Positions 1 through 64,000 of a stretch of 64,000 bases of DNA are shown here, piece by piece. Below the pieces are notes generated by a model that saw only the letters and a program-made list of their open reading frames with translations, made no database searches and was not told the origin of the DNA. The stretch covers positions 171,643-235,642 of the forward strand of contig NZ_JH932300.1 in assembly GCF_000301055.1 (NCBI RefSeq), given 5' to 3'. How positions within the stretch are numbered: position 1 is the first letter of the stretch; each line of letters opens with the position of its first letter. Origin of the DNA: Falseniella ignava CCUG 37419 (GTDB lineage Bacteria > Bacillota > Bacilli > Lactobacillales > Aerococcaceae). Made by a program: the position numbers and the translations under genes.

Positions 1-2
1 CG

Positions 3-92
3 TCCGCCAATCGATTAATTGGAGCTGTCCTTATGGACCTTCATGATGAATGGCTCAGTTCTACAAGAAAATATATTAAGTTTGATCAATGA
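3..92 (+). pseudogene. C-terminal tail of an IS256/mutator-type transposase (cut by window edge)
   Basis: Frame 3 reads 29 codons into a TGA and contains LIGAVLMDLHDEW and SSTRKYIKFD, a pattern I associate with the extreme C-terminus of mutator-type (IS256 family) transposases. The catalytic part lies outside the window, so I cannot tell whether the gene is intact. A possible terminal inverted repeat follows about 25 bases downstream, which fits the right end of an insertion sequence next to the integrative element. The family call is from memory of the motif and is moderate. Confidence 0.55.
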
Positions 93-114
93 GTGACCGG
101 TAAAACATTGTATA

Positions 115-145
115 GTATTTTACACAGGATTGTGGACTTGACTGA
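115..145. repeat. Possible right terminal inverted repeat of the IS256-type element
   Basis: TTTTACACAGGATTGTGGAC lies just after the transposase stop. IS256-family ends commonly carry a TTTACACA-rich inverted repeat, so this probably marks the right end of the element. The matching left end is outside the window and cannot be compared. Confidence 0.35.
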
Positions 146-272
146 GGGAAATATGCAAATAAATATAATTAAAGTACATTTACCTTTTTTCTTTGGTTTA
201 CGCTATTTACAAGTTAGATAACTCAGTTAAAAAATTAAATACAATTACTATTAGAAAGAGTTTTTTTCATTC

Positions 273-317
273 TAGAGGACTAACCATGCCCAAGAGCAGG
301 AGTCCTCCTTTTTTTGT
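273..317 (+). terminator. Hairpin with T run upstream of the sigma-like gene
   Basis: AGAGGACT and AGTCCTCC form a stem separated by about 20 bases and are followed by a run of seven T. It is a Rho-independent terminator or an attenuator placed about 45 bases before the sigma-like gene. The 93-361 interval otherwise shows no coding capacity that I can support. Confidence 0.5.
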
Positions 318-361
318 CTGAAAACATAAAGACAAAAAAGAAAAGAATGGAGGAAACATAA

Positions 362-772
362 ATGACAAAAGAATATTACCTTTATGTCGGTGGGCAAAAA
401 ATCAAAGTAAGCGAGCAGATATACAAAGTCTACTGGCAAGAAAGAGAACATGAAAAATATTTAGAGCAGGTGGACAAGAAAAACCACTTGCTCTTTTTTT
501 CGTCCCTAAATCATGATGGGAATTTTGAAGATAATTTAGAGGATAAAAACGTTGATGTAGAAAAAGTTGTAGCTACACAAATGATGATTGAAGCACTAAA
601 AAGTGCTTTGTCAAAGTTAAATAGGGATGAGCGGGAAATAATTGAAAGATTATATTTCAATGATGAAACACTTCGTGCAGTAGCAAAGACTCAAAATATA
701 TCACATCCTGCTTTAATAAAAAGACGAGATAAGATTTTAGAAAAACTAAAGAAATTTATAGAAGAAATATAA
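362..772 (+). CDS. Sigma-70 region-4-like regulator of an integrative element
   Basis: This 136-residue protein has an acidic middle and a C-terminal helix-turn-helix region (about residues 78-130). It carries ALSKLNRDEREIIERLYF, then AVAKTQNISHPALIKRRDKILEKLKKF, a layout typical of sigma-70 region 4. Small sigma-like proteins occupy the position just upstream of xis-int in Tn916-class elements (Orf7 there), and this gene sits in the same place. The start has a GGAGG six bases upstream. It probably controls expression of the excision or transfer genes, but its target is not visible. It is not closely similar to Tn916 Orf7 in the residues I can recall. Confidence 0.65.
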   Translation: MTKEYYLYVGGQKIKVSEQIYKVYWQEREHEKYLEQVDKKNHLLFFSSLNHDGNFEDNLEDKNVDVEKVVATQMMIEALKSALSKLNRDEREIIERLYFNDETLRAVAKTQNISHPALIKRRDKILEKLKKFIEEI

Positions 773-1207
773 TTTCTGGTTACCAAAGAGGGCAAATTTT
801 CCTTTATAAAGTGAGGGGAGTTTTGTCCTCTTTCTATTTTAAAAGAAATTTAAACAATATTTGAACCTTAACAATTGAATAGACCAAGACAAGACATTAA
901 TCATTTTTGGAGCGTAATAACCTATCCGTCAAGATCTTTCTGCTGAAAAATTCGGCAAAACAAGTACTGCTAAGCTAAAAGCAAGGGAAGAAGAAAGGGA
1001 GCGATAAGTAAGAGTTTGAATATAGGGAGGGATACCCTATTCGCTACGAAGAAAATGAGGATAATGATACTTCTAAGGTTGAAGCCGGCTCATCCTGAAC
1101 AGAGGCGGAGGTGAGATTCCTATGTTGCTAATCCAAGGCACTTGTCAATGTCAAAAAACTTTAAAAATATTAAAATAAATATTTTAAATATATTATTTGG
1201 AGGATTT
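773..1207 (+). other. Non-coding or decayed stretch between sigma-like gene and xis
   Basis: No intact gene is seen here. A loose inverted pair (GAGGGCAAA near 789, TTTTGTCCTC near 823) followed by T-rich sequence may be a terminator. Two stop-bounded fragments of 28 codons each lack start codons: 921-1007 (…RQDLSAEKFGKTSTAKLK…) and 1012-1098 (…REGYPIRYEENEDNDTSK…). They look like the tails of lost element genes, but I cannot name them. TATAGGGAGGGATACCCTAT near 1021 is a small hairpin. Confidence 0.4.
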
Positions 1208-1417
1208 ATGATTAACGAAAATATAAAAGGTGTTCGTGTTTCTGAGAAAGCATTTCTAACATTAAAAGAAGCATCTGAATATTTTAATATTGGTCAAGAT
1301 AAAGTTAGACAATTAACGGATGAAGATGATTGCGATTTTGTATTATTTAATGGTAGTAAGCGTCTTATTAAGAAAAAGTTAATGGAAGAATATTTAAATA
1401 GACAGTTCTCTATTTAA
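1208..1417 (+). CDS. xis: Excisionase, Tn916 Xis type
   Basis: The 69-residue basic protein has a winged-helix/MerR-like DNA-binding fold: LTLKEASEYFNIGQDKVRQL (residues 17-36) is the helix-turn-helix, and FNGSKRLIKKKLMEEYL is the wing and last helix. Xis of Tn916-like elements binds the ends to direct integrase toward excision. The frame is open from 1142, but I chose the ATG at 1208 because TTTGGAGGATTTATG gives a well-spaced ribosome binding site and the length fits Xis. It lies directly upstream of the integrase gene, as in Tn916. Confidence 0.8.
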   Translation: MINENIKGVRVSEKAFLTLKEASEYFNIGQDKVRQLTDEDDCDFVLFNGSKRLIKKKLMEEYLNRQFSI

Positions 1418-1494
1418 TCTAAAACTATATATAAAACACGCTTAATGCGCTATAATAATTATAGCGTGTCTTTTATCAAAAAAGGAGAATTTTT

Positions 1495-2730
1495 ATGGTA
1501 AAAAGACGCAAAGATAGTAAAGGGGTTGTTTTAAAAGACGGTGAATATCAAAGGTCAAATGGCACTTATGAATTTAAGTGGCAAGACAAAATAGGTCGTA
1601 GAAAATCTATCTATGCGAAAACTCTAAAAGAATTAAGAGAAAAAGAATTAGATATTTTACGCAATACTATAGATGGAATCAACAACGAAGGAAGTAGCTT
1701 GTCTGTAAATGATACTTTTAAGCTATGGACAAAGGTAAAAAGAGGTTTAAAGGATAATACCTTTAAAAATTACATCTATATGTATCAACAATTTGTAGAA
1801 CCGACTTTTGGTCGCATTAAACTATCTGATATTAAAAGATCTGATGTTAGAAGTTTTTATAACAGATTAAAGGAAGATCAGGGATTGATGGTTTCTACCA
1901 TAGATTGTGTTCATACTGTCTTACATCAGGTTTTAGAATTAGCAGTGGATGACGAATATATAAGGTTTAATCCGTCTGACAATGCTTTAAAGGAACTGAA
2001 AGTAGCTTATCGAAATGAATCTCCGAAGAAAAAAGCCATGACAATAGAAGAACAGGTGCTATTTGAAGAATATTTATCTAATAGTGATGAATATAAAAAA
2101 TGGTATCCAATATTCATTGTTATGCTTTGGACAGGCATGAGAGTTGGAGAAGTCACAGGATTGCAATGGGACGATCTAGATTTTGATAATGGTCTTATAA
2201 ATGTAAATAGGACTTTGGTATATTATAGTAAAGGTAAAGGATTAAACAATAGATATGCTATTAATACACCGAAGACAGAATCAGGTAAGCGAAGTATTCC
2301 TATGGTTCAAAAAGTAAAAGATGCTTTTCTTATGGAAAGAGAGTTACAAAAAACTTTTGGAATCGAATGTTGTGATTCAATCGATGGATTTAAAGACTTT
2401 GTATTTTTAAATAGATTCGGAAAGGTTCACAATAATGGAACACTTAATAAAGCTTTAAGAAGAATTGTTAGAGATTGCAATTTAAGTATAATGGATAAAA
2501 ATAAATCGAACTCTAATGATATTCTATTAGTTCCACATTTAAGCAATCACATTTTCAGACACACCTTTACTACAAGGCTTAATGAACAAAATATAAATAC
2601 AAAAGCAATGCAGTCTATTCTAGGTCATTCTGATATTAGTACAACAATGGATATATATGTAGATGCTACAGAGGACTTTAAGATAGAACAGATGGGAGAA
2701 TTTGAAAAAGCAATGAAATTTATATTTTAG
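1495..2730 (+). CDS. int: Tyrosine recombinase/integrase, Tn916 Int family
   Basis: A 411-residue site-specific recombinase. The N-terminal arm-binding domain (about 1-65, rich in K/R, RSNGTYEFKWQDKIGRRKS) is followed by a SAM-like core-binding domain (about 70-170) and the catalytic domain. Visible catalytic residues are Arg in TGMRVGEVTGLQWDD, HIFRHTFTTRL (His and Arg), LGHSDISTTMDIY (His) and the Tyr nucleophile in DIYVDAT. It catalyses integration and excision of the element. It looks full length (Tn916 Int is about 405 residues), so it may be active even though the rest of the element is missing or outside the window. A GGAG at 1483 precedes the ATG. Confidence 0.88.
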   Translation: MVKRRKDSKGVVLKDGEYQRSNGTYEFKWQDKIGRRKSIYAKTLKELREKELDILRNTIDGINNEGSSLSVNDTFKLWTKVKRGLKDNTFKNYIYMYQQFVEPTFGRIKLSDIKRSDVRSFYNRLKEDQGLMVSTIDCVHTVLHQVLELAVDDEYIRFNPSDNALKELKVAYRNESPKKKAMTIEEQVLFEEYLSNSDEYKKWYPIFIVMLWTGMRVGEVTGLQWDDLDFDNGLINVNRTLVYYSKGKGLNNRYAINTPKTESGKRSIPMVQKVKDAFLMERELQKTFGIECCDSIDGFKDFVFLNRFGKVHNNGTLNKALRRIVRDCNLSIMDKNKSNSNDILLVPHLSNHIFRHTFTTRLNEQNINTKAMQSILGHSDISTTMDIYVDATEDFKIEQMGEFEKAMKFIF

Positions 2731-2732
2731 AA

Positions 2733-2814
2733 TTTACGACAGCTTACGACAAATTTACGACAATTTGCTAGAAATCTATAGGCACTTATAGAGAGTTAGC
2801 AAATTGTCGTAAAT
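2733..2814. repeat. Phased direct repeats plus 18-bp inverted repeat, probable integrase arm sites
   Basis: Directly after int, TTACGACA occurs at 2734, 2744 and 2755 in the same orientation (steps of 10 and 11 bases, about one helical turn) and once inverted at 2805-2812. The last direct copy belongs to a perfect 18-base arm (2753-2770) whose reverse complement lies at 2797-2814 with 26 bases between. Tn916-like integrases bind short repeats of this kind near the element end through their N-terminal domain. That function is inferred from position. The inverted pair could also form a hairpin. Confidence 0.6.
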
Positions 2815-2933
2815 GGAGAAGTACCATAAAATAGACTTTTATAGAGATTTAGACAATTATCTAAAGTAAAGGGGATTTTCCCAACCATGCGTAATCAATA
2901 AGTAATGCAACACGGATAAAATATTTGATAAAT

Positions 2934-2985
2934 AAAACTGTCTTCGATCTAATGCGATACGTCTTAGATTGGAGACAGTTTTTAA
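2934..2985 (+). terminator. Rho-independent terminator
   Basis: AAAACTGTCT pairs with AGACAGTTTT, and TCGATCTAA with TTAGATTGG, giving a long hairpin followed by TTTAATTTT. It lies past the integrase repeats and before the sugar operon promoter, so it insulates the operon from element transcripts. From 2815 to 3117 I see nothing else of note and no convincing gene. Confidence 0.75.
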
Positions 2986-3108
2986 TTTTATAGAAAGTTG
3001 AGGTGTAGGCATAGAAAATTAAATTATGAAAATAGAATGTAAGCAAGAGAGTCATCACGTTTCACCTTATGCATTGGATAGCATTAAAAAGTTCAATAAG
3101 AAAAGCAA

Positions 3109-3170
3109 TAAAAGCGCTTGTAAACGAAAACAAAAAGTGGTATATTCTATTTACGGAAACGTTACCGTAA
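3109..3170 (+). promoter_or_regulatory. Sugar operon promoter with overlapping cre-like box and LacI-type operator
   Basis: TTGTAA (3118-3123) and TATATT (3141-3146) are 17 bases apart, a good sigma-A promoter. TAAAAGCGCTTGTAA (3109-3124) covers the -35 box and resembles a CcpA cre or LacI-family half-palindrome. TTACGGAAACGTTACCGTAA (3151-3170) sits at the expected transcription start and is a 20-base palindrome with a central CG and one mismatched pair. It is the likely operator for the LacI-type repressor encoded at the end of the operon. Confidence 0.75.
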
Positions 3171-3260
3171 AGTGCTTTCAAAAATTAAGGTGTAAAACTG
3201 AAAGGTTTTTTCACTGAGAAAGATTGCATTTGAGGTAATCAAAAAAAGGAGGATTTAAGG

Positions 3261-4610
3261 ATGAAACTTAAAAAGATGTTGCTTACTGGAGCTGTTTCAT
3301 TAATGGCTTTAGCTGGTTTGTTAGGGAATCTTGGACACAGTCAAGTAGAACGTACAGTATCTGCTGAAGATGAAGGTTCAGTTTATTATTTAAACTTTAA
3401 ACCGGAAGTAGAAGATGTTTGGAATAAAATCGCAGAGGATTATACAGCTGAAACAGGTGTTCCTGTAAAAGTTGTAACGGCAGCAAGTGGGAACTATGAG
3501 TCAACACTGAAAGCAGAAATTACAAAAGCAGATGCGCCAACGTTATTCCAAATTAATGGACCGATTGGTTACTTAAACTGGAAAGATTACACGAAAGACT
3601 TAAAAGATACTGAAATTTACGCACACCTTGTTAACAAAGAGTTAGCAGTCACAGAAGGTGAAGGCGTTTATGGTATTCCATATGTTGTTGAAGGTTATGG
3701 AATTATCTATAACGATGCGATTCTTCAAAAATATATTGCATTAGATGGTGCAAAAATTGCGAGCATCGATGAAATTAATAACTTTGATAAATTAAAAGAA
3801 GTTGCTGAAGATATGCAAGCAAGAAAAGATGAATTAGGAATTGAAGGAGCATTCGCTTCAACGTCATTAGCACCAGGCGAAGACTGGAGATGGCAAACAC
3901 ACTTAGCAAACTTACCAATCTTCTATGAATACCGTGATAAAGATGTAAAAGACTTAGATGAAGTCGAATTTACTTACGCTGAGAACTTCAAAAACATCTT
4001 TGATTTATACATTAACAATTCAACGGTTGGTCCAGAAGTTTTAACAGGTAAATCAGTTACAGATTCAATGGCAGAATTTGCCCTTGAAAAAGCAGCATTC
4101 GTTCAAAACGGAAACTGGGCTTGGAGCCAAATTGCTGAAGTATCTGGAAACAAAGTTTTAGAAGAAAACATTAAATTCTTACCTATTTATACCGGTGTTG
4201 AAGGTGAAGAAAAACAAAGTATCTCTGTCGGTACCGAAAACTTCTTCTCAATTAACTCTCAAGCGAGTGAAGCAGATCAAAAAGCGACAGAAGATTTCTT
4301 AGCATGGTTATTCACAAGTGACAAAGGTAAACACTATGTTACTGAAGAATTAGGATTTATCGCACCGTTCGATACTTTCACGGATGAAGATGCACCAAAA
4401 GATCCACTTGCTTTAGAAGTAAGCCGCTATATGTCTAATACTGATTTATATAACATTGATTGGAACTTCACGTCATTCCCAAGTCAAGCGTTCAAAGACT
4501 TCTTCGGCCAAGCTTTAGGTCAATATGCTTCAGGTTCAATGGAGTGGGAAGATGTCAAAGAAGCATTCATCACTAGCTGGGCTGATGAAAAAGCAATGAC
4601 TGGAAACTAA
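3261..4610 (+). CDS. Sugar ABC transporter substrate-binding protein (family 1) without lipobox
   Basis: This 449-residue extracellular binding protein of the MalE/UgpB class captures an oligosaccharide for the two permeases that follow. A signal peptide occupies about residues 1-35 (KKMLLTGAVSLMALAGLLG). The mature part begins near VSAEDEG, and the body has family hallmarks such as YGIPYVVEGYGIIYND and FVQNGNWAW. Gram-positive binding proteins are normally lipoproteins, but here LALAG is followed by Leu, not Cys, and no Cys occurs in the leader. Cleavage after VSA by signal peptidase I would release it. A strong AAAGGAGG site precedes the ATG. The substrate cannot be read from the sequence. 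Confidence 0.85.
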   Translation: MKLKKMLLTGAVSLMALAGLLGNLGHSQVERTVSAEDEGSVYYLNFKPEVEDVWNKIAEDYTAETGVPVKVVTAASGNYESTLKAEITKADAPTLFQINGPIGYLNWKDYTKDLKDTEIYAHLVNKELAVTEGEGVYGIPYVVEGYGIIYNDAILQKYIALDGAKIASIDEINNFDKLKEVAEDMQARKDELGIEGAFASTSLAPGEDWRWQTHLANLPIFYEYRDKDVKDLDEVEFTYAENFKNIFDLYINNSTVGPEVLTGKSVTDSMAEFALEKAAFVQNGNWAWSQIAEVSGNKVLEENIKFLPIYTGVEGEEKQSISVGTENFFSINSQASEADQKATEDFLAWLFTSDKGKHYVTEELGFIAPFDTFTDEDAPKDPLALEVSRYMSNTDLYNIDWNFTSFPSQAFKDFFGQALGQYASGSMEWEDVKEAFITSWADEKAMTGN

Positions 4611-4635
4611 TAGATAAACTTGACATTGAAGTAAG

Positions 4636-4695
4636 ATATAAGAGGTCTGATGTATCGGGTTGCTTTTGCCGTAAATACATTTAGACCTCTTATCT
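4636..4695 (+). other. Intercistronic stem-loop between binding protein and permease genes
   Basis: ATAAGAGGTCT (4638-4648) is the exact reverse complement of AGACCTCTTAT (4683-4693). A second inner pairing exists between TGTAT (4651-4655) and ATACA (about 4675-4679). No T run follows, so it is more likely an mRNA-stabilising or processing hairpin that keeps the binding protein more abundant than the permeases. Partial termination is possible. Confidence 0.65.
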
Positions 4696-4722
4696 ATCTC
4701 ATATGTCTAGAAGGAGATTTCT

Positions 4723-5568
4723 ATGGAAAAAATACTAAAAAAACATTTTCCACTCTTTGTTTTACCCACCTTTTTAGTGTTTTGTATTGTCTTTATTCTC
4801 CCATTCTTCTTAGGAATAGGACTATCATTTGCTAAATTCACTACCATTTTTAATATGGAATTCGTGGGATTACAAAACTATATCGTCGCTTTCTCAAAAG
4901 GGCAAAGGTTTGGAAAAGCTTTTATCTTTACGGTGCTTTTTACCATTGTGTCTGTAATTACAATTAATATTTTTGCGTTTTGTTTGGCTTTAATTTTGAC
5001 GCGGAAAATACGCGCAACAAACTTGTTTAGAACGGTATTTTTTATGCCAAACTTAATTGGTGGTATTGTATTAGGTTATACATGGCAAGTGATGATTAAC
5101 GCAGTTCTTTTAAGCTATGGTAAAACATTATTAGCAGATCCAAAATTTGGATTTTGGGGCTTGGTTATTTTAATGAACTGGCAGTTGATAGGTTATATGA
5201 TGGTAATCTATATTGCAGGATTGCAGAATGTGCCACATTCATTAATCGAAGCTGCCAAAATCGATGGTGCAACACGTTGGCAAATTTTACGTCATATTAC
5301 CATTCCAATGGTTATGCCATCGATTACGATTTGTACGTTCTTAACGCTCACCAACAGTTTTAAGTTATACGACCAAAACTTAGCGTTAACTGCTGGGGCG
5401 CCAATGTACAAGACAGAAATGTTGGCGATGAATATTGTCGATACAATGTTCTCACGGAATGGTTTCGAGGGAGTCGGACAAGCCAAAGCGGTGGTGTTCT
5501 TTATTATCGTAGCATTTATTGCCTATCTACAAATTAAGATTACTAGAGAAAAAGAGGTGGAACATTAG
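4723..5568 (+). CDS. Sugar ABC transporter permease, MalF/UgpA type
   Basis: A 281-residue inner-membrane subunit with about six membrane helices. The EAA coupling loop is visible as IEAAKIDGATRWQILRHITIPMVMP (about residues 183-207), the site that docks the ATPase. It forms the heterodimeric channel with the next gene, whose ATG directly abuts this stop. AGAAGGAGA lies upstream of the start. No ATPase gene is present in the operon, so a shared MsmK/MalK-type ATPase encoded elsewhere is expected. Confidence 0.88.
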   Translation: MEKILKKHFPLFVLPTFLVFCIVFILPFFLGIGLSFAKFTTIFNMEFVGLQNYIVAFSKGQRFGKAFIFTVLFTIVSVITINIFAFCLALILTRKIRATNLFRTVFFMPNLIGGIVLGYTWQVMINAVLLSYGKTLLADPKFGFWGLVILMNWQLIGYMMVIYIAGLQNVPHSLIEAAKIDGATRWQILRHITIPMVMPSITICTFLTLTNSFKLYDQNLALTAGAPMYKTEMLAMNIVDTMFSRNGFEGVGQAKAVVFFIIVAFIAYLQIKITREKEVEH

Positions 5569-6405
5569 ATGAAAGAGAAAACAATTGATACGATTTTATT
5601 TTTAATTATGCTAGTGTTACTGGCAATTTTCCTATTTCCAATTCTTTTTATCGTAGTGAACTCTTTTAAAGGAAAATTCTATATTAGCGACTCGCCATTC
5701 AGTATTCCAACTGGGGAGGCTTTTGCAGGGTTAGAAAACTACACTTCGGGCTTAGCGAGAACAGGTTTCTTGCAAGCGGCAGGCTGGTCTTTCTTAATTA
5801 CGATTTTATCCGTAGCAGTGGTAGTCTTACTATCTGCGATGACTGCTTACTACCTAACGCGCGTGAAAACTTGGTGGACAAAATTAATCTATTACTTATT
5901 TGTATTCTCAATGATTGTACCGTTCCAAATGGTCATGTTCCCTACGATTAAAATTGCGGACTTCTTACATTTAAATAATCCGATTGGGATGGTGGTATTA
6001 TATCTCGGTTTTGGTTCAGGGCTATCTGTTTTTATGTTCAGTGGCTTTATCAAATCTATTCCAATTGAAATTGAAGAAGCTTCAATGATTGATGGGTGCT
6101 CACCACTTATGCATTTCTTCTATATTATTTTGCCAATCTTAAAGCCGACGGCCATTACCGTAGCGATATTGAATGCGATGTGGATTTGGAACGACTATCT
6201 CTTGCCTTATCTAGTGATTGGTGTTTCAACGCAATATAAGACCGTGCCGGTCGTTATTCAAATGTTAGTAGGAACAAACGGAAACAAAGACTTAGGAGCA
6301 ATGATGGCTATGCTCGTTTTAAGTATGCTTCCAGTTATTGTCTTCTACCTATCAATGCAGAAACATATTGTAAAATCTGTTACGGCAGGAGCAGTTAAAG
6401 GTTAG
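5569..6405 (+). CDS. Sugar ABC transporter permease, MalG/UgpE type
   Basis: A 278-residue partner permease with about six helices and an EAA-type loop, IEEASMIDGCSPLMHFFYIILP (about residues 164-185). It begins on the base after the previous stop, so translation is coupled. With the upstream gene it makes the membrane channel of the importer. It is followed one base later by the repressor gene. Confidence 0.88.
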   Translation: MKEKTIDTILFLIMLVLLAIFLFPILFIVVNSFKGKFYISDSPFSIPTGEAFAGLENYTSGLARTGFLQAAGWSFLITILSVAVVVLLSAMTAYYLTRVKTWWTKLIYYLFVFSMIVPFQMVMFPTIKIADFLHLNNPIGMVVLYLGFGSGLSVFMFSGFIKSIPIEIEEASMIDGCSPLMHFFYIILPILKPTAITVAILNAMWIWNDYLLPYLVIGVSTQYKTVPVVIQMLVGTNGNKDLGAMMAMLVLSMLPVIVFYLSMQKHIVKSVTAGAVKG

Positions 6406-6406
6406 T

Positions 6407-7441
6407 ATGAAAAGGACAACGATTAAAGATATTGCAACAATGTGCGGTGTAAGTCCAAGTACCGTCTCGCGAGCAATCAATAATACCGATGAAATTTCTC
6501 AGGCTACCCGAGAAAAGATTTTAGCTACCATTGAAGAGACAGGATATATTCCAAGTCAAAATGCTCGGAACTTAAAAGTGCATAAAAACAAAACGATTGC
6601 GGTCATTGTTAAAGGGGTAACCAACCCATTTTTTACCCCGATGTTAAATGTGCTTGAGGAAGAAATTACTAAGACCCATTACACTTTCTCGCTACATAAA
6701 GTAGAAGAAAATCGATGTGAATTAGAGGTGGCTCAACGCGTGGTTGAAAATGTGAAGCCGGAAGGGATTATCTTCCTTGGGGGTTACCATATTGAAGATT
6801 CTCGAAAACTCCATCGATTAGGCGTGCCATTTTCAATGACAACAACCATTAATCGAGATTTAGAGGTTGATCATTCAACGTGTGTCGGTGTGGATGACTA
6901 TGCTGAAAGTAAAAAGATGATTGAATATTTGATTAATCTGGGTCACCGGAAGATAGCCTTCATTGCAGCCCGTTCGGATGACGAAAGTATTGGTCGATTG
7001 CGACTTGAAGGGTATCGAAGTGCCTTGAAAGAACATGGCATAGACTATGATGAACGCTTAGTAATATATCCAACAACGGATTTAAATCCTTATTCGCTAC
7101 ATCATGGTTACCAATCAGCTTGTAAAATTATTAAAGAACAAATTGATTGTACTGCAATTTTTGCCATTTCAGACTTTGTGGCGATTGGTGCAATTAAAGC
7201 GATTGATGATCACGGCTACCGTGTTCCTGAAGATTATTCGGTGGCAGGGTTTGATGGGTTAGAAATCAATGAATTCCTACTGAAGCCGATCACGACAATT
7301 ATCCAACCCTCTGCGAAAATCGCTTATCAATCGGTAGTTGATTTGTTCCATATTATCAATAATGAAGTCTATCCGAAGATGAGTGAATTCGAAGGAGAGC
7401 TGTATATTGGAGCTACAACCCAACCGTTAGAAAATGGCTAA
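6407..7441 (+). CDS. LacI-family transcriptional repressor of the sugar operon
   Basis: 344 residues. The N-terminal LacI helix-turn-helix is TIKDIATMCGVSPSTVSRAI (5-24), followed by the hinge helix PSQNARNLK and a periplasmic-binding-protein-like effector domain (about 60-340) with motifs such as FISDFVAIGAIKAIDD-type contacts and SVAGFDGLEINEFL. It starts one base after the permease stop, so it is co-transcribed and likely autoregulated through the palindrome at 3151-3170. The effector is presumably the imported sugar or a metabolite of it, which the sequence does not reveal. Confidence 0.9.
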   Translation: MKRTTIKDIATMCGVSPSTVSRAINNTDEISQATREKILATIEETGYIPSQNARNLKVHKNKTIAVIVKGVTNPFFTPMLNVLEEEITKTHYTFSLHKVEENRCELEVAQRVVENVKPEGIIFLGGYHIEDSRKLHRLGVPFSMTTTINRDLEVDHSTCVGVDDYAESKKMIEYLINLGHRKIAFIAARSDDESIGRLRLEGYRSALKEHGIDYDERLVIYPTTDLNPYSLHHGYQSACKIIKEQIDCTAIFAISDFVAIGAIKAIDDHGYRVPEDYSVAGFDGLEINEFLLKPITTIIQPSAKIAYQSVVDLFHIINNEVYPKMSEFEGELYIGATTQPLENG

Positions 7442-7474
7442 GACGGTAGAGTCATATAAGTAAGTGATACACTA

Positions 7475-7510
7475 TTCCCCTCTGTTAATTACACGGAGGG
7501 GATTTCTTAT
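7475..7510 (+). terminator. Terminator of the sugar operon
   Basis: CCCCTC (7477-7482) pairs with GAGGGG (7496-7501) across a 13-base loop, and TTTCTTATATTTT follows. It separates the sugar operon from the str operon promoter. Confidence 0.75.
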
Positions 7511-7550
7511 ATTTTACAGTTTTTTTAAAGTGAAAAATGCATTCGATGGG

Positions 7551-7579
7551 TTGACGGTTAACATCAATCATGTTAAGAT
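7551..7579 (+). promoter_or_regulatory. str operon promoter (extended -10)
   Basis: TTGACG (7551-7556) and TAAGAT (7574-7579) are 17 bases apart, with TGT directly before the -10 forming an extended -10 element. Start of transcription is expected near 7586. A hairpin CCAACG-TTTTT-CGTTGG (7646-7662) followed by an AT/T-rich tail lies in the leader and may attenuate. Confidence 0.7.
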
Positions 7580-7594
7580 AGCAGAGGTGTTTTA

Positions 7595-7735
7595 ATGACA
7601 GATTCCTGTATATCAGTCGTGCTGACTGCATTAAACCCTATATTACCAACGTTTTTCGTTGGATTATTATTTTTCATAAACATGACACACTTGGATGTGT
7701 GGACTAAGATTCTTAAGTGGAAGGAGGAACTTTAA
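7595..7735 (+). CDS. Putative 46-residue leader ORF coupled to rpsL
   Basis: An open frame begins at the ATG at 7595, only about 9 bases after the predicted transcription start, and its TAA overlaps the rpsL ATG by one base (TAATG). The predicted peptide begins [18 protein letters not shown] and has a hydrophobic stretch, [16 protein letters not shown] precedes the ATG but may be partly outside the transcript. An open frame this short can occur by chance, and I know no homologue. The overlap and hydrophobic centre are the only supports. Confidence 0.3.
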
Positions 7736-8148
7736 TGCCTACAATTAATCAATTGATTAACAAGCCTCGTAAGTCTAAAATGACAAAATCTCATTCACCA
7801 GCACTTAACGTAGGTTACAACAGCTTCAAACGTTCTCAAACTAAAACAATGTCTCCGCAAAAACGTGGAGTATGTACTCGTGTGGGAACAATGACACCTA
7901 AGAAACCGAACTCAGCTTTACGTAAGTATGCTCGTGTTCGTTTATCTAATCTAATGGAAGTAACAGCGTACATTCCAGGTGAAGGCCACAACTTACAAGA
8001 GCACAGTGTGGTACTAATCCGTGGAGGACGTGTAAAAGACTTGCCAGGGGTACGTTACCATATCGTTCGTGGTGCGTTAGATACATCAGGTGTTAATGAT
8101 CGTAAACAAAGCCGTTCTAAATACGGTACAAAACGTCCTAAGGGATAG
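7735..8148 (+). CDS. rpsL: 30S ribosomal protein S12
   Basis: 137 residues, the usual Gram-positive length. S12 lies at the decoding centre. The conserved [18 protein letters not shown] and [12 protein letters not shown] segments are present, with the two lysines whose change gives streptomycin resistance unaltered. I start at 7735, where AAGGAGG is eight bases upstream, rather than at the upstream in-frame ATG at 7717. First gene of the str operon. Confidence 0.97.
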
Positions 8149-8199
8149 AAATAAGACTTTTTTAACTATACTTACTAAAATTTGAAAGGAGGAGTATGA

Positions 8200-8670
8200 A
8201 TGCCTCGTAAGGGAAATGTTCCAAAGCGTGAAGTGATCGCAGATCCAATTTACAATTCTAAACTTGTAACACGTACAATTAACCGTATTATGGTTGATGG
8301 TAAACGTGGGAAAGCTTCTAAAATCTTATATTCGGCATTTGATATCATTCGTGAAGAAACAGGCCAAGAGCCATTAGAAGTCTTCGAACAAGCGATTGAA
8401 AATATCATGCCATTACTTGAAGTTAAGGCTCGTCGTGTTGGGGGGTCAAACTACCAAGTGCCAGTGGAGGTTCGTCCAGAACGTCGTTATACTTTAGCGA
8501 TTCGTTGGTTAATCCAATATTCACGTTTACGTGGTGAAAAAACCATGGAAACACGTTTAGCGCGTGAAATTATGGATGCAGCAAATAACACAGGTGCATC
8601 AGTTAAGAAACGTGAAGATATGCACAAAATGGCAGAAGCGAACAAAGCGTTCGCACACTTCCGTTGGTAA
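8200..8670 (+). CDS. rpsG: 30S ribosomal protein S7
   Basis: 156 residues, the standard bacterial length, opening with [12 protein letters not shown] and carrying [23 protein letters not shown]7 nucleates folding of the 16S 3' domain and contacts the E-site tRNA. AAAGGAGG precedes the ATG. It lies between rpsL and fusA as in most Firmicutes. Confidence 0.97.
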
Positions 8671-8732
8671 TAATTTACCAAGCCGTTTTCTAGTTTATAT
8701 AAAATTTTATTATGAAAGAGGGGTAATATTGT

Positions 8733-10811
8733 ATGGCGAAGAGAGCTTTCTCTCTAGACAAAACTCGTAATATCGGTATCATGGCGCATATCGATGCGGG
8801 TAAGACGACGACTACAGAGCGTATCCTCTATTATACAGGCCGTATCCATAAGATTGGTGAAACCCATGACGGTGGAGCACAAATGGACTGGATGGAGCAA
8901 GAGCAAGAACGTGGTATTACCATTACATCAGCTGCAACGACTGCGCAATGGAAAGGTCATCGTGTAAATATTATCGATACCCCAGGGCACGTGGACTTTA
9001 CAGTTGAAGTAGAACGTTCACTACGTGTTCTTGACGGTGCGGTAACAGTACTGGATGCTCAATCGGGCGTTGAGCCACAAACTGAAACAGTTTGGCGACA
9101 AGCAACAACTTACCACGTACCACGTGTGGTTTTCGTTAACAAGATGGACAAGTTAGGTGCTAACTTCTTAAACGCTAACGAGACAATTCGTGAGCGTCTA
9201 CAAGCGAATTCTCATCCGGTTCAATTACCAATCGGAGCAGAAGATAACTTTACAGGAATTATTGACTTAGTTGAAATGAAAGCTTACAACTATGCGGACG
9301 ATTTAGGAACGCAAGTTGATGAGATTGAAATTCCTGAAGATATGGTTGACTTAGCTGAAGAATGGCGCGCTAACTTAATCGAAGCAATTGCAGATTATGA
9401 TGAAGATATCATGGTAGCTTACCTTGAAGGTGAAGAAATTTCAGTTGACGCGATTAAAGCAGCAATTCGTAAAGCAACTCTATCTGTAGAGTTCTTCCCT
9501 GTTTTCGTAGGTTCTGCTTTCAAAAACAAAGGGGTCCAACTTCTATTGGATGGTGTTATTGACTACTTACCATCTCCACTTGAAGTACCGCCAATCGTTG
9601 GTACAAACCCAGACACAGGTGAAGAAATCGAACATCACGCGGATGATAGTGAAGCTTTTGCGGCATTAGCGTTCAAGGTGATGACAGACCCATTCGTTGG
9701 TCGCTTAACATTCTTCCGTGCTTATTCTGGAACGCTTGAATCCGGATCATATGTACTCAACGCAACGAAAGGTAAACGTGAACGTATCGGACGTATCCTG
9801 CAAATGCACGCGAACTCTCGTGAAGAAATCTCAGAAGTATTCTCTGGAGATATCGCTGCTGCAGTAGGTCTGAAAGATACAGGAACTGGAGACACTTTAT
9901 GTGCTGAAGATACCCCTGTTATTTTAGAGTCAATGACGTTCCCTGAGCCTGTTATTAACGTTGCAATTGAACCTGACTCAAAAGCTGACCAAGATAAGAT
10001 GTCAACAGCTTTAGCGAAATTAGCTGAAGAAGACCCAACATTCCGTGCATCAACAGATCATGAGACAGGTCAAACTATTATTGCTGGTATGGGTGAGTTA
10101 CACTTAGACGTTATTGTTGACCGTTTGAAACGTGAATTCAAGGTTAACGCAACGGTAGGTGCACCACAAGTATCTTACCGTGAAACATTCCGTAAAGGTG
10201 TTGAAGCGGAAGGTAAATTCGTTCGTCAATCAGGTGGTAAAGGTCAATACGGTCACGTATGGATTGAGTTTACACCTAACGAAGAAGGTAAAGGATATGA
10301 GTTCGAAGACGCAATCGTGGGTGGGGTAGTTCCACGTGAATATATCCCGGCTGTCGATGCAGGTCTTAAAGACGCAATGGAAAATGGTGTCCTTGCTGGT
10401 TATCCATTAATTGACGTTAAAGCACGTCTATTTGACGGATCATACCACGACGTCGACTCTTCTGAGACTGCCTTCAAGGTTGCTGCTTCACTTGCTTTAA
10501 GAGAAGCTGCGAAGAAAGCAGACCCAGTTATTTTAGAACCGATGATGATGGTTGATATTACAGTTCCTGAAGATTACTTAGGAGATGTAATGGGACACGT
10601 AAGTGCTCGTCGTGGACGCATTGAAGGAACAACCGCTCGTGGAAACGCACAAATCGTTAAAGGATTTATTCCTTTATCTGAAATGTTCGGTTATGCAACA
10701 ACATTACGTTCTGCAACACAAGGTCGCGGTACTTTTACAATGCAATTCGACCACTACGAACCAGTTCCAAAATCAATTCAAGAAGAAATTATTGCAGCTC
10801 ACGGTAAGTAA
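8733..10811 (+). CDS. fusA: Translation elongation factor G
   Basis: The 692-residue GTPase drives translocation of tRNA and mRNA. G motifs are [15 protein letters not shown] (Walker A, about 17-31), RGITITSAA (switch), DTPGHVDF and NKMD. Domains II to V follow, and the C-terminus has [20 protein letters not shown], typical of domain V. AAAGAGGGG precedes the start. Downstream is an intergenic hairpin and a separate promoter for tuf. Confidence 0.97.
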
Positions 10812-10846
10812 TCCGAGATAACTTTGCAATAAAAATACGTTGGAAT

Positions 10847-10887
10847 GCTAGTAATTGATTGAATTTACTAGCGTTTCACGTTATAAT
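10847..10887 (+). promoter_or_regulatory. tuf promoter embedded in a small hairpin
   Basis: TTGAAT (10859-10864), a 17-base spacer and a perfect TATAAT (10882-10887) form a strong sigma-A promoter, so tuf can be made in excess of the rest of the operon. GCTAGTAA (10847-10854) and TTACTAGC (10865-10872) pair perfectly with the -35 box in the loop. No long T run follows, so this is not an obvious terminator. Confidence 0.7.
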
Positions 10888-10946
10888 CATTTCGATAGGT
10901 TAACATTAGTAATCTATAATACATTCAACATTAGGAGGATTAATCA

Positions 10947-12131
10947 ATGTCAAAAGAAAAATTTGAACGTACGAAACCCCATGTTAACATTGGTACTTTA
11001 GGCCACGTTGACCACGGTAAAACAACTTTATCTGCTGCGATTGCAACAGTTTTAGCAAAACACGGTTTTGGTGAAGCAAAAGACTACGCAGCAATCGATA
11101 ACGCTCCTGAAGAAAAAGAGCGTGGAATTACAATTAACACATCTCATATCGAGTATGAAACAGCAAACCGCCACTATGCGCATATTGACGCGCCAGGACA
11201 CGCGGACTACGTTAAAAACATGATTACTGGTGCTGCTCAAATGGACGGTGCGATCTTAGTTGTATCTGCAGCTGATGGTCCAATGCCACAAACTCGTGAG
11301 CATATCCTACTTTCTCGTCAAGTGGGTGTTCCATACTTCGTAGTATTCTTAAACAAAGCTGATATGGTTGACGATGAAGAGTTAATCGAATTAGTTGAGA
11401 TGGAAGTTCGCGACTTATTATCTGAGTACGACTACCCAGGTGATGATATTCCAATCGTTGTAGGTTCAGCGCTTAAAGCTTTAGAAGGCGACGAAGCTTA
11501 CGAACAAAAAATCTTAGACTTAATGGAAGAAGTTGACGCTTATATTCCAGAACCAGAACGTGAAATCGACAAACCATTCATGATGCCAGTTGAGGACGTA
11601 TTCTCAATCACTGGTCGTGGTACAGTTGCAACTGGTCGTGTTGAGCGTGGACAAGTTCGCGTTGGTGACGAAGTTGAAATCGTTGGTATCAAAGATACAA
11701 ACAAAACAACTGTTACTGGTGTTGAAATGTTCCGTAAGATGTTAGACTACGCAGAAGCTGGAGATAACATCGGTGCATTATTACGTGGTGTAACTCGTGA
11801 TGATATCGAACGTGGACAAGTTCTTGCAGCTCCAGGAACAATCACGCCTCATACTAAGTTCAAAGCTGAAGTATACGTATTATCAAAAGAAGAAGGTGGA
11901 CGTCATACGCCATTCTTCACAAACTACCGCCCACAATTCTACTTCCGTACAACGGACGTAACGGGTGTTGTTGACTTACCAGATGGTGTTGAAATGGTTA
12001 TGCCTGGCGATAACGTAAGCATGACTGTTGAATTGATTCACCCAATCGCGATCGAAGAAGGAACACGCTTCTCTATCCGTGAAGGTGGGCGTACTGTTGG
12101 TGCGGGTACAGTTACAGAAATTTTATCTTAA
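10947..12131 (+). CDS. tuf: Translation elongation factor Tu
   Basis: The 394-residue GTPase delivers aminoacyl-tRNA to the ribosome. Visible motifs are [14 protein letters not shown] (P-loop), RGITINTSH (switch I), [23 protein letters not shown] (switch II) and NKADMVDD. Domain II begins near [17 protein letters not shown], and domain III ends [18 protein letters not shown] lies ahead of the ATG. It has its own promoter and a strong terminator. Confidence 0.98.
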
Positions 12132-12148
12132 TCTAATTAAGAGATCTA

Positions 12149-12186
12149 TAAGCGCCTCGGTTTCTTGGGGCGCTTTATAAAAAAAG
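12149..12186 (+). terminator. tuf terminator
   Basis: AAGCGCCTC and GGGGCGCTTT form a GC-rich hairpin around TTTCTT. The tail is TATAAAAAAAG rather than a clean T run, so on the plus strand some readthrough into the PTS gene is possible. Confidence 0.6.
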
Positions 12187-12191
12187 TTATA

Positions 12192-12205
12192 TGTAAACGT
12201 TTTTA
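12192..12205 (+). promoter_or_regulatory. cre-like catabolite box ahead of the PTS gene
   Basis: TGTAAACGTTTTTA matches the CcpA consensus TGWAANCGNTNWCA at 13 of 14 positions. It lies between the tuf terminator and the PTS start codon, only 17 bases before the ATG. That position suits repression by blocking a promoter or elongating polymerase. TTATAT at 12187-12192 may be the -10 box, but no clear -35 is seen. Confidence 0.65.
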
Positions 12206-12221
12206 TAAAAGGAGAAAAAAT

Positions 12222-13676
12222 ATGAAAACATATATGCAGAAATTAGGTAAATCGTTGATGCTACCTGTCGCGACACTACCACTAGCTGCACTCTTGCTAG
12301 GGATTGGTTATGCGATTGACCCTGCTGGTTGGGGTGGCGATAGTGCGATTGCTGCTTTCTTAGTTGGAGCTGGGGGCTCAATCTTAGATAACATTGGGTT
12401 AGTTTTTGCAATCGGGGTAGCAGTTGGGATGGCTGAAGATAACGATGGTTCTGCAGCTCTAGCAGGATTGATCGCGATGCTTTCTGTGAATACGTTGCTA
12501 CAACCTGCATCCGTAGCAAACTTAACCCGAATTCCTTTGGAAGAGGTAAACGTTGCATTTAATGCGATTAACTTTAAAAACGTCTTTATGGGAATGCTCT
12601 CAGGGGCTGTAGCGGGTGAACTCTATAATCGATTCCATCGAATTCAAGTTCCAAAAGCTTTTGCTTTCTTTGGAGGGCGCCGCTTTGTTCCGATTATCAC
12701 TGGACTAGTTATGCTCTTAGTATCGCTATTATTAATCTTTATTTGGCCAGTCGTTTATGGAATTTTATTATCATTCGGTACGTGGATTGCTGGGATGGGT
12801 GCATTTGGAGCTGGTTTATACGGCTTCTTCAACCGCTTATTAATTCCAACAGGATTACACCACGCTTTAAACAACGTATTCTGGTTTGACTTAGTAAATA
12901 TTAACGATATCGGAAAATTCTGGGCGAATGAAGGAGTCAAAGGAATTACTGGAATGTATCAAGGTGGTTTCTTCCCGATCTTTATGTTTGGTTTGCCTGC
13001 AGCTTGTTTAGCAATGTATCAACAAGCAGATAGTAAAGCTAAGAAAGTCACTGCGTCGTTATTATTAGCGGGAGCTGTTACGGCATTTGTAACAGGGGTA
13101 ACTGAGCCAATTGAATTTACCTTTATGTTTGTGGCACCACAATTATACTTTGTCCATGCATTATTAACAGGCGTATCATTATTTATCGCTGCAACGATGC
13201 AATGGACTGCAGGGTTTGCATTCTCAGCTGGAGCCATTGACTTTATTCTTTCACTTGGAGTTCCGATGGCAAATCATCCATGGATGCTAATTGTCCAAGG
13301 GCTTGTCTTTGCTGTAATTTATTATGTGATCTTCACTTTGATGATCAAAAAATTAGATCTTAATACACCAGGTCGAAATGTTGAAGCTACCGAAATGAAT
13401 GAAACAGTTTTAAAAACAACAGATAGCTCAGCATATGATGAACGTGCCACTGCGATCTTTGAAGCATTAGGAGGAGCTGAAAATATTATTTCACTAACAA
13501 ATTGTGCAACACGTCTGCGCTTACGAGTGAATGATATGGATAAAGTGGATATGGATCGCATTAAAGCAACAGGTGTTCCGGGAACGCACGTGCTCGATGA
13601 TCAAAACTTACATGTTATTGTCGGTACGGATGTTGAGTTCGTGGCAGATAGAATGCGCGATTACTTAAAACACTAA
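12222..13676 (+). CDS. PTS sugar transporter EIICB, glucose/N-acetylglucosamine superfamily
   Basis: 484 residues: an EIIC membrane domain (about 1-385, roughly ten helices, opening YMQKLGKSLMLPVATLPLAA, with the substrate motif GVTEPIEFTFMF) and a C-terminal EIIB domain (about 405-484) with the phosphorylated Cys in LTNCATRLRLRV. There is no EIIA domain, so a separate EIIA must serve it. GGRRFVPI and the overall pattern remind me of NagE-type GlcNAc permeases, but glucose or another hexose is possible. I start at 12222 because GGAG is correctly spaced, and the open frame upstream of it runs into the tuf terminator. It has a cre-like box and its own terminator. Confidence 0.85.
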   Translation: MKTYMQKLGKSLMLPVATLPLAALLLGIGYAIDPAGWGGDSAIAAFLVGAGGSILDNIGLVFAIGVAVGMAEDNDGSAALAGLIAMLSVNTLLQPASVANLTRIPLEEVNVAFNAINFKNVFMGMLSGAVAGELYNRFHRIQVPKAFAFFGGRRFVPIITGLVMLLVSLLLIFIWPVVYGILLSFGTWIAGMGAFGAGLYGFFNRLLIPTGLHHALNNVFWFDLVNINDIGKFWANEGVKGITGMYQGGFFPIFMFGLPAACLAMYQQADSKAKKVTASLLLAGAVTAFVTGVTEPIEFTFMFVAPQLYFVHALLTGVSLFIAATMQWTAGFAFSAGAIDFILSLGVPMANHPWMLIVQGLVFAVIYYVIFTLMIKKLDLNTPGRNVEATEMNETVLKTTDSSAYDERATAIFEALGGAENIISLTNCATRLRLRVNDMDKVDMDRIKATGVPGTHVLDDQNLHVIVGTDVEFVADRMRDYLKH

Positions 13677-13717
13677 AATTATTTGATAATAATAAATACA
13701 AACTTCAGCGATGAACA

Positions 13718-13764
13718 TCATCCTCTGGCATTGATTTTCCTTTCAAAGCCGGGGGATTTTTTGT
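13718..13764 (+). terminator. Terminator of the PTS gene
   Basis: ATCCTCTGGC (13720-13729) pairs with GCCGGGGGAT (13748-13757) using three G-U pairs, followed by TTTTTTG. Strong and correctly placed. Confidence 0.75.
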
Positions 13765-13820
13765 TACTTCACAGATGTTTCTAAAAGTGATATTTCTGGT
13801 CATTTTTAAAAGGTATATAT

Positions 13821-13849
13821 ATTGCAAACGCTTCAGATACTGGTATAAT
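13821..13849 (+). promoter_or_regulatory. lrgA promoter with cre-like box
   Basis: TTGCAA (13822-13827), a 16-base spacer and TATAAT (13844-13849) preceded by TGG form the promoter. ATTGCAAACGCTTCAG overlaps the -35 box and has the AANCGNTT core of a CcpA cre site but a weak right half, so catabolite control is likely but not certain. Confidence 0.6.
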
Positions 13850-13879
13850 AAGCTTATGTATCGTGAAAGGAGGGAAAAG

Positions 13880-14254
13880 GTGAAAATTATCGAGCAATTA
13901 TTTTTCATTTTACTATTTTCGTTGATAGGTGAAGTTATAGCGGTTTTATTATCGCCGTACATCGCAGTGCCAGGTCCGGTAATGGGAATGTTGATTCTTT
14001 TTGCTGCGCTCCACTTTGGATGGATCAAAAAATCGAGCATAAAAATGGTCGGAACTTGGTTGACGGATAATATGGCGATATTTTTCGTGCCAGCTGGTGT
14101 AGGACTGATGACGCATTTTGATACACTGCAATCCATTTGGTGGCAACTATTATTGGTTGTTTTAATTACGGTCATCGTGCTATTAATTTGTATCGGTAAA
14201 TTCGTCCAAAAATTTATACGACAACATGATCAATTAGAGGAGGTGAACGAATGA
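13880..14254 (+). CDS. lrgA: CidA/LrgA family membrane protein
   Basis: A 124-residue small membrane protein with about four helices and the family motif VPGPVMGMLILF. LrgA partners with LrgB. The pair was described as a holin/antiholin-like system, and in relatives (YsbAB of Bacillus subtilis, LrgAB of Streptococcus mutans) as a pyruvate transporter. The chosen start is the GTG at 13880, with GGAGGGAAAAG just upstream. The longer reading from 13775 would swallow the promoter. The stop overlaps the lrgB ATG by four bases. Confidence 0.85.
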   Translation: MKIIEQLFFILLFSLIGEVIAVLLSPYIAVPGPVMGMLILFAALHFGWIKKSSIKMVGTWLTDNMAIFFVPAGVGLMTHFDTLQSIWWQLLLVVLITVIVLLICIGKFVQKFIRQHDQLEEVNE

Positions 14255-14970
14255 AAGAAGCCCTGTTATCTAATCCCTTTATTTGGTTAGTGTTAACCCT
14301 CGGCGTATTTCGTTTGCTGACAATGATTCAAGGGAAATTCAACCACGTTATTATAAAATCGTTATTTAATCCGTTATTATTGACGATTGCTGTAATTATT
14401 CTTATTTTGAAGTTGAATCAAATCCCTTATCAAGACTATGCTCAGGGAGGGCATTTTATATCGTTTATGATCGCGCCTGCTACGGTTTCTTTAGCCATAA
14501 AACTTGAAGAGAACTTTGAATATTTAAGACGTTACTTTAAAGTGATTGTGAGTTCGATTGTAATGGGAGTTATTATTCATACGACATTAATTGTGATACT
14601 CGCAATCTTATTCAAATTCGACTATGCGATGGTAGCGACGCTCTATCCTAAATCAATTACAACCGCGATTGCAATTGGAGTGAGTGAATCATTGGGAGGC
14701 ATTGTATCGTTAACGGTGGCTGTAGTCGTCTTTACAGGTGTCATTGGCGCAATGCTTAGCGAAACTGTTTTTGGAATTTTTAAAATAACCGATCCTGTGG
14801 CACAAGGCGTAGCATTAGGCACGTCAGCCCATGCGATGGGAACAGCGAAAGCAATCCAATTGGGGGATGTACAAGGAGCGATGTCGAGCATTTCGATTAT
14901 TATGACTGGGATTGTCGTTGTCTTACTTGCCCCGCTTGTTGAGCCGATTTTGCAATGGCTAATCAAATAA
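14251..14970 (+). CDS. lrgB: LrgB family membrane protein
   Basis: A 239-residue LrgB/CidB protein with about eight membrane helices. Family motifs include ALYPKSITTAIA-type YPKSITTAIAIGVSE and GTSAHAMGTAKAIQLGD. Translationally coupled to lrgA (ATGA overlap) with GGAGG before the start. It probably forms one complex with LrgA for pyruvate or a similar small acid. The lactate oxidase gene starts 24 bases after its stop, which supports a role in lactate/pyruvate metabolism rather than lysis. Confidence 0.88.
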   Translation: MKEALLSNPFIWLVLTLGVFRLLTMIQGKFNHVIIKSLFNPLLLTIAVIILILKLNQIPYQDYAQGGHFISFMIAPATVSLAIKLEENFEYLRRYFKVIVSSIVMGVIIHTTLIVILAILFKFDYAMVATLYPKSITTAIAIGVSESLGGIVSLTVAVVVFTGVIGAMLSETVFGIFKITDPVAQGVALGTSAHAMGTAKAIQLGDVQGAMSSISIIMTGIVVVLLAPLVEPILQWLIK

Positions 14971-14994
14971 ACAAAGAAAATGAAGGAGAAAAAA

Positions 14995-16101
14995 ATGACA
15001 GAATTAAATTATAACGCACCGAAAGAAGTAAAAGAATTACGGATTATTAATACTATTGAACTGGAAGACTTTGCTCAAGAAATCGTTCCGCATGGTGGCT
15101 TTAACTATATGGCTGGTGGTTCAGGAGATGAATTTACATTAAGACGTAACGTTGAATGCTTTAATTTTAAAGGGATCCTCCCTCGAATGGCAGCGGATGT
15201 TGAATTTCCGGACACAAGCACAAAAATTTTCGAGCATGAGTTGAAAGTGCCATTTATTATGGCGCCAATTGCTGCTCACGGGTTGGCACATGAAAGTAAA
15301 GAAGCAGGAACAGCTAGAGGAATTCGCGAGTTTGGTGGTTCCCTCATGTCAATTTCTGCTTACTCTGGAGCGTCATTTGAGGAAATCTCAGAAGGATTAG
15401 GCGATACACCACGCTGGTTCCAAATCTATATGTCAAAAGACGATGAGCTAAATAAAAACATTCTTGATGAAGCAAAAGCGGACGGAGCCTCAGCGATTAT
15501 TTTAACAGCGGATGCCACAGTATCGGGTAACCGACACCGCGACGATCGTAACGAGTTTGTCTATCCATTTGGAATGCCAATTGTATCTCGCTACTTAACG
15601 GGAACGGGCGCAAATATGTCACTTAACAATATTTACGGTCAATCAAAACAAAAAATTAATTTAGATGATATTCGTTTTATCAAGGAGCACTCAGAGTTAC
15701 CTGTTTTTATTAAAGGGGTGCAAACACCTGAGGATGCGTTAGCTGCTATGGGCGCTGGAGCAGATGGAATTTGGGTATCAAATCATGGTGGTCGCCAATT
15801 AGATGGTGCGCCAGGTTCATTTGAAGTGTTGGAAGAAATTGCTGTTGCGGTGGCAGGTCGGGTACCCATCGTATTTGACTCAGGTATTCGTCGTGGAGAA
15901 CATATCTTCAAGGCGCTCGCAAGTGGAGCAGATATCGTAGCAATTGGACGCCCGGTGCTATTCTCGCTTGCCTTAGGTGGATGGAAAGGCGTGAAGTCTG
16001 TTTTTGAATACTTTGAAACAGACCTTAAACGTGTAATGCAGCTAGCTGGAACCCAGACAATTGAAGATGTTAAAAATGCACGTCTAAAAGATTTAAAGTA
16101 A
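14995..16101 (+). CDS. lctO: FMN-dependent L-lactate oxidase
   Basis: 368 residues. Oxidises L-lactate with O2 to pyruvate and H2O2. It is very like Aerococcus viridans lactate oxidase: [30 protein letters not shown]-like segment, [36 protein letters not shown] and the catalytic histidine in [17 protein letters not shown] phosphate contacts are in [10 protein letters not shown] and [14 protein letters not shown]. The start at 14995 has AAGGAG seven bases upstream. The in-frame ATG at 14980 lies before that site and is rejected. Third gene of the lrgAB unit, ending in a strong terminator. Confidence 0.92.
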
Positions 16102-16116
16102 AATAAAACCAAAGAT

Positions 16117-16151
16117 TAGCAACTTGTTTTTCAGCAAGTTGCTTTTTTAAT
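16117..16151 (+). terminator. Terminator of the lrgAB-lctO unit
   Basis: AGCAACTTG (16118-16126) and CAAGTTGCT (16135-16143) pair perfectly around an 8-base loop, followed by TTTTTT. Confidence 0.9.
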
Positions 16152-16202
16152 TCAAAGAAAGAAAAATGGTTAATAAAAACTTAAAAAAGATCGAAAAAGG
16201 TG

Positions 16203-16231
16203 TTGCAAAGAGGGTTTGTCTTAGGTATAAT
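16203..16231 (+). promoter_or_regulatory. S10 operon promoter
   Basis: TTGCAA (16203-16208), a 17-base spacer and a perfect TATAAT (16226-16231). This is the only strong promoter seen for the ribosomal cluster to about 30 kb. Confidence 0.8.
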
Positions 16232-16237
16232 AATCTT

Positions 16238-16400
16238 TGTGCTTATTATTAGGGGATCGTTGCGCCCTAAATTACGCACCCTCTATTCTTCGGAATGGGG
16301 GAGCGATGAAATAAGAGGTTGCGACACGCCAGGTGGAGTTGCCACCGCTGGTGAAGTCGGTAATTCTTATGGAGCAAGTCAAACAATGATTAATGACGAG
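16238..16400 (+). promoter_or_regulatory. Structured 5' leader of the S10 operon
   Basis: About 170 bases separate the promoter from rpsJ and hold nested pairings: ATAAGA (16310-16315) with TCTTAT (16365-16370), enclosing GCGAC with GTCGG and GGTGG-AGTTG-CCACC. S10 operon leaders in many bacteria bind ribosomal protein L4 for feedback control. The long hairpin here fits that role, but I cannot assign it to a named leader family by eye. Confidence 0.5.
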
Positions 16401-16411
16401 GAGGAACTATT

Positions 16412-16720
16412 GTGGCAAATCAAAAAATTCGTATTCGTCTAAAAGCTTACGAACACCGTGCTTTAGACGTATCAGCTAAGAAAATCGTAGAATCAGCGAA
16501 AAGAACGGGAGCAGAAACGGTTGGGCCAATCCCATTACCTACAGAGCGCTCGCTTTATACTGTTATTCGTTCACCACATAAATATAAAGATTCACGTGAG
16601 CAATTCGAAATGCGTACCCACAAACGTCTAATTGACATCGTTAATCCAACAGCTAAAACAGTTGATGCATTAATGAAATTAGATTTACCAAGTGGTGTTG
16701 ACGTAGAAATCAAATTATAA
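16412..16720 (+). CDS. rpsJ: 30S ribosomal protein S10
   Basis: 102 residues, the standard length, with [14 protein letters not shown] at the N-terminus and the loop [18 protein letters not shown]10 (NusE) also joins NusB in antitermination. The start is a GTG, preceded by GAGGAGGA. First gene of the S10 operon. Confidence 0.97.
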
Positions 16721-16746
16721 TAAAAAAGGAAAATGGAGGTGTACTC

Positions 16747-17379
16747 ATGACCAAAGGAATCTTAGGAAAAAAAGTAGGGATGACGCAATATTTTACGGAA
16801 AACGGAGAATTAATTCCTGTAACAGTAATCGAAGCGCAACCAAACGTTGTTTTGCAAGTTAAAACAAGCGAAACTGACGGATACGAGGCGGTGCAATTAG
16901 GTTACGACGACAAACGTGAAGTATTAGCTAACAAACCCCATAAAGGTCATGTAGCAAAAGCAAATGCTACTCCTAAGCGCTTCATTCGCGAATTTCGTGA
17001 TGTCGAGCTAGGAGAATACGAAGTTGGACAAGAAATCACAGTTGAAACGTTCGCAGTGGGAGACATCGTTGATGTAACGGGTACATCAAAAGGTAAAGGA
17101 TTCCAAGGAGCAATCAAACGTCACGGACAAAGCCGCGGACCAATGTCTCACGGATCTCGTTACCACCGTCGCCCAGGTTCAATGGGGGCAGCTTCTACGC
17201 CATCACGCGTTATGAAAGGTAAAAAATTACCAGGGCAAATGGGTGGCGAGCGTGTAACAATTCAAAACTTAGAAATTGTTGCAGTGAACGCAGAAGACAA
17301 TGTAATCCTAATTAAAGGAAACGTACCTGGACCTAAGAAATCATTATTAGAAATCAAACAAGCGATTAAAGCGAACTAA
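16747..17379 (+). CDS. rplC: 50S ribosomal protein L3
   Basis: 210 residues. The globular domain is split by the long extension that reaches the peptidyl-transferase centre ([20 protein letters not shown], then the [16 protein letters not shown] segment). Opens [24 protein letters not shown] precedes the start. Confidence 0.97.
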
Positions 17380-17402
17380 TTTCAGGAAGGAGGAACGAGA
17401 AT

Positions 17403-18023
17403 ATGCCAAAAGTTACATTATATAAACAAGATGGTACTGAAAATGGACAAATTGAATTAAATGATGCAATTTTCGGGATTGAGCCGAACGAAAGCGTAGT
17501 TTTCGATGCAGTCATCATGCAACGTGCTTCAATGCGTCAAGGAACGCATGCTGTTAAGAACCGCAGTCAAGTACGCGGTGGAGGCCGTAAACCTTGGAGA
17601 CAAAAAGGAACGGGCCGCGCACGTCAAGGATCAATCCGTTCACCACAATGGGTTGGTGGGGGCGTAGTATTTGGACCTACACCTCGCTCGTACGCATATA
17701 AATTACCGAAGAAAGTTAGAAGACTTGCAATTCGTTCTGCATTATCAATGAAAGCTGCAGAAGATCAAATTAAAGTAATTGAAGGTTTAGCTTTCGAAGC
17801 ACCAAAAACAAAAGCGTTCAAAGATATCCTGACAAACTTGAACTTAGGAAAAACTTTAGTCGTGCTTGAAGGGGATAACGATAACGCATATCTATCAGCT
17901 CGTAACTTACCAAACGTTAAAGTAATTGACGAACGTAATGTCAATGTTCTCGATGTGGTTAATTACGATACAATCTTAATTACTAAACAAGCATTAGAAA
18001 CTGTAGAGGAGGCATTAGCATAA
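17403..18023 (+). CDS. rplD: 50S ribosomal protein L4
   Basis: 206 residues. The extended loop [19 protein letters not shown] lines the exit tunnel and is the usual site of macrolide-resistance changes. It looks wild type. L4 is the expected autoregulator of this operon through the leader. GGAAGGAGG precedes the start, and the stop shares one base with rplW. Confidence 0.97.
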
Positions 18024-18334
18024 TGGAATTTTCAGAAGTTATTCTACGTCCTGTAATTACAGAACAATCTATGTATGATATCGATGAAGGTAAATATACT
18101 TTTGAAGTAGATCGTCGTGCTAACAAAAACTTAATCAAACAAGCTGTTGAAGTGATGTTTGATGGAGTGAAGGTTGCCAAAGTAAATACAGTCAACGTGA
18201 AGCCTAAGAAAAAACGCATGGGGCGTTACCAAGGTTTTACTCGTCGTTACAAAAAAGCAATTATCACCTTAGCTGAAGGTTCAGCGAATATTGAATTGTT
18301 CGCTTCAGAAACTGACGCTGACAGTGAAGAATAG
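18023..18334 (+). CDS. rplW: 50S ribosomal protein L23
   Basis: 103 residues. L23 sits at the tunnel exit and is the docking point for SRP and trigger factor. Conserved [12 protein letters not shown] and the loop [22 protein letters not shown] are present. Its ATG overlaps the L4 stop (TAATG), implying translational coupling. Confidence 0.96.
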
Positions 18335-18359
18335 AAAACTATTATAGGAGGGAATTCAC

Positions 18360-19190
18360 GTGCCAATTAAGACATACAAACCGATCACAAATGGTCGTCG
18401 TAATATGACTGGCTATGATTTCTCAGAAATCACAACAAATAAACCTGAAAAATCATTATTAGAGTCAAAGAAACAAAGAGCGGGACGTAATGCCCAAGGT
18501 AAAATTACTGTTCGTCACAGAGGTGGAGGACATAAACGTGCTTACCGTGTGATTGATTTCAAACGCAATAAAGATGGCGTTATCGGAACCATCGCTACGA
18601 TTGAATACGATCCAAACCGAACAGCTAATATCGCTTTAGTGCATTATGAAGATGGGGTTAAGACATATATCTTAGCGCCACGAGGAATTAAAGTTGGAGA
18701 TAAAATTGAGTCTGGTGAAAATGCAGACATTAAATTAGGTAATGCATTACCACTTGAACATATTCCAGTAGGTACTGTGGTACATAATATTGAAATGAAA
18801 CCAGGTAAAGGTGGACAACTTGTTCGTTCAGCTGGCGCCAGCGCTCAAGTATTAGGACACGAAGGTAAATACACATTAGTTCGTCTTGCATCTGGTGAAG
18901 TTCGTATGATTCTTTCTACATGTCGTGCGACAATCGGTACTGTTGGTAATGAACAACACGAACTCATCAACATTGGTAAAGCAGGACGTAGTCGCTGGTT
19001 ATCTAAACGTTCACACGTACGTGGTTCTGCAATGAACCCGAACGATCACCCACACGGTGGTGGGGAAGGACGCGCACCAATTGGTCGTCCAAGTCCAATG
19101 TCACCTTGGGGCAAGAAAACAATGGGTGTTAAAACACGTAATGCTAAGAAGAAATCTAGCAAGTTAATCATCCGAGGACGTAAAAAATAA
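18360..19190 (+). CDS. rplB: 50S ribosomal protein L2
   Basis: 276 residues, full length. L2 is needed for subunit joining and lies near the peptidyl-transferase centre. The conserved C-terminal [15 protein letters not shown] with its essential histidine and the [13 protein letters not shown] segment are visible. Starts with GTG behind TATAGGAGGG. Confidence 0.97.
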
Positions 19191-19231
19191 TTACTAACTA
19201 GTTAAGAGAATTTTCGAAGGGAGGCTACACT

Positions 19232-19513
19232 GTGAGTCGTAGTTTGAAAAAAGGGCCATTTATTGATGACCATTTGATGAAAAAAGTTGAAGAACAAGCC
19301 AACGCACAGAAAAAACAAGTAATTAAAACTTGGTCTCGTCGTTCTACTATTTTCCCGAACTTCATCGGGTTAACAATTGCAGTATACGACGGACGTAAAC
19401 ACGTTCCAGTCTACATTCAAGAAGACATGGTTGGCCATAAATTAGGAGAGTTTGTACCTACTCGTACATACAAAGGTCACACAAAAGACGATAGAACGAC
19501 TAAGAAACGTTAA
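19232..19513 (+). CDS. rpsS: 30S ribosomal protein S19
   Basis: 93 residues opening with [14 protein letters not shown] and including [14 protein letters not shown], both diagnostic. S19 lies in the 30S head next to S13. Starts with GTG after AAGGGAGG. Confidence 0.97.
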
Positions 19514-19527
19514 CAGGAGGGAATAAG

Positions 19528-19884
19528 ATGTCAGAACAAATTACATCCGCAAAAGCGACAGCTAAAACAGTTCGAATTGCCCCTCGTAAAGTTCGCCTAG
19601 TAGTCGATCTAATAAGAGGTAAGCATATTTCTGAAGCAATTTCGATCTTAAAATTCACACCGCGCGGAGCATCTCCAGTGGTAGAAAAAGTTTTAATGTC
19701 AGCAATTGCTAACGCAGAACATAACTTCGATTTAGACGTAGAATCATTGTACGTTACAGAAGCTTATGTCAATGAAGGACCAACAATGAAGCGTTACCGT
19801 CCACGTGCTCGTGGTTCAGCTTCACCAATCAACAAGAGAACCAGCCACATCACAATTGTGGTATCTGAGAAAGAGGAGGCATAA
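19528..19884 (+). CDS. rplV: 50S ribosomal protein L22
   Basis: 118 residues. The beta-hairpin that lines the exit tunnel reads [20 protein letters not shown] and shows no obvious macrolide-type insertion or deletion. AGGAGGG precedes the start. rpsC begins two bases after the stop. Confidence 0.97.
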
Positions 19885-19885
19885 T

Positions 19886-20542
19886 ATGGGTCAAAAAGTA
19901 CATCCAATAGGACTACGCGTTGGCGTTATTCGCGACTGGGATGCGAAATGGTACGCAGATAAAAATTATGCTGACTACCTACACGAAGACCTAAAAATTC
20001 GTGAGTACATCTATAAGCGATTAGCTGATGCATCCGTATCTACGATTCAAATCGAACGTGCAGCGAACCGTGTTATCGTATCGATTCATACTGCAAAGCC
20101 AGGAATGGTAATTGGTAAAGGTGGATCTGAAGTAGATGCTTTACGTAATGAATTAAACAAATTAACAAACAAAAAAGTTCATATTAATATTGTTGAAATT
20201 AAAGATGCAAACTTAGATGCAAAATTAGTTGCATTAGATATTGCACATCAATTAGAAAATCGTGTTGCATTCCGTCGTGCACAAAAACAAGCAATCCAAC
20301 GTGTAATGCGTGCCGGAGCACAAGGGATTAAAACACAAGTTTCAGGTCGATTAAACGGTGCTGATATGGCTCGTACTGAACACTATAGTGAAGGTACAGT
20401 TCCATTACATACGCTTCGTTCGGATATCGACTATGCTTGGGAAGAAGCAGATACTACTTATGGTAAGTTAGGAGTTAAAGTCTGGATTTGCCGTGGTGAA
20501 ATTCTTCCACAATCAAACGATGTTCAGGAAGGAGATAACTAA
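19886..20542 (+). CDS. rpsC: 30S ribosomal protein S3
   Basis: 218 residues. The KH RNA-binding motif is [18 protein letters not shown], and S3 forms the mRNA entry helicase site with S4 and S5. The start at 19886 ([13 protein letters not shown]) has GAGGAGG upstream inside rplV. The longer frame from 19805 is only overlap with rplV and is rejected. Confidence 0.97.
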
Positions 20543-20544
20543 TC

Positions 20545-20979
20545 ATGTTAGTACCTAGACGAGTGAAGTACCGTCGCGAGTTCCGTGGTAAAATGCGCGG
20601 AGAAGCAAAAGGCGGTAAAAACGTAGATTTTGGGACATACGGATTAAGAGCAACTGAATCTAGCTGGATCACTAACCGCCAGATTGAAGCTGCACGTATT
20701 GCGATGACCCGTTACATGAAACGTGGCGGTAAAGTATGGATTAAGATTTTCCCACATAAATCTTATACCTCTAAACCAATCGGAGTACGTATGGGTTCTG
20801 GTAAAGGTGCACCTGAAGGATGGGTAGCTCCAGTCAAACGTGGTAAAATCATGTTTGAAATCGATGGTGTCTCCGAAGAAGTTGCAAGAGAAGCATTACG
20901 ATTAGCTGCGAACAAACTCCCAGTTAAGACGAAGTTTGTCGTACGTGAAGGATATGGTGGTGAATCGAATGAAAATTAA
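20545..20979 (+). CDS. rplP: 50S ribosomal protein L16
   Basis: 144 residues. Conserved [19 protein letters not shown] and [17 protein letters not shown] are present, the latter near the A-site and evernimicin-resistance positions. It begins two bases after the rpsC stop and overlaps rpmC by 11 bases. Confidence 0.97.
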
Positions 20980-21169
20980 TGAAATTAGAGAATTATCTAC
21001 TGAAGAGATGGTTGCTAAAGAGAAAGAATTAAAGAAAGAATTATTCAATCTTCGATTCCAATTGGCAACGGGTCAATTAGAAAACACTGCCCAATTAAGT
21101 AAAGTTCGCAAGACAATTGCTCGTATTAAGACTGTTCTTCGAGAGCAAGAACTGTCATCTAGTAAATAA
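20969..21169 (+). CDS. rpmC: 50S ribosomal protein L29
   Basis: 66 residues, a two-helix protein at the tunnel exit: [14 protein letters not shown], then [17 protein letters not shown] start at 20969 (GGTGGTGAATCG upstream). The frame is open from 20936, but that would add 11 unrelated residues. Overlaps the end of rplP by 11 bases. Confidence 0.95.
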
Positions 21170-21188
21170 TTAAAGGAGGCAGAATAGA

Positions 21189-21467
21189 ATGGCTGAAGAA
21201 CAAACACAACAACGCAAACAACGTAAAGTGTACCGTGGACGTGTTATTTCTGCAAAAAACGACAAGACAATTACAGTTGTTGTAGAAACTCGTAAAGTTC
21301 ATCCGATCTACGGTAAACGTGTGAAGTATTCTAAGAAATATACCGCACATGATGAAGAAAACCGCGCTAAAGAAGGCGATATCGTGCGTATTATGGAAAC
21401 ACGTCCATTATCTAAAACGAAACGCTTCCGTTTAGTAGATATCATTGAAGAAGCCGTTATTATTTAA
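21189..21467 (+). CDS. rpsQ: 30S ribosomal protein S17
   Basis: 92 residues with the OB-fold core [19 protein letters not shown] and [13 protein letters not shown]. Binds 16S rRNA early in assembly. AAAGGAGG precedes the ATG. Confidence 0.96.
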
Positions 21468-21499
21468 TGATAATGGGTTAATCGGAAGGAGGACATCAA

Positions 21500-21868
21500 A
21501 TGATTCAAACAGAAAGTCGATTAAAAGTTGCTGATAATTCAGGAGCAAGAGAAGTTCTAACAATCAAAGTACTAGGTGGATCTGGACGTAAAGTTGCTAA
21601 CATTGGAGATGTCATCGTTGCATCAGTTAAACAAGCAACACCAGGTGGAGTTGTTAAGAAAGGCGATATCGTAAAAGCGGTAATTGTACGTTCGAAATCT
21701 GGTACACGCCGTAAAGACGGTTCATACATCAAATTTGACGAGAATGCGTGTGTAATTATTCGTGATGATAAATCACCTCGTGGAACACGTATTTTTGGTC
21801 CAGTCGCTCGTGAACTTCGTGACAATAACTTTATGCGTATTGTTTCCTTAGCTCCAGAAGTTCTGTAA
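21500..21868 (+). CDS. rplN: 50S ribosomal protein L14
   Basis: 122 residues, the invariant bacterial length, opening [18 protein letters not shown] and ending with [11 protein letters not shown]14 forms an intersubunit bridge and is the binding site of the silencing factor RsfS. GGAAGGAGG precedes the start. First gene of the classical spc group. Confidence 0.97.
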
Positions 21869-21895
21869 TTTTATAGAGAGAAGGAGGAGACATAA

Positions 21896-22201
21896 ATGCG
21901 TATTAAATCAGGAGATAAAGTTAGAGTTATCACAGGAAAAGATAAAGGTAAAGAAGGTACAGTGTTAAGAACTTTACCTAAAGAAGACCGTGTGGTAGTT
22001 GAGGGTGTAAATATTCATAAACGCCACCAAAAACCAACACAAATGTCTACAGGTGGTATCGAAGAGTTCGAAGCTCCAATCCACGTATCTAACGTTATGC
22101 TTATTGATCCATCTACTGGAGAGCCTACTCGTGTAGGTTATCGCTTTGAAGATGGTAAAAAAGTAAGATATTCTAAAAAGTCAAACGAAGTAATTAACTA
22201 A
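21896..22201 (+). CDS. rplX: 50S ribosomal protein L24
   Basis: 101 residues with the KOW motif [20 protein letters not shown] at the N-terminus. An assembly initiator of the large subunit. GAAGGAGG precedes the ATG. Confidence 0.97.
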
Positions 22202-22227
22202 TCTCGAGGAAGGAGGATATTCTAAGA

Positions 22228-22973
<746 letters not shown>

Positions 22974-23005
22974 TCTACAACTCTTAATAAAGGAGGTTAT
23001 ATCAC

Positions 23006-23404
23006 ATGACAATGACAGATCCGATAGCAGATTTCCTAACACGAATTCGTAATGCTAACGCACAACATCATGCTTCTGTCTCAGCGCCATCTTCTAAGAT
23101 GAAAGTTGCGATTGCAGAGATTCTTAAAGAAGAAGGGTTCATTAAAGACTTCGAAGTAAAAGAAGATAATAAACAAAATGAAATTACCATCCAACTTAAG
23201 TATGGTCAAAACAACGAAAAAGTAATTACTGGATTAAAACGTATTTCAAAACCAGGTTTACGTGTGTTCGCAAAATCTGAAGATGTTCCAAAAGTATTGA
23301 ATGGTTTAGGTATTGCGATTATTTCAACATCTGCTGGAGTAATTACTGATAAAGCTGCTCGCAATCAAGGAGTGGGCGGAGAAGTAATTGCCTATATTTG
23401 GTAA
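23006..23404 (+). CDS. rpsH: 30S ribosomal protein S8
   Basis: 132 residues, the usual length, opening [18 protein letters not shown] and ending [10 protein letters not shown]8 is the translational repressor of the spc operon in several bacteria. AAAGGAGG is nine bases before the first ATG, which I prefer over the one two codons later. Confidence 0.97.
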
Positions 23405-23443
23405 TTTACTTATAACACATTATAATTAAGGAGGTACGGTACT

Positions 23444-23980
23444 GTGAGTCGTATAGGAAATAGACCTATTGAAATTCCATCAGGAGTAACCGTAGATATT
23501 AAGGATCAAACTGTAACAGTTAAAGGTCCTAAAGGTGAATTAACTCGTGAACTTTCACCGGTTATCGAGCTTAAAATTGAAGATAATATCATTACTTTTG
23601 CACGTCCAAACGATGAAAAAGAAAACCGTTCTATCCATGGTACCACTCGTTCATTAGTTCATAACATGATCGAAGGTGTCTCTGCTGGCTTCAAGAAAGA
23701 ACTTGAATTAGTAGGGGTTGGATATCGTGCGCAAAAACAAGGTAATAAATTAGTATTAAACGTTGGTTTATCACATCCAGTTGAATTCGAACCAGCTGAT
23801 GGTATTAATGTTGAAGTACCTTCAAACACACAAGTTGTTGTTGAAGGATATGACAAAGAAAAAGTTGGCGAATTAGCAGCGAATATTCGCGCCGTTCGTC
23901 CACCAGAGCCTTACAAAGGCAAAGGTATTCGCTATGTTGGTGAATATGTACGCCGCAAAGAAGGTAAGACTGGTAAATAA
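23444..23980 (+). CDS. rplF: 50S ribosomal protein L6
   Basis: 178 residues, with the signature [21 protein letters not shown] at the C-terminus and two repeated halves. Lies near the GTPase-associated region. Starts with GTG after AAGGAGG. Confidence 0.97.
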
Positions 23981-24004
23981 TAAATAAATTAAAGAGGTGA
24001 CAAA

Positions 24005-24352
24005 ATGATTAACAAACCAGAACGTAATAAATTACGTAAGAAAAGACATCAACGTATCCGTAATAAAATTTCTGGTACTGCAGAGTGCCCACGCTTAAGT
24101 GTATTTAGATCTAATACAAACACCTACGCTCAATTAATTGATGACGTAGCGGGTGTGACGCTAGTCAGTGCCTCTAGTCAAGATGAAAAAGGAACAAAAA
24201 CTGAACAAGCACAAGCAGTCGGTAAGGCAATTGCCGTAAAAGCTACTGAAAAAGGCATTAAAGAAGTTGTCTTTGACCGTGGTGGATATGCATATCACGG
24301 ACGAGTTAAAGCATTAGCTGAAGCTGCTCGTGAGAATGGATTAGAATTTTAG
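24005..24352 (+). CDS. rplR: 50S ribosomal protein L18
   Basis: 115 residues, slightly shorter than the usual 117-120. Contains [18 protein letters not shown] and [21 protein letters not shown]. Binds 5S rRNA with L5. AAAGAGGTG precedes the ATG. Confidence 0.96.
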
Positions 24353-24373
24353 AAGAAAGGGGAATACCGATTC

Positions 24374-24877
24374 ATGAAATATGTTAATCCTAACACTTTA
24401 GGTGAAATCGAAGAACGTGTCGTTGCGATCAACCGTGTTACTAAAGTTGTTAAAGGTGGACGTCGTCTACGTTTCTCAGCGTTAGTTGTTGTCGGAGATC
24501 GTGATGGTCATGTAGGATTTGGTACAGGTAAAGCGCAAGAAGTTCCTGAAGCCATCCGCAAAGCGATTGAAAATGCAAAAAGAAGAATGATTTCAATTCC
24601 TCGTACTGGAACAACGATCCCTCATGAAGTGATCGGCGAATTCTGTGGCGGGCGAGTATTACTTAAACCAGCTACGGCCGGTTCCGGAGTTGCAGCTGGT
24701 GGACCAGTTCGTGCGGTAGTAGAGTTAGCTGGTATCGCAGATGTAACAAGTAAATCTCTAGGCTCTAATACGCCGATTAACATGATCACAGCGACTGTTA
24801 ACGGATTAATGCAGTTAAAAGAAGCTGAAGAAGTTGCCAAATTACGTGGGAAATCAGTAGAAGAAATTCTAGGATAG
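24374..24877 (+). CDS. rpsE: 30S ribosomal protein S5
   Basis: 167 residues with the dsRBD-like motif [18 protein letters not shown] and [20 protein letters not shown]5 guards decoding accuracy and the mRNA entry site. GAAAGGGG precedes the ATG. Confidence 0.97.
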
Positions 24878-24888
24878 GAGGACATGTA

Positions 24889-25068
24889 ATGGCAAATTTA
24901 CAAATTACATTAAAGAAAAGTTTGATTGGTCGTAAAGAAAACCAAATTAAAACAGCTCATGCATTAGGCTTGAGAAAACCAAATAAGACGGTTGTTAAAC
25001 CTGATAACGAAGCAATTCGCGGTATGGTAAATACAATCAGTCACTTAGTAGAAGTAGAAGAAGTATAA
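24889..25068 (+). CDS. rpmD: 50S ribosomal protein L30
   Basis: 59 residues read directly from the sequence: begins [19 protein letters not shown], contains [15 protein letters not shown], and ends EVEEV before TAA. It fills the usual gap between rpsE and rplO. TAGGAGGACATGTA precedes the ATG. Confidence 0.95.
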
Positions 25069-25097
25069 CATTATTCTAATAATAAGGAGGTGCCTAG

Positions 25098-25538
25098 ATG
25101 AAACTTCATACATTGAAACCTGCAGAAGGTTCGCGTTTCGAACGCAACCGTGTAGGACGTGGATCAGGGTCAGGAAATGGTAAAACTGCTGGACGCGGTC
25201 AAAAAGGACAAAAATCCAGATCAGGTGGAAGAGTACGTTTAGGATTTGAAGGTGGACAACAACCATTGTTCCGTCGTTTACCAAAACGTGGATTCCAAAA
25301 TATCAACCGTAAAGACTATGCCATTGTAAATATTGAAGATTTAAATCGCTTCGAAGATGGAACAACGGTTAATTTTGAACTCTTAAAAGAGGCTGGCCTT
25401 GTAAACAAGGAATTATCTGGTGTGAAAATCTTAGGACAAGGTAAATTAGAGAAGAAATTAACAGTCCAAGCTGCTAAATTCTCTAAAGCTGCTGAAGAAG
25501 CTATTACATCAGCAGGCGGATCTGTTGAGGTGATGTAA
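25098..25538 (+). CDS. rplO: 50S ribosomal protein L15
   Basis: 146 residues with the glycine/arginine-rich N-terminal extension [20 protein letters not shown] and [18 protein letters not shown] late assembly protein. The stop shares one base with the secY start. Confidence 0.97.
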
Positions 25539-26833
25539 TGTTCTCCTTTCTAAAAAATGCACTCGCAGATAAAGATATTCGTAAACGACTTGGTTTTACA
25601 TTATTTATCTTTGCTATTTTTCGTCTTGGAACACATATTCCTGTTCCAGGTGTTAATGCACAGGCATTATCTAAGTTAGGAAATACAGGTATTTTAGGAA
25701 TGTTAAATACCTTTGCAGGAGGAGCTCTACAGCGATACTCATTATTCGCCATGGGAGTATCTCCTTACATTACCGCTTCAATCATTATGCAACTATTACA
25801 GATGGATCTAGTGCCTAAGTTTACTGAATGGGCTGAACAAGGTGAAGTTGGACGCCGTAAACTCAATCAAGCAACGACTTATCTGGGTATTATACTCGGT
25901 TTTATACAATCGCTTGGATTATCATTTGGCTTCAACCGCCTATCGGGCTTAGGATTAATTAAAAATCCGTCGATGAGCACCTATATAACAATCGCACTAA
26001 TTTTAACCACAGGAACGATGTTCTTAGTTTGGTTAGGAGAACAAATCACGCGTAAAGGTGTGGGAAATGGCCTCTCAATGATTATTTTCGCTGGGATTGT
26101 CGCACAAGTACCACAAGACGTTTATCGTTTCTTTAGCGCAATGATTCATGGCGCAACGGGTGAAAAATTACGTAATGGAGTATTAATTCTATTAGGAGTG
26201 ATTGTTTTACTTGTATTAGCGATTGTTGTTGTCGTTGTGATGGAAAGTGGTCAACGGAGAATCCCAATCCATCATTCTAAGAAGGCATCGGGTGCAAAAC
26301 ATACTGCTCATTTACCTTTAAAAATTAATGCAGCTGGTGTGATTCCCGTGATTTTTGCTTCATCATTTATTACAACGCCACAAACAATTTTCTCATTAAT
26401 GAATACGCAAGATGCTGGTCCAGTTCAACAATTCTTTATGAATTTATTTAATTTACAACACTGGATGGGTGCAGTATTTTATACCGTATTATTAATTGCA
26501 TTTACTTATTTCTATGCTTTGGTCCAAGTAAATCCAGAGAAGGTTGCTGAAAACCTACAAAAACAAGGCGGATATATTCCAAGAGTACGTCCAGGTAAAG
26601 ATACAGAATCGTATATTACTTATTTATTAAATCGACTCAGCTTTGTTGGTGCTTTATATCTTGTTGTCATTGCTGTTGCACCTATTATTGTCGGTTTGAT
26701 TTGGAAGATTCCAACAAATATGGCTTTAGGTGGAACGAGTTTACTTATTGTCGTAGGTGTTGCAATGGAGACAGCAAAACAAATTGAAGGACGTATGATC
26801 AAACGTCGTTACCGAGGATTCCTATATAATTAA
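25538..26833 (+). CDS. secY: Protein translocase subunit SecY
   Basis: 431 residues, ten predicted membrane helices. The channel-forming subunit of the general secretion machine. Visible signatures are FRLGTHIPVPGVN, GISPYITASIIMQLL-like GVSPYITASIIMQLL, and the cytoplasmic C5 loop GGYIPRVRPGKDTESYI that contacts SecA and the ribosome. Coupled to rplO by TAATG overlap, followed by adk as usual. Confidence 0.97.
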   Translation: MFSFLKNALADKDIRKRLGFTLFIFAIFRLGTHIPVPGVNAQALSKLGNTGILGMLNTFAGGALQRYSLFAMGVSPYITASIIMQLLQMDLVPKFTEWAEQGEVGRRKLNQATTYLGIILGFIQSLGLSFGFNRLSGLGLIKNPSMSTYITIALILTTGTMFLVWLGEQITRKGVGNGLSMIIFAGIVAQVPQDVYRFFSAMIHGATGEKLRNGVLILLGVIVLLVLAIVVVVVMESGQRRIPIHHSKKASGAKHTAHLPLKINAAGVIPVIFASSFITTPQTIFSLMNTQDAGPVQQFFMNLFNLQHWMGAVFYTVLLIAFTYFYALVQVNPEKVAENLQKQGGYIPRVRPGKDTESYITYLLNRLSFVGALYLVVIAVAPIIVGLIWKIPTNMALGGTSLLIVVGVAMETAKQIEGRMIKRRYRGFLYN

Positions 26834-26853
26834 GAGTAAGGACTGATAATTAA

Positions 26854-27516
26854 ATGAACATACTATTGATGGGTTTACCTGGAGCAGGTAAAGGGACGCA
26901 AAGTGAACAAATCTCACGCGATTATCCAATGATTCATATTGCAACTGGAGACATTTTCCGAGAAGCAATCAAAAATGAAACAGAGCTTGGATTAAAAGCG
27001 AAAGAATACACGGATGCAGGCAATCTCGTTCCTGATGAAGTGACAAATAGTCTCGTATCTGAGCGCTTATCGCAACCTGATGTTAAAGAAAATGGATTCA
27101 TGTTAGATGGCTATCCAAGAACAAGCGATCAGGCTAAAGCTTTAGAAGAAAATTTAAAAGCGTTAAATGAAACTCTAGATGCAGTCATTTATATTGATGT
27201 TAATGCTCAAACACTTGAAGATCGTCTAAGTGGGCGTATTATTTGCCGTAACTGTGGCGCTACATACCACAAGTTATATAATCCACCTTCCACTGCGGGA
27301 GTATGTGATACATGTGGATCAAATGATTTCTACCAACGTGAAGACGATAAACCAGAAAAAGTGAGACACCGTATTCAATTACAAATGGACTCAATTCGTC
27401 CGATTCTTGAATACTATGAAGCTAAAGGATTACTCCATCGAGTAAACGGTGATAATCAGATTGAAAACGTATATCGGGAAGTTCGCGACATTCTAGGAGA
27501 AAGTCCGCACGCTTAA
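26854..27516 (+). CDS. adk: Adenylate kinase, zinc-lid form
   Basis: 220 residues, converting AMP plus ATP to two ADP. The P-loop is GLPGAGKGTQS (7-17), the AMP site has IATGDIFREA and DGYPRT, and the LID domain carries four cysteines (CRNC … CDTC) that bind zinc as in Gram-positive enzymes. Only a modest site (AGTAAGGACTG) precedes the ATG. Confidence 0.96.
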   Translation: MNILLMGLPGAGKGTQSEQISRDYPMIHIATGDIFREAIKNETELGLKAKEYTDAGNLVPDEVTNSLVSERLSQPDVKENGFMLDGYPRTSDQAKALEENLKALNETLDAVIYIDVNAQTLEDRLSGRIICRNCGATYHKLYNPPSTAGVCDTCGSNDFYQREDDKPEKVRHRIQLQMDSIRPILEYYEAKGLLHRVNGDNQIENVYREVRDILGESPHA

Positions 27517-27559
27517 TTACTTACGTTATTCACTGGTATAAATAAGGAGGGAATTAAGA

Positions 27560-27778
27560 GTGGCTAAAGAAGATGTCATTGAAATTGAAGGAACAATTTT
27601 AGAAACGTTACCTAATGCCATGTTCAGAGTTGAATTAGAGAACGGTCATGAAATTTTGGCTCATGTTTCAGGTAAAATTCGTATGAACTATATCCGTATT
27701 TTACCAGGGGATAAAGTTACAGTAGAAATGTCTCCTTATGATTTAACTAAGGGTCGCATCACGTACCGCTTCAAATAG
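27560..27778 (+). CDS. infA: Translation initiation factor IF-1
   Basis: 72 residues forming an OB fold: [20 protein letters not shown] and [21 protein letters not shown]. Blocks the A site during initiation. GTG start after AAGGAGGG. Confidence 0.97.
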
Positions 27779-27803
27779 AAGTTCGAACTAAGGAGGAAAT
27801 ATT

Positions 27804-27917
27804 ATGAAAGTTAGAGCATCAGTAAAACCAATTTGCGAAAAATGTAAAGTAATCAAACGCAATGGTAAAGTGATGGTAATTTGTGAAAATCCGAAACACA
27901 AACAACGTCAAGGATAA
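27804..27917 (+). CDS. rpmJ: 50S ribosomal protein L36
   Basis: 37 residues read directly: begins [15 protein letters not shown] and ends KHKQRQG. The zinc ligands (two Cys of CEKC, the later Cys and a His) are all present, so it is the zinc form. AAGGAGG precedes the ATG, and the gene lies between infA and rpsM as usual. Confidence 0.95.
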
Positions 27918-27941
27918 TAATACAAAGGAGGAAACAACACT

Positions 27942-28304
27942 ATGGCTCGTATAGTCGGTGTAGATATCCCTCGTGATAAGCGAGTAGTGATTTCATTAAC
28001 ATATATCTACGGTATCGGTAAAACGACTGCTTTGCATATTTGTGAAGAGGCAGGCGTGAATCCAGATACTCGTGTCAAAGACTTAACTAACGACGAATTA
28101 GATAAAATTCGTGCAGTAGTAGATGGCATTAAAGTGGAAGGTGACTTACGTCGTGAAGTCAGCTTAAACATTAAACGCCTTCAAGAAATTGGTTCATACC
28201 GTGGTATGCGTCACCGTCGTAACTTACCAGTTCGCGGTCAAAACACAAAAAACAACGCTCGTACGCGTAAAGGACCTAAAAAAGCCATTACTGGCAAAAA
28301 ATAA
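27942..28304 (+). CDS. rpsM: 30S ribosomal protein S13
   Basis: 120 residues opening [15 protein letters not shown], with [12 protein letters not shown] and the basic tail [19 protein letters not shown]. Forms head-to-body bridges with L5 and contacts the P-site tRNA. AAAGGAGG precedes the ATG. Confidence 0.97.
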
Positions 28305-28332
28305 TTAATCTGATAAGGAGGGAATGTATTTC

Positions 28333-28725
28333 ATGGCTAAAAGACAACAAACTCGTAGACGTCGTCGTGATAGAAAAAACATTGAACGCGGTATAGCTCA
28401 TATTCGTTCAACTTTTAATAACACGATTGTGATGATTACAGACGAGCAAGGTAATGCGGTATCATGGTCTTCTGCAGGATCTTTAGGATTCCGTGGTTCT
28501 AAGAAATCAACTCCATTCGCCGCACAAATGGCTTCTGAAGTTGCAGCTAAAGGTGCAATGGAACATGGTATGAAGAGCATTGAAGTTGCAGTTAAAGGAC
28601 CAGGTTCAGGACGCGAATCTGCAATTCGTTCTTTACAAGCTGCTGGTTTAGATGTAACAGCAATTCGTGACGTGACTCCAATTCCTCATAACGGATGTCG
28701 CCCACCGAAGCGCCGCCGTGTATAA
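28333..28725 (+). CDS. rpsK: 30S ribosomal protein S11
   Basis: 130 residues. [19 protein letters not shown] and the C-terminal [11 protein letters not shown] are characteristic. I start at the ATG at 28333. The in-frame ATG at 28324 lies only one base after the GGAGGG and is too close to be used. Confidence 0.97.
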
Positions 28726-28800
28726 TTGTAATAAGCCTCAAATAAATTGTTGCTTGAAATTATTATTGGACTAGCGTATTGAAAGGGGACCTTATTGCTA

Positions 28801-29745
28801 ATGATCGAAATTGAAAAACCAGAGATTACAATAGTAGAAGTCAGCGAAGATGAGAAATATGGCAAGATTGTGATTGAGCCGCTAGAGCGTGGCTATGGCA
28901 CAACCCTTGGAAATTCATTACGTCGTATCTTATTATCCTCATTACCCGGAGCAGCAATTACAAATATTCAAGTAGACGGTGTTCTGCATGAATTTGCCAC
29001 CGTTGATGGGGTAGTAGAAGATATTCCAGCTATTATCTTAAACTTGAAGCAATTAGCCCTTAAATTATATACAGAAGAAAGCAAAGTCATTGAATTAAAT
29101 GTAACAGGTCCCAAAAAGGTTACCGCAGTTGACATTATTCATGACAATGAAGTTCAAATTTTAAATCCAGATTTATATATTTGTACACTTGCTGAAGGCG
29201 CAACGCTAAGTATGCGTATGAATGTATCTAAAGGGCGTGGCTATGTTCGCAGTGAATATAATAAAACTGAAGATATGCCAATCGGCGTATTGCCAGTGGA
29301 TTCAATTTATACTCCTGTGGAGAAAGTTAACTATCAAGTTGAGAATACACGCATTGGTCAAAAGAATGTTTATGACCGCTTAACCTTGGATATTTGGACT
29401 GATGGATCAATCAGCCCAGAACAATCTTTAAGTTTGGCCGCAAAAATTTTGACCGAACATTTAAATATCTTTGTTAACTTAACTGAAGAAGCTAAAGAAG
29501 CAGAAATTATGGTAGAGAAGGAAGAAACTGAAAAAGAAAAAGTTCTTGTAATGACTGTTGAAGAACTTGATCTATCAGTCCGTTCTTATAACTGCTTAAA
29601 ACGTGCAGGAATTAATACCATTCAAGAATTAACTGATAAGACCGAAGCAGAGATGATGAAAGTTCGTAACTTAGGTCGTAAGTCCTTAGCTGAAGTAAAG
29701 AACAAACTAGATCAGTTAGGGTTAAGCCTAAAAGAAGAAGATTAA
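28801..29745 (+). CDS. rpoA: RNA polymerase alpha subunit
   Basis: 314 residues. The N-terminal domain (1-230) dimerises and nucleates polymerase assembly ([22 protein letters not shown]), followed by a linker and the C-terminal DNA-binding domain (about 245-310, [22 protein letters not shown]). I chose the ATG at 28801 (MIEIEKPEI, as in relatives). An in-frame TTG two codons earlier has better spacing from the GAAAGGGGA and remains possible. Confidence 0.97.
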
Positions 29746-29786
29746 AGTCCACTTCGTCAATCAGTCAGTGATAAGGAGGAAAATGA

Positions 29787-30167
29787 ATGTCATACCGTAA
29801 ATTAGGACGTACCAGTTCACAACGTAAAGCAATGTTACGTGATTTAACCACAGACGTATTAATTAACGAACGTATTGAAACAACAGAAGCTCGCGCAAAA
29901 GAAGTGAGAAAATTTGTTGATAAAATGATTACGCTTGGTAAAAAGGGAGATTTAGCATCTCGTCGTAAAGCAGCGTCATTCTTACGTCGTGAATTAGCAG
30001 ATGTGCGTGTTGAAGAAGATGAACTAATTATTCAATCTGTATTAGATCGTCTATTCGATGATTATGCTACACGCTATGCAGAACGTAATGGTGGTTATAC
30101 ACGTATTCTTAAAAAAGGACCTCGTCGTGGTGATGCCGCACAAATGGTTATTTTAGAATTAGTGTAA
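29787..30167 (+). CDS. rplQ: 50S ribosomal protein L17
   Basis: 126 residues opening [18 protein letters not shown] and containing [20 protein letters not shown]. Lies at the tunnel exit. AAGGAGG precedes the ATG. Last ribosomal gene of the cluster, followed by a structured RNA. Confidence 0.97.
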
Positions 30168-30184
30168 TCGATAAGATAGATTTT

Positions 30185-30300
30185 TGAAACACTTAATGAT
30201 GGAGAGTGTTACGATTAGTACTTAAGTAACTAGTCTAGCTCTAAAGCACAGCCTATTCGTGCTGGGGTTGGGGGTTCACCCCAACCCACGCTTCATCGTA
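30185..30300 (+). ncRNA. L17 downstream element (L17DE)-like structured RNA
   Basis: Directly after rplQ the sequence folds into several helices: an outer closure of CACTTA-ATGATG (from 30188) with CATCGTATAAGTG (to 30306), the hairpin AACACT/AGTGTT, AGCAC/GTGCT, and a very GC-rich stem GGGTTGGGG/CCCCAACCC with loop GTTCA (30265-30287). L17DE is a known conserved RNA found immediately 3' of rplQ in lactic acid bacteria and Listeria, and position plus multi-hairpin form match it. I have not compared it with the published consensus base by base. GTTTTTTTATC after the outer stem may terminate transcription. Confidence 0.6.
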
Positions 30301-30309
30301 TAAGTGGTT

Positions 30310-30367
30310 TTTTTATCGTTAAATTATGATTTAACTCATAATTTGAATGACAATTTAACGATAAAAA
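30310..30367. repeat. 16-bp perfect inverted repeat with competing inner hairpin before ecfA1
   Basis: TTTTTATCGTTAAATT (30310-30325) is the exact reverse complement of 30352-30367. Inside it AATTATGA (30322-30329) pairs with TCATAATT (30336-30343) and shares four bases with the outer arm, so the two stems compete at their junction. Flanking T and A runs make it terminator-like in both directions. Confidence 0.65.
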
Positions 30368-30405
30368 ATACGGCGTTCGTATTATTAGCTATAGGAGGGA
30401 AATAC

Positions 30406-31245
30406 TTGACACTTCCAATCATTGAATTAAAAGATGTTTCGTTTAAATATAATCAAGCTGAGCGTAACGCTTTAAACCAAATTAATTTATCCATCAATGC
30501 TGGAGAATGGATCGCTGTGATCGGCCCAAATGGCTCGGGTAAATCAACCTTAGCAAAATTGATGAATGGACTTCAAATACCTAATCAAGGCCAAGTGCTG
30601 ATTAATCAGGAAGAATTAAATCATGATACAGTTTGGGATGTTCGTCGGTTAATCGGTATGGTTTTTCAAAATCCGGATAACCAATTTGTGGGGGCTACGG
30701 TTGAAGATGATGTCGCCTTTGGATTAGAAAATATGGGCATCGAGCGAGAAGAAATGATTCAACGCGTTCATGAATCGCTTGAACAAGTTCGAATGTTACC
30801 GCATCTTAAGAAAGAACCCGCACGATTATCGGGAGGTCAAAAGCAACGTGTAGCGATTGCTTCAGTGCTAGCTTTAAAACCTGGAGTAATCATTTTAGAT
30901 GAGGCAACGTCGATGCTGGATCCACTCGGACGTCAAGAATTGATTGAGGCAATTGCAGAGCTTAAGCAACAATATAATTTAACCGTCATTTCAATCACGC
31001 ATGATATTAACGAAGCGGCGAAGGCAGATCGAATTTTTGTATTAAAAGCGGGTCACTTAATGTATGAGGGAACACCTGAAGAAATTTTCCATTATGGCGA
31101 ACAGTTAATTGATTTTGGATTAGATGTTCCATTTGCAGTTCAACTGATGAAAGAACTAGAAAATCGGGGTGTTACCGTTCCTGAGGATTATTTAAGTGAG
31201 GAGGAGCTCCTAAGATGGATCAGCACATCGTATTTGACCAAGTAA
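30406..31245 (+). CDS. ecfA1: Energy-coupling factor ATPase EcfA1
   Basis: 279 residues. ATPase of the group II ECF vitamin-uptake module shared by many S-components. Walker A is GPNGSGKST, the Q-loop FQNPDNQFVG, the signature LSGGQKQR and Walker B VIILDEATSMLDP. I start at the TTG at 30406, six bases after GGAGGG. The frame is open further upstream, but that part runs through the inverted repeat. The end overlaps ecfA2 by 31 bases. Confidence 0.93.
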   Translation: MTLPIIELKDVSFKYNQAERNALNQINLSINAGEWIAVIGPNGSGKSTLAKLMNGLQIPNQGQVLINQEELNHDTVWDVRRLIGMVFQNPDNQFVGATVEDDVAFGLENMGIEREEMIQRVHESLEQVRMLPHLKKEPARLSGGQKQRVAIASVLALKPGVIILDEATSMLDPLGRQELIEAIAELKQQYNLTVISITHDINEAAKADRIFVLKAGHLMYEGTPEEIFHYGEQLIDFGLDVPFAVQLMKELENRGVTVPEDYLSEEELLRWISTSYLTK

Positions 31246-32117
31246 GCCATATTTACAATGAGAAGACTCCCTTTGAAGTTCGAGCGCTAGATCAAGTCAG
31301 TGTTTCAATACCACGTGGTAAAGTCACTGCGATTATTGGGCATACGGGTTCTGGGAAATCAACGCTCATTCAGCATTTAAATGCGCTACTACGACCGACC
31401 CATGGACGAATGACCATTGATGGTGAAGTCTTTACAAAAGATTCAAAACACACGAATTTAAAGCAATTACGTAAAAAAGTAAGTATTGTTTTCCAATTTC
31501 CTGAATCACAACTTTTTGAAGAAACAGTCTTAAAAGATGTAATGTTTGGCCCGATTAATTTCGGCGCATCGCCAGAAGAGGCACGTCAGGATGCAATAGA
31601 AATTTTGCGTCTAGTAGGTATTCCAGATGAACTCTTTGAACGCTCACCGTTTGAGCTTAGTGGTGGTCAAATGCGTCGCGTAGCCATTGCAGGTGTTTTA
31701 GCTTGCCGACCTGAAGTTTTGGTTTTAGATGAGCCAACCGCAGGTTTAGACCCCGCTGGTCAAAAACAGATGATGGACTTATTCATGCAACTCCAAAAGG
31801 ATTACCAACTAACGTTAGTTCTCGTCACCCATAAAATGGAAGATGTCGCTCGTTACGCCGATCATGCGATTGTGATGGAACGAGGGCGCGTTGTCAAAGA
31901 GGGGAGTCCAGCAACATTATTTGAGAGTCAGCAATGGCTTGAAAGTAAACAACTAGCACTCCCACATGCTGCTGAATTTTATCACCAGTTATTAGAGTTG
32001 TCCGATCGTCCTGCGCCAACAGTGTATCTCCCTTTAACAATTGAAGCCTTAGCAGACCAAATTATTAAGATGAAAGCGATGGGAACAAAGGAGGGGGATG
32101 ATACCAATGAATACTAA
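31215..32117 (+). CDS. ecfA2: Energy-coupling factor ATPase EcfA2
   Basis: 300 residues. Second ATPase of the ECF module, pairing with EcfA1. Walker A GHTGSGKST, Q-loop FQFPESQLFEETV, signature LSGGQMRR, Walker B VLVLDEPTAGLDPAG. The ATG lies inside the 3' end of ecfA1 behind GAGGAGG, implying coupled translation. Overlaps ecfT at its end. Confidence 0.94.
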   Translation: MDQHIVFDQVSHIYNEKTPFEVRALDQVSVSIPRGKVTAIIGHTGSGKSTLIQHLNALLRPTHGRMTIDGEVFTKDSKHTNLKQLRKKVSIVFQFPESQLFEETVLKDVMFGPINFGASPEEARQDAIEILRLVGIPDELFERSPFELSGGQMRRVAIAGVLACRPEVLVLDEPTAGLDPAGQKQMMDLFMQLQKDYQLTLVLVTHKMEDVARYADHAIVMERGRVVKEGSPATLFESQQWLESKQLALPHAAEFYHQLLELSDRPAPTVYLPLTIEALADQIIKMKAMGTKEGDDTNEY

Positions 32118-32910
32118 GCTATTAATAGGAAGGTATATTCAAGGAGAATCCTTTGTTCATCGATTGGATCCTCGGACGAAATTATTGGCTAGTTTTTACT
32201 TTATATTAATTGTCTTTTTAGCGAATTCATGGTGGGGTTATTTAGCTCTAGTGATCTATGCTTTCTTAGTAATCTATTTCACCGGAATTTCAATGCGTTA
32301 TTTCCTAAAAGGGATCCGTCCGATGTTATGGATAATTTTGTTTACAGTTGTTTTTCAACTGTTTTTTACCACCGGAGGCACCGTTTATTTTCAGTGGAAA
32401 ATCATTCGTATCACTTCGGTAGGTGTGACGAATGCGGCTTATATTTTTATGCGCTTAGTCTTGATTATAACAATGTCTACTGTTTTAACACTCACGACGT
32501 CACCGATTGAACTAACTAATGGCATCGAACAACTGCTCAGACCTTTATCAAGATTTGGTTTTCCGTCGCATGAAATTGCGTTGATGTTGTCGATTGCCCT
32601 ACGCTATGTCCCTACTTTAATGGATGAGGCTGAAAAGATTATGAATGCCCAACGTGCAAGAGGGGTTGAGTTTGATGAAGGAAGTTTGATTCAACGTATC
32701 AAGTCATTAATTCCAATTTTAGTGCCATTATTTATTAGTGCTTTCAATCGAGCGGATGAGATGGCGATTGCGATGGAAGCAAGAGGGTATCGAGGCGGCG
32801 AAGGGCGTACCCAATACCGCCAATTACAGTATACTCGCCGGGATTCCATAGCTTTCCTATCACTCGTATTGCTTACAATCATACTGTTATTGATTCGATA
32901 CTTTACTTAA
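32107..32910 (+). CDS. ecfT: Energy-coupling factor transmembrane protein EcfT
   Basis: 267 residues from this start, with several membrane helices. It couples the two ATPases to the substrate-binding S-components. The two coupling-helix signatures are visible: AQRARGVEF and AMEARGYRGG. It opens with LLIGRYIQGESFVHRLDPRTK, typical of EcfT. Start is uncertain: the ATG at 32098 is too near the GGAGG and the one at 32107 is slightly far from it. No S-component gene is adjacent, as expected for a shared module. Confidence 0.92.
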   Translation: MNTKLLIGRYIQGESFVHRLDPRTKLLASFYFILIVFLANSWWGYLALVIYAFLVIYFTGISMRYFLKGIRPMLWIILFTVVFQLFFTTGGTVYFQWKIIRITSVGVTNAAYIFMRLVLIITMSTVLTLTTSPIELTNGIEQLLRPLSRFGFPSHEIALMLSIALRYVPTLMDEAEKIMNAQRARGVEFDEGSLIQRIKSLIPILVPLFISAFNRADEMAIAMEARGYRGGEGRTQYRQLQYTRRDSIAFLSLVLLTIILLLIRYFT

Positions 32911-32931
32911 TTTCTGGAAAGGAATGAGCAA

Positions 32932-33702
32932 ATGCCTCGTTATGCGTTAAAAATCCAATATGATGGCACGAACTATGTTGGGTATCAAGTACAAGACAAT
33001 GGATTATCAATTCAAGAGGTGTTAGAACGGGCTTTAAGGCGAATTGCAAAAGTTAGTTCGACAACGCGAGTTGCTAATACAGTATCAGGGCGTACGGATG
33101 CAGGTGTTCATGCACTAGGACAAGTTGTACACGTTGATTTTCCTTATGAAATTCCATCTGAAGGGCTGCGTAGAGGATTAAATAGTATTCTTGATGATTC
33201 GATTCGTGTGGTAGCTGTTGCTTGTGTGAGTAACACTTTTCATGCACGCTACGATGCGATCAGTAAAACTTATCGCTACATTGTGGACTTAAATGATTTT
33301 CCAAATCCATTTACGCGATTATATACCCTCCATCATCCTTATCCGATTGAAATCGCGCGTATTGAGGAAGCAATTCAAGCTGTTAAGGGAACGCATGACT
33401 TTACCAGTTTTTGCTCAACTAAGACCCAACAAGAAGATAAAGTTCGGACGGTTACTGAAGCAGCCATCGTATATCAAGAAGATGCGAATCATTTAATCTT
33501 CACGTTTAGTGGTAATGGTTTTTTATATAATATGGTACGTATTTTAGTGGGGACGCTATTACAAATTGGCGATGGGATTCGTCCGGTATCAGATATGGAA
33601 CGGTTACTACAAGTTCGAGATCGCAATCTTGCTGGACCTACCGCAAAACCTGAAGGATTATTTCTAGTTGAAGTGGTATATCCAGAAAATATTTTTAAAT
33701 AA
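32932..33702 (+). CDS. truA: tRNA pseudouridine(38-40) synthase
   Basis: 256 residues. Modifies uridines 38-40 of the anticodon arm. The catalytic Asp is in SGRTDAGVHALGQVVH (about 51-66), and GNGFLYNMVRILVGTLL is the conserved C-terminal motif. Follows ecfT as in many Firmicutes and ends at a terminator. Confidence 0.95.
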   Translation: MPRYALKIQYDGTNYVGYQVQDNGLSIQEVLERALRRIAKVSSTTRVANTVSGRTDAGVHALGQVVHVDFPYEIPSEGLRRGLNSILDDSIRVVAVACVSNTFHARYDAISKTYRYIVDLNDFPNPFTRLYTLHHPYPIEIARIEEAIQAVKGTHDFTSFCSTKTQQEDKVRTVTEAAIVYQEDANHLIFTFSGNGFLYNMVRILVGTLLQIGDGIRPVSDMERLLQVRDRNLAGPTAKPEGLFLVEVVYPENIFK

Positions 33703-33708
33703 ACAAAG

Positions 33709-33739
33709 AGGCTGGACCTATGGGTTCCAGCCATTTTTT
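33709..33739 (+). terminator. Terminator after truA
   Basis: GGCTGGACC and GGTTCCAGCC pair with one bulge around a short loop, followed by ATTTTTTAAA. It ends the ecf-truA transcript opposite the converging gene. Confidence 0.8.
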
Positions 33740-33764
33740 AAAGTTAATTTAACCAAATTTGAAT

Positions 33765-34421
33765 TTAATCAGTCACAATGACTTCTTTATCCGTCAACCA
33801 TTGATCTAGCTTTTGAATTTCAGGACATAAGTAAGCGTGAACTTTTTCGTTAATTTCATTAAAGCCACTGATCGAGCGAATCGGAGTCTGTTCATTCATA
33901 AAGATTGACATAAAGGTCATTAAAGTATGCTCATCAATGTCAATTCGTTGCGTCATAATATCGTTCATGTCACCGATAAAATGGTAGCGAACACCTACTA
34001 AATTGATAAAGTCTAATGTTTTATCCCGCTCTTTAATTAAAACTACGCGTCCTAAGTAATAGTCATAATAGAGTAGGTAACATTTACTTGAAAAATAGTA
34101 ATTTAACATCACTTTACAATCGTCTTTGGTAAAACTTCTTTTTAATTTTAATTGTAGTGTATCGTCTACTCGCGTATTAATGGCCGCCATTATGGCTTCG
34201 GTCATGGCATCTTCGTTAGGATCTTCTAAATAAATTTCCTCAACATGGTAGATTGGAATGTTCCAGACCGATTCCCGGCGACTAAAACGAAAATAAAACT
34301 TATAAAAATCAACTAAACGATAACTGCGTTCGCGAATATTATAAGTAATATACTTTTGTTCAGGGTTTGCGATGTATTCTTTAGCTAATCTTCTAGCTTG
34401 ACTTTCAGTAATATATTGCAT
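33765..34421 (-). CDS. Uncharacterised soluble protein
   Basis: 218 residues; I do not recognise a family. It has no signal peptide or membrane helix and is rich in Tyr, Phe, Asp and Lys. The N-terminus MQYITESQARRLAKEYI looks helical, and the middle has aromatic runs (DFYKFYFRF, KCYLLYYDYYLG) suggesting a beta-rich core. The start at 34421 has AAGGAGCAAACATC ahead of the ATG. The frame reads nine codons further up, but without a binding site. It is transcribed alone, convergent with truA and divergent from a GNAT gene. Confidence 0.7.
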   Translation of the reverse strand: MQYITESQARRLAKEYIANPEQKYITYNIRERSYRLVDFYKFYFRFSRRESVWNIPIYHVEEIYLEDPNEDAMTEAIMAAINTRVDDTLQLKLKRSFTKDDCKVMLNYYFSSKCYLLYYDYYLGRVVLIKERDKTLDFINLVGVRYHFIGDMNDIMTQRIDIDEHTLMTFMSIFMNEQTPIRSISGFNEINEKVHAYLCPEIQKLDQWLTDKEVIVTD

Positions 34422-34468
34422 GATGTTTGCTCCTTCATGTATGATCACTTACTAGATTATACGATTAT

Positions 34469-34496
34469 TTGATTGAAATCAATCTTAAGATATAAT
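34469..34496 (+). promoter_or_regulatory. Promoter of the GNAT gene
   Basis: TTGATT (34469-34474), a 16-base spacer and a perfect TATAAT (34491-34496). The divergent gene's start is about 50 bases away. Confidence 0.65.
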
Positions 34497-34524
34497 GAAT
34501 GTAATAACAAAAGGAGTTATAAAA

Positions 34525-35031
34525 ATGAAACTATCACTTCGACCGGCTAAGTTATCTGATTTGTGGGATATCATGGAAATTATTGATTATGCCAAGTCGC
34601 TGCAACGAGATCAAGGGAATCTCAATCAATGGGGGGAGAATTACCCGCTGAAACAGCATATTGAATCAGATATTGAACGTGGAGAGAGTTATGTGGTTGT
34701 TTCAACGGATAAAAATGAGAAACCGTATCTGGTCGGGACATATTGTTTAATGAATCAGCCTGAGCCCTCCTATGCGACAATTGAAGGTTCCTGGTTAAGT
34801 ACTGCTCCTTATGTAACCGTCCATCGCATGGCATCGCGCCAACGTGGCACCGGACGATTTATTATCGAGTCATTGAAACAAAACTTTTCAAATATCCGTA
34901 TCGATACACATCGCGATAATACGGCGATGCTTCATCTTTTATCAAGCTCAGGTTTTGAATATTGTGGTACGATTCAATTAATCAACGGTGGTGGAGAACG
35001 TTTAGCGTTTCATTATGTCGAGAAAGAATAA
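34525..35031 (+). CDS. GNAT-family acetyltransferase
   Basis: 168 residues. N-terminal LSLRPAKLSDLWDIMEII and the late segment IRIDTHRDNTAMLHLLSSSGFEYCGTI are the typical beta-strand plus YxxxGF-like end of GNAT N-acetyltransferases. The acetyl-CoA loop reads ASRQRGTGRFI. Substrate unknown. Start at 34525 behind AAAAGGAG. The in-frame ATG at 34495 overlaps the -10 box and is rejected. Confidence 0.75.
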   Translation: MKLSLRPAKLSDLWDIMEIIDYAKSLQRDQGNLNQWGENYPLKQHIESDIERGESYVVVSTDKNEKPYLVGTYCLMNQPEPSYATIEGSWLSTAPYVTVHRMASRQRGTGRFIIESLKQNFSNIRIDTHRDNTAMLHLLSSSGFEYCGTIQLINGGGERLAFHYVEKE

Positions 35032-35039
35032 AACACAAA

Positions 35040-35079
35040 ACTCCAGGCGTACTTTTTCAGTGTATACCTGGAGTTTTTA
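35040..35079. terminator. Bidirectional terminator
   Basis: ACTCCAGG (35040-35047) pairs with CCTGGAGT (35067-35074), followed by TTTTAA on the plus strand. On the minus strand the tail is GTTTTGTG. It serves the GNAT gene and possibly thrC. Confidence 0.75.
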
Positions 35080-35081
35080 AG

Positions 35082-36584
35082 TTAATCTAATTTATTGAAC
35101 CATTCTTCTAAGAAAGGCTTGAGTTTTTGATGTGTTATTGAATAAAGATGGCTGTCGACGGTATTAATCGATTCAAGAATCGAATCGGGTAAATCGTACT
35201 GCAAAATATTTTCGGTCAATTCTAAAATTTGCCGATCTGTCTTACCATCTACTGGAATATTTAGGGCGTCTAACGTCGCATAAGGGAATTTATAAGGGCT
35301 GGAGGTTGCAATAACCATTTGCTTATGTGTCAGCCGTCCTTCACGTCTTAATTTACGCATACCTGCCATCGCAACGGCACTATGAGGATCAAGTAAATAG
35401 ATATGGTTTTCAAAAGTTTGTCGAATTTGAGCTTTCGTTTCTGCATTGGTAATACACGTTGCAATAAAATCATCAATATTACTGTAATCTTCGGGGTCTA
35501 ATTTGAATCGCCCAGTTTGTTTAAGTTCATCCATATGATGTTTTGTATGCTCAGCGTCTTCATTGAGCAAGTAGTATAGAATTCGCTCGAAATTACGTGG
35601 TAGGCGGACATCGAGAGAAGGGCTGAGTGTATGATAAGTTGGTCGATTGAGTTCAAATTCGCCGGTCGTAAAGAGTTGATAGAGGTCGTTATTTTCATTA
35701 TTAACGCAAATTAATTCTCCCATCGGTAATCCCATTCTGCGCGAATAGTAGGCGCTAAGTAGGTTGGTCCCGTTCCCCGTTGGAATGCTAAAATCTACTA
35801 ATTCTCCAATCGTAATTTCATTTTGGCGGATAAGTTGGGCATAAGCATAATAGTAATAGACAATTTGAGGAATCACTCTTCCAATATTAATGGCATTCAA
35901 TGAGCTGTAGTGCCAATGTTGTTCTTCGAGGCGCTGTGTAAGGGGTTGATCCAGTAAGATATGCTCCAATGTTCCGACAGTTTCTCGGAAGTTATTGATA
36001 ATCGAGACAACTTTTTTAGGATACGTTTGATGAACTTTAAGCTGTTTCTCTTGTAGGCTCGACATAATATCTTTTGGATAGAAGAGTAAGACACGAAAGT
36101 TATCAAACTCTCTAAAAGCCTCGAGAGCAGCTTTTCCAGATTCACCTGTTGAACTCAACATTAAAATTAATTGTTTGTCAGGCATAATATTGGCTCGCGC
36201 AGCTTCAAAAAGATAAGGTAAAATCGCCATACTAATATCTTTATAGGCAACCGTTGGCCCATGGAACAACTCTAGAATATAATAATCGCTCACTTTACGA
36301 ACGGGAGTAATTTGATAATGGTTAAATCGTTCGCGATAGGCAGAGTTGATGGCATCGCTCAATTGTTCAGATGAGAAATCATCAAAGAAAAGTGCTAAAA
36401 TTTTCTCTGCCATCTCTTGATAAGATAATTGGGAAAATGTCTCCCAATCTACTTCAAAATGCGGAATATGTTCAGGTACATAAAGACCTCCGTCCGGAGC
36501 TATGCTATTCAATAAAGCCTCCCCAGCAGTGACACGATGCGCTTGATTTTGTGTACTTACGTAATACAGATTCCTCACCCCCAA
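35082..36584 (-). CDS. thrC: Threonine synthase
   Basis: About 500 residues. PLP enzyme making threonine from O-phosphohomoserine. The N-terminal class motif LLNSIAPDGGLYVPE and the PLP lysine in HGPTVAYKDISM are present. The phosphate-binding region reads SSTGESGKAALEAF (family usual SGDTGKAALE), and GNGTNLL is the PLP-phosphate loop. The start is unclear: TTG at 36584 gives MGVRNLYYVST, and a GTG two codons later is equally possible because GGGGGTGAGG could itself be the ribosome site. It stands alone, without hom or thrB. Confidence 0.9.
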   Translation of the reverse strand: MGVRNLYYVSTQNQAHRVTAGEALLNSIAPDGGLYVPEHIPHFEVDWETFSQLSYQEMAEKILALFFDDFSSEQLSDAINSAYRERFNHYQITPVRKVSDYYILELFHGPTVAYKDISMAILPYLFEAARANIMPDKQLILMLSSTGESGKAALEAFREFDNFRVLLFYPKDIMSSLQEKQLKVHQTYPKKVVSIINNFRETVGTLEHILLDQPLTQRLEEQHWHYSSLNAINIGRVIPQIVYYYYAYAQLIRQNEITIGELVDFSIPTGNGTNLLSAYYSRRMGLPMGELICVNNENNDLYQLFTTGEFELNRPTYHTLSPSLDVRLPRNFERILYYLLNEDAEHTKHHMDELKQTGRFKLDPEDYSNIDDFIATCITNAETKAQIRQTFENHIYLLDPHSAVAMAGMRKLRREGRLTHKQMVIATSSPYKFPYATLDALNIPVDGKTDRQILELTENILQYDLPDSILESINTVDSHLYSITHQKLKPFLEEWFNKLD

Positions 36585-36672
36585 TCATACTAGAGGTAGT
36601 ATACCATAAAATATAAATGAAGATAATTGTTTTAGAAGCTATTCGAAATTATACGATATCGAAGAATAAAAT

Positions 36673-36703
36673 AAGGCCACTTTCAATTAAAGAAAGTGAC
36701 CAG
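36673..36703 (-). terminator. Terminator of the DAACS symporter gene
   Basis: On the minus strand GGTCACTTTC and GAAAGTGGCC pair around a short AT loop and are followed by TTATTTTATT. Confidence 0.8.
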
Positions 36704-36731
36704 AATAGATCATAATTACAATGCGTGATAT

Positions 36732-38030
36732 CTATGCATCAAGTTGTGCGGTAGTTTGATGGAATTGTTCCTCATCAATGAGATGATTACTTGCTGCCAC
36801 CATAAATCCAGTTGAAGCTCCTGCATGTACGTTGGTAGAAGTTCGGGCCATATCTGCCATTCCAGCAATTGGACTTAGAACTAGAATCATCTCAACTGGA
36901 AGCCCCATTGCTGCAAATAATGCAGTAGCTTGGATAGTACCAGTACCTGGGACACCAACGGTTCCTATTGAAGCCAGTAAAGCGGCGCCAACCATTAGGA
37001 AATATTGGTTAACTGAGAAATCAATATTTAGTGCATTGACTGTAAAGATAGCTAGTAATACTGGCCAGATTGAAGCACATCCAGGCATTCCGAAAGTAGT
37101 ACCGACAGAAGCCGAAATCGAAGCGATATTTTCGGGTACTCCCAATTCTTTCTGACAGCGAATATTAGCAGGAATACTACCAATAGAGCTTTGGGTAGTG
37201 AAGCCAATTAACCACGCAGGGAATAATTTACGTTGAACAATTAATGGATTATGACGTCCAAACAACGTAATTAGACCAGATGTTGTGATAAAGGTATGGA
37301 AGAAGCAACAAATATAAACCGCCAATAAAAGAATAAGCAGTGAAGTTACGAACGAGAAATCTAATGTAGCTACTTGATTAGCTAAAAGAGAAAGTACTGC
37401 ATATGGGGTAAATTTAACGATTGAGCCAATTGTTTTATTCATTACTTTATTTCCCGCCACAATGAAATCAATAAATGGCTTGATTTCTTGTTTGTCTTCA
37501 TAGATTAAAATAATGATACCAATAATCACAGCAAAAATAACTACTGGAATCACTTTGTTATTGGCCATGTTATCGATAATATTACGTGGGAAAAAGCTGA
37601 CAATAACTTGTGAAAAATGAGGAACTTCTGCAAGTTCATCGGTAGAAACCATATCAATGCCTGCATTGAGTCCTAAGTTCATTAATTGACCCATAATAAT
37701 TGCAATAACGGAACCTAAAATATTATGGAGTGAAAGAAAACCTAATGTTTTGCCTCCGATAGAACCTAAAGTTTTAAGGTCTCCAATATTGATAATCGTT
37801 GCAATAATTGAAAAGAGTAGTAAGGGGATTACAAAGGCCATTAATAGGTTGGCGTATATTTTACCAAAGATTACGACGTAATCGGTGTGACCTTGGAAAA
37901 AGTATCCTAAAATGGCACCCATTGCAGTCGCGGTTAATACTCGGACCATTAAAGACATTTTGCGTTGCTGCATTTTGTATAAAATATAAAAAAGTACTAA
38001 GGTAATCAGAAAAGCCAAAAGACTATACAT
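36732..38030 (-). CDS. Dicarboxylate/amino acid:cation symporter, probably L-cystine (TcyP-like)
   Basis: 432 residues with about eight to ten membrane segments. Sodium- or proton-coupled symporter of the DAACS family. The start LVLFYILYKMQQRKMSLMVRVL resembles Bacillus TcyP. The serine-rich hairpin is TTQSSIGSIP, and the ion/substrate motif reads GVPGTGTIQATALFAAMGLP, then MADMARTSTNV. A cystine role is inferred from similarity I recall; glutamate or serine is possible. AAGGAGGATTCTTG precedes the ATG. A structured leader lies upstream. Confidence 0.8.
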   Translation of the reverse strand: MYSLLAFLITLVLFYILYKMQQRKMSLMVRVLTATAMGAILGYFFQGHTDYVVIFGKIYANLLMAFVIPLLLFSIIATIINIGDLKTLGSIGGKTLGFLSLHNILGSVIAIIMGQLMNLGLNAGIDMVSTDELAEVPHFSQVIVSFFPRNIIDNMANNKVIPVVIFAVIIGIIILIYEDKQEIKPFIDFIVAGNKVMNKTIGSIVKFTPYAVLSLLANQVATLDFSFVTSLLILLLAVYICCFFHTFITTSGLITLFGRHNPLIVQRKLFPAWLIGFTTQSSIGSIPANIRCQKELGVPENIASISASVGTTFGMPGCASIWPVLLAIFTVNALNIDFSVNQYFLMVGAALLASIGTVGVPGTGTIQATALFAAMGLPVEMILVLSPIAGMADMARTSTNVHAGASTGFMVAASNHLIDEEQFHQTTAQLDA

Positions 38031-38196
38031 TCAAGAATCCTCCTTTAGTTGATCGAGTTCGTCACTTGACCCTGTCTGCTATCTGGAAAAATATTTTGTA
38101 AAAAGATGCAAAGGTGCCAAGTAGGGTACGCTATGCTAGCGCAAGAGATATTACATCATTTAGACATGAAAAAGGCACCTCCTTTGTTATTTTCCA
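38031..38196 (-). promoter_or_regulatory. Structured 5' leader of the DAACS gene, class unknown
   Basis: The predicted transcript starts near 38196. AGGTGCC (complement of 38174-38180) can pair with GGCACCT (complement of 38111-38117), closing a domain of about 70 bases that holds the hairpin CGCTA-GCA-TAGCG. A T-rich run follows the closing helix. A ribosome-site-like GGAGG lies in the 5' arm, followed by a tiny frame ATG-TCT-AAA-TGA. I do not recognise a T-box (no GGTGGAACC), S-box or lysine element. Could be a riboswitch, attenuator or leader-peptide control. Confidence 0.5.
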
Positions 38197-38202
38197 TTGT
38201 TA

Positions 38203-38231
38203 ATATTATCACAAATAAACGATTAATCCAA
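38203..38231 (-). promoter_or_regulatory. Promoter of the DAACS gene
   Basis: On the minus strand TTGGAT (38231-38226) and TAATAT (38208-38203) are 17 bases apart. Confidence 0.6.
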
Positions 38232-38248
38232 TCTTTTTACAAACAAAA

Positions 38249-38281
38249 ACTACCCGTTAAATCAATATTTAACGGGTAGTA
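38249..38281 (-). terminator. Terminator of the DUF1002 gene
   Basis: ACTACCCGTTAAAT and ATTTAACGGGTAGT are perfect arms around CAAT. On the minus strand TTTTTGTTTG follows. Confidence 0.9.
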
Positions 38282-38301
38282 CATAAGATTGTCATCAAAT
38301 G

Positions 38302-41130
38302 TTACTGAAGATAGATATTACGGAAACCTTCTTGCAGTGCAGCATTTTGTGTAGGTTCAAAGTGGATTTTTTGGTCTGGCATCCCTTGATTTTGTTGTGA
38401 GTGCAAAACAATCGGCTCGCCATTATAAATCGTCATCAAATAGAAGTGGGTCTGCATTGACGGACCGTTAATTTGATAATAGGATGCAACAATATTATAG
38501 GTGTCTTGAACCAGTGGGCCGTCCGGATTCCAAACGGATTGGACAGGCTGATCTGCTACCGCTAAAAAGTCATCCGTAATTTGTGCAGGGAATTCGACAC
38601 CATACATATTCGCTGGATTTTCTGGTGAGGCAGGAAGATATTCTTGGTTCATATCTTTTTGCCATTCTGTCATAAAAGTATTCAATTGCTCAGTTTTTTC
38701 ATTATTCCATGGTATTTGAGCAGAATCATTAGAATCATCATCAGTCGGAGGGGTGGCTTGATAGGTAGCTTCAAATTGTTGTCGCAAGTACTCGGTTTGA
38801 GTCGGTTCAAAATGGATTAACCCATCTTCTGCCCCTTGATTTTGTTGTGAATGCAATACTACGGGTTCCCCATTGTAGATTGCTAACAAGTAAAAATGAG
38901 GGAAATATTCTAAGTTCTCAGGTGGTGTTTGGCGATAGGCTGCGACGATATTATAGACGTCTGCTTTAAGGGGTTCATCAAAATTAGCCCAGCGCGCTGG
39001 AACTTGTTGATCACTCACTGCGAGTCGCTCAATTACCCCTGTAGGGAAATCTACACCATACATCGATTGTTGACTAGCAGGGGTTGCTTGGATATATTGC
39101 TCACCTGTTTCAACTTCGTAAGAACCGAAATAGCCTTTCATTTGTTCATCTTTAACAGCGTCCCACACAGGATCTTCTGTATTTGGATATTGTTCGATTT
39201 CACTTGGAGAAATCGGTTCAATGCTGGTCTCCTCATTTGGAGTCGTAGGTCGGTAGCCTACAACGTTTGTTGTAGTGAATCGATTGTTGGCGATATCTGT
39301 AAAGGCATTCGCTAATGCAATATTTTCAGTTGGGGTAAAGTGAACAAGTCCATCAGGAAGCCCTTGATTTTGTTGTGAGTGCAGTACTACTGATTGTCCG
39401 TTATAGATGGTCATTAAGTAGAAATGTCCCGCCATCTCTGGGCCGTTAACTTGGTAGTATGCAGCGACAATGTTGTATGTATCTGGTAATAATTCACCAT
39501 TTGGATTCCAAGTTGCGGCTACCTTTTGATCATTAACAGCCAATAACCCTTCCGTTAATTGTTCAGGGAAAGTAATACCATACATATTCGCAGGATTATT
39601 CGGTGTTGCCGCGATATATTCTTGTCCCATTTCAGCTTGCCAACGAATCATAAATTGTTCGAGGGCTTGTTGTTTTTCAGAAGTCCAGGCCAAATGTTTG
39701 AGAATGGAGTTTGAATGGAGGTCATCGTTATAATAAGGATGTCCCATCACATGAGCGTAATTATTCACCTCTGTAATTAAACCATCAGGTTGGACACTAA
39801 ATAATCCATAATTGGTCGTATCATCTTGGTTATCTTTTGTTTGGTAGACTAACTCGACTAAATACGAACCATCCTCTACAGGTTCAATCCAAGATTGAAT
39901 GAGATCATTATTTGAACCTACTACAGCTTTTTGCAAATAGTCAAAAGCTGTTTCTTCCGTGAATGAATCGAAACCTTCTTTAGAATCGAGTAAATCAAAA
40001 TGTTTTTCATGTAAAATCAAATAGCTAACTTTATCGATCGTATACATTGCTGTTACTTTTTCAGGTGATTGCGTGTCAGTATAGGCAGTAATAATTACTT
40101 GATGATCACGATAGGTGAATTCATACTTTCCAACCCCTTGAAGGGACAATGTAATCGTTTGGTCATGGTTATCAATTACTGACCATGCTTTACGATCATA
40201 TTGGTTAGGATCAATTTTTGCGTATTGATTGGTGTGATATAAGAAGACACCTTCGAATAAATCAATGGCTTGTTCAGCCGTCCACTTCGTAGATGAATTT
40301 GCATCAATTTGTTTTTCAGTACGAGCATTTTGAGCTGCTTCAGATTGAGCATATTCTCGTGCATACGTTGTTAATAATTGAATTACGGTTTGAGAGAGGG
40401 TAAGTTGATGTTCTTTAGCCCAGTTTTCAATGGTTTGTTGAATTAATTGATCCAAAGCCGCTTGACTGGTGTCATTTCCTTCACCTAAATATTGATGTAA
40501 GCTGGTTTTTAGTAAAGCTTGAATTTCGTTAATTTGACTTTCGGTTAATTCTTTAGTTTCTTTAACTTGAATGACCGTTTTAATTTCATTTTGCGCTGTT
40601 GTAACGTTTTGGGGATTCAATGCTTGTCCTGCAGCTTCATACATTTTATAAACACCTGCCAAAGCACCTTCACCGGTGACAGGGTAGAGTGAGGCGATTC
40701 GAATTAAGACATCTTCCGCCCCAGCTGTAATCGCAGCATTGGCATAGGTTTGGGAATTAACATTTAAAATAGTTTGAGGTGTAACAATTTGAACTTGAAC
40801 CCCATAACCAGGTTCCCTTGGTTCAATTACCGCACTCGAATAAACAGGTGTGATACGCGTTGATCCATCGTTTAGATAATGGTTAATGATCTCTCCATCA
40901 ATCAAATATTGATTTTTTTGCTCAATTGTTTGACCTGTTAATAACTGTAAGGTGCGTTTAATATCATTTTCAGATAAAGTTGCACCAAGAGAAGCGCTCG
41001 GTTGAATCGATTTAGCTTGAACTCGAGAAATTACACTTTCATGCTGAGTAGAGTTGACCAAATTGACCATTGGAGACATTGTGTTTGTGCCAGCCAGTAG
41101 AATCGCTGCTAATAAATAGGACTTACGCAT
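38302..41130 (-). CDS. Large secreted protein: DUF1002 domain plus three DUF4767-type repeats
   Basis: 942 residues from the ATG at 41130 (AGAAGTGATATTC upstream). A signal peptide spans about 1-37 (RKSYLLAAILLAGTNTMSP … SRVQA). Residues about 45-290 match the DUF1002 pattern I know from Bacillus YpuA: VIEPREPGYGVQVQIVTPQT and AITAGAEDVLIRIAS. About 300-490 is a further unassigned domain. Then come three copies of an approximately 135-residue module (about 510-645, 660-795, 807-942). Each opens with a Trp, has MYG-F-P, YNIVA-Y, FYL--IYNG and ends VVLHSQQNQG-type, as in DUF4767. No LPXTG, no membrane tail and no Cys lipobox, so it is probably released or held non-covalently. Function unknown. 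Confidence 0.82.
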   Translation of the reverse strand: MRKSYLLAAILLAGTNTMSPMVNLVNSTQHESVISRVQAKSIQPSASLGATLSENDIKRTLQLLTGQTIEQKNQYLIDGEIINHYLNDGSTRITPVYSSAVIEPREPGYGVQVQIVTPQTILNVNSQTYANAAITAGAEDVLIRIASLYPVTGEGALAGVYKMYEAAGQALNPQNVTTAQNEIKTVIQVKETKELTESQINEIQALLKTSLHQYLGEGNDTSQAALDQLIQQTIENWAKEHQLTLSQTVIQLLTTYAREYAQSEAAQNARTEKQIDANSSTKWTAEQAIDLFEGVFLYHTNQYAKIDPNQYDRKAWSVIDNHDQTITLSLQGVGKYEFTYRDHQVIITAYTDTQSPEKVTAMYTIDKVSYLILHEKHFDLLDSKEGFDSFTEETAFDYLQKAVVGSNNDLIQSWIEPVEDGSYLVELVYQTKDNQDDTTNYGLFSVQPDGLITEVNNYAHVMGHPYYNDDLHSNSILKHLAWTSEKQQALEQFMIRWQAEMGQEYIAATPNNPANMYGITFPEQLTEGLLAVNDQKVAATWNPNGELLPDTYNIVAAYYQVNGPEMAGHFYLMTIYNGQSVVLHSQQNQGLPDGLVHFTPTENIALANAFTDIANNRFTTTNVVGYRPTTPNEETSIEPISPSEIEQYPNTEDPVWDAVKDEQMKGYFGSYEVETGEQYIQATPASQQSMYGVDFPTGVIERLAVSDQQVPARWANFDEPLKADVYNIVAAYRQTPPENLEYFPHFYLLAIYNGEPVVLHSQQNQGAEDGLIHFEPTQTEYLRQQFEATYQATPPTDDDSNDSAQIPWNNEKTEQLNTFMTEWQKDMNQEYLPASPENPANMYGVEFPAQITDDFLAVADQPVQSVWNPDGPLVQDTYNIVASYYQINGPSMQTHFYLMTIYNGEPIVLHSQQNQGMPDQKIHFEPTQNAALQEGFRNIYLQ

Positions 41131-41265
41131 GAATATCACTTCTTTCTTTTTTATTGAGTTGCTATCTTTATTATAGAACAAAAAATGACTACAAAAGAGA
41201 AATAGACAAAAGTTTATAATTTTTTCAAGCGTTATTCATATAAAAGTCATATTTATCTATAAAAA

Positions 41266-41296
41266 AACTAACTTCGTCAAAATGAAGTTAGTCGTT
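41266..41296 (-). terminator. Terminator of yebC
   Basis: ACTAACTTC (41267-41275) and GAAGTTAGT (41284-41292) are perfect arms. On the minus strand seven T follow. The region to the DUF1002 gene start holds nothing else I can support. Confidence 0.9.
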
Positions 41297-41305
41297 TCAA
41301 CTTTA

Positions 41306-42019
41306 TTAGAGATCTACGTTGTGGTGTACTTTTTGAACATCTTCATCATCTTCAAGCAAATCGATGAGTTTTTCGAATTGCTCAAGTTCCGCACCTTCTA
41401 AAGTAATTTCTGTTTTCGGTAACATTTCTAGTTCAGAAACATCGAATTTTTCAATTCCATAAGCTTCAAGAGCGGTATAGATTTTTTGGAAATCCGTTGG
41501 ATTACCATAAACGACAACATTATCTTCTTGCTGCTCGACATCTCGGACATCGCAGTCTGCTTCTAATAAGACCATCATGATTTCCTCGGCATCCGCATGT
41601 TCAAATACAAATACAGCGGTGTTATCAAATAGATAGCTGACAGATCCACTTACGCCCATATTACCGCCGTTTTTACCATAGATGGCACGGACATTTCCGG
41701 CGGTTCGATTAACATTGGTTGTTAGCGCATCAACAATAATCATTGATCCGCCTGGACCAAAGCCTTCATAGCGAAGCTCTTGGAAGTTCTCATCGCCGGT
41801 TCCTTTTGCTTTATCAATCGCTCGATCAATAATATGTTTTGGAACATCGTATGATTTTGCACGATCAATTGCGAATTTTAATTTTTGGTTGAGGTCTGGG
41901 TCAGGCTCACCTGATTTAGCTGCGGCATAAATTTCAATACCGAATTTTGCGTACACTCTGGACGTGTCTTTATCTTTTTGGGCTTTCTTTTCTTTAATAT
42001 TCATCCATTTACGACCCAT
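41306..42019 (-). CDS. YebC/PmpR family protein (YeeN type)
   Basis: 237 residues. Family members act in translation of proline-rich stretches and were long annotated as transcriptional regulators. It opens [20 protein letters not shown] and contains [19 protein letters not shown] and [15 protein letters not shown]. The K-rich N-terminus with TSRVYAKFG marks the YeeN subtype common in Lactobacillales. Single-gene unit with its own terminator. Confidence 0.9.
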
Positions 42020-42106
42020 ATCATCACACTTCTTTCATTAATTTGCATAAATCTATTATAGCAAATTTTTTGGATTGAACAATCTTATCTTTGTTCATCC
42101 GTTAAG

Positions 42107-42140
42107 ACCAAAAAAGAGCTGTGTTTTAAACACAACTCTT
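42107..42140 (-). terminator. Terminator of guaC
   Basis: On the minus strand AAGAGTTGTGTTT and AAACACAGCTCTT pair with one mismatch, followed by TTTTGG. Confidence 0.85.
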
Positions 42141-42156
42141 GATAAGTATTCTGTAA

Positions 42157-43131
42157 TTAACGGTCACCATTGTAGACGGTGTTACGCACTAAAACGTAAT
42201 TGACGTGGCGTAGTGAATTAATATCTTTTCCACCCGCATATGAAATAGCAGATTGTAAGTCTTGTTGCATTTCAATTAATGTATCTTCGAGTTTTCCTCG
42301 AGTCGGGATGAGTTCAATTTTACCTTCGACGTTTTTGCGTTCACCTTTTTGGTACTCAGAAGCGCTACCGAAGTACTCTTTGTAAATAACCCCATCAACT
42401 TCACGAGATTTTCCAGGGCTTTCTTCATGCGCTGCAAAGAGTGATCCAATCATAACCATGGATGCGCCGAAACGATATGCTTTGGCAATATCTCCGTTAT
42501 GACGAATTCCACCATCTGCGATAATCGGTTTTGTAGCAGCTTTTGCACAAAGACGAATCGCAGCAAGTTGCCAACCACCTGTACCAAAACCAGTTTTTAA
42601 TTTCGTAATACAAACACGCCCAGGTCCGACACCAACTTTTGTTGCATCTGCTCCCGCATTTTCCAATTCACGAACTGCTTCAGGTGTCGCCACATTTCCT
42701 GCAATGAGGAACGCAGAAGGGAGATGTTTTTTAATATGGCGAATCATTCGAATAACGTTGTCAGAGTGACCGTGTGCGACGTCAATCGTAACGTATTCAG
42801 GAATGACACCGTCGCGTGCAAGTTCTTCTACGAATGCATATTCAGGTTCTTTAATTCCGATACTGATTGATGCGTAGAGTCCTTTGTTATGCATTTTTTC
42901 AATAAATGGACGGCGAGATGCTTCATCAAAACGATGCATAATATAGAAATAATCATGTTCAGCAAACCACTGAGCAAGTTCCTCGTTCATTACGGTTTGC
43001 ATATTTGCTGGAACAACTGGAATTTTGAATGTACGCGGGCCAAATTGAACCTCAGTGTTACATTCTGAACGGCTTTTAACAATACATTTATTAGGAATCA
43101 ACTGAACATCTTCAAAATCAAAAACTTCCAT
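42157..43131 (-). CDS. guaC: GMP reductase
   Basis: 324 residues. Converts GMP to IMP with NADPH in purine salvage. The TIM-barrel has [21 protein letters not shown], the substrate-thioimidate cysteine loop [11 protein letters not shown] and [17 protein letters not shown] domains are absent, and the short length separates it from IMP dehydrogenase. AAAGGAGA precedes the ATG. It may share a transcript with the ABC-F gene upstream (26 bases apart). Confidence 0.94.
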
Positions 43132-43157
43132 GATAGATTCTCCTTTAAATTAAATTA

Positions 43158-44789
43158 TTATTTTGTTTCATACAATTTTGCAATACGTTGTTGAGCATCT
43201 TGATTATTAACATATTCACCGTAAGTGGTATTGATCAGATCGTAAGCACCATTCGGTGTTAATTCAATCACTCGATTACATGTAGTGTCTAAGACTTCAT
43301 AGTCGTGAGAAGCCATTAAAATAGCTCCCTTAAACTTGATTAAGCCATCGTTAAGTGCGGTAATAGACTCCAAGTCGAGGTGATTTGTCGGTTGGTCTAA
43401 TATAAGAACATTGGCTTTCGAAAGCATCATCTTAGACAATAGACAGCGAACTTTTTCACCCCCTGAAAGAACGTTCACAGGCTTCAATACATCATCGCCA
43501 CGGAACAGCATTCTACCTAAAAAGTTACGTAAGAATGTGTTATCTTGTTCTTCTTTTTCAGCATATTGACGTAACCAATCGACAATCGTCATTTCGTTAT
43601 GATCGAATTCATCCGAAGAGTTACGGGGTAGGTAGGTTTGAGTCGTTGTAACGCCCCATTCGTAGATTCCACTATCCGGTTCGAGGCGCCCAGTAATCAT
43701 TTCAAAGAAAGTGGTGACGGCTAGGTCGTTACGGCTAACAAAAGCAACTTTGTCATCACGATTTAAGGTGAAGGTGATGTTATTGAGTAACACTTCACCA
43801 TCAACCGTTTTGGATAAGCCTTCGACTCGTAGTAGGTCATTACCAATCTCCCGAGCAGGTGAAAATCCGACATAAGGGTAACGTCGAGAGGAAGGTTGGA
43901 TATCATCTAAGGTGATTTTATCAAGCATTTTCTTACGAGAAGTAGCTTGTCTAGATTTCGAAGCGTTGGCTGAGAATCGTGCGATAAAAGCTTGTAGTTC
44001 TTTAATTTGCTCTTCTTTTTTAGCGTTTTGATCTGCTTGTAATTTGGCAGCCAATTGACTCGATTGTAACCAAAAATCATAGTTGCCGACGTAAAGTTTG
44101 ATTTTCCCAAAGTCCACGTCTGCCATGTGAGTGCAAACTTGATTTAAGAAATGGCGGTCGTGAGAGACGACAATGACAGTGTTCGGGAAATCCATAATAA
44201 AATTACTTAACCACTCAATCGCTTGCGCATCGAGTCCGTTTGTCGGCTCGTCGAGTAGTAAGTTATCAGGACGCCCGAAGAGCGCTTGTGCTAATAAAAC
44301 TTTAATTTTATCGGCTTCAACTAACTCTCGCATATATAAATAATGCATATCGGTAGTAATGCCGAGACCTTGAAGTAGGTCGCTCGCTTCAGCTTCTGCT
44401 TCCCAGCCACCCATTTCAGCGAATTTAGCTTCAAGCTCTCCAGCTCGGATTCCATCTTCATCGGAAAAATCTTCTTTTAAATAAATTTGGTCTTTTTCTT
44501 TTTTAACATTGTAAAGCTCTTGGTGTCCCATCATCACGGTCTCGAGGACTTGATAATCTTCAAAACCATAATGGTCTTGATTTAATACCGCAAGCCGTTC
44601 GTTAGGATCCATCGTAACGTTTCCTGTTGTAGGTGAGATTTCACCGGATAAAATTTTAAGGAAAGTAGACTTTCCAGCTCCATTTGCACCAATAACGCCA
44701 TAGCAGTTGCCCGGTGTAAAAGTGATATTTACGTCATCAAATAATTTTCGGTCAGGAAAATGAAGACTGACGTTCGATACATTAAGCAT
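43158..44789 (-). CDS. ABC-F family ATPase (YkpA/YbiT type)
   Basis: 543 residues: two ATPase domains in one chain joined by a coiled linker (about 235-300, rich in K, Q and A), no membrane part. ABC-F proteins act on the ribosome. Walker A of domain 1 is GANGAGKSTFL and Walker B LLLDEPTNGLD. Domain 2 has LSGGEKVRCLLSK and LILDQPTNHLD. Odd points: domain 1's signature reads RELVEADKIKVLLAQ, without the SGG core, and domain 2 replaces the Walker A region with FVSRNDLAVTTFFEM. Related YkpA proteins also vary there. AGAGGAGG precedes the ATG. Confidence 0.88.
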   Translation of the reverse strand: MLNVSNVSLHFPDRKLFDDVNITFTPGNCYGVIGANGAGKSTFLKILSGEISPTTGNVTMDPNERLAVLNQDHYGFEDYQVLETVMMGHQELYNVKKEKDQIYLKEDFSDEDGIRAGELEAKFAEMGGWEAEAEASDLLQGLGITTDMHYLYMRELVEADKIKVLLAQALFGRPDNLLLDEPTNGLDAQAIEWLSNFIMDFPNTVIVVSHDRHFLNQVCTHMADVDFGKIKLYVGNYDFWLQSSQLAAKLQADQNAKKEEQIKELQAFIARFSANASKSRQATSRKKMLDKITLDDIQPSSRRYPYVGFSPAREIGNDLLRVEGLSKTVDGEVLLNNITFTLNRDDKVAFVSRNDLAVTTFFEMITGRLEPDSGIYEWGVTTTQTYLPRNSSDEFDHNEMTIVDWLRQYAEKEEQDNTFLRNFLGRMLFRGDDVLKPVNVLSGGEKVRCLLSKMMLSKANVLILDQPTNHLDLESITALNDGLIKFKGAILMASHDYEVLDTTCNRVIELTPNGAYDLINTTYGEYVNNQDAQQRIAKLYETK

Positions 44790-44861
44790 TTATGAGCCTC
44801 CTCTAATATCATTGGGTCCTAAGAACACCATTGATAATATTAGCACATTCTTCTTGTGAAA

Positions 44862-44888
44862 GAAAGTTACAGTCTGGTAACTTTGGAG
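44862..44888 (-). terminator. Terminator of the deoxyribosyltransferase gene
   Basis: AAAGTTAC (44863-44870) and GTAACTTT (44877-44884) pair around six bases. On the minus strand CTTTC follows. Weak T run, so moderate confidence. An extended -10 (TGCTAATAT on the minus strand near 44840) may start the ABC-F transcript. Confidence 0.55.
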
Positions 44889-44909
44889 AAATGTTAAAAT
44901 AATATGAGA

Positions 44910-45389
44910 TTATAAATATTTTTCGATAGACTCGATGAGATCTGCCGAGCTACCGACGATTTCACCTCTTAATTTAACTAACCCAACCGTATACAAATTG
45001 ATATAACTAAATTGAGATTCTGCAATGGTATGGAGCGCTTCGATTTTTTCTGGATTATCAGCTCCAGCTTGGCGCGTATCGGAATACAATCCGATAATTG
45101 GAATACCAGCTTGATATGCGACACCGATTTCAGAAGCGACACCTGGGTCAACGACTAAGCCGTCTAATACTGCGATCAACAACCGACTCGTTAATACCGC
45201 ATCGGTATCCACCTGGGCAATTAACTTAGAGTCTGCATAGTTAGACTTATCATTTATTTCACTTTGTTCTTGTGGTAAAAATAAATTGATTTCTGGATAG
45301 CGTTCTCGAATTCTTTGGGCTAATTGTGCATTGAATTGAAGTTCCATTTCGTTGAAGAGAGGACTCGCAAAATAAACATTTTTTGACAT
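44910..45389 (-). CDS. Nucleoside 2-deoxyribosyltransferase family protein
   Basis: 159 residues. The family exchanges bases between 2'-deoxynucleosides through a covalent glutamate. Visible motifs are VYFASPLFNEME at the N-terminus, QVDTDAVLTSRLLIAVLDG and VDPGVASEIGVAYQAG with the likely catalytic Glu, and GLYSDTR. AAAGGAGC precedes the ATG. Stands alone. Distant DNA-modification relatives share the fold, so the substrate is not certain. Confidence 0.87.
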   Translation of the reverse strand: MSKNVYFASPLFNEMELQFNAQLAQRIRERYPEINLFLPQEQSEINDKSNYADSKLIAQVDTDAVLTSRLLIAVLDGLVVDPGVASEIGVAYQAGIPIIGLYSDTRQAGADNPEKIEALHTIAESQFSYINLYTVGLVKLRGEIVGSSADLIESIEKYL

Positions 45390-45527
45390 GAAAGCAGCTC
45401 CTTTCTGTTGTTAATTTTATTATAATTGAGTCTATCGATTAATAAAAGCACCTTGATAAAATCATTCGTCGTGGTTATTCTTATAGAAAGGAATCAACTA
45501 AAATATGTGGTAAGAAATGAGGGCACG

Positions 45528-45902
45528 ATGAAAGCGAAAAAGAAACGACGATTATTATTATTGATTGCTATTTTAGCGATTCTAGCTTATCAATATCCCG
45601 TTCAAAAGTTTCTAGCATCCAAGAAATTTGAGGCATATCTTACTGCTCAAGGTGTTTCGCGTGAGCAGATTGAAAGTGAGGAAATGATTAAAGATTGGAA
45701 GCAGGGAGGCTACCTTGTTATCGTCATTTTTCAAGATGATCCGAATTATAAATATTATTACCACTATGGCTTGTGGACCCATCACAGGGGAGAAAACTTG
45801 AAATTTCATCAAATGAGCCTAGAGATTATTGATATCCAAAAATCAATGGTATTGGATGAACCTTACGAGGGTAAATGCAAATACCCCCCAATATCGGAAT
45901 AA
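45528..45902 (+). CDS. Small membrane-anchored protein, DUF3139-like
   Basis: 124 residues from the ATG at 45528 (GAGGG four bases upstream). N-terminal K/R-rich stretch KAKKKRR, then one hydrophobic segment LLLLIAILAILAYQYPV, then an outside domain with YLTAQGVSREQIESEEMIKDWK and YKYYYHYGLWTHH. The order resembles DUF3139 proteins of Gram-positive bacteria. The frame is open from 45426, but the earlier part lacks a binding site. Function unknown. Confidence 0.6.
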   Translation: MKAKKKRRLLLLIAILAILAYQYPVQKFLASKKFEAYLTAQGVSREQIESEEMIKDWKQGGYLVIVIFQDDPNYKYYYHYGLWTHHRGENLKFHQMSLEIIDIQKSMVLDEPYEGKCKYPPISE

Positions 45903-45910
45903 ACACCATA

Positions 45911-45946
45911 AAAAGCGACGAAGTTTTAATTTGCATCGTCGCTTTG
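45911..45946. terminator. Bidirectional terminator between DUF3139 gene and copA
   Basis: AAAGCGACGA (45912-45921) and TCGTCGCTTT (45936-45945) are perfect arms around 14 bases. The minus strand continues with TTTATGG, useful for copA, and the plus strand with GAGC. Confidence 0.75.
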
Positions 45947-45966
45947 AGCTTGAGAGCTATTTATTT

Positions 45967-48222
45967 TTATAATAGGCGTTGGTAACGTAGACGGAGTGCA
46001 TTGGTTAGAACAGAGATTGAACTTAAACTCATCGCTAAAGCAGCCATCATCGGATTGAGAAGAGGACCGTCAAAGAATAATTTTAATACGCCCATTGCAA
46101 TCGGAATTCCAATGATATTATAGGCAAAGGCCCAAAATAGATTTTGTTTAATATTTTTGAGAGTCAGTTTGCTTAAATGAATCGCTCGTAAGACATCTTT
46201 AAGATCGTTATGCATTAAGATCACATCTGCCGAGCTAATTGCTACATCCGTACCTGAACTTACTGCGAGTCCGATATCTGCTTGAGCTAAAGCGGGAGCA
46301 TCATTAATGCCATCTCCCACCATCATCACACATTCACTATTAGTCTGTAATTGCTTCACAATTTGGGCTTTATCTTGTGGCAAGACTTGACTATAGACTT
46401 GTTCAATCCCAACTTGCTTTGCGATGGCCTCAGCAGTCGCTTTGTTGTCACCTGTAAGTAGAACAACTTTCAACCCTTCTGCAATCATCTGTTGGATGGC
46501 CTCTTCGGAAGAGTCTTTTACCGGATCGCTAATCGCTATGGTCGCAACCGCTCGTTGGTTGACAGCAGCAAAGATTGGGGTTTTCCCTTCGTTAGCCCAT
46601 TGTATTGCTTGTTGGATAAGGTGATTAGGAATCGAAGACATCGATTCAATCCACGCTTGATTTCCAACTTGAATGGTTTGATCAGCAATTTGAGCTTCGA
46701 TTCCTTTTCCGGTGATGCTGTTAAAAGATTCAACTGGTAACGTCTCAAAATTCTGCTCTTGACCATAACGGGTAATAGCTAGGGCGAGAGGGTGTTCAGA
46801 TTGTTTCTCTGCATTATAAATTAATTGCATGACTTGGGCTTCATCTTGTTCTGAATCAACCAACCAATCAGTGAGAGTAGGACTCCCCATCGTAACGGTA
46901 CCCGTCTTATCTAAGACAACCGTAGTTGTGTGATGCATTTTTTCAAGGGATTCCCCACTTCGAACGAGAATACCGTGCTTAGCGCCATTGCCTGTACCAA
47001 CCATAATGGAAGTGGGGGTCGCTAAACCAAGTGCACAAGGGCAGGCAATAACAAGAACACTAATAACAATACGTAAAGTAAAATTAAGGGATTCGCCCAT
47101 TACTAATCCCCAGAATACCCCCGCCAAAATGGCTAGGATAATAACGGTTGGCACAAAATAGTGTGCAACCCGGTCTGCCAAATTACTAATTGGTGCTTTT
47201 GAACCTTGCGCTTCTTGAACCATCCGAATAATTTGAGAAATCATCGTATCCTGTCCTACACGGGTGGCCCGATAAGTGAAAGCGCCTGTGCTATTGACGC
47301 TGGCTCCAATGACAGTGTCGCCAATTTCTTTAGCGACTGGCATGCTTTCGCCGGTAATCATCGATTCATCGATAGCTGAGCGGCCTTGGGTAATAATACC
47401 ATCAACGGGCAAGCTCTCTCCTGGTTGAATTTGGATAAGATCATCAATTTGAACTTCATCAACGGGTTTGAGTGTTACGTTGCCGTTATCGTCAATGACT
47501 CGAGCGGTAGGTGGTGTTAAATTCATCAGTTCGCGGATGGCTTGTGCTGTTTGTCCTTTAGCTAATTCCTCTAAATATCTTCCCAGTGTCATCAAAGTAA
47601 TGATGACTCCAGCGGATTCAAAGTATAGCTCGATAGGGTGATGGCCTGTTGTTGAAGTTGGTGAAATGACCCAATAGATTGTCGCAATGATACCTTGAAT
47701 AAAGGCTGCGGAGGTCCCTAAGGCAACGAGCGAGTCCATTGAAGGTTGCTTATGTATTAATTGACGGAAACCACGGATAAAAATATCCCTTCCAAAATAT
47801 AAAATCGGAACCGTAAGGATAAATTGAACCAAGGCATTACCTAAGGGAGACGATACGGGATCAATTATATGAGGCAAAGGAATTCCTAACATCGGGCCCA
47901 TTGCAATGATAAAGAGTGGGATGGCAAAGAGAAACATCCAATATAATTGTTTCTTTTGCATAATGCGTTTTGCCTCTTTTTGACGTTCATCACGTTCAAA
48001 TTGTTCTTGCGGGGACAAAATAAGATTTGCTTGGTACCCCGCCTGTTGAACACTTTCAATAATATTCGTTGGGTCTAATTCATTATCTGAGGTAACACGA
48101 AGTGTATCAGTCGCTAAGTTAACGGATGCTTCTTTAACAGAAGGGACTTTGAGCGCAGCCTGTTCCACTCGTGAGGCACAACTGGCACAGCTCATTCCAT
48201 CAATATGATAATTTTGTTTCAT
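45967..48222 (-). CDS. copA: Copper-exporting P1B-type ATPase
   Basis: 751 residues. Heavy-metal domain at 1-65 with MSCASCASR, then eight membrane helices. The metal path CPC is in ACPCALGLATP, the actuator has TGESMPVAKE, the phosphorylation site is DKTGTVTMG, then SEHPLALAI and GDGINDAPAL. This set identifies a Cu(I) exporter. I start at 48222, with TTAGGAGGAATTCA ahead. The longer frame overlaps copY. Second gene of the copY-copA operon. No copZ is seen nearby. Confidence 0.94.
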   Translation of the reverse strand: MKQNYHIDGMSCASCASRVEQAALKVPSVKEASVNLATDTLRVTSDNELDPTNIIESVQQAGYQANLILSPQEQFERDERQKEAKRIMQKKQLYWMFLFAIPLFIIAMGPMLGIPLPHIIDPVSSPLGNALVQFILTVPILYFGRDIFIRGFRQLIHKQPSMDSLVALGTSAAFIQGIIATIYWVISPTSTTGHHPIELYFESAGVIITLMTLGRYLEELAKGQTAQAIRELMNLTPPTARVIDDNGNVTLKPVDEVQIDDLIQIQPGESLPVDGIITQGRSAIDESMITGESMPVAKEIGDTVIGASVNSTGAFTYRATRVGQDTMISQIIRMVQEAQGSKAPISNLADRVAHYFVPTVIILAILAGVFWGLVMGESLNFTLRIVISVLVIACPCALGLATPTSIMVGTGNGAKHGILVRSGESLEKMHHTTTVVLDKTGTVTMGSPTLTDWLVDSEQDEAQVMQLIYNAEKQSEHPLALAITRYGQEQNFETLPVESFNSITGKGIEAQIADQTIQVGNQAWIESMSSIPNHLIQQAIQWANEGKTPIFAAVNQRAVATIAISDPVKDSSEEAIQQMIAEGLKVVLLTGDNKATAEAIAKQVGIEQVYSQVLPQDKAQIVKQLQTNSECVMMVGDGINDAPALAQADIGLAVSSGTDVAISSADVILMHNDLKDVLRAIHLSKLTLKNIKQNLFWAFAYNIIGIPIAMGVLKLFFDGPLLNPMMAALAMSLSSISVLTNALRLRYQRLL

Positions 48223-48232
48223 TGAATTCCTC

Positions 48233-48673
48233 CTAAGTGTGAATATTTGTATGAGTACAGTGACATTCGCCAATTGGACAATTGCAAGGAATTTCCGTTG
48301 GCGCTAGAGCTCTTTTTTGTTCTAATGTTTGAATTAGTAACGTGCAGTCATCTTGTGATAAGGCGCTAGTTTCAATGAGTTCATTAAGGTAAGTGCCCAC
48401 CTGACGTTTACAAATTCGATCGATAAAGCCATTTATTTGATCGAGGGACGCTTTTTTCTGATCAATCGTGGTAATGTATTGGTAAGGTCGAGTCTTATCA
48501 ATCGAATCGATTAATTTTTTTTGCATTAACCGGTTCATTAACGATTTAATCGTGCCCTCTTTCCAACACGTCGTTTGTTGAAGTTGATCAATGATTTCTC
48601 GGCTCGTCAATCGAGGCTGGCTCCAAATTAGACGCATCACTTGCCATTCAGCATCGCTAATTGTGTAATCTAT
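48233..48673 (-). CDS. copY: Copper-responsive repressor CopY (non-canonical start codon)
   Basis: Winged-helix repressor of the BlaI/CopY family. The C-terminus carries CNCPIGECHC, the CxCxxxxCxC copper/zinc motif. Homology asks for the first helix TISDAEWQVMRLIW, which lies upstream of the first ATG/GTG (48640). The upstream frame back to TAG holds only ATT, GTT and ATA. AAAGGGGAG is best spaced to the ATA at 48673, giving 146 residues, close to Enterococcus hirae CopY (145). So either a rare ATA/ATT start is used or the protein lacks its first helix. A perfect cop box lies in the promoter. Confidence 0.85.
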   Translation of the reverse strand: MDYTISDAEWQVMRLIWSQPRLTSREIIDQLQQTTCWKEGTIKSLMNRLMQKKLIDSIDKTRPYQYITTIDQKKASLDQINGFIDRICKRQVGTYLNELIETSALSQDDCTLLIQTLEQKRALAPTEIPCNCPIGECHCTHTNIHT

Positions 48674-48695
48674 AATAACTCCCCTTTCAATCTAA

Positions 48696-48724
48696 AGTTT
48701 ACAGGTGTAAACAAAAAATGTCAA
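48696..48724 (-). promoter_or_regulatory. copYA promoter with cop box
   Basis: Minus strand TTGACA (48724-48719), a 17-base spacer and TAAACT (48701-48696). TACAGGTGTA (48700-48709) is a perfect cop box (TACANNTGTA), the CopY operator, covering the edge of the -10 box. Confidence 0.88.
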
Positions 48725-48810
48725 GCAGTATGAAATAAAATGAAGAATATTCATTTAAAACCATCGATGAATTGTGTAAAATAAAGATATGAAAATAAAG
48801 GAGCGAAAAT

Positions 48811-49794
48811 ATGGAATTATTTAAAGCATTATCGTTAAAAATCAAAGATAAAAATTTACGGATCGTCTATCCTGAAGCAGAAGATGTCCGTGTTCTAGGG
48901 GCAGCAATTCGTTTGAAAGCTGACAAGTTGATTGAACCAATCTTAATTGGTAATCCTGATAATATTAAACAATTGGCAGCAGAAAACCATTGGAATCTAG
49001 GTGATATTGAAATTATTGATCCATCCAACTATCCTCGCTTTGAAGAGATGGTAGCGGCATTTGTTGAACGTCGTAAAGGAAAAAATACCGAGGAACAAGC
49101 ACGTGAAATGTTACGTGATAATGTGTACTTAGGGACAATGTTGGTTTATACGGATGCAGCAGATGGTTTAGTTTGTGGAGCTACTTACTCAACAGGAGAC
49201 ACGGTTCGACCTGCACTACAAATTATAAAAACTCGTCCGAATGTAAAACTAACGAGTGGTGCTTTCGTCATGATACCGCCAGTTGAAGGTGGTGGTGAGA
49301 AGTTAATTATGGCGGATTGCGCGATCAATATTAATCCCGATGCTCAAGAATTAGCGGAAATCGCAGTTGAAAGTGCTAAAACCGCAAGAATTTTTGATAT
49401 TGAACCTAAAGTCGCAATGTTAAGCTTCTCAACGAAAGGATCTGCTGCTTCACCTGAGGTTGATAAAGTTGTAGAGGCGACGCGAATCGCTCGTGAATTA
49501 GACCCATCATTACCTATCGACGGAGAGTTGCAATTTGATGCGGCGCTCGTTGAATCCGTTGCGGATAAAAAAGCACCAGAATCAGATGTAGCTGGGCATG
49601 CCAACGTATTCGTCTTCCCAGAGATTCAATCAGGTAATATTGGTTACAAAATAGCGCAACGTATAGGACAATATCAAGCGATTGGCCCGATCCTACAAGG
49701 GTTAAATAAACCGGTATCGGATTTATCTAGAGGATGTAATGAAGAGGATGTCTACAAAGTATCAATTATTACAGCAAATCAAGCTTTAATTTAA
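48811..49794 (+). CDS. pta: Phosphate acetyltransferase
   Basis: 327 residues. Interconverts acetyl-CoA and acetyl phosphate, feeding acetate kinase for ATP. Contains RIVYPEAEDVRVLGAA, CGATYSTGDTVRPALQII and the family stretch MLSFSTKGSA with DGELQFDAAL. AAAGGAGCG precedes the ATG. A weak promoter (TTTAAA near 48754, TAAAAT near 48777) is likely. Single-gene unit. Confidence 0.95.
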   Translation: MELFKALSLKIKDKNLRIVYPEAEDVRVLGAAIRLKADKLIEPILIGNPDNIKQLAAENHWNLGDIEIIDPSNYPRFEEMVAAFVERRKGKNTEEQAREMLRDNVYLGTMLVYTDAADGLVCGATYSTGDTVRPALQIIKTRPNVKLTSGAFVMIPPVEGGGEKLIMADCAININPDAQELAEIAVESAKTARIFDIEPKVAMLSFSTKGSAASPEVDKVVEATRIARELDPSLPIDGELQFDAALVESVADKKAPESDVAGHANVFVFPEIQSGNIGYKIAQRIGQYQAIGPILQGLNKPVSDLSRGCNEEDVYKVSIITANQALI

Positions 49795-49802
49795 AAAGAA
49801 GA

Positions 49803-49835
49803 AAACGACCTTGCCCCAAGCAAGGTCGTTTTTTG
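49803..49835. terminator. Bidirectional terminator after pta
   Basis: AACGACCTTGC and GCAAGGTCGTT are perfect arms around CCCAA, with TTTTT on the plus strand and TTTC on the minus strand. It serves pta and the converging lipoprotein gene. Confidence 0.92.
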
Positions 49836-49844
49836 ATTTATTTA

Positions 49845-50342
49845 TTATTCAATAATATTTACTGGAATTTCATCTTGAGTACCATAGTACCAACTAATTT
49901 CATCGCCAGCTTCTAAGATTTGCGATTTAACACCAAGTTCAGCATATGCACCATTGAGTAGATATACCCATGTATTGAAATCTTCATAGTCATTTTCGTG
50001 ACCTTCGATTTCTTCTACGACACCTTCATCTTCGTTGAAGTGGAATTTCAGGTCTGTTTCATGCATCGCTTCGAGTACGCTTTTGCCAGCACCGTCATTG
50101 ACAAAGGCTGTAGCAATCGGTTCTTCTTCGCCATGAAGGTAAATGTTAATCTTCACAGCATCTTCCGTTGCAACCTCAGTTGTTTCTTCAGTAGTTTCAA
50201 CTGTTGTTTCGACTGTTGTAACTTCTGTCGTTGTTTCTTCAACGGTGGTTTCAACATTTTCTTTTTTATCTTGCCCGTTCGTACAAGCAACGAGTAAGAT
50301 GGTTAATAAAGGTAAAAATATAAGTTTCAATGATTTTTTCAT
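49845..50342 (-). CDS. DUF4430 lipoprotein with Thr/Glu-rich linker
   Basis: 165 residues. Lipoprotein signal peptide KKSLKLIFLPLLTILLVAC with the modified Cys at about 20, then an unusually repetitive linker (about 30-65) of VETT, EETT and EVTT units. A C-terminal domain (about 75-165) follows with INIYLHGEEEP, GKSVLEAMHE and FNTWVYLLNGAYAELG, the DUF4430/transcobalamin-like C-terminal fold. It is anchored outside the membrane. Relatives bind cobalamin or sit at the cell surface, but ligand-binding cannot be inferred here. Start at 50342 behind AAGGAGG. Confidence 0.8.
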   Translation of the reverse strand: MKKSLKLIFLPLLTILLVACTNGQDKKENVETTVEETTTEVTTVETTVETTEETTEVATEDAVKINIYLHGEEEPIATAFVNDGAGKSVLEAMHETDLKFHFNEDEGVVEEIEGHENDYEDFNTWVYLLNGAYAELGVKSQILEAGDEISWYYGTQDEIPVNIIE

Positions 50343-50434
50343 AATTTGCCTCCTTATTAGGACTTGTTTATATCTATAAAATAGCATAGAATAGCCATGA
50401 AATCAAATTTTTATTCAGAAAGGGGATATTCACG

Positions 50435-50923
50435 ATGCGGATACGAACGACTTCACATGCTGAAACACAACAAGTTGCTAAGTTGCTCGCTCAATATATT
50501 CAGCCTGGGATGGTAATTAGATTAGACGGACCGTTAGGTGCGGGTAAAACAACGTTTACTCAAGGTTTTGCACAAGGATTAGGAATTACTCGCCGTGTCA
50601 ATAGTCCAACGTACACTATTGTAAAGCAATATCCTATTCCGGATAAAAATTTTGAGTTAATTCATATGGATGCGTACCGTTTAGAACAAGGAGGGGCAGA
50701 GTCACTTGATATCGATGCTGTTCTTTCTCCGGATGCGATTACTTTTATTGAATGGGCACAATTTATCGAGGGATATTTACCTGAAGATTATTTAATGATT
50801 CAATTAAATCCATTGGATTCAACGACGCGAGAAATTACTATTAAGCCTTGTGGGAATTCATTGAAATACGATAACGTGATAGCTATGATAGAAGATGCGG
50901 TCGAAGAAAGAGGGTTAATCTAG
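50435..50923 (+). CDS. tsaE: tRNA threonylcarbamoyladenosine biosynthesis ATPase TsaE
   Basis: 162 residues. Partner of TsaB/TsaD in making t6A37 of tRNA. P-loop LDGPLGAGKTTFTQGFAQGL (about 29-48), NSPTYTIVKQY and HMDAYRLE are the family signatures. GAAAGGGG lies before the ATG. TsaB and TsaD are not adjacent. Confidence 0.93.
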   Translation: MRIRTTSHAETQQVAKLLAQYIQPGMVIRLDGPLGAGKTTFTQGFAQGLGITRRVNSPTYTIVKQYPIPDKNFELIHMDAYRLEQGGAESLDIDAVLSPDAITFIEWAQFIEGYLPEDYLMIQLNPLDSTTREITIKPCGNSLKYDNVIAMIEDAVEERGLI

Positions 50924-50926
50924 CGA

Positions 50927-51514
50927 ATGGTTGAATCAACGCACTCTAATATATCTAGCGATTCAGGGAACACCACTGAAAGGGTTGAACTTTTATTCCG
51001 CGAAGCAAAAGTTGAAGATGCGTCTCACTATCAGCAACTCATGTGCCAACTTCGACAAGAGACGTCTTATTTAATCTTTGATACAAAAAATGACCTTAAT
51101 GATTGTTCTGCACTTCGAGAACTTTTAGCTCAGTATGAGCAAGCTTCTTCCAGCATTATTTTAGTTGTTGAATTAGCTGGGGAATTAATTGCGACGGCGA
51201 ATCTATCTGTACGGAATCTTTTAGAAGATCCTCAACTTGGAGAAGTTGGCATTGCTGTTATTAAGGAATATTGGGGATGTGGAATTGGGAGTGCATTGAT
51301 TGATTCGCTGATTGACTTTGCAGAACAAACTTCGTTAAACATCTTAACTTTAGAAGTGCTGGCATCCAACCATCGTGCGATCAATCTTTATCGGAAATTC
51401 GGCTTTTGCGAAATTGGCCGATCATCTCAATGGATTAATCAAGATGGTAAATATTATGATACGATTGTGATGGAGAAGCCATTAGGACATACTTTACATG
51501 ATTACAACGCATAA
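50927..51514 (+). CDS. GNAT-family acetyltransferase
   Basis: 195 residues. The acetyl-CoA loop is VIKEYWGCGIGSALIDSLI (Q/RxxGxG type), followed by LTLEVLASNHRAINLYRKFGF, a RimI-like ending. The first 20 residues are low-complexity and not typical of the fold. Begins three bases after the tsaE stop, as in other Lactobacillales where a GNAT follows tsaE. The substrate is not known. The stop at 51514 lies just before the murB ribosome site. Confidence 0.82.
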   Translation: MVESTHSNISSDSGNTTERVELLFREAKVEDASHYQQLMCQLRQETSYLIFDTKNDLNDCSALRELLAQYEQASSSIILVVELAGELIATANLSVRNLLEDPQLGEVGIAVIKEYWGCGIGSALIDSLIDFAEQTSLNILTLEVLASNHRAINLYRKFGFCEIGRSSQWINQDGKYYDTIVMEKPLGHTLHDYNA

Positions 51515-51527
51515 GGAGGAAATGATT

Positions 51528-52442
51528 GTGCTTTATAATGAATTAATTAGCAAATATCCCGCAATGGATATCAAATTAAATGAACCTTTATCTCAATACA
51601 GCTACACTAAAGTAGGTGGGAAAGCCGATGCGTTAGTATTCCCGCAGACTAAGCAAGAAGTACAACAAATGATTGAATGGGTCGAAACGAATCAAGTTCC
51701 ATTAACGATTTTAGGAAATTTAAGTAACTTAATTGTGATGGACGGAGGAATTCGAGGTGTCGTAATGATTTTAACTCGAATGAACCAGATTCAAGTTGAA
51801 GGTGAAACGGTAATTGCCGACGCAGGTGCATCACTAATCGAAACAACGCAAGTTGCCCGCGATCACCATCTAACAGGTTTAGAATTTGCTTGTGGCATTC
51901 CGGGTAGTGTTGGAGGCGCCATTTTTATGAATGCGGGAGCGTATGGTGGAGAGATTAAGGACTTGCCCTTAGAGATTGAAACATTGACTCGCACGGGTGA
52001 ATTCAGAACTTACAGCACTCAAACCGCTCAATTTGGATATCGCCATAGTATTTTTCAAGATAATCACGAAGTCGTCTTACAAGTTAAATTCCAACTTGAA
52101 CCTGGTGAGATTGATTTGATTCAGTCCGAAATGGATCGTTTAACCGAATTAAGAACGTCCAAACAACCGCTTGAATTACCTTCATGCGGGAGTGTATTTA
52201 AACGGCCAGAAGGGCATTTCACCGGTAAATTAATTCAAGATGCTGGCTTGCAAGGTTACCGTATTGGCGGTGCGGAAATCTCAAAAAAACACGCTGGCTT
52301 TATCGTCAATGTGGATCATGCGACTGCGACAGATTATATCGAGTTGATTCAATTTATACAGCATCGAATTTGGGAGCTTTATCAAGTTCAGTTAGAGCCT
52401 GAAGTTCGCATTATTGGCGAAGCGATACCCGCTGATGCATAA
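51528..52442 (+). CDS. murB: UDP-N-acetylenolpyruvoylglucosamine reductase
   Basis: 304 residues. Flavoenzyme making UDP-N-acetylmuramate for peptidoglycan. FAD-site motifs are YTKVGGKADALVFP, ILGNLSNLIV and ACGIPGSVGGAIFMNAGAYGG. The catalytic serine region reads CGSVFKRPEGHFTGKLI. I start at the GTG at 51528, eight bases after AAGGAGG. The ATG at 51522 is too near that site and the one at 51498 lies before it. Confidence 0.93.
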   Translation: MLYNELISKYPAMDIKLNEPLSQYSYTKVGGKADALVFPQTKQEVQQMIEWVETNQVPLTILGNLSNLIVMDGGIRGVVMILTRMNQIQVEGETVIADAGASLIETTQVARDHHLTGLEFACGIPGSVGGAIFMNAGAYGGEIKDLPLEIETLTRTGEFRTYSTQTAQFGYRHSIFQDNHEVVLQVKFQLEPGEIDLIQSEMDRLTELRTSKQPLELPSCGSVFKRPEGHFTGKLIQDAGLQGYRIGGAEISKKHAGFIVNVDHATATDYIELIQFIQHRIWELYQVQLEPEVRIIGEAIPADA

Positions 52443-52459
52443 ATACATTTTGATATCAA

Positions 52460-52490
52460 AATAAGGTCACTTTGTGGTGGCCTTTTTGTG
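52460..52490 (+). terminator. Terminator after murB
   Basis: AAGGTCAC (52463-52470) and GTGGCCTT (52477-52484) pair with one G-U, followed by TTTG. Confidence 0.7.
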
Positions 52491-52517
52491 TGCCTTAAGC
52501 TGTTTGTTTTATTAAAT

Positions 52518-52528
52518 TATGCTATACT
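52518..52528 (+). promoter_or_regulatory. Extended -10 promoter of the pot operon
   Basis: TGCTATACT (52520-52528) is a good extended -10. No clear -35 is seen 17 bases upstream (CTGTTT). About 80 bases of leader precede potA. Confidence 0.5.
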
Positions 52529-52608
52529 TTTTACAGTAAAAGGTGGAGTACCAAAAAGATAAAAAAGATGCTTCACCATACGAAACGATGAATAGGGAGT
52601 GATTTGTA

Positions 52609-53760
52609 ATGACAGAAGTGTACAGTGTCGAATTGAAGGGTATTTCAAAGACGTATGGGGATACGATCGTCTTAAAAAATATCGATATGGATTTGGAAAA
52701 AGGAAAATTTTATACTTTGTTAGGTCCTTCTGGATGTGGGAAAACAACGTTGTTACGAATCATTGCAGGATTTAATCAACCCAATACTGGGACCGTAGTA
52801 CTCGATGGTAAAGACGTTACGCAAGTGAGTGCGAATCGTCGTAAGGTGAATACCGTCTTCCAAGATTATGCACTGTTCCCACATATGAATGTATACGATA
52901 ATATTGCGTTTGGGATGACGTTACGTAAAGAAAAGAAGGCAGTCATTGATCAGAAAGTCAAAGAGATGTTACGGCTTGTCCAGCTCGATGGGTTTGAAAA
53001 CCGTCAAATTAGTGAATTATCGGGAGGACAAAAACAACGCGTCTCGATCGCACGCGCATTAATTAATGAACCGGAGGTTCTTCTATTAGACGAACCATTA
53101 TCTGCTTTAGACCTAAAGTTACGAACAGATATGCAATATGAACTTCGTGAGTTACAGCAACGGTTAGGGATTACCTTTGTATTTGTCACCCATGACCAAG
53201 AAGAAGCATTAGCGATGTCTGATTGGATTTTTGTAATGAATGAAGGTGTCGTGGTTCAATCAGGAACGCCGAAAGATATTTATGATGAGCCAATCAATCA
53301 CTACGTTGCTGACTTTATTGGCGATAGTAATATTATTGATGCGACAATGATTGATGACTATGTTGTGGAATTTGTAGGATATCAATTTGAGTGTAATGAC
53401 GGAGGGATTCCAAGTGGAGAGCGGGTTGAAGTGGTTATTCGACCAGAAGATATCGAGATTACTACGCCAGAAGAAGGCCAATTGGTAGCGGATGTCGATA
53501 CTCAACTATTCCGAGGAGTCTTTAACGAAGTCATTGCCTACGATAAGCAAGGCAATGAATGGATGATTCATACGACGCAATTTATCGAGGAAGGCTCAGA
53601 GATTGGTTTATCATTTGGTCCAACGGACATCCATGTGATGCGTTACAATGAATCAGAAGAAGATTTTGATGCTCGGATTGAACAATATACGGACGACGAG
53701 GAAGATGAAGAACACTTTGATTTTCTGCAATCGAACGGTTCAGTGACTTCACAATTATAG
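52609..53760 (+). CDS. potA: Spermidine/putrescine ABC transporter ATPase
   Basis: 383 residues. Powers polyamine uptake. Walker [14 protein letters not shown], signature [15 protein letters not shown], Walker [18 protein letters not shown]-loop [11 protein letters not shown]-terminal TOBE domain (about 280-350) contains [12 protein letters not shown]. An acidic tail ([11 protein letters not shown]) extends beyond it. GGGAGTG precedes the ATG. First of potABCD. Confidence 0.94.
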
Positions 53761-53770
53761 GAGGTAGCAT

Positions 53771-54589
53771 ATGAATCGGCGATTACAACATATATTAGCT
53801 ATTCCGTATTATCTATGGATTGTGTTATTTGTGGTTACACCTATTTTATTATTAATTTATCGTTCATTTTTTGGGATTGACGGAAGTTTGACGTTCGGGA
53901 ACTATATTGAGTATTTTAGTAGCCCGTATTATATGCAAATGACGTTTGCTTCCTTTTTATCGGCGCTACTGGTAACGTTGATTACTTTTTTATTTGCTTA
54001 TCCAATGGCGTATTTCCTAACAAAGACCAAACGAAAAGATTTATGGCTGATGTTAATTATTTTGCCAACATGGATTAACTTATTATTGAAGATCTATGCT
54101 TTTATTGGACTGCTGAGTCAAACTGGGCCTGTCGTTGCTTTAATTCAGCGTTTTGGGTTAGGGTCACCTCAGTTACTTTTTACGAATGCAGCTTTTATTC
54201 TTGTGGCAGCGTACGTGGAACTTCCATTTATGATGCTGCCCATCTTTAATTCCATTGATGAGATCCCCAACTCGATTATTGAAGCGAGCTTGGACTTAGG
54301 TTCGAGTGAATGGGTGACACTCAGACGGGTTATTTTCCCGTTATCCATGCGGGGCGTAACGAGTGGGGTTCAAGCAGTGTTTATCCCATCGCTCTCACTG
54401 TTCATGCTAACCCGACTCATCGGAGGTAACCGGGTCATTACACTCGGAACGGCCGTGGAACAACATTTTCTAGTCACGCAAAACTGGGGCATGGGAGCAA
54501 CCATCGGTGTTGTTTTACTTCTGCTAATGGTTATCGTGATGCGATTTACTCGACCTAAAGAGATTGGAGGTTCGACCCACGATGCGTAA
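53771..54589 (+). CDS. potB: Spermidine/putrescine ABC transporter permease
   Basis: 272 residues, six membrane helices. Permease with the coupling loop NSIIEASLDLGSSEWVTLRRV. Ten bases after potA with TAGGAGG, and it overlaps potC by eight bases. Confidence 0.93.
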   Translation: MNRRLQHILAIPYYLWIVLFVVTPILLLIYRSFFGIDGSLTFGNYIEYFSSPYYMQMTFASFLSALLVTLITFLFAYPMAYFLTKTKRKDLWLMLIILPTWINLLLKIYAFIGLLSQTGPVVALIQRFGLGSPQLLFTNAAFILVAAYVELPFMMLPIFNSIDEIPNSIIEASLDLGSSEWVTLRRVIFPLSMRGVTSGVQAVFIPSLSLFMLTRLIGGNRVITLGTAVEQHFLVTQNWGMGATIGVVLLLLMVIVMRFTRPKEIGGSTHDA

Positions 54590-55409
54590 AAATTTTTCTT
54601 GGGCAACGATTTATATCGTCCTAATCTTTATTTTGATGTATTTGCCGATTGCCTATCTAATCTTTTACTCCTTTAATGCCGGAGGAGATATGTCAGGTTT
54701 TACAGGGTTTACCTTGGAGCATTATCAGACTTTATTTTCCGATAAACGGTTATTAAGTTATATCGTGAATACCTTTATCGTCGCTTTGAGCTCGGCATTG
54801 ATTGCTACTATTATCGGGACATTTGGTGCTTTAGCAATTTTCTTTTCACGTAGAAGTAAGTCAAGCCAAGTGACAATGCAATTTAATAACGTATTAATGG
54901 TGACCCCTGATGTAATGATGGGAGCGAGTTTCTTAATTTTATTTTCAACAGTGATTCCAGTAACCTTAGGATTCTGGTCTGTCTTAATTGCGCATGTGGC
55001 ATTCAGTATTCCGATTGTTGTTTTAATGGTATTGCCAAAATGTTATGAAATGAACTTAAATATGATTACTGCCGCACAAGACTTAGGTGCAACACAGTGG
55101 CAAACCTTAACTCGAGTGATTCTTCCAAGTATTCTTAAAGGGATTGTGGCAGGCTTCTTTATGGCATTCACTTATTCGTTAGATGATTTTGCGGTTACTT
55201 TCTTTGTGACGGGAGCGGGCTTTAGTACGGTTTCGATTGAAGTGTACTCGCGAGCAAGAACTGGTATTAGTCTCGAAATTAATGCGTTGAGTACGTTGAT
55301 GTTTATTTTAGCTTTATTACTTGTCTTTGGGTATTACCGAATTCAAATCAGCGAACAACAGAAGCGAATACGTCCGTCTCGTCGAATTCCTTTCCAAGGA
55401 GGCAGATAA
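54582..55409 (+). CDS. potC: Spermidine/putrescine ABC transporter permease
   Basis: 275 residues, six membrane helices. The coupling loop reads NMITAAQDLGATQWQTLTRVILP. I start at the ATG at 54582, with TTGGAGG eleven bases upstream inside potB. The frame also opens with a TTG at 54564, which lies within that binding site. Confidence 0.92.
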   Translation: MRKNFSWATIYIVLIFILMYLPIAYLIFYSFNAGGDMSGFTGFTLEHYQTLFSDKRLLSYIVNTFIVALSSALIATIIGTFGALAIFFSRRSKSSQVTMQFNNVLMVTPDVMMGASFLILFSTVIPVTLGFWSVLIAHVAFSIPIVVLMVLPKCYEMNLNMITAAQDLGATQWQTLTRVILPSILKGIVAGFFMAFTYSLDDFAVTFFVTGAGFSTVSIEVYSRARTGISLEINALSTLMFILALLLVFGYYRIQISEQQKRIRPSRRIPFQGGR

Positions 55410-55411
55410 GC

Positions 55412-56488
55412 ATGAAACAATTGAACCGTTTAATACTAGGTGTTCTAGCCTTGATTTTTGTCTTGTACGGTGTTCGTTATTCCTTAGATCGAGGAATGGG
55501 CGGTCAAGGTTCGCAGACAGTGGTATTCTATAACTGGGGCGATTATATCGACCCAACAATTTTGAAGGACTTTGAAGCAGAAACTGGATACCGAGTTATC
55601 TATGAAACATTTGACTCGAATGAGGCGATGGTTGCCAAAATTCAACAAGGAGGAACGGCTTATGATTTAGCGGTTCCGAGTGAATATATGATTGAACAAA
55701 TGATTGAAGATCAATTATTAACGCCATTGGATAAGTCGAAAATTCAAGGACTAGAAAATATCGATGAACGTTTTTTAAATCAACCCTTTGACCCTAACAA
55801 TGAGTATTCAATCCCATATTTTTGGGGGACCTTAGGCATTTTATATAATACTGAATATGTGGATGAAGATGAGTTGAATCATTGGGATGATCTGTGGAAT
55901 CCAAAATATCGCAATCAAATTATTATTTATGATGGTGCCCGAGAAGTCATGGGTATCGGATTGCAGTCGTTAGGTTATTCCTTGAATGAAACGGATACGA
56001 GTCGCTTAATTGAGGCGCGCGATAAGATGAAATTATTAATGCCCAATATTTTAGCGTTGGTTGCTGATGAGTTGAAAATGCATATGCATAATCAAGAAGC
56101 GATTATCGGAATTACTTTTTCGGGAGAAGCGGCGATGGCGATGGAAAATGATGATCGTTTAGCATATAAAGTCCCATCCGAAGGGTCCAACTTGTGGTTT
56201 GATAACATTGTCATTCCGCATAATGCAGCTAATCCTGACGGAGCTTATGCTTTAATTAATTTCCTTCTTCGGCCAGATATTGCAGCGCGAAATGCAGAAT
56301 ATATTGGATATGCGACCCCAAATCGACGGGCAATGGAGCTGATGGATCCGGAAGTGGTGAATGACCCTGCGTTCTATCCTACCGATGATGTTATTGAACA
56401 TTTAGAAGTTTATCGTGGTTTAGGCCAAGAGAAATTGATTGAATATAACAATATGTTCCTAGAAGTAAAATTAGAACCTAGAGATTAA
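55412..56488 (+). CDS. potD: Spermidine/putrescine-binding protein
   Basis: 358 residues. Extracellular polyamine receptor with VVFYNWGDYIDPTIL, YETFDSNEAMVAKIQQGG, SIPYFWGTLGILYN and SNLWFDNIVIP. The N-terminus (RLILGVLALIFVLYGVRYSL) is hydrophobic but has no lipobox Cys or obvious cleavage site, so it is likely an uncleaved anchor. Streptococcal PotD looks the same in this respect. Starts two bases after potC, with AAGGAGG upstream. Confidence 0.92.
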   Translation: MKQLNRLILGVLALIFVLYGVRYSLDRGMGGQGSQTVVFYNWGDYIDPTILKDFEAETGYRVIYETFDSNEAMVAKIQQGGTAYDLAVPSEYMIEQMIEDQLLTPLDKSKIQGLENIDERFLNQPFDPNNEYSIPYFWGTLGILYNTEYVDEDELNHWDDLWNPKYRNQIIIYDGAREVMGIGLQSLGYSLNETDTSRLIEARDKMKLLMPNILALVADELKMHMHNQEAIIGITFSGEAAMAMENDDRLAYKVPSEGSNLWFDNIVIPHNAANPDGAYALINFLLRPDIAARNAEYIGYATPNRRAMELMDPEVVNDPAFYPTDDVIEHLEVYRGLGQEKLIEYNNMFLEVKLEPRD

Positions 56489-56501
56489 GTAAATATATTC
56501 A

Positions 56502-56540
56502 AAAAGAAGCGTTAGCCTTAAAAAGGCAACGCTTCTTAAT
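56502..56540. terminator. Terminator after potD
   Basis: AAGAAGCGTTAGCC and GGCAACGCTTCTT pair with one mismatch. AATTT follows on the plus strand and TTTTT on the minus strand, so it probably works for both potD and tdh. Confidence 0.85.
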
Positions 56541-56558
56541 TTATAGTAAGGATTGAAA

Positions 56559-57503
56559 TTAGTCGAGCTTAAGCTTATCGAGCATATCTCGTGTCATCGC
56601 ATCAAGGTCATATTTTGGACTGAAGCCCCATTCTTCAACAGCACAAGAGATATCTAAAGAATTAGGCCATGAATCCGCAATACCTTGGCGGACAGGGTCG
56701 ACGTCATACGTCATTTCAAATTCAGGCATGACTTTACGGATTGAAGCTGCAATTTCTTCAGGTTCAAAACTCATACCGCTAATATTGAAGGCGTTACGAT
56801 GTTTTAAATTCTCAGCAGGTGCTTCCATTAGTTGAATAATCGCATCAATCGCATCCGGCATATAGAGCATATCCATATAAGTGCCTTTATCGATATATGA
56901 GGCATATTTACCATGGCGCAATGCTTCATAGTAGATTTCTACGGCATAATCCGTTGTACCACCACCTGGAGGTGCTTCATAAGAAATTAATCCCGGAAAG
57001 CGAACACCACGAGTGTCGACGCCGAATTTTGTATAGTAGTAATCACAAAGCAGTTCGCCACTTACTTTTGTAACACCATACATGGTTGTAGGGCGTTGGA
57101 TAGTATCTTGAGGTGTTTGATCGCGTGGTGAAGTTGGGCCAAAAGCACCAATGGAACTTGGTGTGAAAAATTGTAAATCGTATTGGCGTGCCAACTCTAA
57201 TGCGTTCACCAAACCACCCATGTTGATATCCCAAGCTAACTTAGGTTTTGCTTCTGCAACAGCAGAGAGTAAAGCGGCCAGGTGAATTAATGTATCGACT
57301 TTATATTCACGAATGATTCGTTCGAAGTTATCAACATCGAGAACATCTAGAATTTCAAAGATACCTTCTTGACATACCACAGAATCATCATTTTGATGGA
57401 TATCTGTTGCAATAACATTATCAACACCGTATATTTCACGTAATTTAACGACGAGGGGTGTCCCAATTTGGCCAAGAGACCCCGTAATAAGAATTTTTTC
57501 CAT
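56559..57503 (-). CDS. tdh: L-threonine 3-dehydrogenase, epimerase-like (SDR) type
   Basis: 314 residues. Oxidises threonine to 2-amino-3-ketobutyrate with NAD+. Rossmann motif [29 protein letters not shown], catalytic Tyr-Lys in [13 protein letters not shown], and [20 protein letters not shown], which marks this short-chain TDH family. Downstream of kbl in the same direction (45 bases), so the two act as one pathway. Confidence 0.9.
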
Positions 57504-57548
57504 AGTGGTGAAATCATCCTTTTCTATTTAATCTATGATGTGATGGAT

Positions 57549-58736
57549 TTAAATAACGCCTAATTCTTTACCAACTTTTTCGTAGACTTTTAGCACTTCG
57601 TCCAATTGTTCCTTCGTATGAGCCGCTGTTGGCATATTACGAACACGCCCTGTACCACGCGGAACGGTAGGGAAAACAATGGATTTAGCATAAACGCCTT
57701 CTTCTTTCAAACGACGAGAGAAGGTTTGTGTTTTATTTTCATCACCAATAATACATGGCGTAATTGGTGTTTCAGATTGTCCGATATCAAAGCCTAAGTT
57801 TTTCAGACCTTCTTTAAGGTAGCGGCCATTTTCCCATAATTTATCGTGTGCTTCAGTTGAAGCCATCATTAATTCAATTGCTTTGGTTGCTGCTGCTGCG
57901 GCACCTGGTGTTAGTGAAGTAGAGAATAGGAATGGACGAGCTCTTACTTTAAGCCAGTCAATCAATTGTTGAGAACCAGCAACATAGCCGCCTACAACAC
58001 CTAAAGCTTTAGAGAGGGTTCCCATTTGCATGTCAATATCTTTTTGTGCATTAAAGTGTTTTACCGTACCAGCACCTTTACCCATAACGCCTGAACCATG
58101 TGCGTCATCAACATAAGTAATTAAGTTATATTCTTTAGCAATTTCAACGATGCCTGGAATATTTGCAACGTCACCGTCCATTGAGAAGACACCGTCAGTG
58201 ATGTACATTACTTTATCGTATTCGCCACTTTCAGTAGCTTCTTTAGCTTTAGCACGTAAATCGTCCATATCTTGGTGTTTTACACGGATGATTTTTGCTC
58301 CAGAAAGACGACAACCATCAATAATCGATGCATGATTTAACTCATCAGATAGAATCGCATCGCCTTTACCAATAACTGCAGCGATAGCTCCCATATTACA
58401 GTTAAAGCCAGATTGGAAAGCAATGGCTGCTTCAGTTCCTTTGAACTCGGCAATTTTTGCTTCGAGTTGATCGTGAATAGTTAAAGTTCCGTTAATTGTA
58501 CGGACCGCGCCAGCTCCGACACCGTAATGAGTAGTGGCTTCGTTTGCTTTTTGAATCATTTCTTCGTTCGTAGCAAAACCTAAGTAGTTATTTGAAGATA
58601 GGTTAATTAATTCTTTACCGTTGACGTTGATGATTGGGCCATTTGGTCCGTCAACCGTATCGATTTCATTATATAACCCATTTTCTTTTAACTCTTGCAA
58701 ATTTTTTGCTAAAAATTCTTCAAGTTTTTGACTCAT
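57549..58736 (-). CDS. kbl: Glycine C-acetyltransferase (2-amino-3-ketobutyrate CoA ligase)
   Basis: 395 residues. PLP enzyme cleaving 2-amino-3-ketobutyrate with CoA to glycine and acetyl-CoA. [21 protein letters not shown], the PLP lysine in [13 protein letters not shown] and [16 protein letters not shown] are visible. TAGGAGG precedes the ATG. A cre-like sequence (58792-58805) lies in its upstream region, but no sharp promoter was found. Confidence 0.93.
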
Positions 58737-58886
58737 AATAATCCTCCTATAATTTATTAATAAAATACTATGTTTTCAGTTTAGCAGATTATTCAAGCGT
58801 TTTCTAGCAATCGCTAACATTTGTAACATGAGAATTTAATGAGATGTTTATGCCTCTGAGTTTGTAAATGATAGATTGTAAAATTA

Positions 58887-59658
58887 ATTGCGACAAACAA
58901 AAAACTCATAACAAGTTCGTGTAAAATGTTAGTAACCACAAAAACACACACGGAGGACCTGTTATGAGCTACAAACATCTTACCATAGAAGATCGTTCAA
59001 AAATAGAAATACTTTATCATGAAGGCTATACAGCGAGTCAAATTGCTGAAGGCATCGGGCGTCACCGTTCGACGATTTATCGAGAACTCAACCGTGTTAA
59101 GTCAGCCAGTTACGATGCTCAATTGGCTCAAGCTAACGCTACTGAACATCAATCTCTCAAAGGTCGTCGTCCTAAACATACGCCCGAACTCATTCAAGAT
59201 ATTCAAACAAAGTTAGAATTAACTTGGTCTCCCGAACAAATCGTAGGACGCTGCTATCAAAATAGATTATCATTTAAAACAATTTATAACTAGATCTATC
59301 AAGGCGTCATTGAGGTCTCGCTAGACTACGACTACCTGAGACAAAAAGGGAAACGACGCAAAACTCAGGAAACCAGAGGTAAAAGTAAAGAATGTCTCGT
59401 TACTTTTGCTGAGCACAAGAGTCGCTTCTATATCGCTTTAAAGATGCCGAATCGATCGAAGGAATCTATGATTTCGACTGTAAATCAGTTGATCCAAATT
59501 TTCCCTAAACGCACAGATCTAGTTAAAATTACGGAACGTGAACTTTTCAATGCATTATGGTTGATAAATAATCGACCTAGAAAATGCTTAGATTTTAAAA
59601 CACCTTTTGAAGTACTCATGTACGAACTCGTTCAGTTAGAATGACTTTTTGTCGCAAT
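58887..59658 (+). mobile_element. Internally deleted IS30-family insertion sequence
   Basis: ATTGCGACAAA at 58887 is matched by TTTGTCGCAAT ending at 59658, forming terminal inverted repeats around a broken transposase. AATTA occurs directly outside both ends (58882-58886 and 59659-59663) and may be a target duplication. The element is about 770 bases, against roughly 1 kb for intact members, because of two internal deletions. Confidence 0.8.
58964..59644 (+). pseudogene. Broken IS30-family transposase
   Basis: The N-terminal helix-turn-helix (HLTIEDRSKIEILYHEGYTA, SQIAEGIGRHRSTIYREL) is intact. TAG at 59291 stands where relatives have Trp (KTIYN-stop-IYQGV). Beyond it the same frame runs to 59644 but appears to lack two blocks. 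One falls after TQETRGK, joining directly to SKECLVTFAEHKSRFY, and one after LIQIFPK, joining to RTDLVKITEREL. From memory of IS30 proteins, the missing blocks hold both catalytic Asp and the Glu. Not functional. Confidence 0.88.
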
Positions 59659-59974
59659 AATTATTGCAATTTATCTAATCAAAAAAGTATTTCTTGACTT
59701 AAATGAACACCAATACATGATCTAATTATATGAAAAAAATCTGGAAATAATCGACGTTTATTTCTGGAAAATACTTTAAAATAAAGGATTAAAAAGCTAG
59801 ATAGATCAAGCTTTTATGTTAGATAAAGATTTGATACTCTATAGACAAAATGGTAATATGGTAAAGAGTTATTTATTAATTTACTATGAGGAATCCTGGC
59901 ATCTGGGGGTTGAGGAGCTCTGTAAACTGATAATATAACGCTTTCATAACGACATGTCGGAGGTGATTTTCTGA
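59659..59974 (+). other. Intergenic region before the V-ATPase operon
   Basis: No gene is supported here. The likely operon promoter is TTGAGG (near 59914) with TATAAC (near 59938), and the half-site CGCTTTCA after it resembles half a cre box. GGAGGTG (59959) is the ribosome site of the first gene. The rest is plain AT-rich DNA. Confidence 0.4.
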
Positions 59975-60310
59975 ATGAAAAACGAAATTATCAATACCTT
60001 GAAGGAAGCGGAAAGTACGATTGATGGATTGAAAACTTCGATGCAAGAGCACAAAGAAGAAATTCAAGAAATGGTCCAAAAGGAACTTCAACAATATGGC
60101 GAGGTACTGGATCACTCGTTGAAAGATTTAGATCGTGATTTGGATCGTCAATTTCAAGGAGAGTTAAATGCGGCTTATGAGCAAGTGAGTCATGTTGTCT
60201 CACAATACCAACAAAAAATGCAGCATGAATATCAATCTGTCAAAGATTTACTCGTCCAGAAAGGTGTAAAGGAGGTTATGGCAGCATATGGCAATTTCAG
60301 AAATGAGTAA
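59975..60310 (+). CDS. ntpF: V-type ATPase peripheral-stalk subunit (NtpF/G-like)
   Basis: 111 residues, almost entirely coiled coil, rich in E, Q and K with regular heptads (TLKEAESTIDGLKTSMQEHK). In the Enterococcus ntp operon the first gene encodes such a stalk subunit, which pairs with NtpE. Position rather than motif supports the call. GGAGGTGATTTTCTGA precedes the ATG. Its end overlaps ntpI by 23 bases. Confidence 0.8.
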   Translation: MKNEIINTLKEAESTIDGLKTSMQEHKEEIQEMVQKELQQYGEVLDHSLKDLDRDLDRQFQGELNAAYEQVSHVVSQYQQKMQHEYQSVKDLLVQKGVKEVMAAYGNFRNE

Positions 60311-62243
60311 AGTTCTGATAATCGCTGAACAATCAAGAAAGGATCTACTGCTAGAATCTTTGCAAGAAATGAAAGGGACAGAAATTGTACCCTTCACCGA
60401 TTTAGCTGAAGAGGATATTGAAATATTCTCGCATCAAGATACGAAAGAGAGCTCAGCGCGCTATCAATATAATGAAGCGGTCAAAGCTCTAGCGATACTT
60501 GATCGCTACCGTACTCCGGAATCATTATTCACTCGTTTACGACGAAAACGTGATACGTTCACGTTAGATGAATTAGAACAACACATACATTCGTTAAACT
60601 TTGAGGGGTTGACTCAAGCAATCTATTCACTCGATGATCAGTTGCATGAAATTGAAGAAAAAATCAAGCAACTCGAAGACGAAGAAGTGTTGCTACGGCA
60701 ATGGTCGCAACTGAAAGTTCATCCAGATGAATTGAAAGAGTTGCATTACTTTTCGGGCGTGTTAGGTACGATTGAGACTGAAGATTATAATGACTTAGTT
60801 GATCAATTGCATCAAATTACTGAAGATGTGTTTGTTCAAGAAGTATTTTATGGTCAGGATCGTAGCGGTTATCTAATCGTTTTCCCTGAAGAAAGTCAAA
60901 AGGTCATCCTAAATAAACTTCAACGTCTTGATTTTGATCCGTTAAATTATCAATATACAGAACTTCCTCAAGTGGAGTTAGAGCGTAACTTAAAGCAGCG
61001 TAAAGAATGTTTTGCACAAGCAAAAGACATTAAAGCATCTTTAGGTGATTTTGAAGAAGAATACGTTCAGTTATCGTTAATTAAAGAGCATTACGGTAAT
61101 CTTGTTGAACGTCAGATGGCGAGTAAGTTAGCGTTAGATAGCGCGCATCTGTTCGTTCTCAAAGGATGGATGGAGTCGGATCGAGTTGATGAGCAAATTC
61201 ATTATCTAGAACAACAACTGGGTCAAGATGGGTTTGTATCTTATGTCGAACCTGTTAGTGATGAAGACCAACCTGAAGATATTCCAGTTCAATTAAGGAA
61301 CCATTGGTTTGCCCGTCCGTTTGAAGGGCTTACGAAACAATATGGAATCCCATTGTACGGAAGTCTGGACCCAACACCGTTTTACTCATTTTTCCAAGTG
61401 TTATTCTTTGGATTGATGAGTGCAGATTTAGGTTATGGATTACTTTTATTTATCGGAACGCTATTCCCAATCTTGTTCTTTGATTTGAATGATAAGACAA
61501 AACAAAGTCTGATGTCATTTAATTTTATGTCTGTTGGAACAATGGCGGTAGGCCTATTTTTTGGTAGTTTCTTTGGCTTTGATCTACCGTTTAAGGTGAT
61601 GGACATTACCGATCAAGTTATCGATGTCATGTTAATTTGCGTATTAATCGGTATGATCCATATGCTTCTAGCCTATGCACTAAAAGCTTATTTGGAAGCT
61701 CGTAAAGGGGACTATGTTAGATGGTACCTTGACTCCATGCAATGGTTCTTAATTTTAGTTGGGATTTTAGTAATGGGAGCTAATAGCATTTTGGGATGGA
61801 ATAACCCCTCCCTACAAAAAGTCGGTCTCGTATTAATTCTTGGTAATATTGTGGGGATGTTTATTGTTAACATCTTTACTAACGGTAATCCATTTATCGG
61901 CTTTAGCTTAGGTTTATTTGGTATGATCGACGTGGCTGGATTAGTAGGGGATATCGTAAGTTATACCCGTCTAACAGCTTTAGGTGTGGCTGGAGCAAAT
62001 ATCGGAATGGCATTCAACTTAATTGTAAGCCTACTACCACCGGTATTGCGCTTTAGTGTAGGGATTCTATTGTTCTTAGCTTTACATGGTTTGAACATCT
62101 TTATTTCGTTCCTCGGAGCTTACGTCCACTCAATGCGTCTTGAATTCGTTGAGTTTTTCGGTAAGTTTTTTGAAGGCGGAGGTAAAGAATTCAAACCGTT
62201 GAAACCATTGGAAGAAGAAGTTTGGATTGAAAGTAAAAAATAA
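60288..62243 (+). CDS. ntpI: V-type ATPase membrane subunit I (a-type)
   Basis: 651 residues. A long cytoplasmic N-terminal half (about 1-340, coiled coils) and a C-terminal half with about eight membrane helices forming the ion half-channels against the c-ring. The essential arginine is in VGDIVSYTRLTALGVAGANIG. SADLGYGLLLF is another conserved segment. AAAGGAGG lies twelve bases before the ATG within ntpF. Confidence 0.93.
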   Translation: MAISEMSKVLIIAEQSRKDLLLESLQEMKGTEIVPFTDLAEEDIEIFSHQDTKESSARYQYNEAVKALAILDRYRTPESLFTRLRRKRDTFTLDELEQHIHSLNFEGLTQAIYSLDDQLHEIEEKIKQLEDEEVLLRQWSQLKVHPDELKELHYFSGVLGTIETEDYNDLVDQLHQITEDVFVQEVFYGQDRSGYLIVFPEESQKVILNKLQRLDFDPLNYQYTELPQVELERNLKQRKECFAQAKDIKASLGDFEEEYVQLSLIKEHYGNLVERQMASKLALDSAHLFVLKGWMESDRVDEQIHYLEQQLGQDGFVSYVEPVSDEDQPEDIPVQLRNHWFARPFEGLTKQYGIPLYGSLDPTPFYSFFQVLFFGLMSADLGYGLLLFIGTLFPILFFDLNDKTKQSLMSFNFMSVGTMAVGLFFGSFFGFDLPFKVMDITDQVIDVMLICVLIGMIHMLLAYALKAYLEARKGDYVRWYLDSMQWFLILVGILVMGANSILGWNNPSLQKVGLVLILGNIVGMFIVNIFTNGNPFIGFSLGLFGMIDVAGLVGDIVSYTRLTALGVAGANIGMAFNLIVSLLPPVLRFSVGILLFLALHGLNIFISFLGAYVHSMRLEFVEFFGKFFEGGGKEFKPLKPLEEEVWIESKK

Positions 62244-62270
62244 AATTTATATCATTGGAGGTATTCTTTT

Positions 62271-62750
62271 ATGGAATTTATTACGGCATTTTTCGGAGAA
62301 AACATTGGACTTATTCTCGGAGGATTAGGTGTAGCATTCGCTACCTTTATGGCAGGGACAGGTTCTGCAATTGCAGTAGGTATGGCTGGGGAATCTGCTT
62401 CAGCATTGGTTAAAGAAAAACCAGAATTATTCGGTCAAGCGCTAGTTCTTCAACTACTTCCTGCAACGCAAGGATTATACGGATTCGTTATGGGGTTATT
62501 AATCTTACTTAACCTTGAACCAGGTATGTCTGCTTCAACAGGATGGTACTACTTTATGTGTTCACTTCCAGTAGGAATTGCAGGGTACACTTCTGCTCCA
62601 TATCAAGCGCGAGCTTCAATTGCGGGTATGCAAATTCTTGCGCAACGTCCTGAAAATGCAACCCAAGGGATTGTTTTCTCAGCGATGGTTGAGACATATG
62701 CGATCTTAGGTTTAGTTATCTCGATCTTAATGTTCTTATTCGGTAATTAA
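62271..62750 (+). CDS. ntpK: V-type ATPase c-ring proteolipid, sodium-type
   Basis: 159 residues, four membrane helices formed by two related hairpins. The ion-binding glutamate is E141 in SAMVETYAILG. Residues that coordinate Na+ in Enterococcus hirae NtpK (L61, T64, Q65, Y68, Q110, E139) line up with L63, T66, Q67, Y70, Q112 and E141 here, so a Na+ rotor is likely. TGGAGG precedes the ATG. Confidence 0.94.
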   Translation: MEFITAFFGENIGLILGGLGVAFATFMAGTGSAIAVGMAGESASALVKEKPELFGQALVLQLLPATQGLYGFVMGLLILLNLEPGMSASTGWYYFMCSLPVGIAGYTSAPYQARASIAGMQILAQRPENATQGIVFSAMVETYAILGLVISILMFLFGN

Positions 62751-62805
62751 TAAGACGTAGTTACGTCAAATGATATCGAATTAGAGAGGAGAGTGACGAG
62801 AGATT

Positions 62806-63384
62806 ATGGCAGACTTAAAAAGCTTGACTCAAAGTGTCATCGGTCGTGAAGAAGCAAAGTTTGATCAATTGTTCCAAGAATATCGTGAAGAGCAACTTAA
62901 AGAACTCGAGCAGAAGAAGGAACAATTAAGAGAAGAAAACCAAATAGAACGTCAAAAAGTCGAAGCGAACCGACTAAAACAGCACGAGATTTCTTTAGGT
63001 AGTACGCAACTTAGACAACGTAACGACATGTTGGCAATCAAACAAAATATTATCCAACAATTTATTACAGACGTTAAAGACCAATTAACAGCCCTTTCTC
63101 CAGAGTTAATCCAAGAGTTTATTTGGAATGTGATTAAGGAGTTACCTTCTCAAGAAGGAATCAAGTTAATTTTAGGAAGCGAAACTTTTTACAAGTTAGA
63201 TGATAAGTTTGAAGACTTCAAAAAAGCTGGTTTAGAAGTAGAAAATGAACCTTTAAAAGGAGCTTCAGGATTTATCCTTGAACAAGGAAATACACAATAC
63301 AATTATTTATTCGATAATTTAGTCAATGATTATCGAGAACAACTACAACATCTTGTCGTGGAGAAACTGTTCAACGACAAATAG
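62806..63384 (+). CDS. ntpE: V-type ATPase peripheral-stalk subunit E
   Basis: 192 residues. Long N-terminal helix (EEQLKELEQKKEQLREENQ) and a C-terminal globular part (about 100-192) typical of subunit E, which holds the catalytic head still. Between ntpK and ntpC as in Enterococcus. AGAGGAG precedes the ATG. Confidence 0.88.
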   Translation: MADLKSLTQSVIGREEAKFDQLFQEYREEQLKELEQKKEQLREENQIERQKVEANRLKQHEISLGSTQLRQRNDMLAIKQNIIQQFITDVKDQLTALSPELIQEFIWNVIKELPSQEGIKLILGSETFYKLDDKFEDFKKAGLEVENEPLKGASGFILEQGNTQYNYLFDNLVNDYREQLQHLVVEKLFNDK

Positions 63385-63396
63385 AAGGGAGTTCGT

Positions 63397-64000
63397 ATGC
63401 AAGATACAGATTATGGCAAAGTGAATATGACTGTTCGTGTTCACGAGAACTACCTCCTCAATCAGAATCATTACGAGCGGATGCTACAAGCAGCAAATTA
63501 TGAAGAAGCTGTCCGTGTTTTAAGCGATACAATCTATCGTGAAGGCGTGGAAGAGGCGATTCGTACGCGTGATTATGAACCAATGCTGATGCATGTATTG
63601 GAAGATACATACCGCTGGTTAATCAATGAGATCCCTAATAAAGCTTTAGCGGAACTAATTACATTGCAGTATGCATATCATAATATCAAGGTGCTCTTTA
63701 AGGAGAAAAAGACCGGTCAAGAATATCAAAAAACATTGATTGATCTGACCTACTATCCGATATATGAGTTTCGTAAAGCTGTAGCAACGTTAAACTCTGA
63801 TATTTTACCACAAGAATATATTGATCATATTCGCCAAATGGATAATTTTTATTCAGATACGCCTTCAGTGAATGATATTGATATATTTGTGGATCGAATT
63901 TATCAAGAACATTTAGTTCATCTCGCTGAACAATTAGAAGAATCAGACGTTGAGCATTGGATTCGTCGACAAATCGATTTACAAAACTTATCGGTATACT
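63397..64000 (+). CDS. ntpC: V-type ATPase subunit C/d (runs past the window end)
   Basis: 201 codons are visible with no stop. Reads MQDTDYGKVNMTVRVHENYL, then YERMLQAANYEEAVRVLSDT and TYRWLINEIPN, a helical protein fitting subunit C/d, the socket between the central stalk and the c-ring. AGAAGGGAG precedes the ATG. ntpG, A, B and D are expected beyond the edge. Confidence 0.88.
   Translation, partial: MQDTDYGKVNMTVRVHENYLLNQNHYERMLQAANYEEAVRVLSDTIYREGVEEAIRTRDYEPMLMHVLEDTYRWLINEIPNKALAELITLQYAYHNIKVLFKEKKTGQEYQKTLIDLTYYPIYEFRKAVATLNSDILPQEYIDHIRQMDNFYSDTPSVNDIDIFVDRIYQEHLVHLAEQLEESDVEHWIRRQIDLQNLSVY

What the first reader, a model, noticed from the sequence alone, without database searches (positions are those of the whole stretch)
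13821..16150. lrgA-lrgB-lactate oxidase operon couples a pyruvate-type transporter to H2O2-producing lactate use
The three genes share one promoter (with a cre-like box) and one terminator. Lactate oxidase yields pyruvate plus H2O2, and LrgAB relatives move pyruvate. Together they could turn external lactate into stored or exchanged pyruvate (also a peroxide scavenger). I do not recall this operon being described.
Basis: partly seen in the sequence, partly recalled or inferred. Interest (0 to 1): 0.55.

Follow-up and report, generated by a model that had tools for sequence, protein, structure and literature searches.

The report
Lactate uptake-and-oxidation operon with LrgAB
Three neighbouring bacterial genes, a two-part membrane transporter (LrgA and LrgB) and the enzyme lactate oxidase, form one unit that recurs in many lactic acid bacteria, and a swap with a known lactate carrier in sister species suggests that the transporter brings in the lactate that the enzyme burns.

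Summary
LrgA (13880-14254), LrgB (14251-14970) and L-lactate oxidase LctO (14995-16101) lie between their own promoter and a strong terminator. The cre-like box is weak in this genome.

The linkage is not unique. In an even sample of 295 genomes of the order, 37 of 58 LrgBs of this type have lctO within 3 kb. All 26 lctO-linked LrgBs in the tree lie in one well-supported clade, apart from the LytSR-controlled type. In 31 of 37 fetched lrgAB+lctO loci a divergent LysR gene precedes the operon; the window lacks it.

Key evidence: in five fetched loci lctO is followed by a LctP-family lactate permease instead, four of them beside the same LysR; three of these lctO genes nest among lrgAB-linked ones. 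LrgAB thus holds the slot of a lactate permease.

I read the operon as lactate import plus oxidation to pyruvate and H2O2. "Pyruvate-type transporter" is partly right, since LrgAB and LctP relatives also carry pyruvate. Lactate/pyruvate exchange is possible but untested. I found no description of the operon in the open-access library. New variant of a known kind.

The parts
13720..13757 (+). hairpin plus U run; terminator of the upstream PTS gene, which separates it from the operon
   Evidence: fold of 13712-13766: -22.3 kcal/mol, z -4.51, 1 of 200 shuffles as good
13822..13849 (+). promoter of the operon, TTGCAA-16-TATAAT with extended -10 (TG)
   Evidence: 10 of 12 consensus positions, TG before the second hexamer; 16 promoter-like sites found in the region against 13.2 expected, so a consensus match only
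13822..13836 (+). cre-like box (possible CcpA site) overlapping the -35 element; weak
   Evidence: 2 of 10 defined positions differ; 77 of 100 shuffles also reach a best site with 2 misses
13880..14254 (+). lrgA, small membrane subunit (GTG start behind AAAGGAGGG)
   Evidence: PF03788, 3.8e-26
14251..14970 (+). lrgB, main membrane subunit; overlaps lrgA by 4 bp
   Evidence: PF04172, 1.6e-68; clade of lctO-linked LrgBs; K84/E86 signature; AlphaFold2 pLDDT 91.3
14995..16101 (+). lctO, L-lactate oxidase (FMN); a second in-frame ATG lies at 14980
   Evidence: PF01070, 4.4e-109; 243/361 identical to the LOX chain of PDB 7f22 and catalytic motifs kept
16118..16143 (+). intrinsic terminator of the operon
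   Evidence: 11-bp stem, 4-nt loop, T run; z -5.54

Best explanation
The operon is a lactate import-and-oxidation unit. LctO, made from the same transcript, oxidises it with O2 to pyruvate and H2O2. This genome has pyruvate dehydrogenase but no SpxB-type pyruvate oxidase, so the pyruvate probably goes to acetyl-CoA and acetate, with any excess perhaps leaving through the same carrier. In most relatives a divergent LysR regulator, probably a lactate or pyruvate sensor, sits beside the operon; this genome lacks it. Shown by sequence: gene identities, operon anatomy, conservation, the separate LrgB clade, replacement by a LctP permease. Inferred: lactate as substrate, direction, regulation, fate of pyruvate.
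For: (1) Linkage: 26 of 43 clade-type LrgBs in 149 genomes; 37 of 58 in 295 genomes drawn evenly from the order. Of 62 genomes with LctO of at least 62% identity, 44 have a clade-type LrgB, against 6 of the other 233 (odds ratio 92; related genomes are not independent). (2) Replacement: five fetched loci have lctO followed by a lactate permease (PF02652, TIGR00795 for the one tested), four beside the same LysR; 0 of 37 fetched lrgAB+lctO loci has one. In the LctO tree three permease-linked LctOs nest among lrgAB-linked ones (10-row clade, 100/97). Within genus g41, G133 has lrgAB-lctO and no PF02652 match, while G112, G126 and G140 have lctO-LctP and no LrgB match. (3) The own genome has no other LrgB and no PF02652 permease. 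(4) Clade-type LrgBs form a supported clade (38 rows, 100/97) apart from LytSR-linked LrgB, with residues of their own (K84, E86). (5) The LrgB model resembles CitS, a 2-hydroxycarboxylate transporter (Z 12.2, 226 residues aligned, rmsd 4.8; next other fold 6.7); CitP and MleP of that family exchange with lactate (PMC5451387 passages). (6) S. aureus LrgAB restores growth of a four-transporter mutant on lactate and on pyruvate (PMC12632267 passages); plant LrgB/PLGG1 carries glycolate and glycerate (PMC8805020 passages).
Against: S. aureus LctP and LldP carry pyruvate too, so the swap does not by itself tell lactate from pyruvate; cold lactate hardly competed with 14C-pyruvate there. An S. aureus lrgA mutant had no growth defect on lactate. 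B. subtilis PftAB is reported as specific for pyruvate. Many LctO genes have neither LrgAB nor LctP beside them (33 of 38 fetched lctO-only loci). Four of 26 linked genomes also carry a PF02652 permease elsewhere. The CitS match rests on fold only: Foldseek gave no match at E <= 0.001.
Confidence: 0.6

Rival explanations
1. One reading: LrgAB is a pyruvate transporter that takes up or releases the product of LctO.
For: LrgAB/PftAB of B. subtilis, S. mutans and S. aureus carry pyruvate (abstracts and passages). The pftAB promoter also has a cre site over its -35 element, as the weak box here would.
Against: The B. subtilis and S. mutans/S. aureus systems are LytSR-controlled. This LrgB is in another clade than LytSR-linked LrgBs, beside LctO, and in relatives LysR, not LytSR; the genome has no LytS over the cut-off. 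The gene that replaces it is a LctP-family permease.
Confidence: 0.2
2. LrgAB works as a lactate(in)/pyruvate(out) exchanger, so the cell gains little carbon; pyruvate outside the cell quenches the H2O2 that the oxidase makes.
For: LctO yields pyruvate and H2O2 one to one (established chemistry); CitS-like fold, a family with citrate/lactate and malate/lactate exchangers; no SpxB in this genome; PftAB both imports and exports pyruvate.
Against: No transport data; pyruvate dehydrogenase is present as a sink; 61 of 149 genomes have SpxB over the cut-off, so in many relatives pyruvate has another use.
Confidence: 0.15
3. LrgAB is a holin/antiholin-type lysis or membrane-stress module that happens to be co-expressed with the H2O2-producing enzyme.
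For: The family was first described that way, and S. aureus CidA and LrgA act as holins in a lysis test (PMC8805020, abstract start).
Against: Replacement by a permease, conserved pairing with one metabolic enzyme, and a transporter-like LrgB model.
Confidence: 0.05

Closest known systems
LytSR-lrgAB / pftAB (S. aureus, S. mutans, B. subtilis pyruvate uptake)
   Same: same two protein families, overlapping gene pair, monocarboxylate transport
   Different: other LrgB clade than LytSR-linked LrgBs, no LytSR, LysR in most relatives, coupled to lactate oxidase
cidR-cidABC (S. aureus; gene order recalled)
   Same: divergent LysR regulator (in relatives), two-part LrgAB/CidAB membrane pair, then an oxidising flavoenzyme of lactate/pyruvate metabolism
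   Different: enzyme is an FMN lactate oxidase, not a pyruvate:menaquinone oxidoreductase; the regulator scores far below the CidR cut-off (97.5 against 415)
Fusobacterium nucleatum lct cluster (lrgAB, D-lactate dehydrogenase, EtfAB, Bcd; PMC12630350, passages)
   Same: lrgAB in one cluster with a lactate-oxidising enzyme; its authors speculate pyruvate and/or lactate transport
   Different: D-lactate dehydrogenase with electron transfer flavoprotein to butyryl-CoA formation; regulated by a LytSR homologue
LctP/LldP lactate permease operons
   Same: permease next to a lactate-oxidising enzyme; here LctP sits in the same slot in 5 fetched loci
   Different: unrelated one-part permease family
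Plant PLGG1 (LrgA-LrgB homologue) with glycolate oxidase
   Same: LrgB-family carrier of a 2-hydroxy acid (glycolate) that an FMN oxidase related to LctO then turns into H2O2 and a 2-oxo acid
   Different: organelle system; carrier and enzyme in different compartments

Membership tests
LrgAB/CidAB membrane proteins | Pfam LrgA (PF03788) and LrgB (PF04172) over the curated cut-offs | tested here: met
   91.3 vs 28 and 230.7 vs 25 bits
LrgAB/CidAB membrane proteins | NCBIfam equivalog cut-offs for LrgA or LrgB/CidB | tested here: not met
   LrgA 67.6 vs 136; LrgB 177.9 vs 264; TIGR00659 182.3 vs 249.7: a divergent member, not an LrgAB ortholog by these models
LytSR-controlled LrgAB/PftAB | LytSR two-component system next to it or in the genome | tested here: not met
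   none adjacent; PF07694 best hit in the genome 20.9 bits, below its 24.6 cut-off
LytSR-controlled LrgAB/PftAB | pyruvate transport | not testable with these tools
   needs uptake assays
L-lactate oxidase | FMN-dependent 2-hydroxyacid oxidase family | tested here: met
   PF01070, 365.2 bits
L-lactate oxidase | active-site residues of Aerococcus LOX (Y40, A95, Y124, Y146, R181, K241, H265, R268; numbers recalled) | tested here: met
   all kept in the alignment with 7f22
L-lactate oxidase | TIGR02708 curated cut-off | tested here: not met
   571.5 vs 645.5 bits, still its best model by far
L-lactate oxidase | oxidation of L-lactate with release of H2O2 | not testable with these tools
   needs an enzyme assay
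cidABC operon | divergent CidR regulator | tested here: not met
   no LysR at the window locus, only a weak partial match in the genome; the LysR of two relatives scores below the CidR cut-off
2-hydroxycarboxylate transporters (CitS/CitP) | sequence match to a family model | tested here: not met
   Pfam scan of LrgB lists PF04172 only at E <= 0.001
2-hydroxycarboxylate transporters (CitS/CitP) | CitS-like fold | tested here: inconclusive
   VIA-align Z 12.2 over 226 of 239 residues, next other fold 6.7, but no Foldseek match at E <= 0.001

The most novel reading that the evidence does not exclude
A distinct LrgAB subfamily has become a dedicated 2-hydroxy acid carrier that exchanges external L-lactate for the pyruvate that its partner oxidase makes. 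The cell then releases H2O2 together with pyruvate, a peroxide quencher, from one operon, and K84/E86 of LrgB mark the change from pyruvate to lactate specificity.
Probability: 0.15. Interest if true: 0.75.

Novelty: new variant of a known kind. Interest (0 to 1): 0.55.

Why it matters
What LrgAB/CidAB proteins do, lysis or transport, and of what, has long been argued. Here a conserved operon and a swap with a lactate permease point to lactate as the physiological substrate of a whole subfamily, in organisms where deletion and H2O2 assays should be simple. It also offers a missing piece for H2O2-producing lactic acid bacteria: how external lactate reaches lactate oxidase. The clade-specific residues give a direct handle on substrate choice.

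Tried and rejected
Uniqueness of the linkage: rejected. Spread beyond the order: in 398 genomes of the class, clade-type LrgB (over 170 bits) appears in 4, all of this order and all lctO-linked; the LrgB match list was cut, but it is sorted and the cut lies far below that score. Mutual exclusion of LrgAB and LctP at genome level: not clear-cut (4 of 26 linked genomes also have a PF02652 permease); only the locus-level swap is clean. The cre box as evidence for this genome: rejected as weak. Naming relatives by a scan of named genomes failed: it returned one distant hit, so genera are known by handle only. Neighbours of unlinked clade-type LrgAB (dihydrouridine synthase, TraX, redoxin, DsbD, HutD, Gfo/Idh and others) gave no common theme. 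Solved relatives of LrgB by sequence: none (best E 0.99). RNA families at the locus: none.

In one search the upstream stretch of the window locus was taken from a too early lrgA start; one search repeats it with the GTG at 13880. The trees keep only long rows (66 LrgB, 59 LctO, 28 LysR); one linked LctO (G017, broken frame) was dropped from the LctO tree. In one search, 2 of 54 aligned LrgBs were in no group and not counted. In one search only LctO hits of at least 62% identity were entered. In one search one unlinked lrgAB locus (G040) is present twice (L071, L181) among the 45 lrgAB-only loci. The loci fetched were chosen by me from the search hits; the 37 lrgAB+lctO loci are all 26 linked ones plus 11 of the further linked ones.

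Full report
What is there. The window holds lrgA (13880-14254), lrgB (14251-14970) and lctO (14995-16101) on the + strand. Pfam puts all three well over the cut-offs; the stricter NCBIfam equivalog models are the best matches but stay under their cut-offs, so these are divergent members. LctO is 243/361 identical to the lactate oxidase of PDB 7f22 and keeps its catalytic motifs. lrgA and lrgB overlap by 4 bp and lctO starts 24 bp after lrgB. A promoter with an extended -10 lies at 13822-13849, a strong terminator at 16118-16143, and another hairpin with a U run at 13720-13757 closes the upstream N-acetylglucosamine-type PTS gene (PTS: TIGR01998 618.2 vs 553.2 bits). The three genes are therefore one transcription unit by anatomy. 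The unit, with the PTS gene, sits between tuf and the S10 ribosomal operon (these genes named by me from their translations, not by a search).

Is it more than chance. LrgB and LctO were sought in the same 149 genomes, own genome included. LrgB hits number 100; 43 score over 170 bits, and 26 of these have lctO within 3 kb on the same strand (24 with lctO downstream, 2 with the order lctO-lrgA-lrgB). Of the other 57 LrgBs none has. In 295 genomes drawn evenly from the order, 37 of 58 clade-type LrgBs (over 219 bits, with an LrgB of G096 as query) are linked, 36 on the same strand and one divergent; 44 of 62 genomes with LctO of at least 62% identity have such an LrgB, against 6 of the other 233. 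The two samples share genomes. In 398 genomes of the class the type appears only in 4, all of this order.

A separate LrgB clade. In a tree of 66 LrgBs all 26 linked ones fall in a 38-row clade (support 100/97) with 12 unlinked rows; the position of the window's own row inside it is weakly supported (81/29), its place in a 24-row subclade well (100/93). LrgBs outside are often preceded by a gene pair of the size of LytS and LytR; in the one locus where I checked that pair by Pfam they are LytS and LytR (L139). Several genomes (G089, G096, G103, G110) carry both kinds. All 23 linked rows compared have K84 and 91% have E86, where all 8 LytSR-type and 9 other rows have P and Y.

Regulator and permease swap. 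A divergent LysR gene precedes 31 of 37 fetched lrgAB+lctO loci, but not the window locus; the window's genome has only a weak partial match to it. In five fetched loci lctO is followed by a permease of the LctP family (PF02652; TIGR00795, 420.7 vs 341.15 bits for the one tested), four of them with the same LysR. The LctOs of three of these loci nest among the lrgAB-linked ones, and their LysRs fall in the same group as those of lrgAB-linked loci, so the parsimonious reading is that LctP took the place of LrgAB. In genus g41, G133 has LysR, lrgAB, a transposase-like gene (PF00665, 31.6 bits, just under its cut-off of 32.6) and lctO; G112, G126 and G140 have LysR, lctO, LctP and no LrgB match; G133 has no PF02652 match.

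Mechanism. I take LrgAB here as a lactate importer for LctO. The swap, the pairing with a lactate-consuming enzyme, the absence of any other LrgB or PF02652 permease in the genome and published lactate import by S. aureus LrgAB (PMC12632267, passages) agree. The LrgB model (pLDDT 91.3) is closest to the 2-hydroxycarboxylate transporter CitS (Z 12.2 to 10.9 for four entries, next 6.7), though Foldseek itself found nothing at E <= 0.001. Against it: B. subtilis PftAB is described as pyruvate-specific, S. aureus LctP and LldP carry pyruvate and lactate hardly competed, and an S. aureus lrgA mutant grew normally on lactate. Pyruvate formed inside can go to acetyl-CoA by pyruvate dehydrogenase, whose E1 alpha is present; a SpxB-type oxidase is absent. 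Whether pyruvate leaves through LrgAB is open.

Regulation by CcpA. In the family, 21 of 26 linked loci have a cre-like site with at most one mismatch upstream, against 19 of 74 control regions from the same loci (Fisher p 1.2e-6, loci not independent). The window's own site has two mismatches and is not significant.

What is known. I found no paper that describes lrgAB-lctO as a unit in an open-access library; subscription papers are mostly missing there. The nearest published cluster is lct of Fusobacterium nucleatum (PMC12630350, passages). Papers were seen as passages found by terms: PMC12630350, PMC4521753, PMC9784791, PMC12632267, PMC8805020, PMC7409045, PMC5626966, PMC4867895, PMC5451387; all others only in search listings.

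Verdict. Real, widely conserved in one order, and best read as a lactate uptake-and-oxidation operon. It is a new variant of known parts rather than a new kind of system.

Noticed in passing
window 12165-16101: A PTS IIBC gene (N-acetylglucosamine type) and the lrgAB-lctO operon lie between tuf and the S10 ribosomal protein operon, an unusual place for metabolic genes.
   Followed up: no
L106 (G017): LctO is split into two open frames by a stop in an otherwise intact lrgAB-lctO locus.
   Followed up: no
L175 (G529): Two lrgAB pairs in tandem, then lctO, beside the divergent LysR.
   Followed up: partly
L083 (G055): lctO is preceded at 70 bp by a FAD-linked oxidase (PF02913/PF01565, D-lactate dehydrogenase-like), with no LrgAB: a possible unit for both lactate isomers.
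   Followed up: partly
L122 (G133): A transposase-like gene sits between lrgB and lctO.
   Followed up: partly
L067 (G075): The LysR beside a lctO-less lrgAB is broken into two overlapping frames, as if the locus were decaying.
   Followed up: no
L063 vs L104/L105 (G032, G002, G022): Same flanking genes around lrgAB, but in G032 lctO is missing there and lies elsewhere, after the ribosomal L9 gene (L085).
   Followed up: partly

Follow-up and report, generated by a model that had tools for sequence, protein, structure and literature searches.

A defective IS30-family element of Falseniella ignava probably formed by two in-frame deletions between short direct repeats

Deletions between short direct repeats can occur independently of RecA, the block located between the two repeats being lost (PMC5426353). 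MITEs and other non-autonomous derivatives of insertion sequences retain the ends of the element from which they derive and lack a working transposase, the MITEs being given as 50-500 bp (PMC10969869). In the IS30 family, changing singly each of the three putative key residues of ISApl1 abolished the formation of circles (PMC10916398). One IS30 subgroup is found in Facklamia languida, Dolosicoccus paucivorans, Fundicoccus ignavus, Peptoniphilus and Anaerococcus, and its members share a helix-turn-helix N-terminus, terminal inverted repeats and the order of the frame.

The element described here lies in a window of 64,000 nucleotides (the whole stretch of DNA that was analysed) from Falseniella ignava CCUG 37419, which belongs to the family of Facklamia and Dolosicoccus. 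It presents the N-terminus, the inverted repeats and the frame order of the IS30 subgroup and differs from IS30 insertion sequences in lacking all three catalytic residues and in containing an amber codon. As in the RecA-independent deletions of PMC5426353, blocks located between two short repeats are missing, whereas the deletions of the window are inferred from comparison only. As in the MITEs (PMC10969869), IS-derived ends are kept without a working transposase; however, the element is a single copy of 806 bp, is mostly composed of the transposase gene and gives no sign of spread. We estimate at roughly 0.9 the probability that it represents a dead and decaying single IS30-family copy, formed by two deletions between short direct repeats.

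The element extends over positions 58870-59675 of the window, slightly more than the 58887-59658 delimited by the first-pass annotation. Its terminal inverted repeats (Table 1) reach a score of 18, obtained by none of 2000 shuffles, the best of which scored 17. Elements of the IS30 family have a short target duplication of about 2 bp; here an AA/AA duplication is possible, by eye, if the ends lie one base further out, their exact position being uncertain. The host genome (1.77 Mb) is assembled in 6 contigs and the element lies within a contig of 885,512 bases, where it occupies the gap between two divergent genes (58737-59974). From the reading of the translations, the minus-strand neighbour (57549-58736) is a glycine C-acetyltransferase-like gene, and the plus-strand genes from 59975 onwards form an apparent V-type ATPase operon.

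Table 1. Coordinates of the features of the IS30-family element, in positions of the window
Feature	Position	Strand	Basis or remark
Left terminal inverted repeat	58870..58897	+	28 bp; 23/28 match right end
Surviving 5' part of the IS30 transposase gene	58964..59293	+	ORF list; 109 codons including helix-turn-helix, TAG-ended
Amber codon	59291..59293	+	TGG (Trp) in 4/4 relatives compared at base 59292
Transposase frame after amber	59294..59644	+	Open through both joins to stop codon
6-bp in-frame tandem duplication GACTAC GACTAC	59324..59335	+	Alignment; copies 59324-59329 and 59330-59335
Join 1	59373..59383	+	Single CCAGAGGTAAA; in relatives, two copies 102 bp apart; 34 codons lost
Join 2	59500..59509	+	Single TTTCCCTAAA; in close relatives, two near-identical copies 162 bp apart; 54 codons lost
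Right terminal inverted repeat	59648..59675	-	Pairs with left repeat, 23/28

The transposase frame runs from an ATG at 58964, preceded by a GGAGG motif read from the sequence, to a stop codon at 59642-59644, and is interrupted by the amber codon. Ahead of this codon, residues 2-44 match the helix-turn-helix profile HTH_38 (E 4.9e-15), in agreement with the first-pass annotation, which had considered that the DNA-binding domain and the ends remain. Read through the amber codon, the frame matches the NCBIfam model transpos_IS30 (NF033563) with 105 bits for a cut-off of 80. The same annotation had described two in-frame joins downstream of the amber codon, one at an RGK motif and one at an FPK motif, and both were recovered in alignments, with 102 bp and 162 bp missing, respectively. 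It had not noticed the GACTAC duplication, which is missing in all seven aligned relatives covering the site and whose doubled 12-letter string was not found in the 12 loci checked.

DNA of the element was matched in 18 of 60 genomes, the host being counted in both figures. The relatives used for comparison include Facklamia languida CCUG 37842 (G029), Dolosicoccus paucivorans DSM 15742 (G001), Fundicoccus ignavus (G015) and a genome apparently of Hutsoniella sourekii (G019). The nearest pieces, in D. paucivorans, display 94-97 percent DNA identity over matches to the left half, and the copies seen there end at contig edges. In the F. languida copy (L040) the catalytic part is complete and the 3' end is damaged. 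A genome of the same order and another family (G157) yielded a transposase frame that is open over its full length, at about 86 percent DNA identity and with the motifs GHWELD, SDRG and NEN.

Alignment with a full element of the same genome had been proposed, and the host assembly yielded no intact copy of the element; the repeats were seen instead in two partial copies of this genome and in other genomes. The first partial copy, own2 (L007:1152-1728; G000 C1:639651-640227; 577 bp), is a second copy of the same element, whose right end is identical to that of the window copy over 24 of 24 bases. It contains three stops and a different deletion, with few bases in common at its join (by eye). 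The other, own3 (L008, reversed; G000 C2:578287-578718), is an internal piece encoding an open 151-residue frame with the catalytic region, devoid of the DNA-binding part and of either element end; its left edge starts inside the RGK repeat, at AGAGGTAAA. Both copies are about 90-91 percent identical to the window copy and neither carries the joins.

At the RGK join, where GGTAAAAGTAAA is located at 59378-59389, F. languida, a further genome (G021), own3 and G157 all show 102 extra bases in the alignments. The intact G157 gene bears the perfect 11-bp repeat CCAGAGGTAAA on both sides of this block, 102 bp apart, the AGGTAAA of the two copies being at positions 735 and 837 once the locus is reversed. 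CCAGAGGTAAA is also the left copy in own2 and the right copy in own3 and F. languida. The left copy of own3 starts only at AGAGGTAAA, that of F. languida (TCAGAGGAAAA) differs by two bases, and in G021 one base differs in each of the two copies. The RGK motifs that the first-pass annotation attributed to intact family members are present before and after the first lost block in relatives.

At the FPK join, where TTCCCTAAACGC is located at 59501-59512, 162 extra bases are present in G021, own3 and G157. F/L-P-K motifs likewise occur before and after this second block in relatives, as had been proposed. The right copy of the repeat is TTTCCCTAAA in own3 and D. paucivorans, whose left copies read TTTCCCGAAA and TTTCCCCAAA, respectively, that of F. 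languida being TTTCCCTAAA, so that the left copy of the close relatives can be written TTTCCC(G/T/C)AAA. The repeat is imperfect (9/10) within own3 and within D. paucivorans, and perfect only when the left copy of F. languida is set against the right copy of another genome. In G157, an LPK and an FPK protein motif stand 162 bp apart, and at the DNA level the repeat is weak and interrupted by scattered mismatches; the repeat of join 2 is therefore a feature of the closer relatives. Immediately left of TTTCCC, the window copy has an A where the left and right parents both have a T.

The probability that such homologies arise by chance was evaluated on own3, the sole remnant of the host genome holding both ends of both blocks, by scoring the homology across the junction of every deletion of 30-299 bp (67,095 junctions). 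The homology of join 1 was matched by 10 of these junctions (about 1 in 6,700) and that of join 2 by 39 (about 1 in 1,700). Considering exact matches in own3, the 9 bp of join 1 are equalled or exceeded at 1.3e-4 of the random junctions, and the 6 bp of join 2 at 2.2e-3 of them. The slippage between short repeats initially put forward is well sustained for join 1, where the intact relative contains the repeats, and for join 2 in close partial copies, the repeat being weak there in the intact G157. Deletion between repeats is most likely the origin of the two joins, a model built on the sequences of relatives rather than on a direct parent and, for join 2, on close partial copies.

Two separate deletions would have removed the DNA between short direct repeats, each leaving one repeat; the repeats measure 11 bp at join 1 and, at join 2, agree over about 9-10 of 10 bp. 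The route would most likely have been replication slippage or single-strand annealing without RecA. The 6-bp tandem duplication and the nonsense mutation arose as well, and the helix-turn-helix stub may still be made, with no sign of selection keeping it.

The consequence for the catalytic core was evaluated in the numbering of a 312-residue relative (L041), the catalytic residues being assigned by motif. As already proposed from the sequence, the DDE residues (D164, D223 and E256) all fall in the lost blocks. In F. languida, RGK occurs at positions 136 and 170 and FPK first at 212, which means that the first block takes D164 and the second takes D223 and E256. The three residues are identical in all of the 28 match rows, among 77 loci searched, that begin no later than residue 26, extend to residue 287 and are stop-free; these rows are not independent, since one locus (L126) contributes two of them and certain Fundicoccus places are counted twice. 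Having lost the three catalytic residues, the window copy is predicted to be unable to catalyse its own transposition and, as judged by the absence of the DDE triad, it is a defective IS30 derivative and not a working member of the family.

An element with preserved ends could be mobile through a transposase produced elsewhere, and the short form would then be a non-autonomous element moved, now or formerly, by a resident IS30 for example. Both ends of the window element are present and the host genome contains four copies (L061-L064; G000 C1:783250, C1:642826, C1:835498 and C2:566514) of another IS30-family element, which are 99.1-99.9 percent alike and encode a 366-residue stop-free frame of putative activity. 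The left end of the window element resembles the left (18/20) and right (17/20) ends of this four-copy element, neither score being reached by any of 1000 shuffles. However, its right end resembles them only weakly, with scores that 44 and 202 of 1000 shuffles attained. Recognition by the transposases of different IS subgroups is usually restricted to their own ends.

A deleted IS30-family form seemingly copied to a new site was observed in the Anaerococcus sp. MAG JALEUV01, of whose 16 matches three were read (L143, L155 and L163). L143 (1390-2300) and L155 (1390-2198), which agree at 96 percent over 811 bp, are flanked on the left by different sequences. The same internal deletion, distinct from the joins of the window copy, is present in both, where it breaks the frame and removes the first catalytic Asp. 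Both carry further frameshifts or stops, and the third copy, L163, ends before the deletion. In the simplest reading, a second site received a copy of the deleted form, possibly by mobilisation in trans; gene conversion between copies is also possible, as is misassembly, because L155 is truncated within its copy by the end of the contig.

Against a mobile short form, a single place spanning both joins was found in the host genome, that of the window itself, and the same holds for the 76 genomes of the family, with at most 10 candidates scored in each, and for the 395 genomes of the order, with two candidates scored in each. These two sets overlap and both include the host; any match to the element was obtained in 6 of the 76 and in 7 of the 395 genomes, host included. 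The MITE-type spread, with several copies of the deleted form at different sites, was not seen in either set. The search for other copies of the short form, suggested by the first-pass annotation, likewise returned none beyond that of the window in the 60 genomes searched, host included. No match was obtained in IMG/VR, searched by one exact join-1 pattern, and the short form was not found in phage records. None of the 19 PLSDB plasmid records matched covers 80 percent of the element, the best reaching 17 percent, and among the papers found no title names it. In the tblastn view, the two gaps were seen together in 0 of 70 loci, many of which are incomplete and leave at least one join uncovered, and a recurrent deletion hot spot was not retained. 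We therefore consider a non-autonomous element mobilised in trans as improbable. Mobilisation by an intact copy, or binding of IS ends by the 109-residue stub, as first suggested, would be possible from the sequence and is unsupported, the short form being represented by one copy and the host genome having yielded no intact version of the same element.

The interpretation as a dead copy formed by deletion can also be set against selection for a shortened protein. According to this alternative, the deleted frame encoded a catalytically dead transposition repressor binding the element ends, later cut to the 109-residue stub; it would fit with the three in-frame length changes, the helix-turn-helix still matched and the GGAGG motif ahead of the start codon. 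The three length changes of the coding region are all multiples of three (1 in 27 by chance), the two lost blocks among them, a weak hint that the frame may have mattered when they arose, too weak to outweigh the pattern of substitutions. This pattern was established over 672 positions covered by at least two relatives, by counting the sites where the relatives agree and the window copy differs. The copy-specific changes comprise 5 synonymous, 11 non-synonymous and 1 stop (the amber codon), for a neutral expectation of 28/68/5 percent (P = 0.52 for 5 or more synonymous changes); with 17 changes, two of which (59330 and 59334) lie beside the duplication and depend on the alignment, the test is weak. 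These substitutions are compatible with an absence of selection on the short frame. Moreover, the amber codon lies within the frame of the supposed short protein, and no other instance of the short form turned up in the genomes searched, which makes a selected repressor very unlikely. Little credence can similarly be given to the proposal that the dead IS30 protein binds the element ends and damps related resident IS30 elements, a function that the 109-residue stub would still perform.

Repeats present in several copies can mislead short-read assembly, but an assembly or chimera artefact joining different copies is hardly credible, given that the window copy sits inside the 885,512-base contig and that own2 and own3, at about 90-91 percent identity, are without these joins and therefore could not supply the joined sequence.

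Read as a dead copy formed by deletion, the element is ordinary as a decayed insertion sequence and has little meaning beyond its own case. It provides a small and clear example of an insertion sequence losing its catalytic core through repeats of its own gene, and a warning to annotators that a frame open across such joins can still be a dead gene. Elsewhere in the host genome, a stretch (L006 / L009; G000 C2:426798-426848) that escapes the right-end pattern even when 3 mismatches are allowed gives a weak match to the right end of the element and its flank, with 80 percent identity over 50 bp (E 6e-5).
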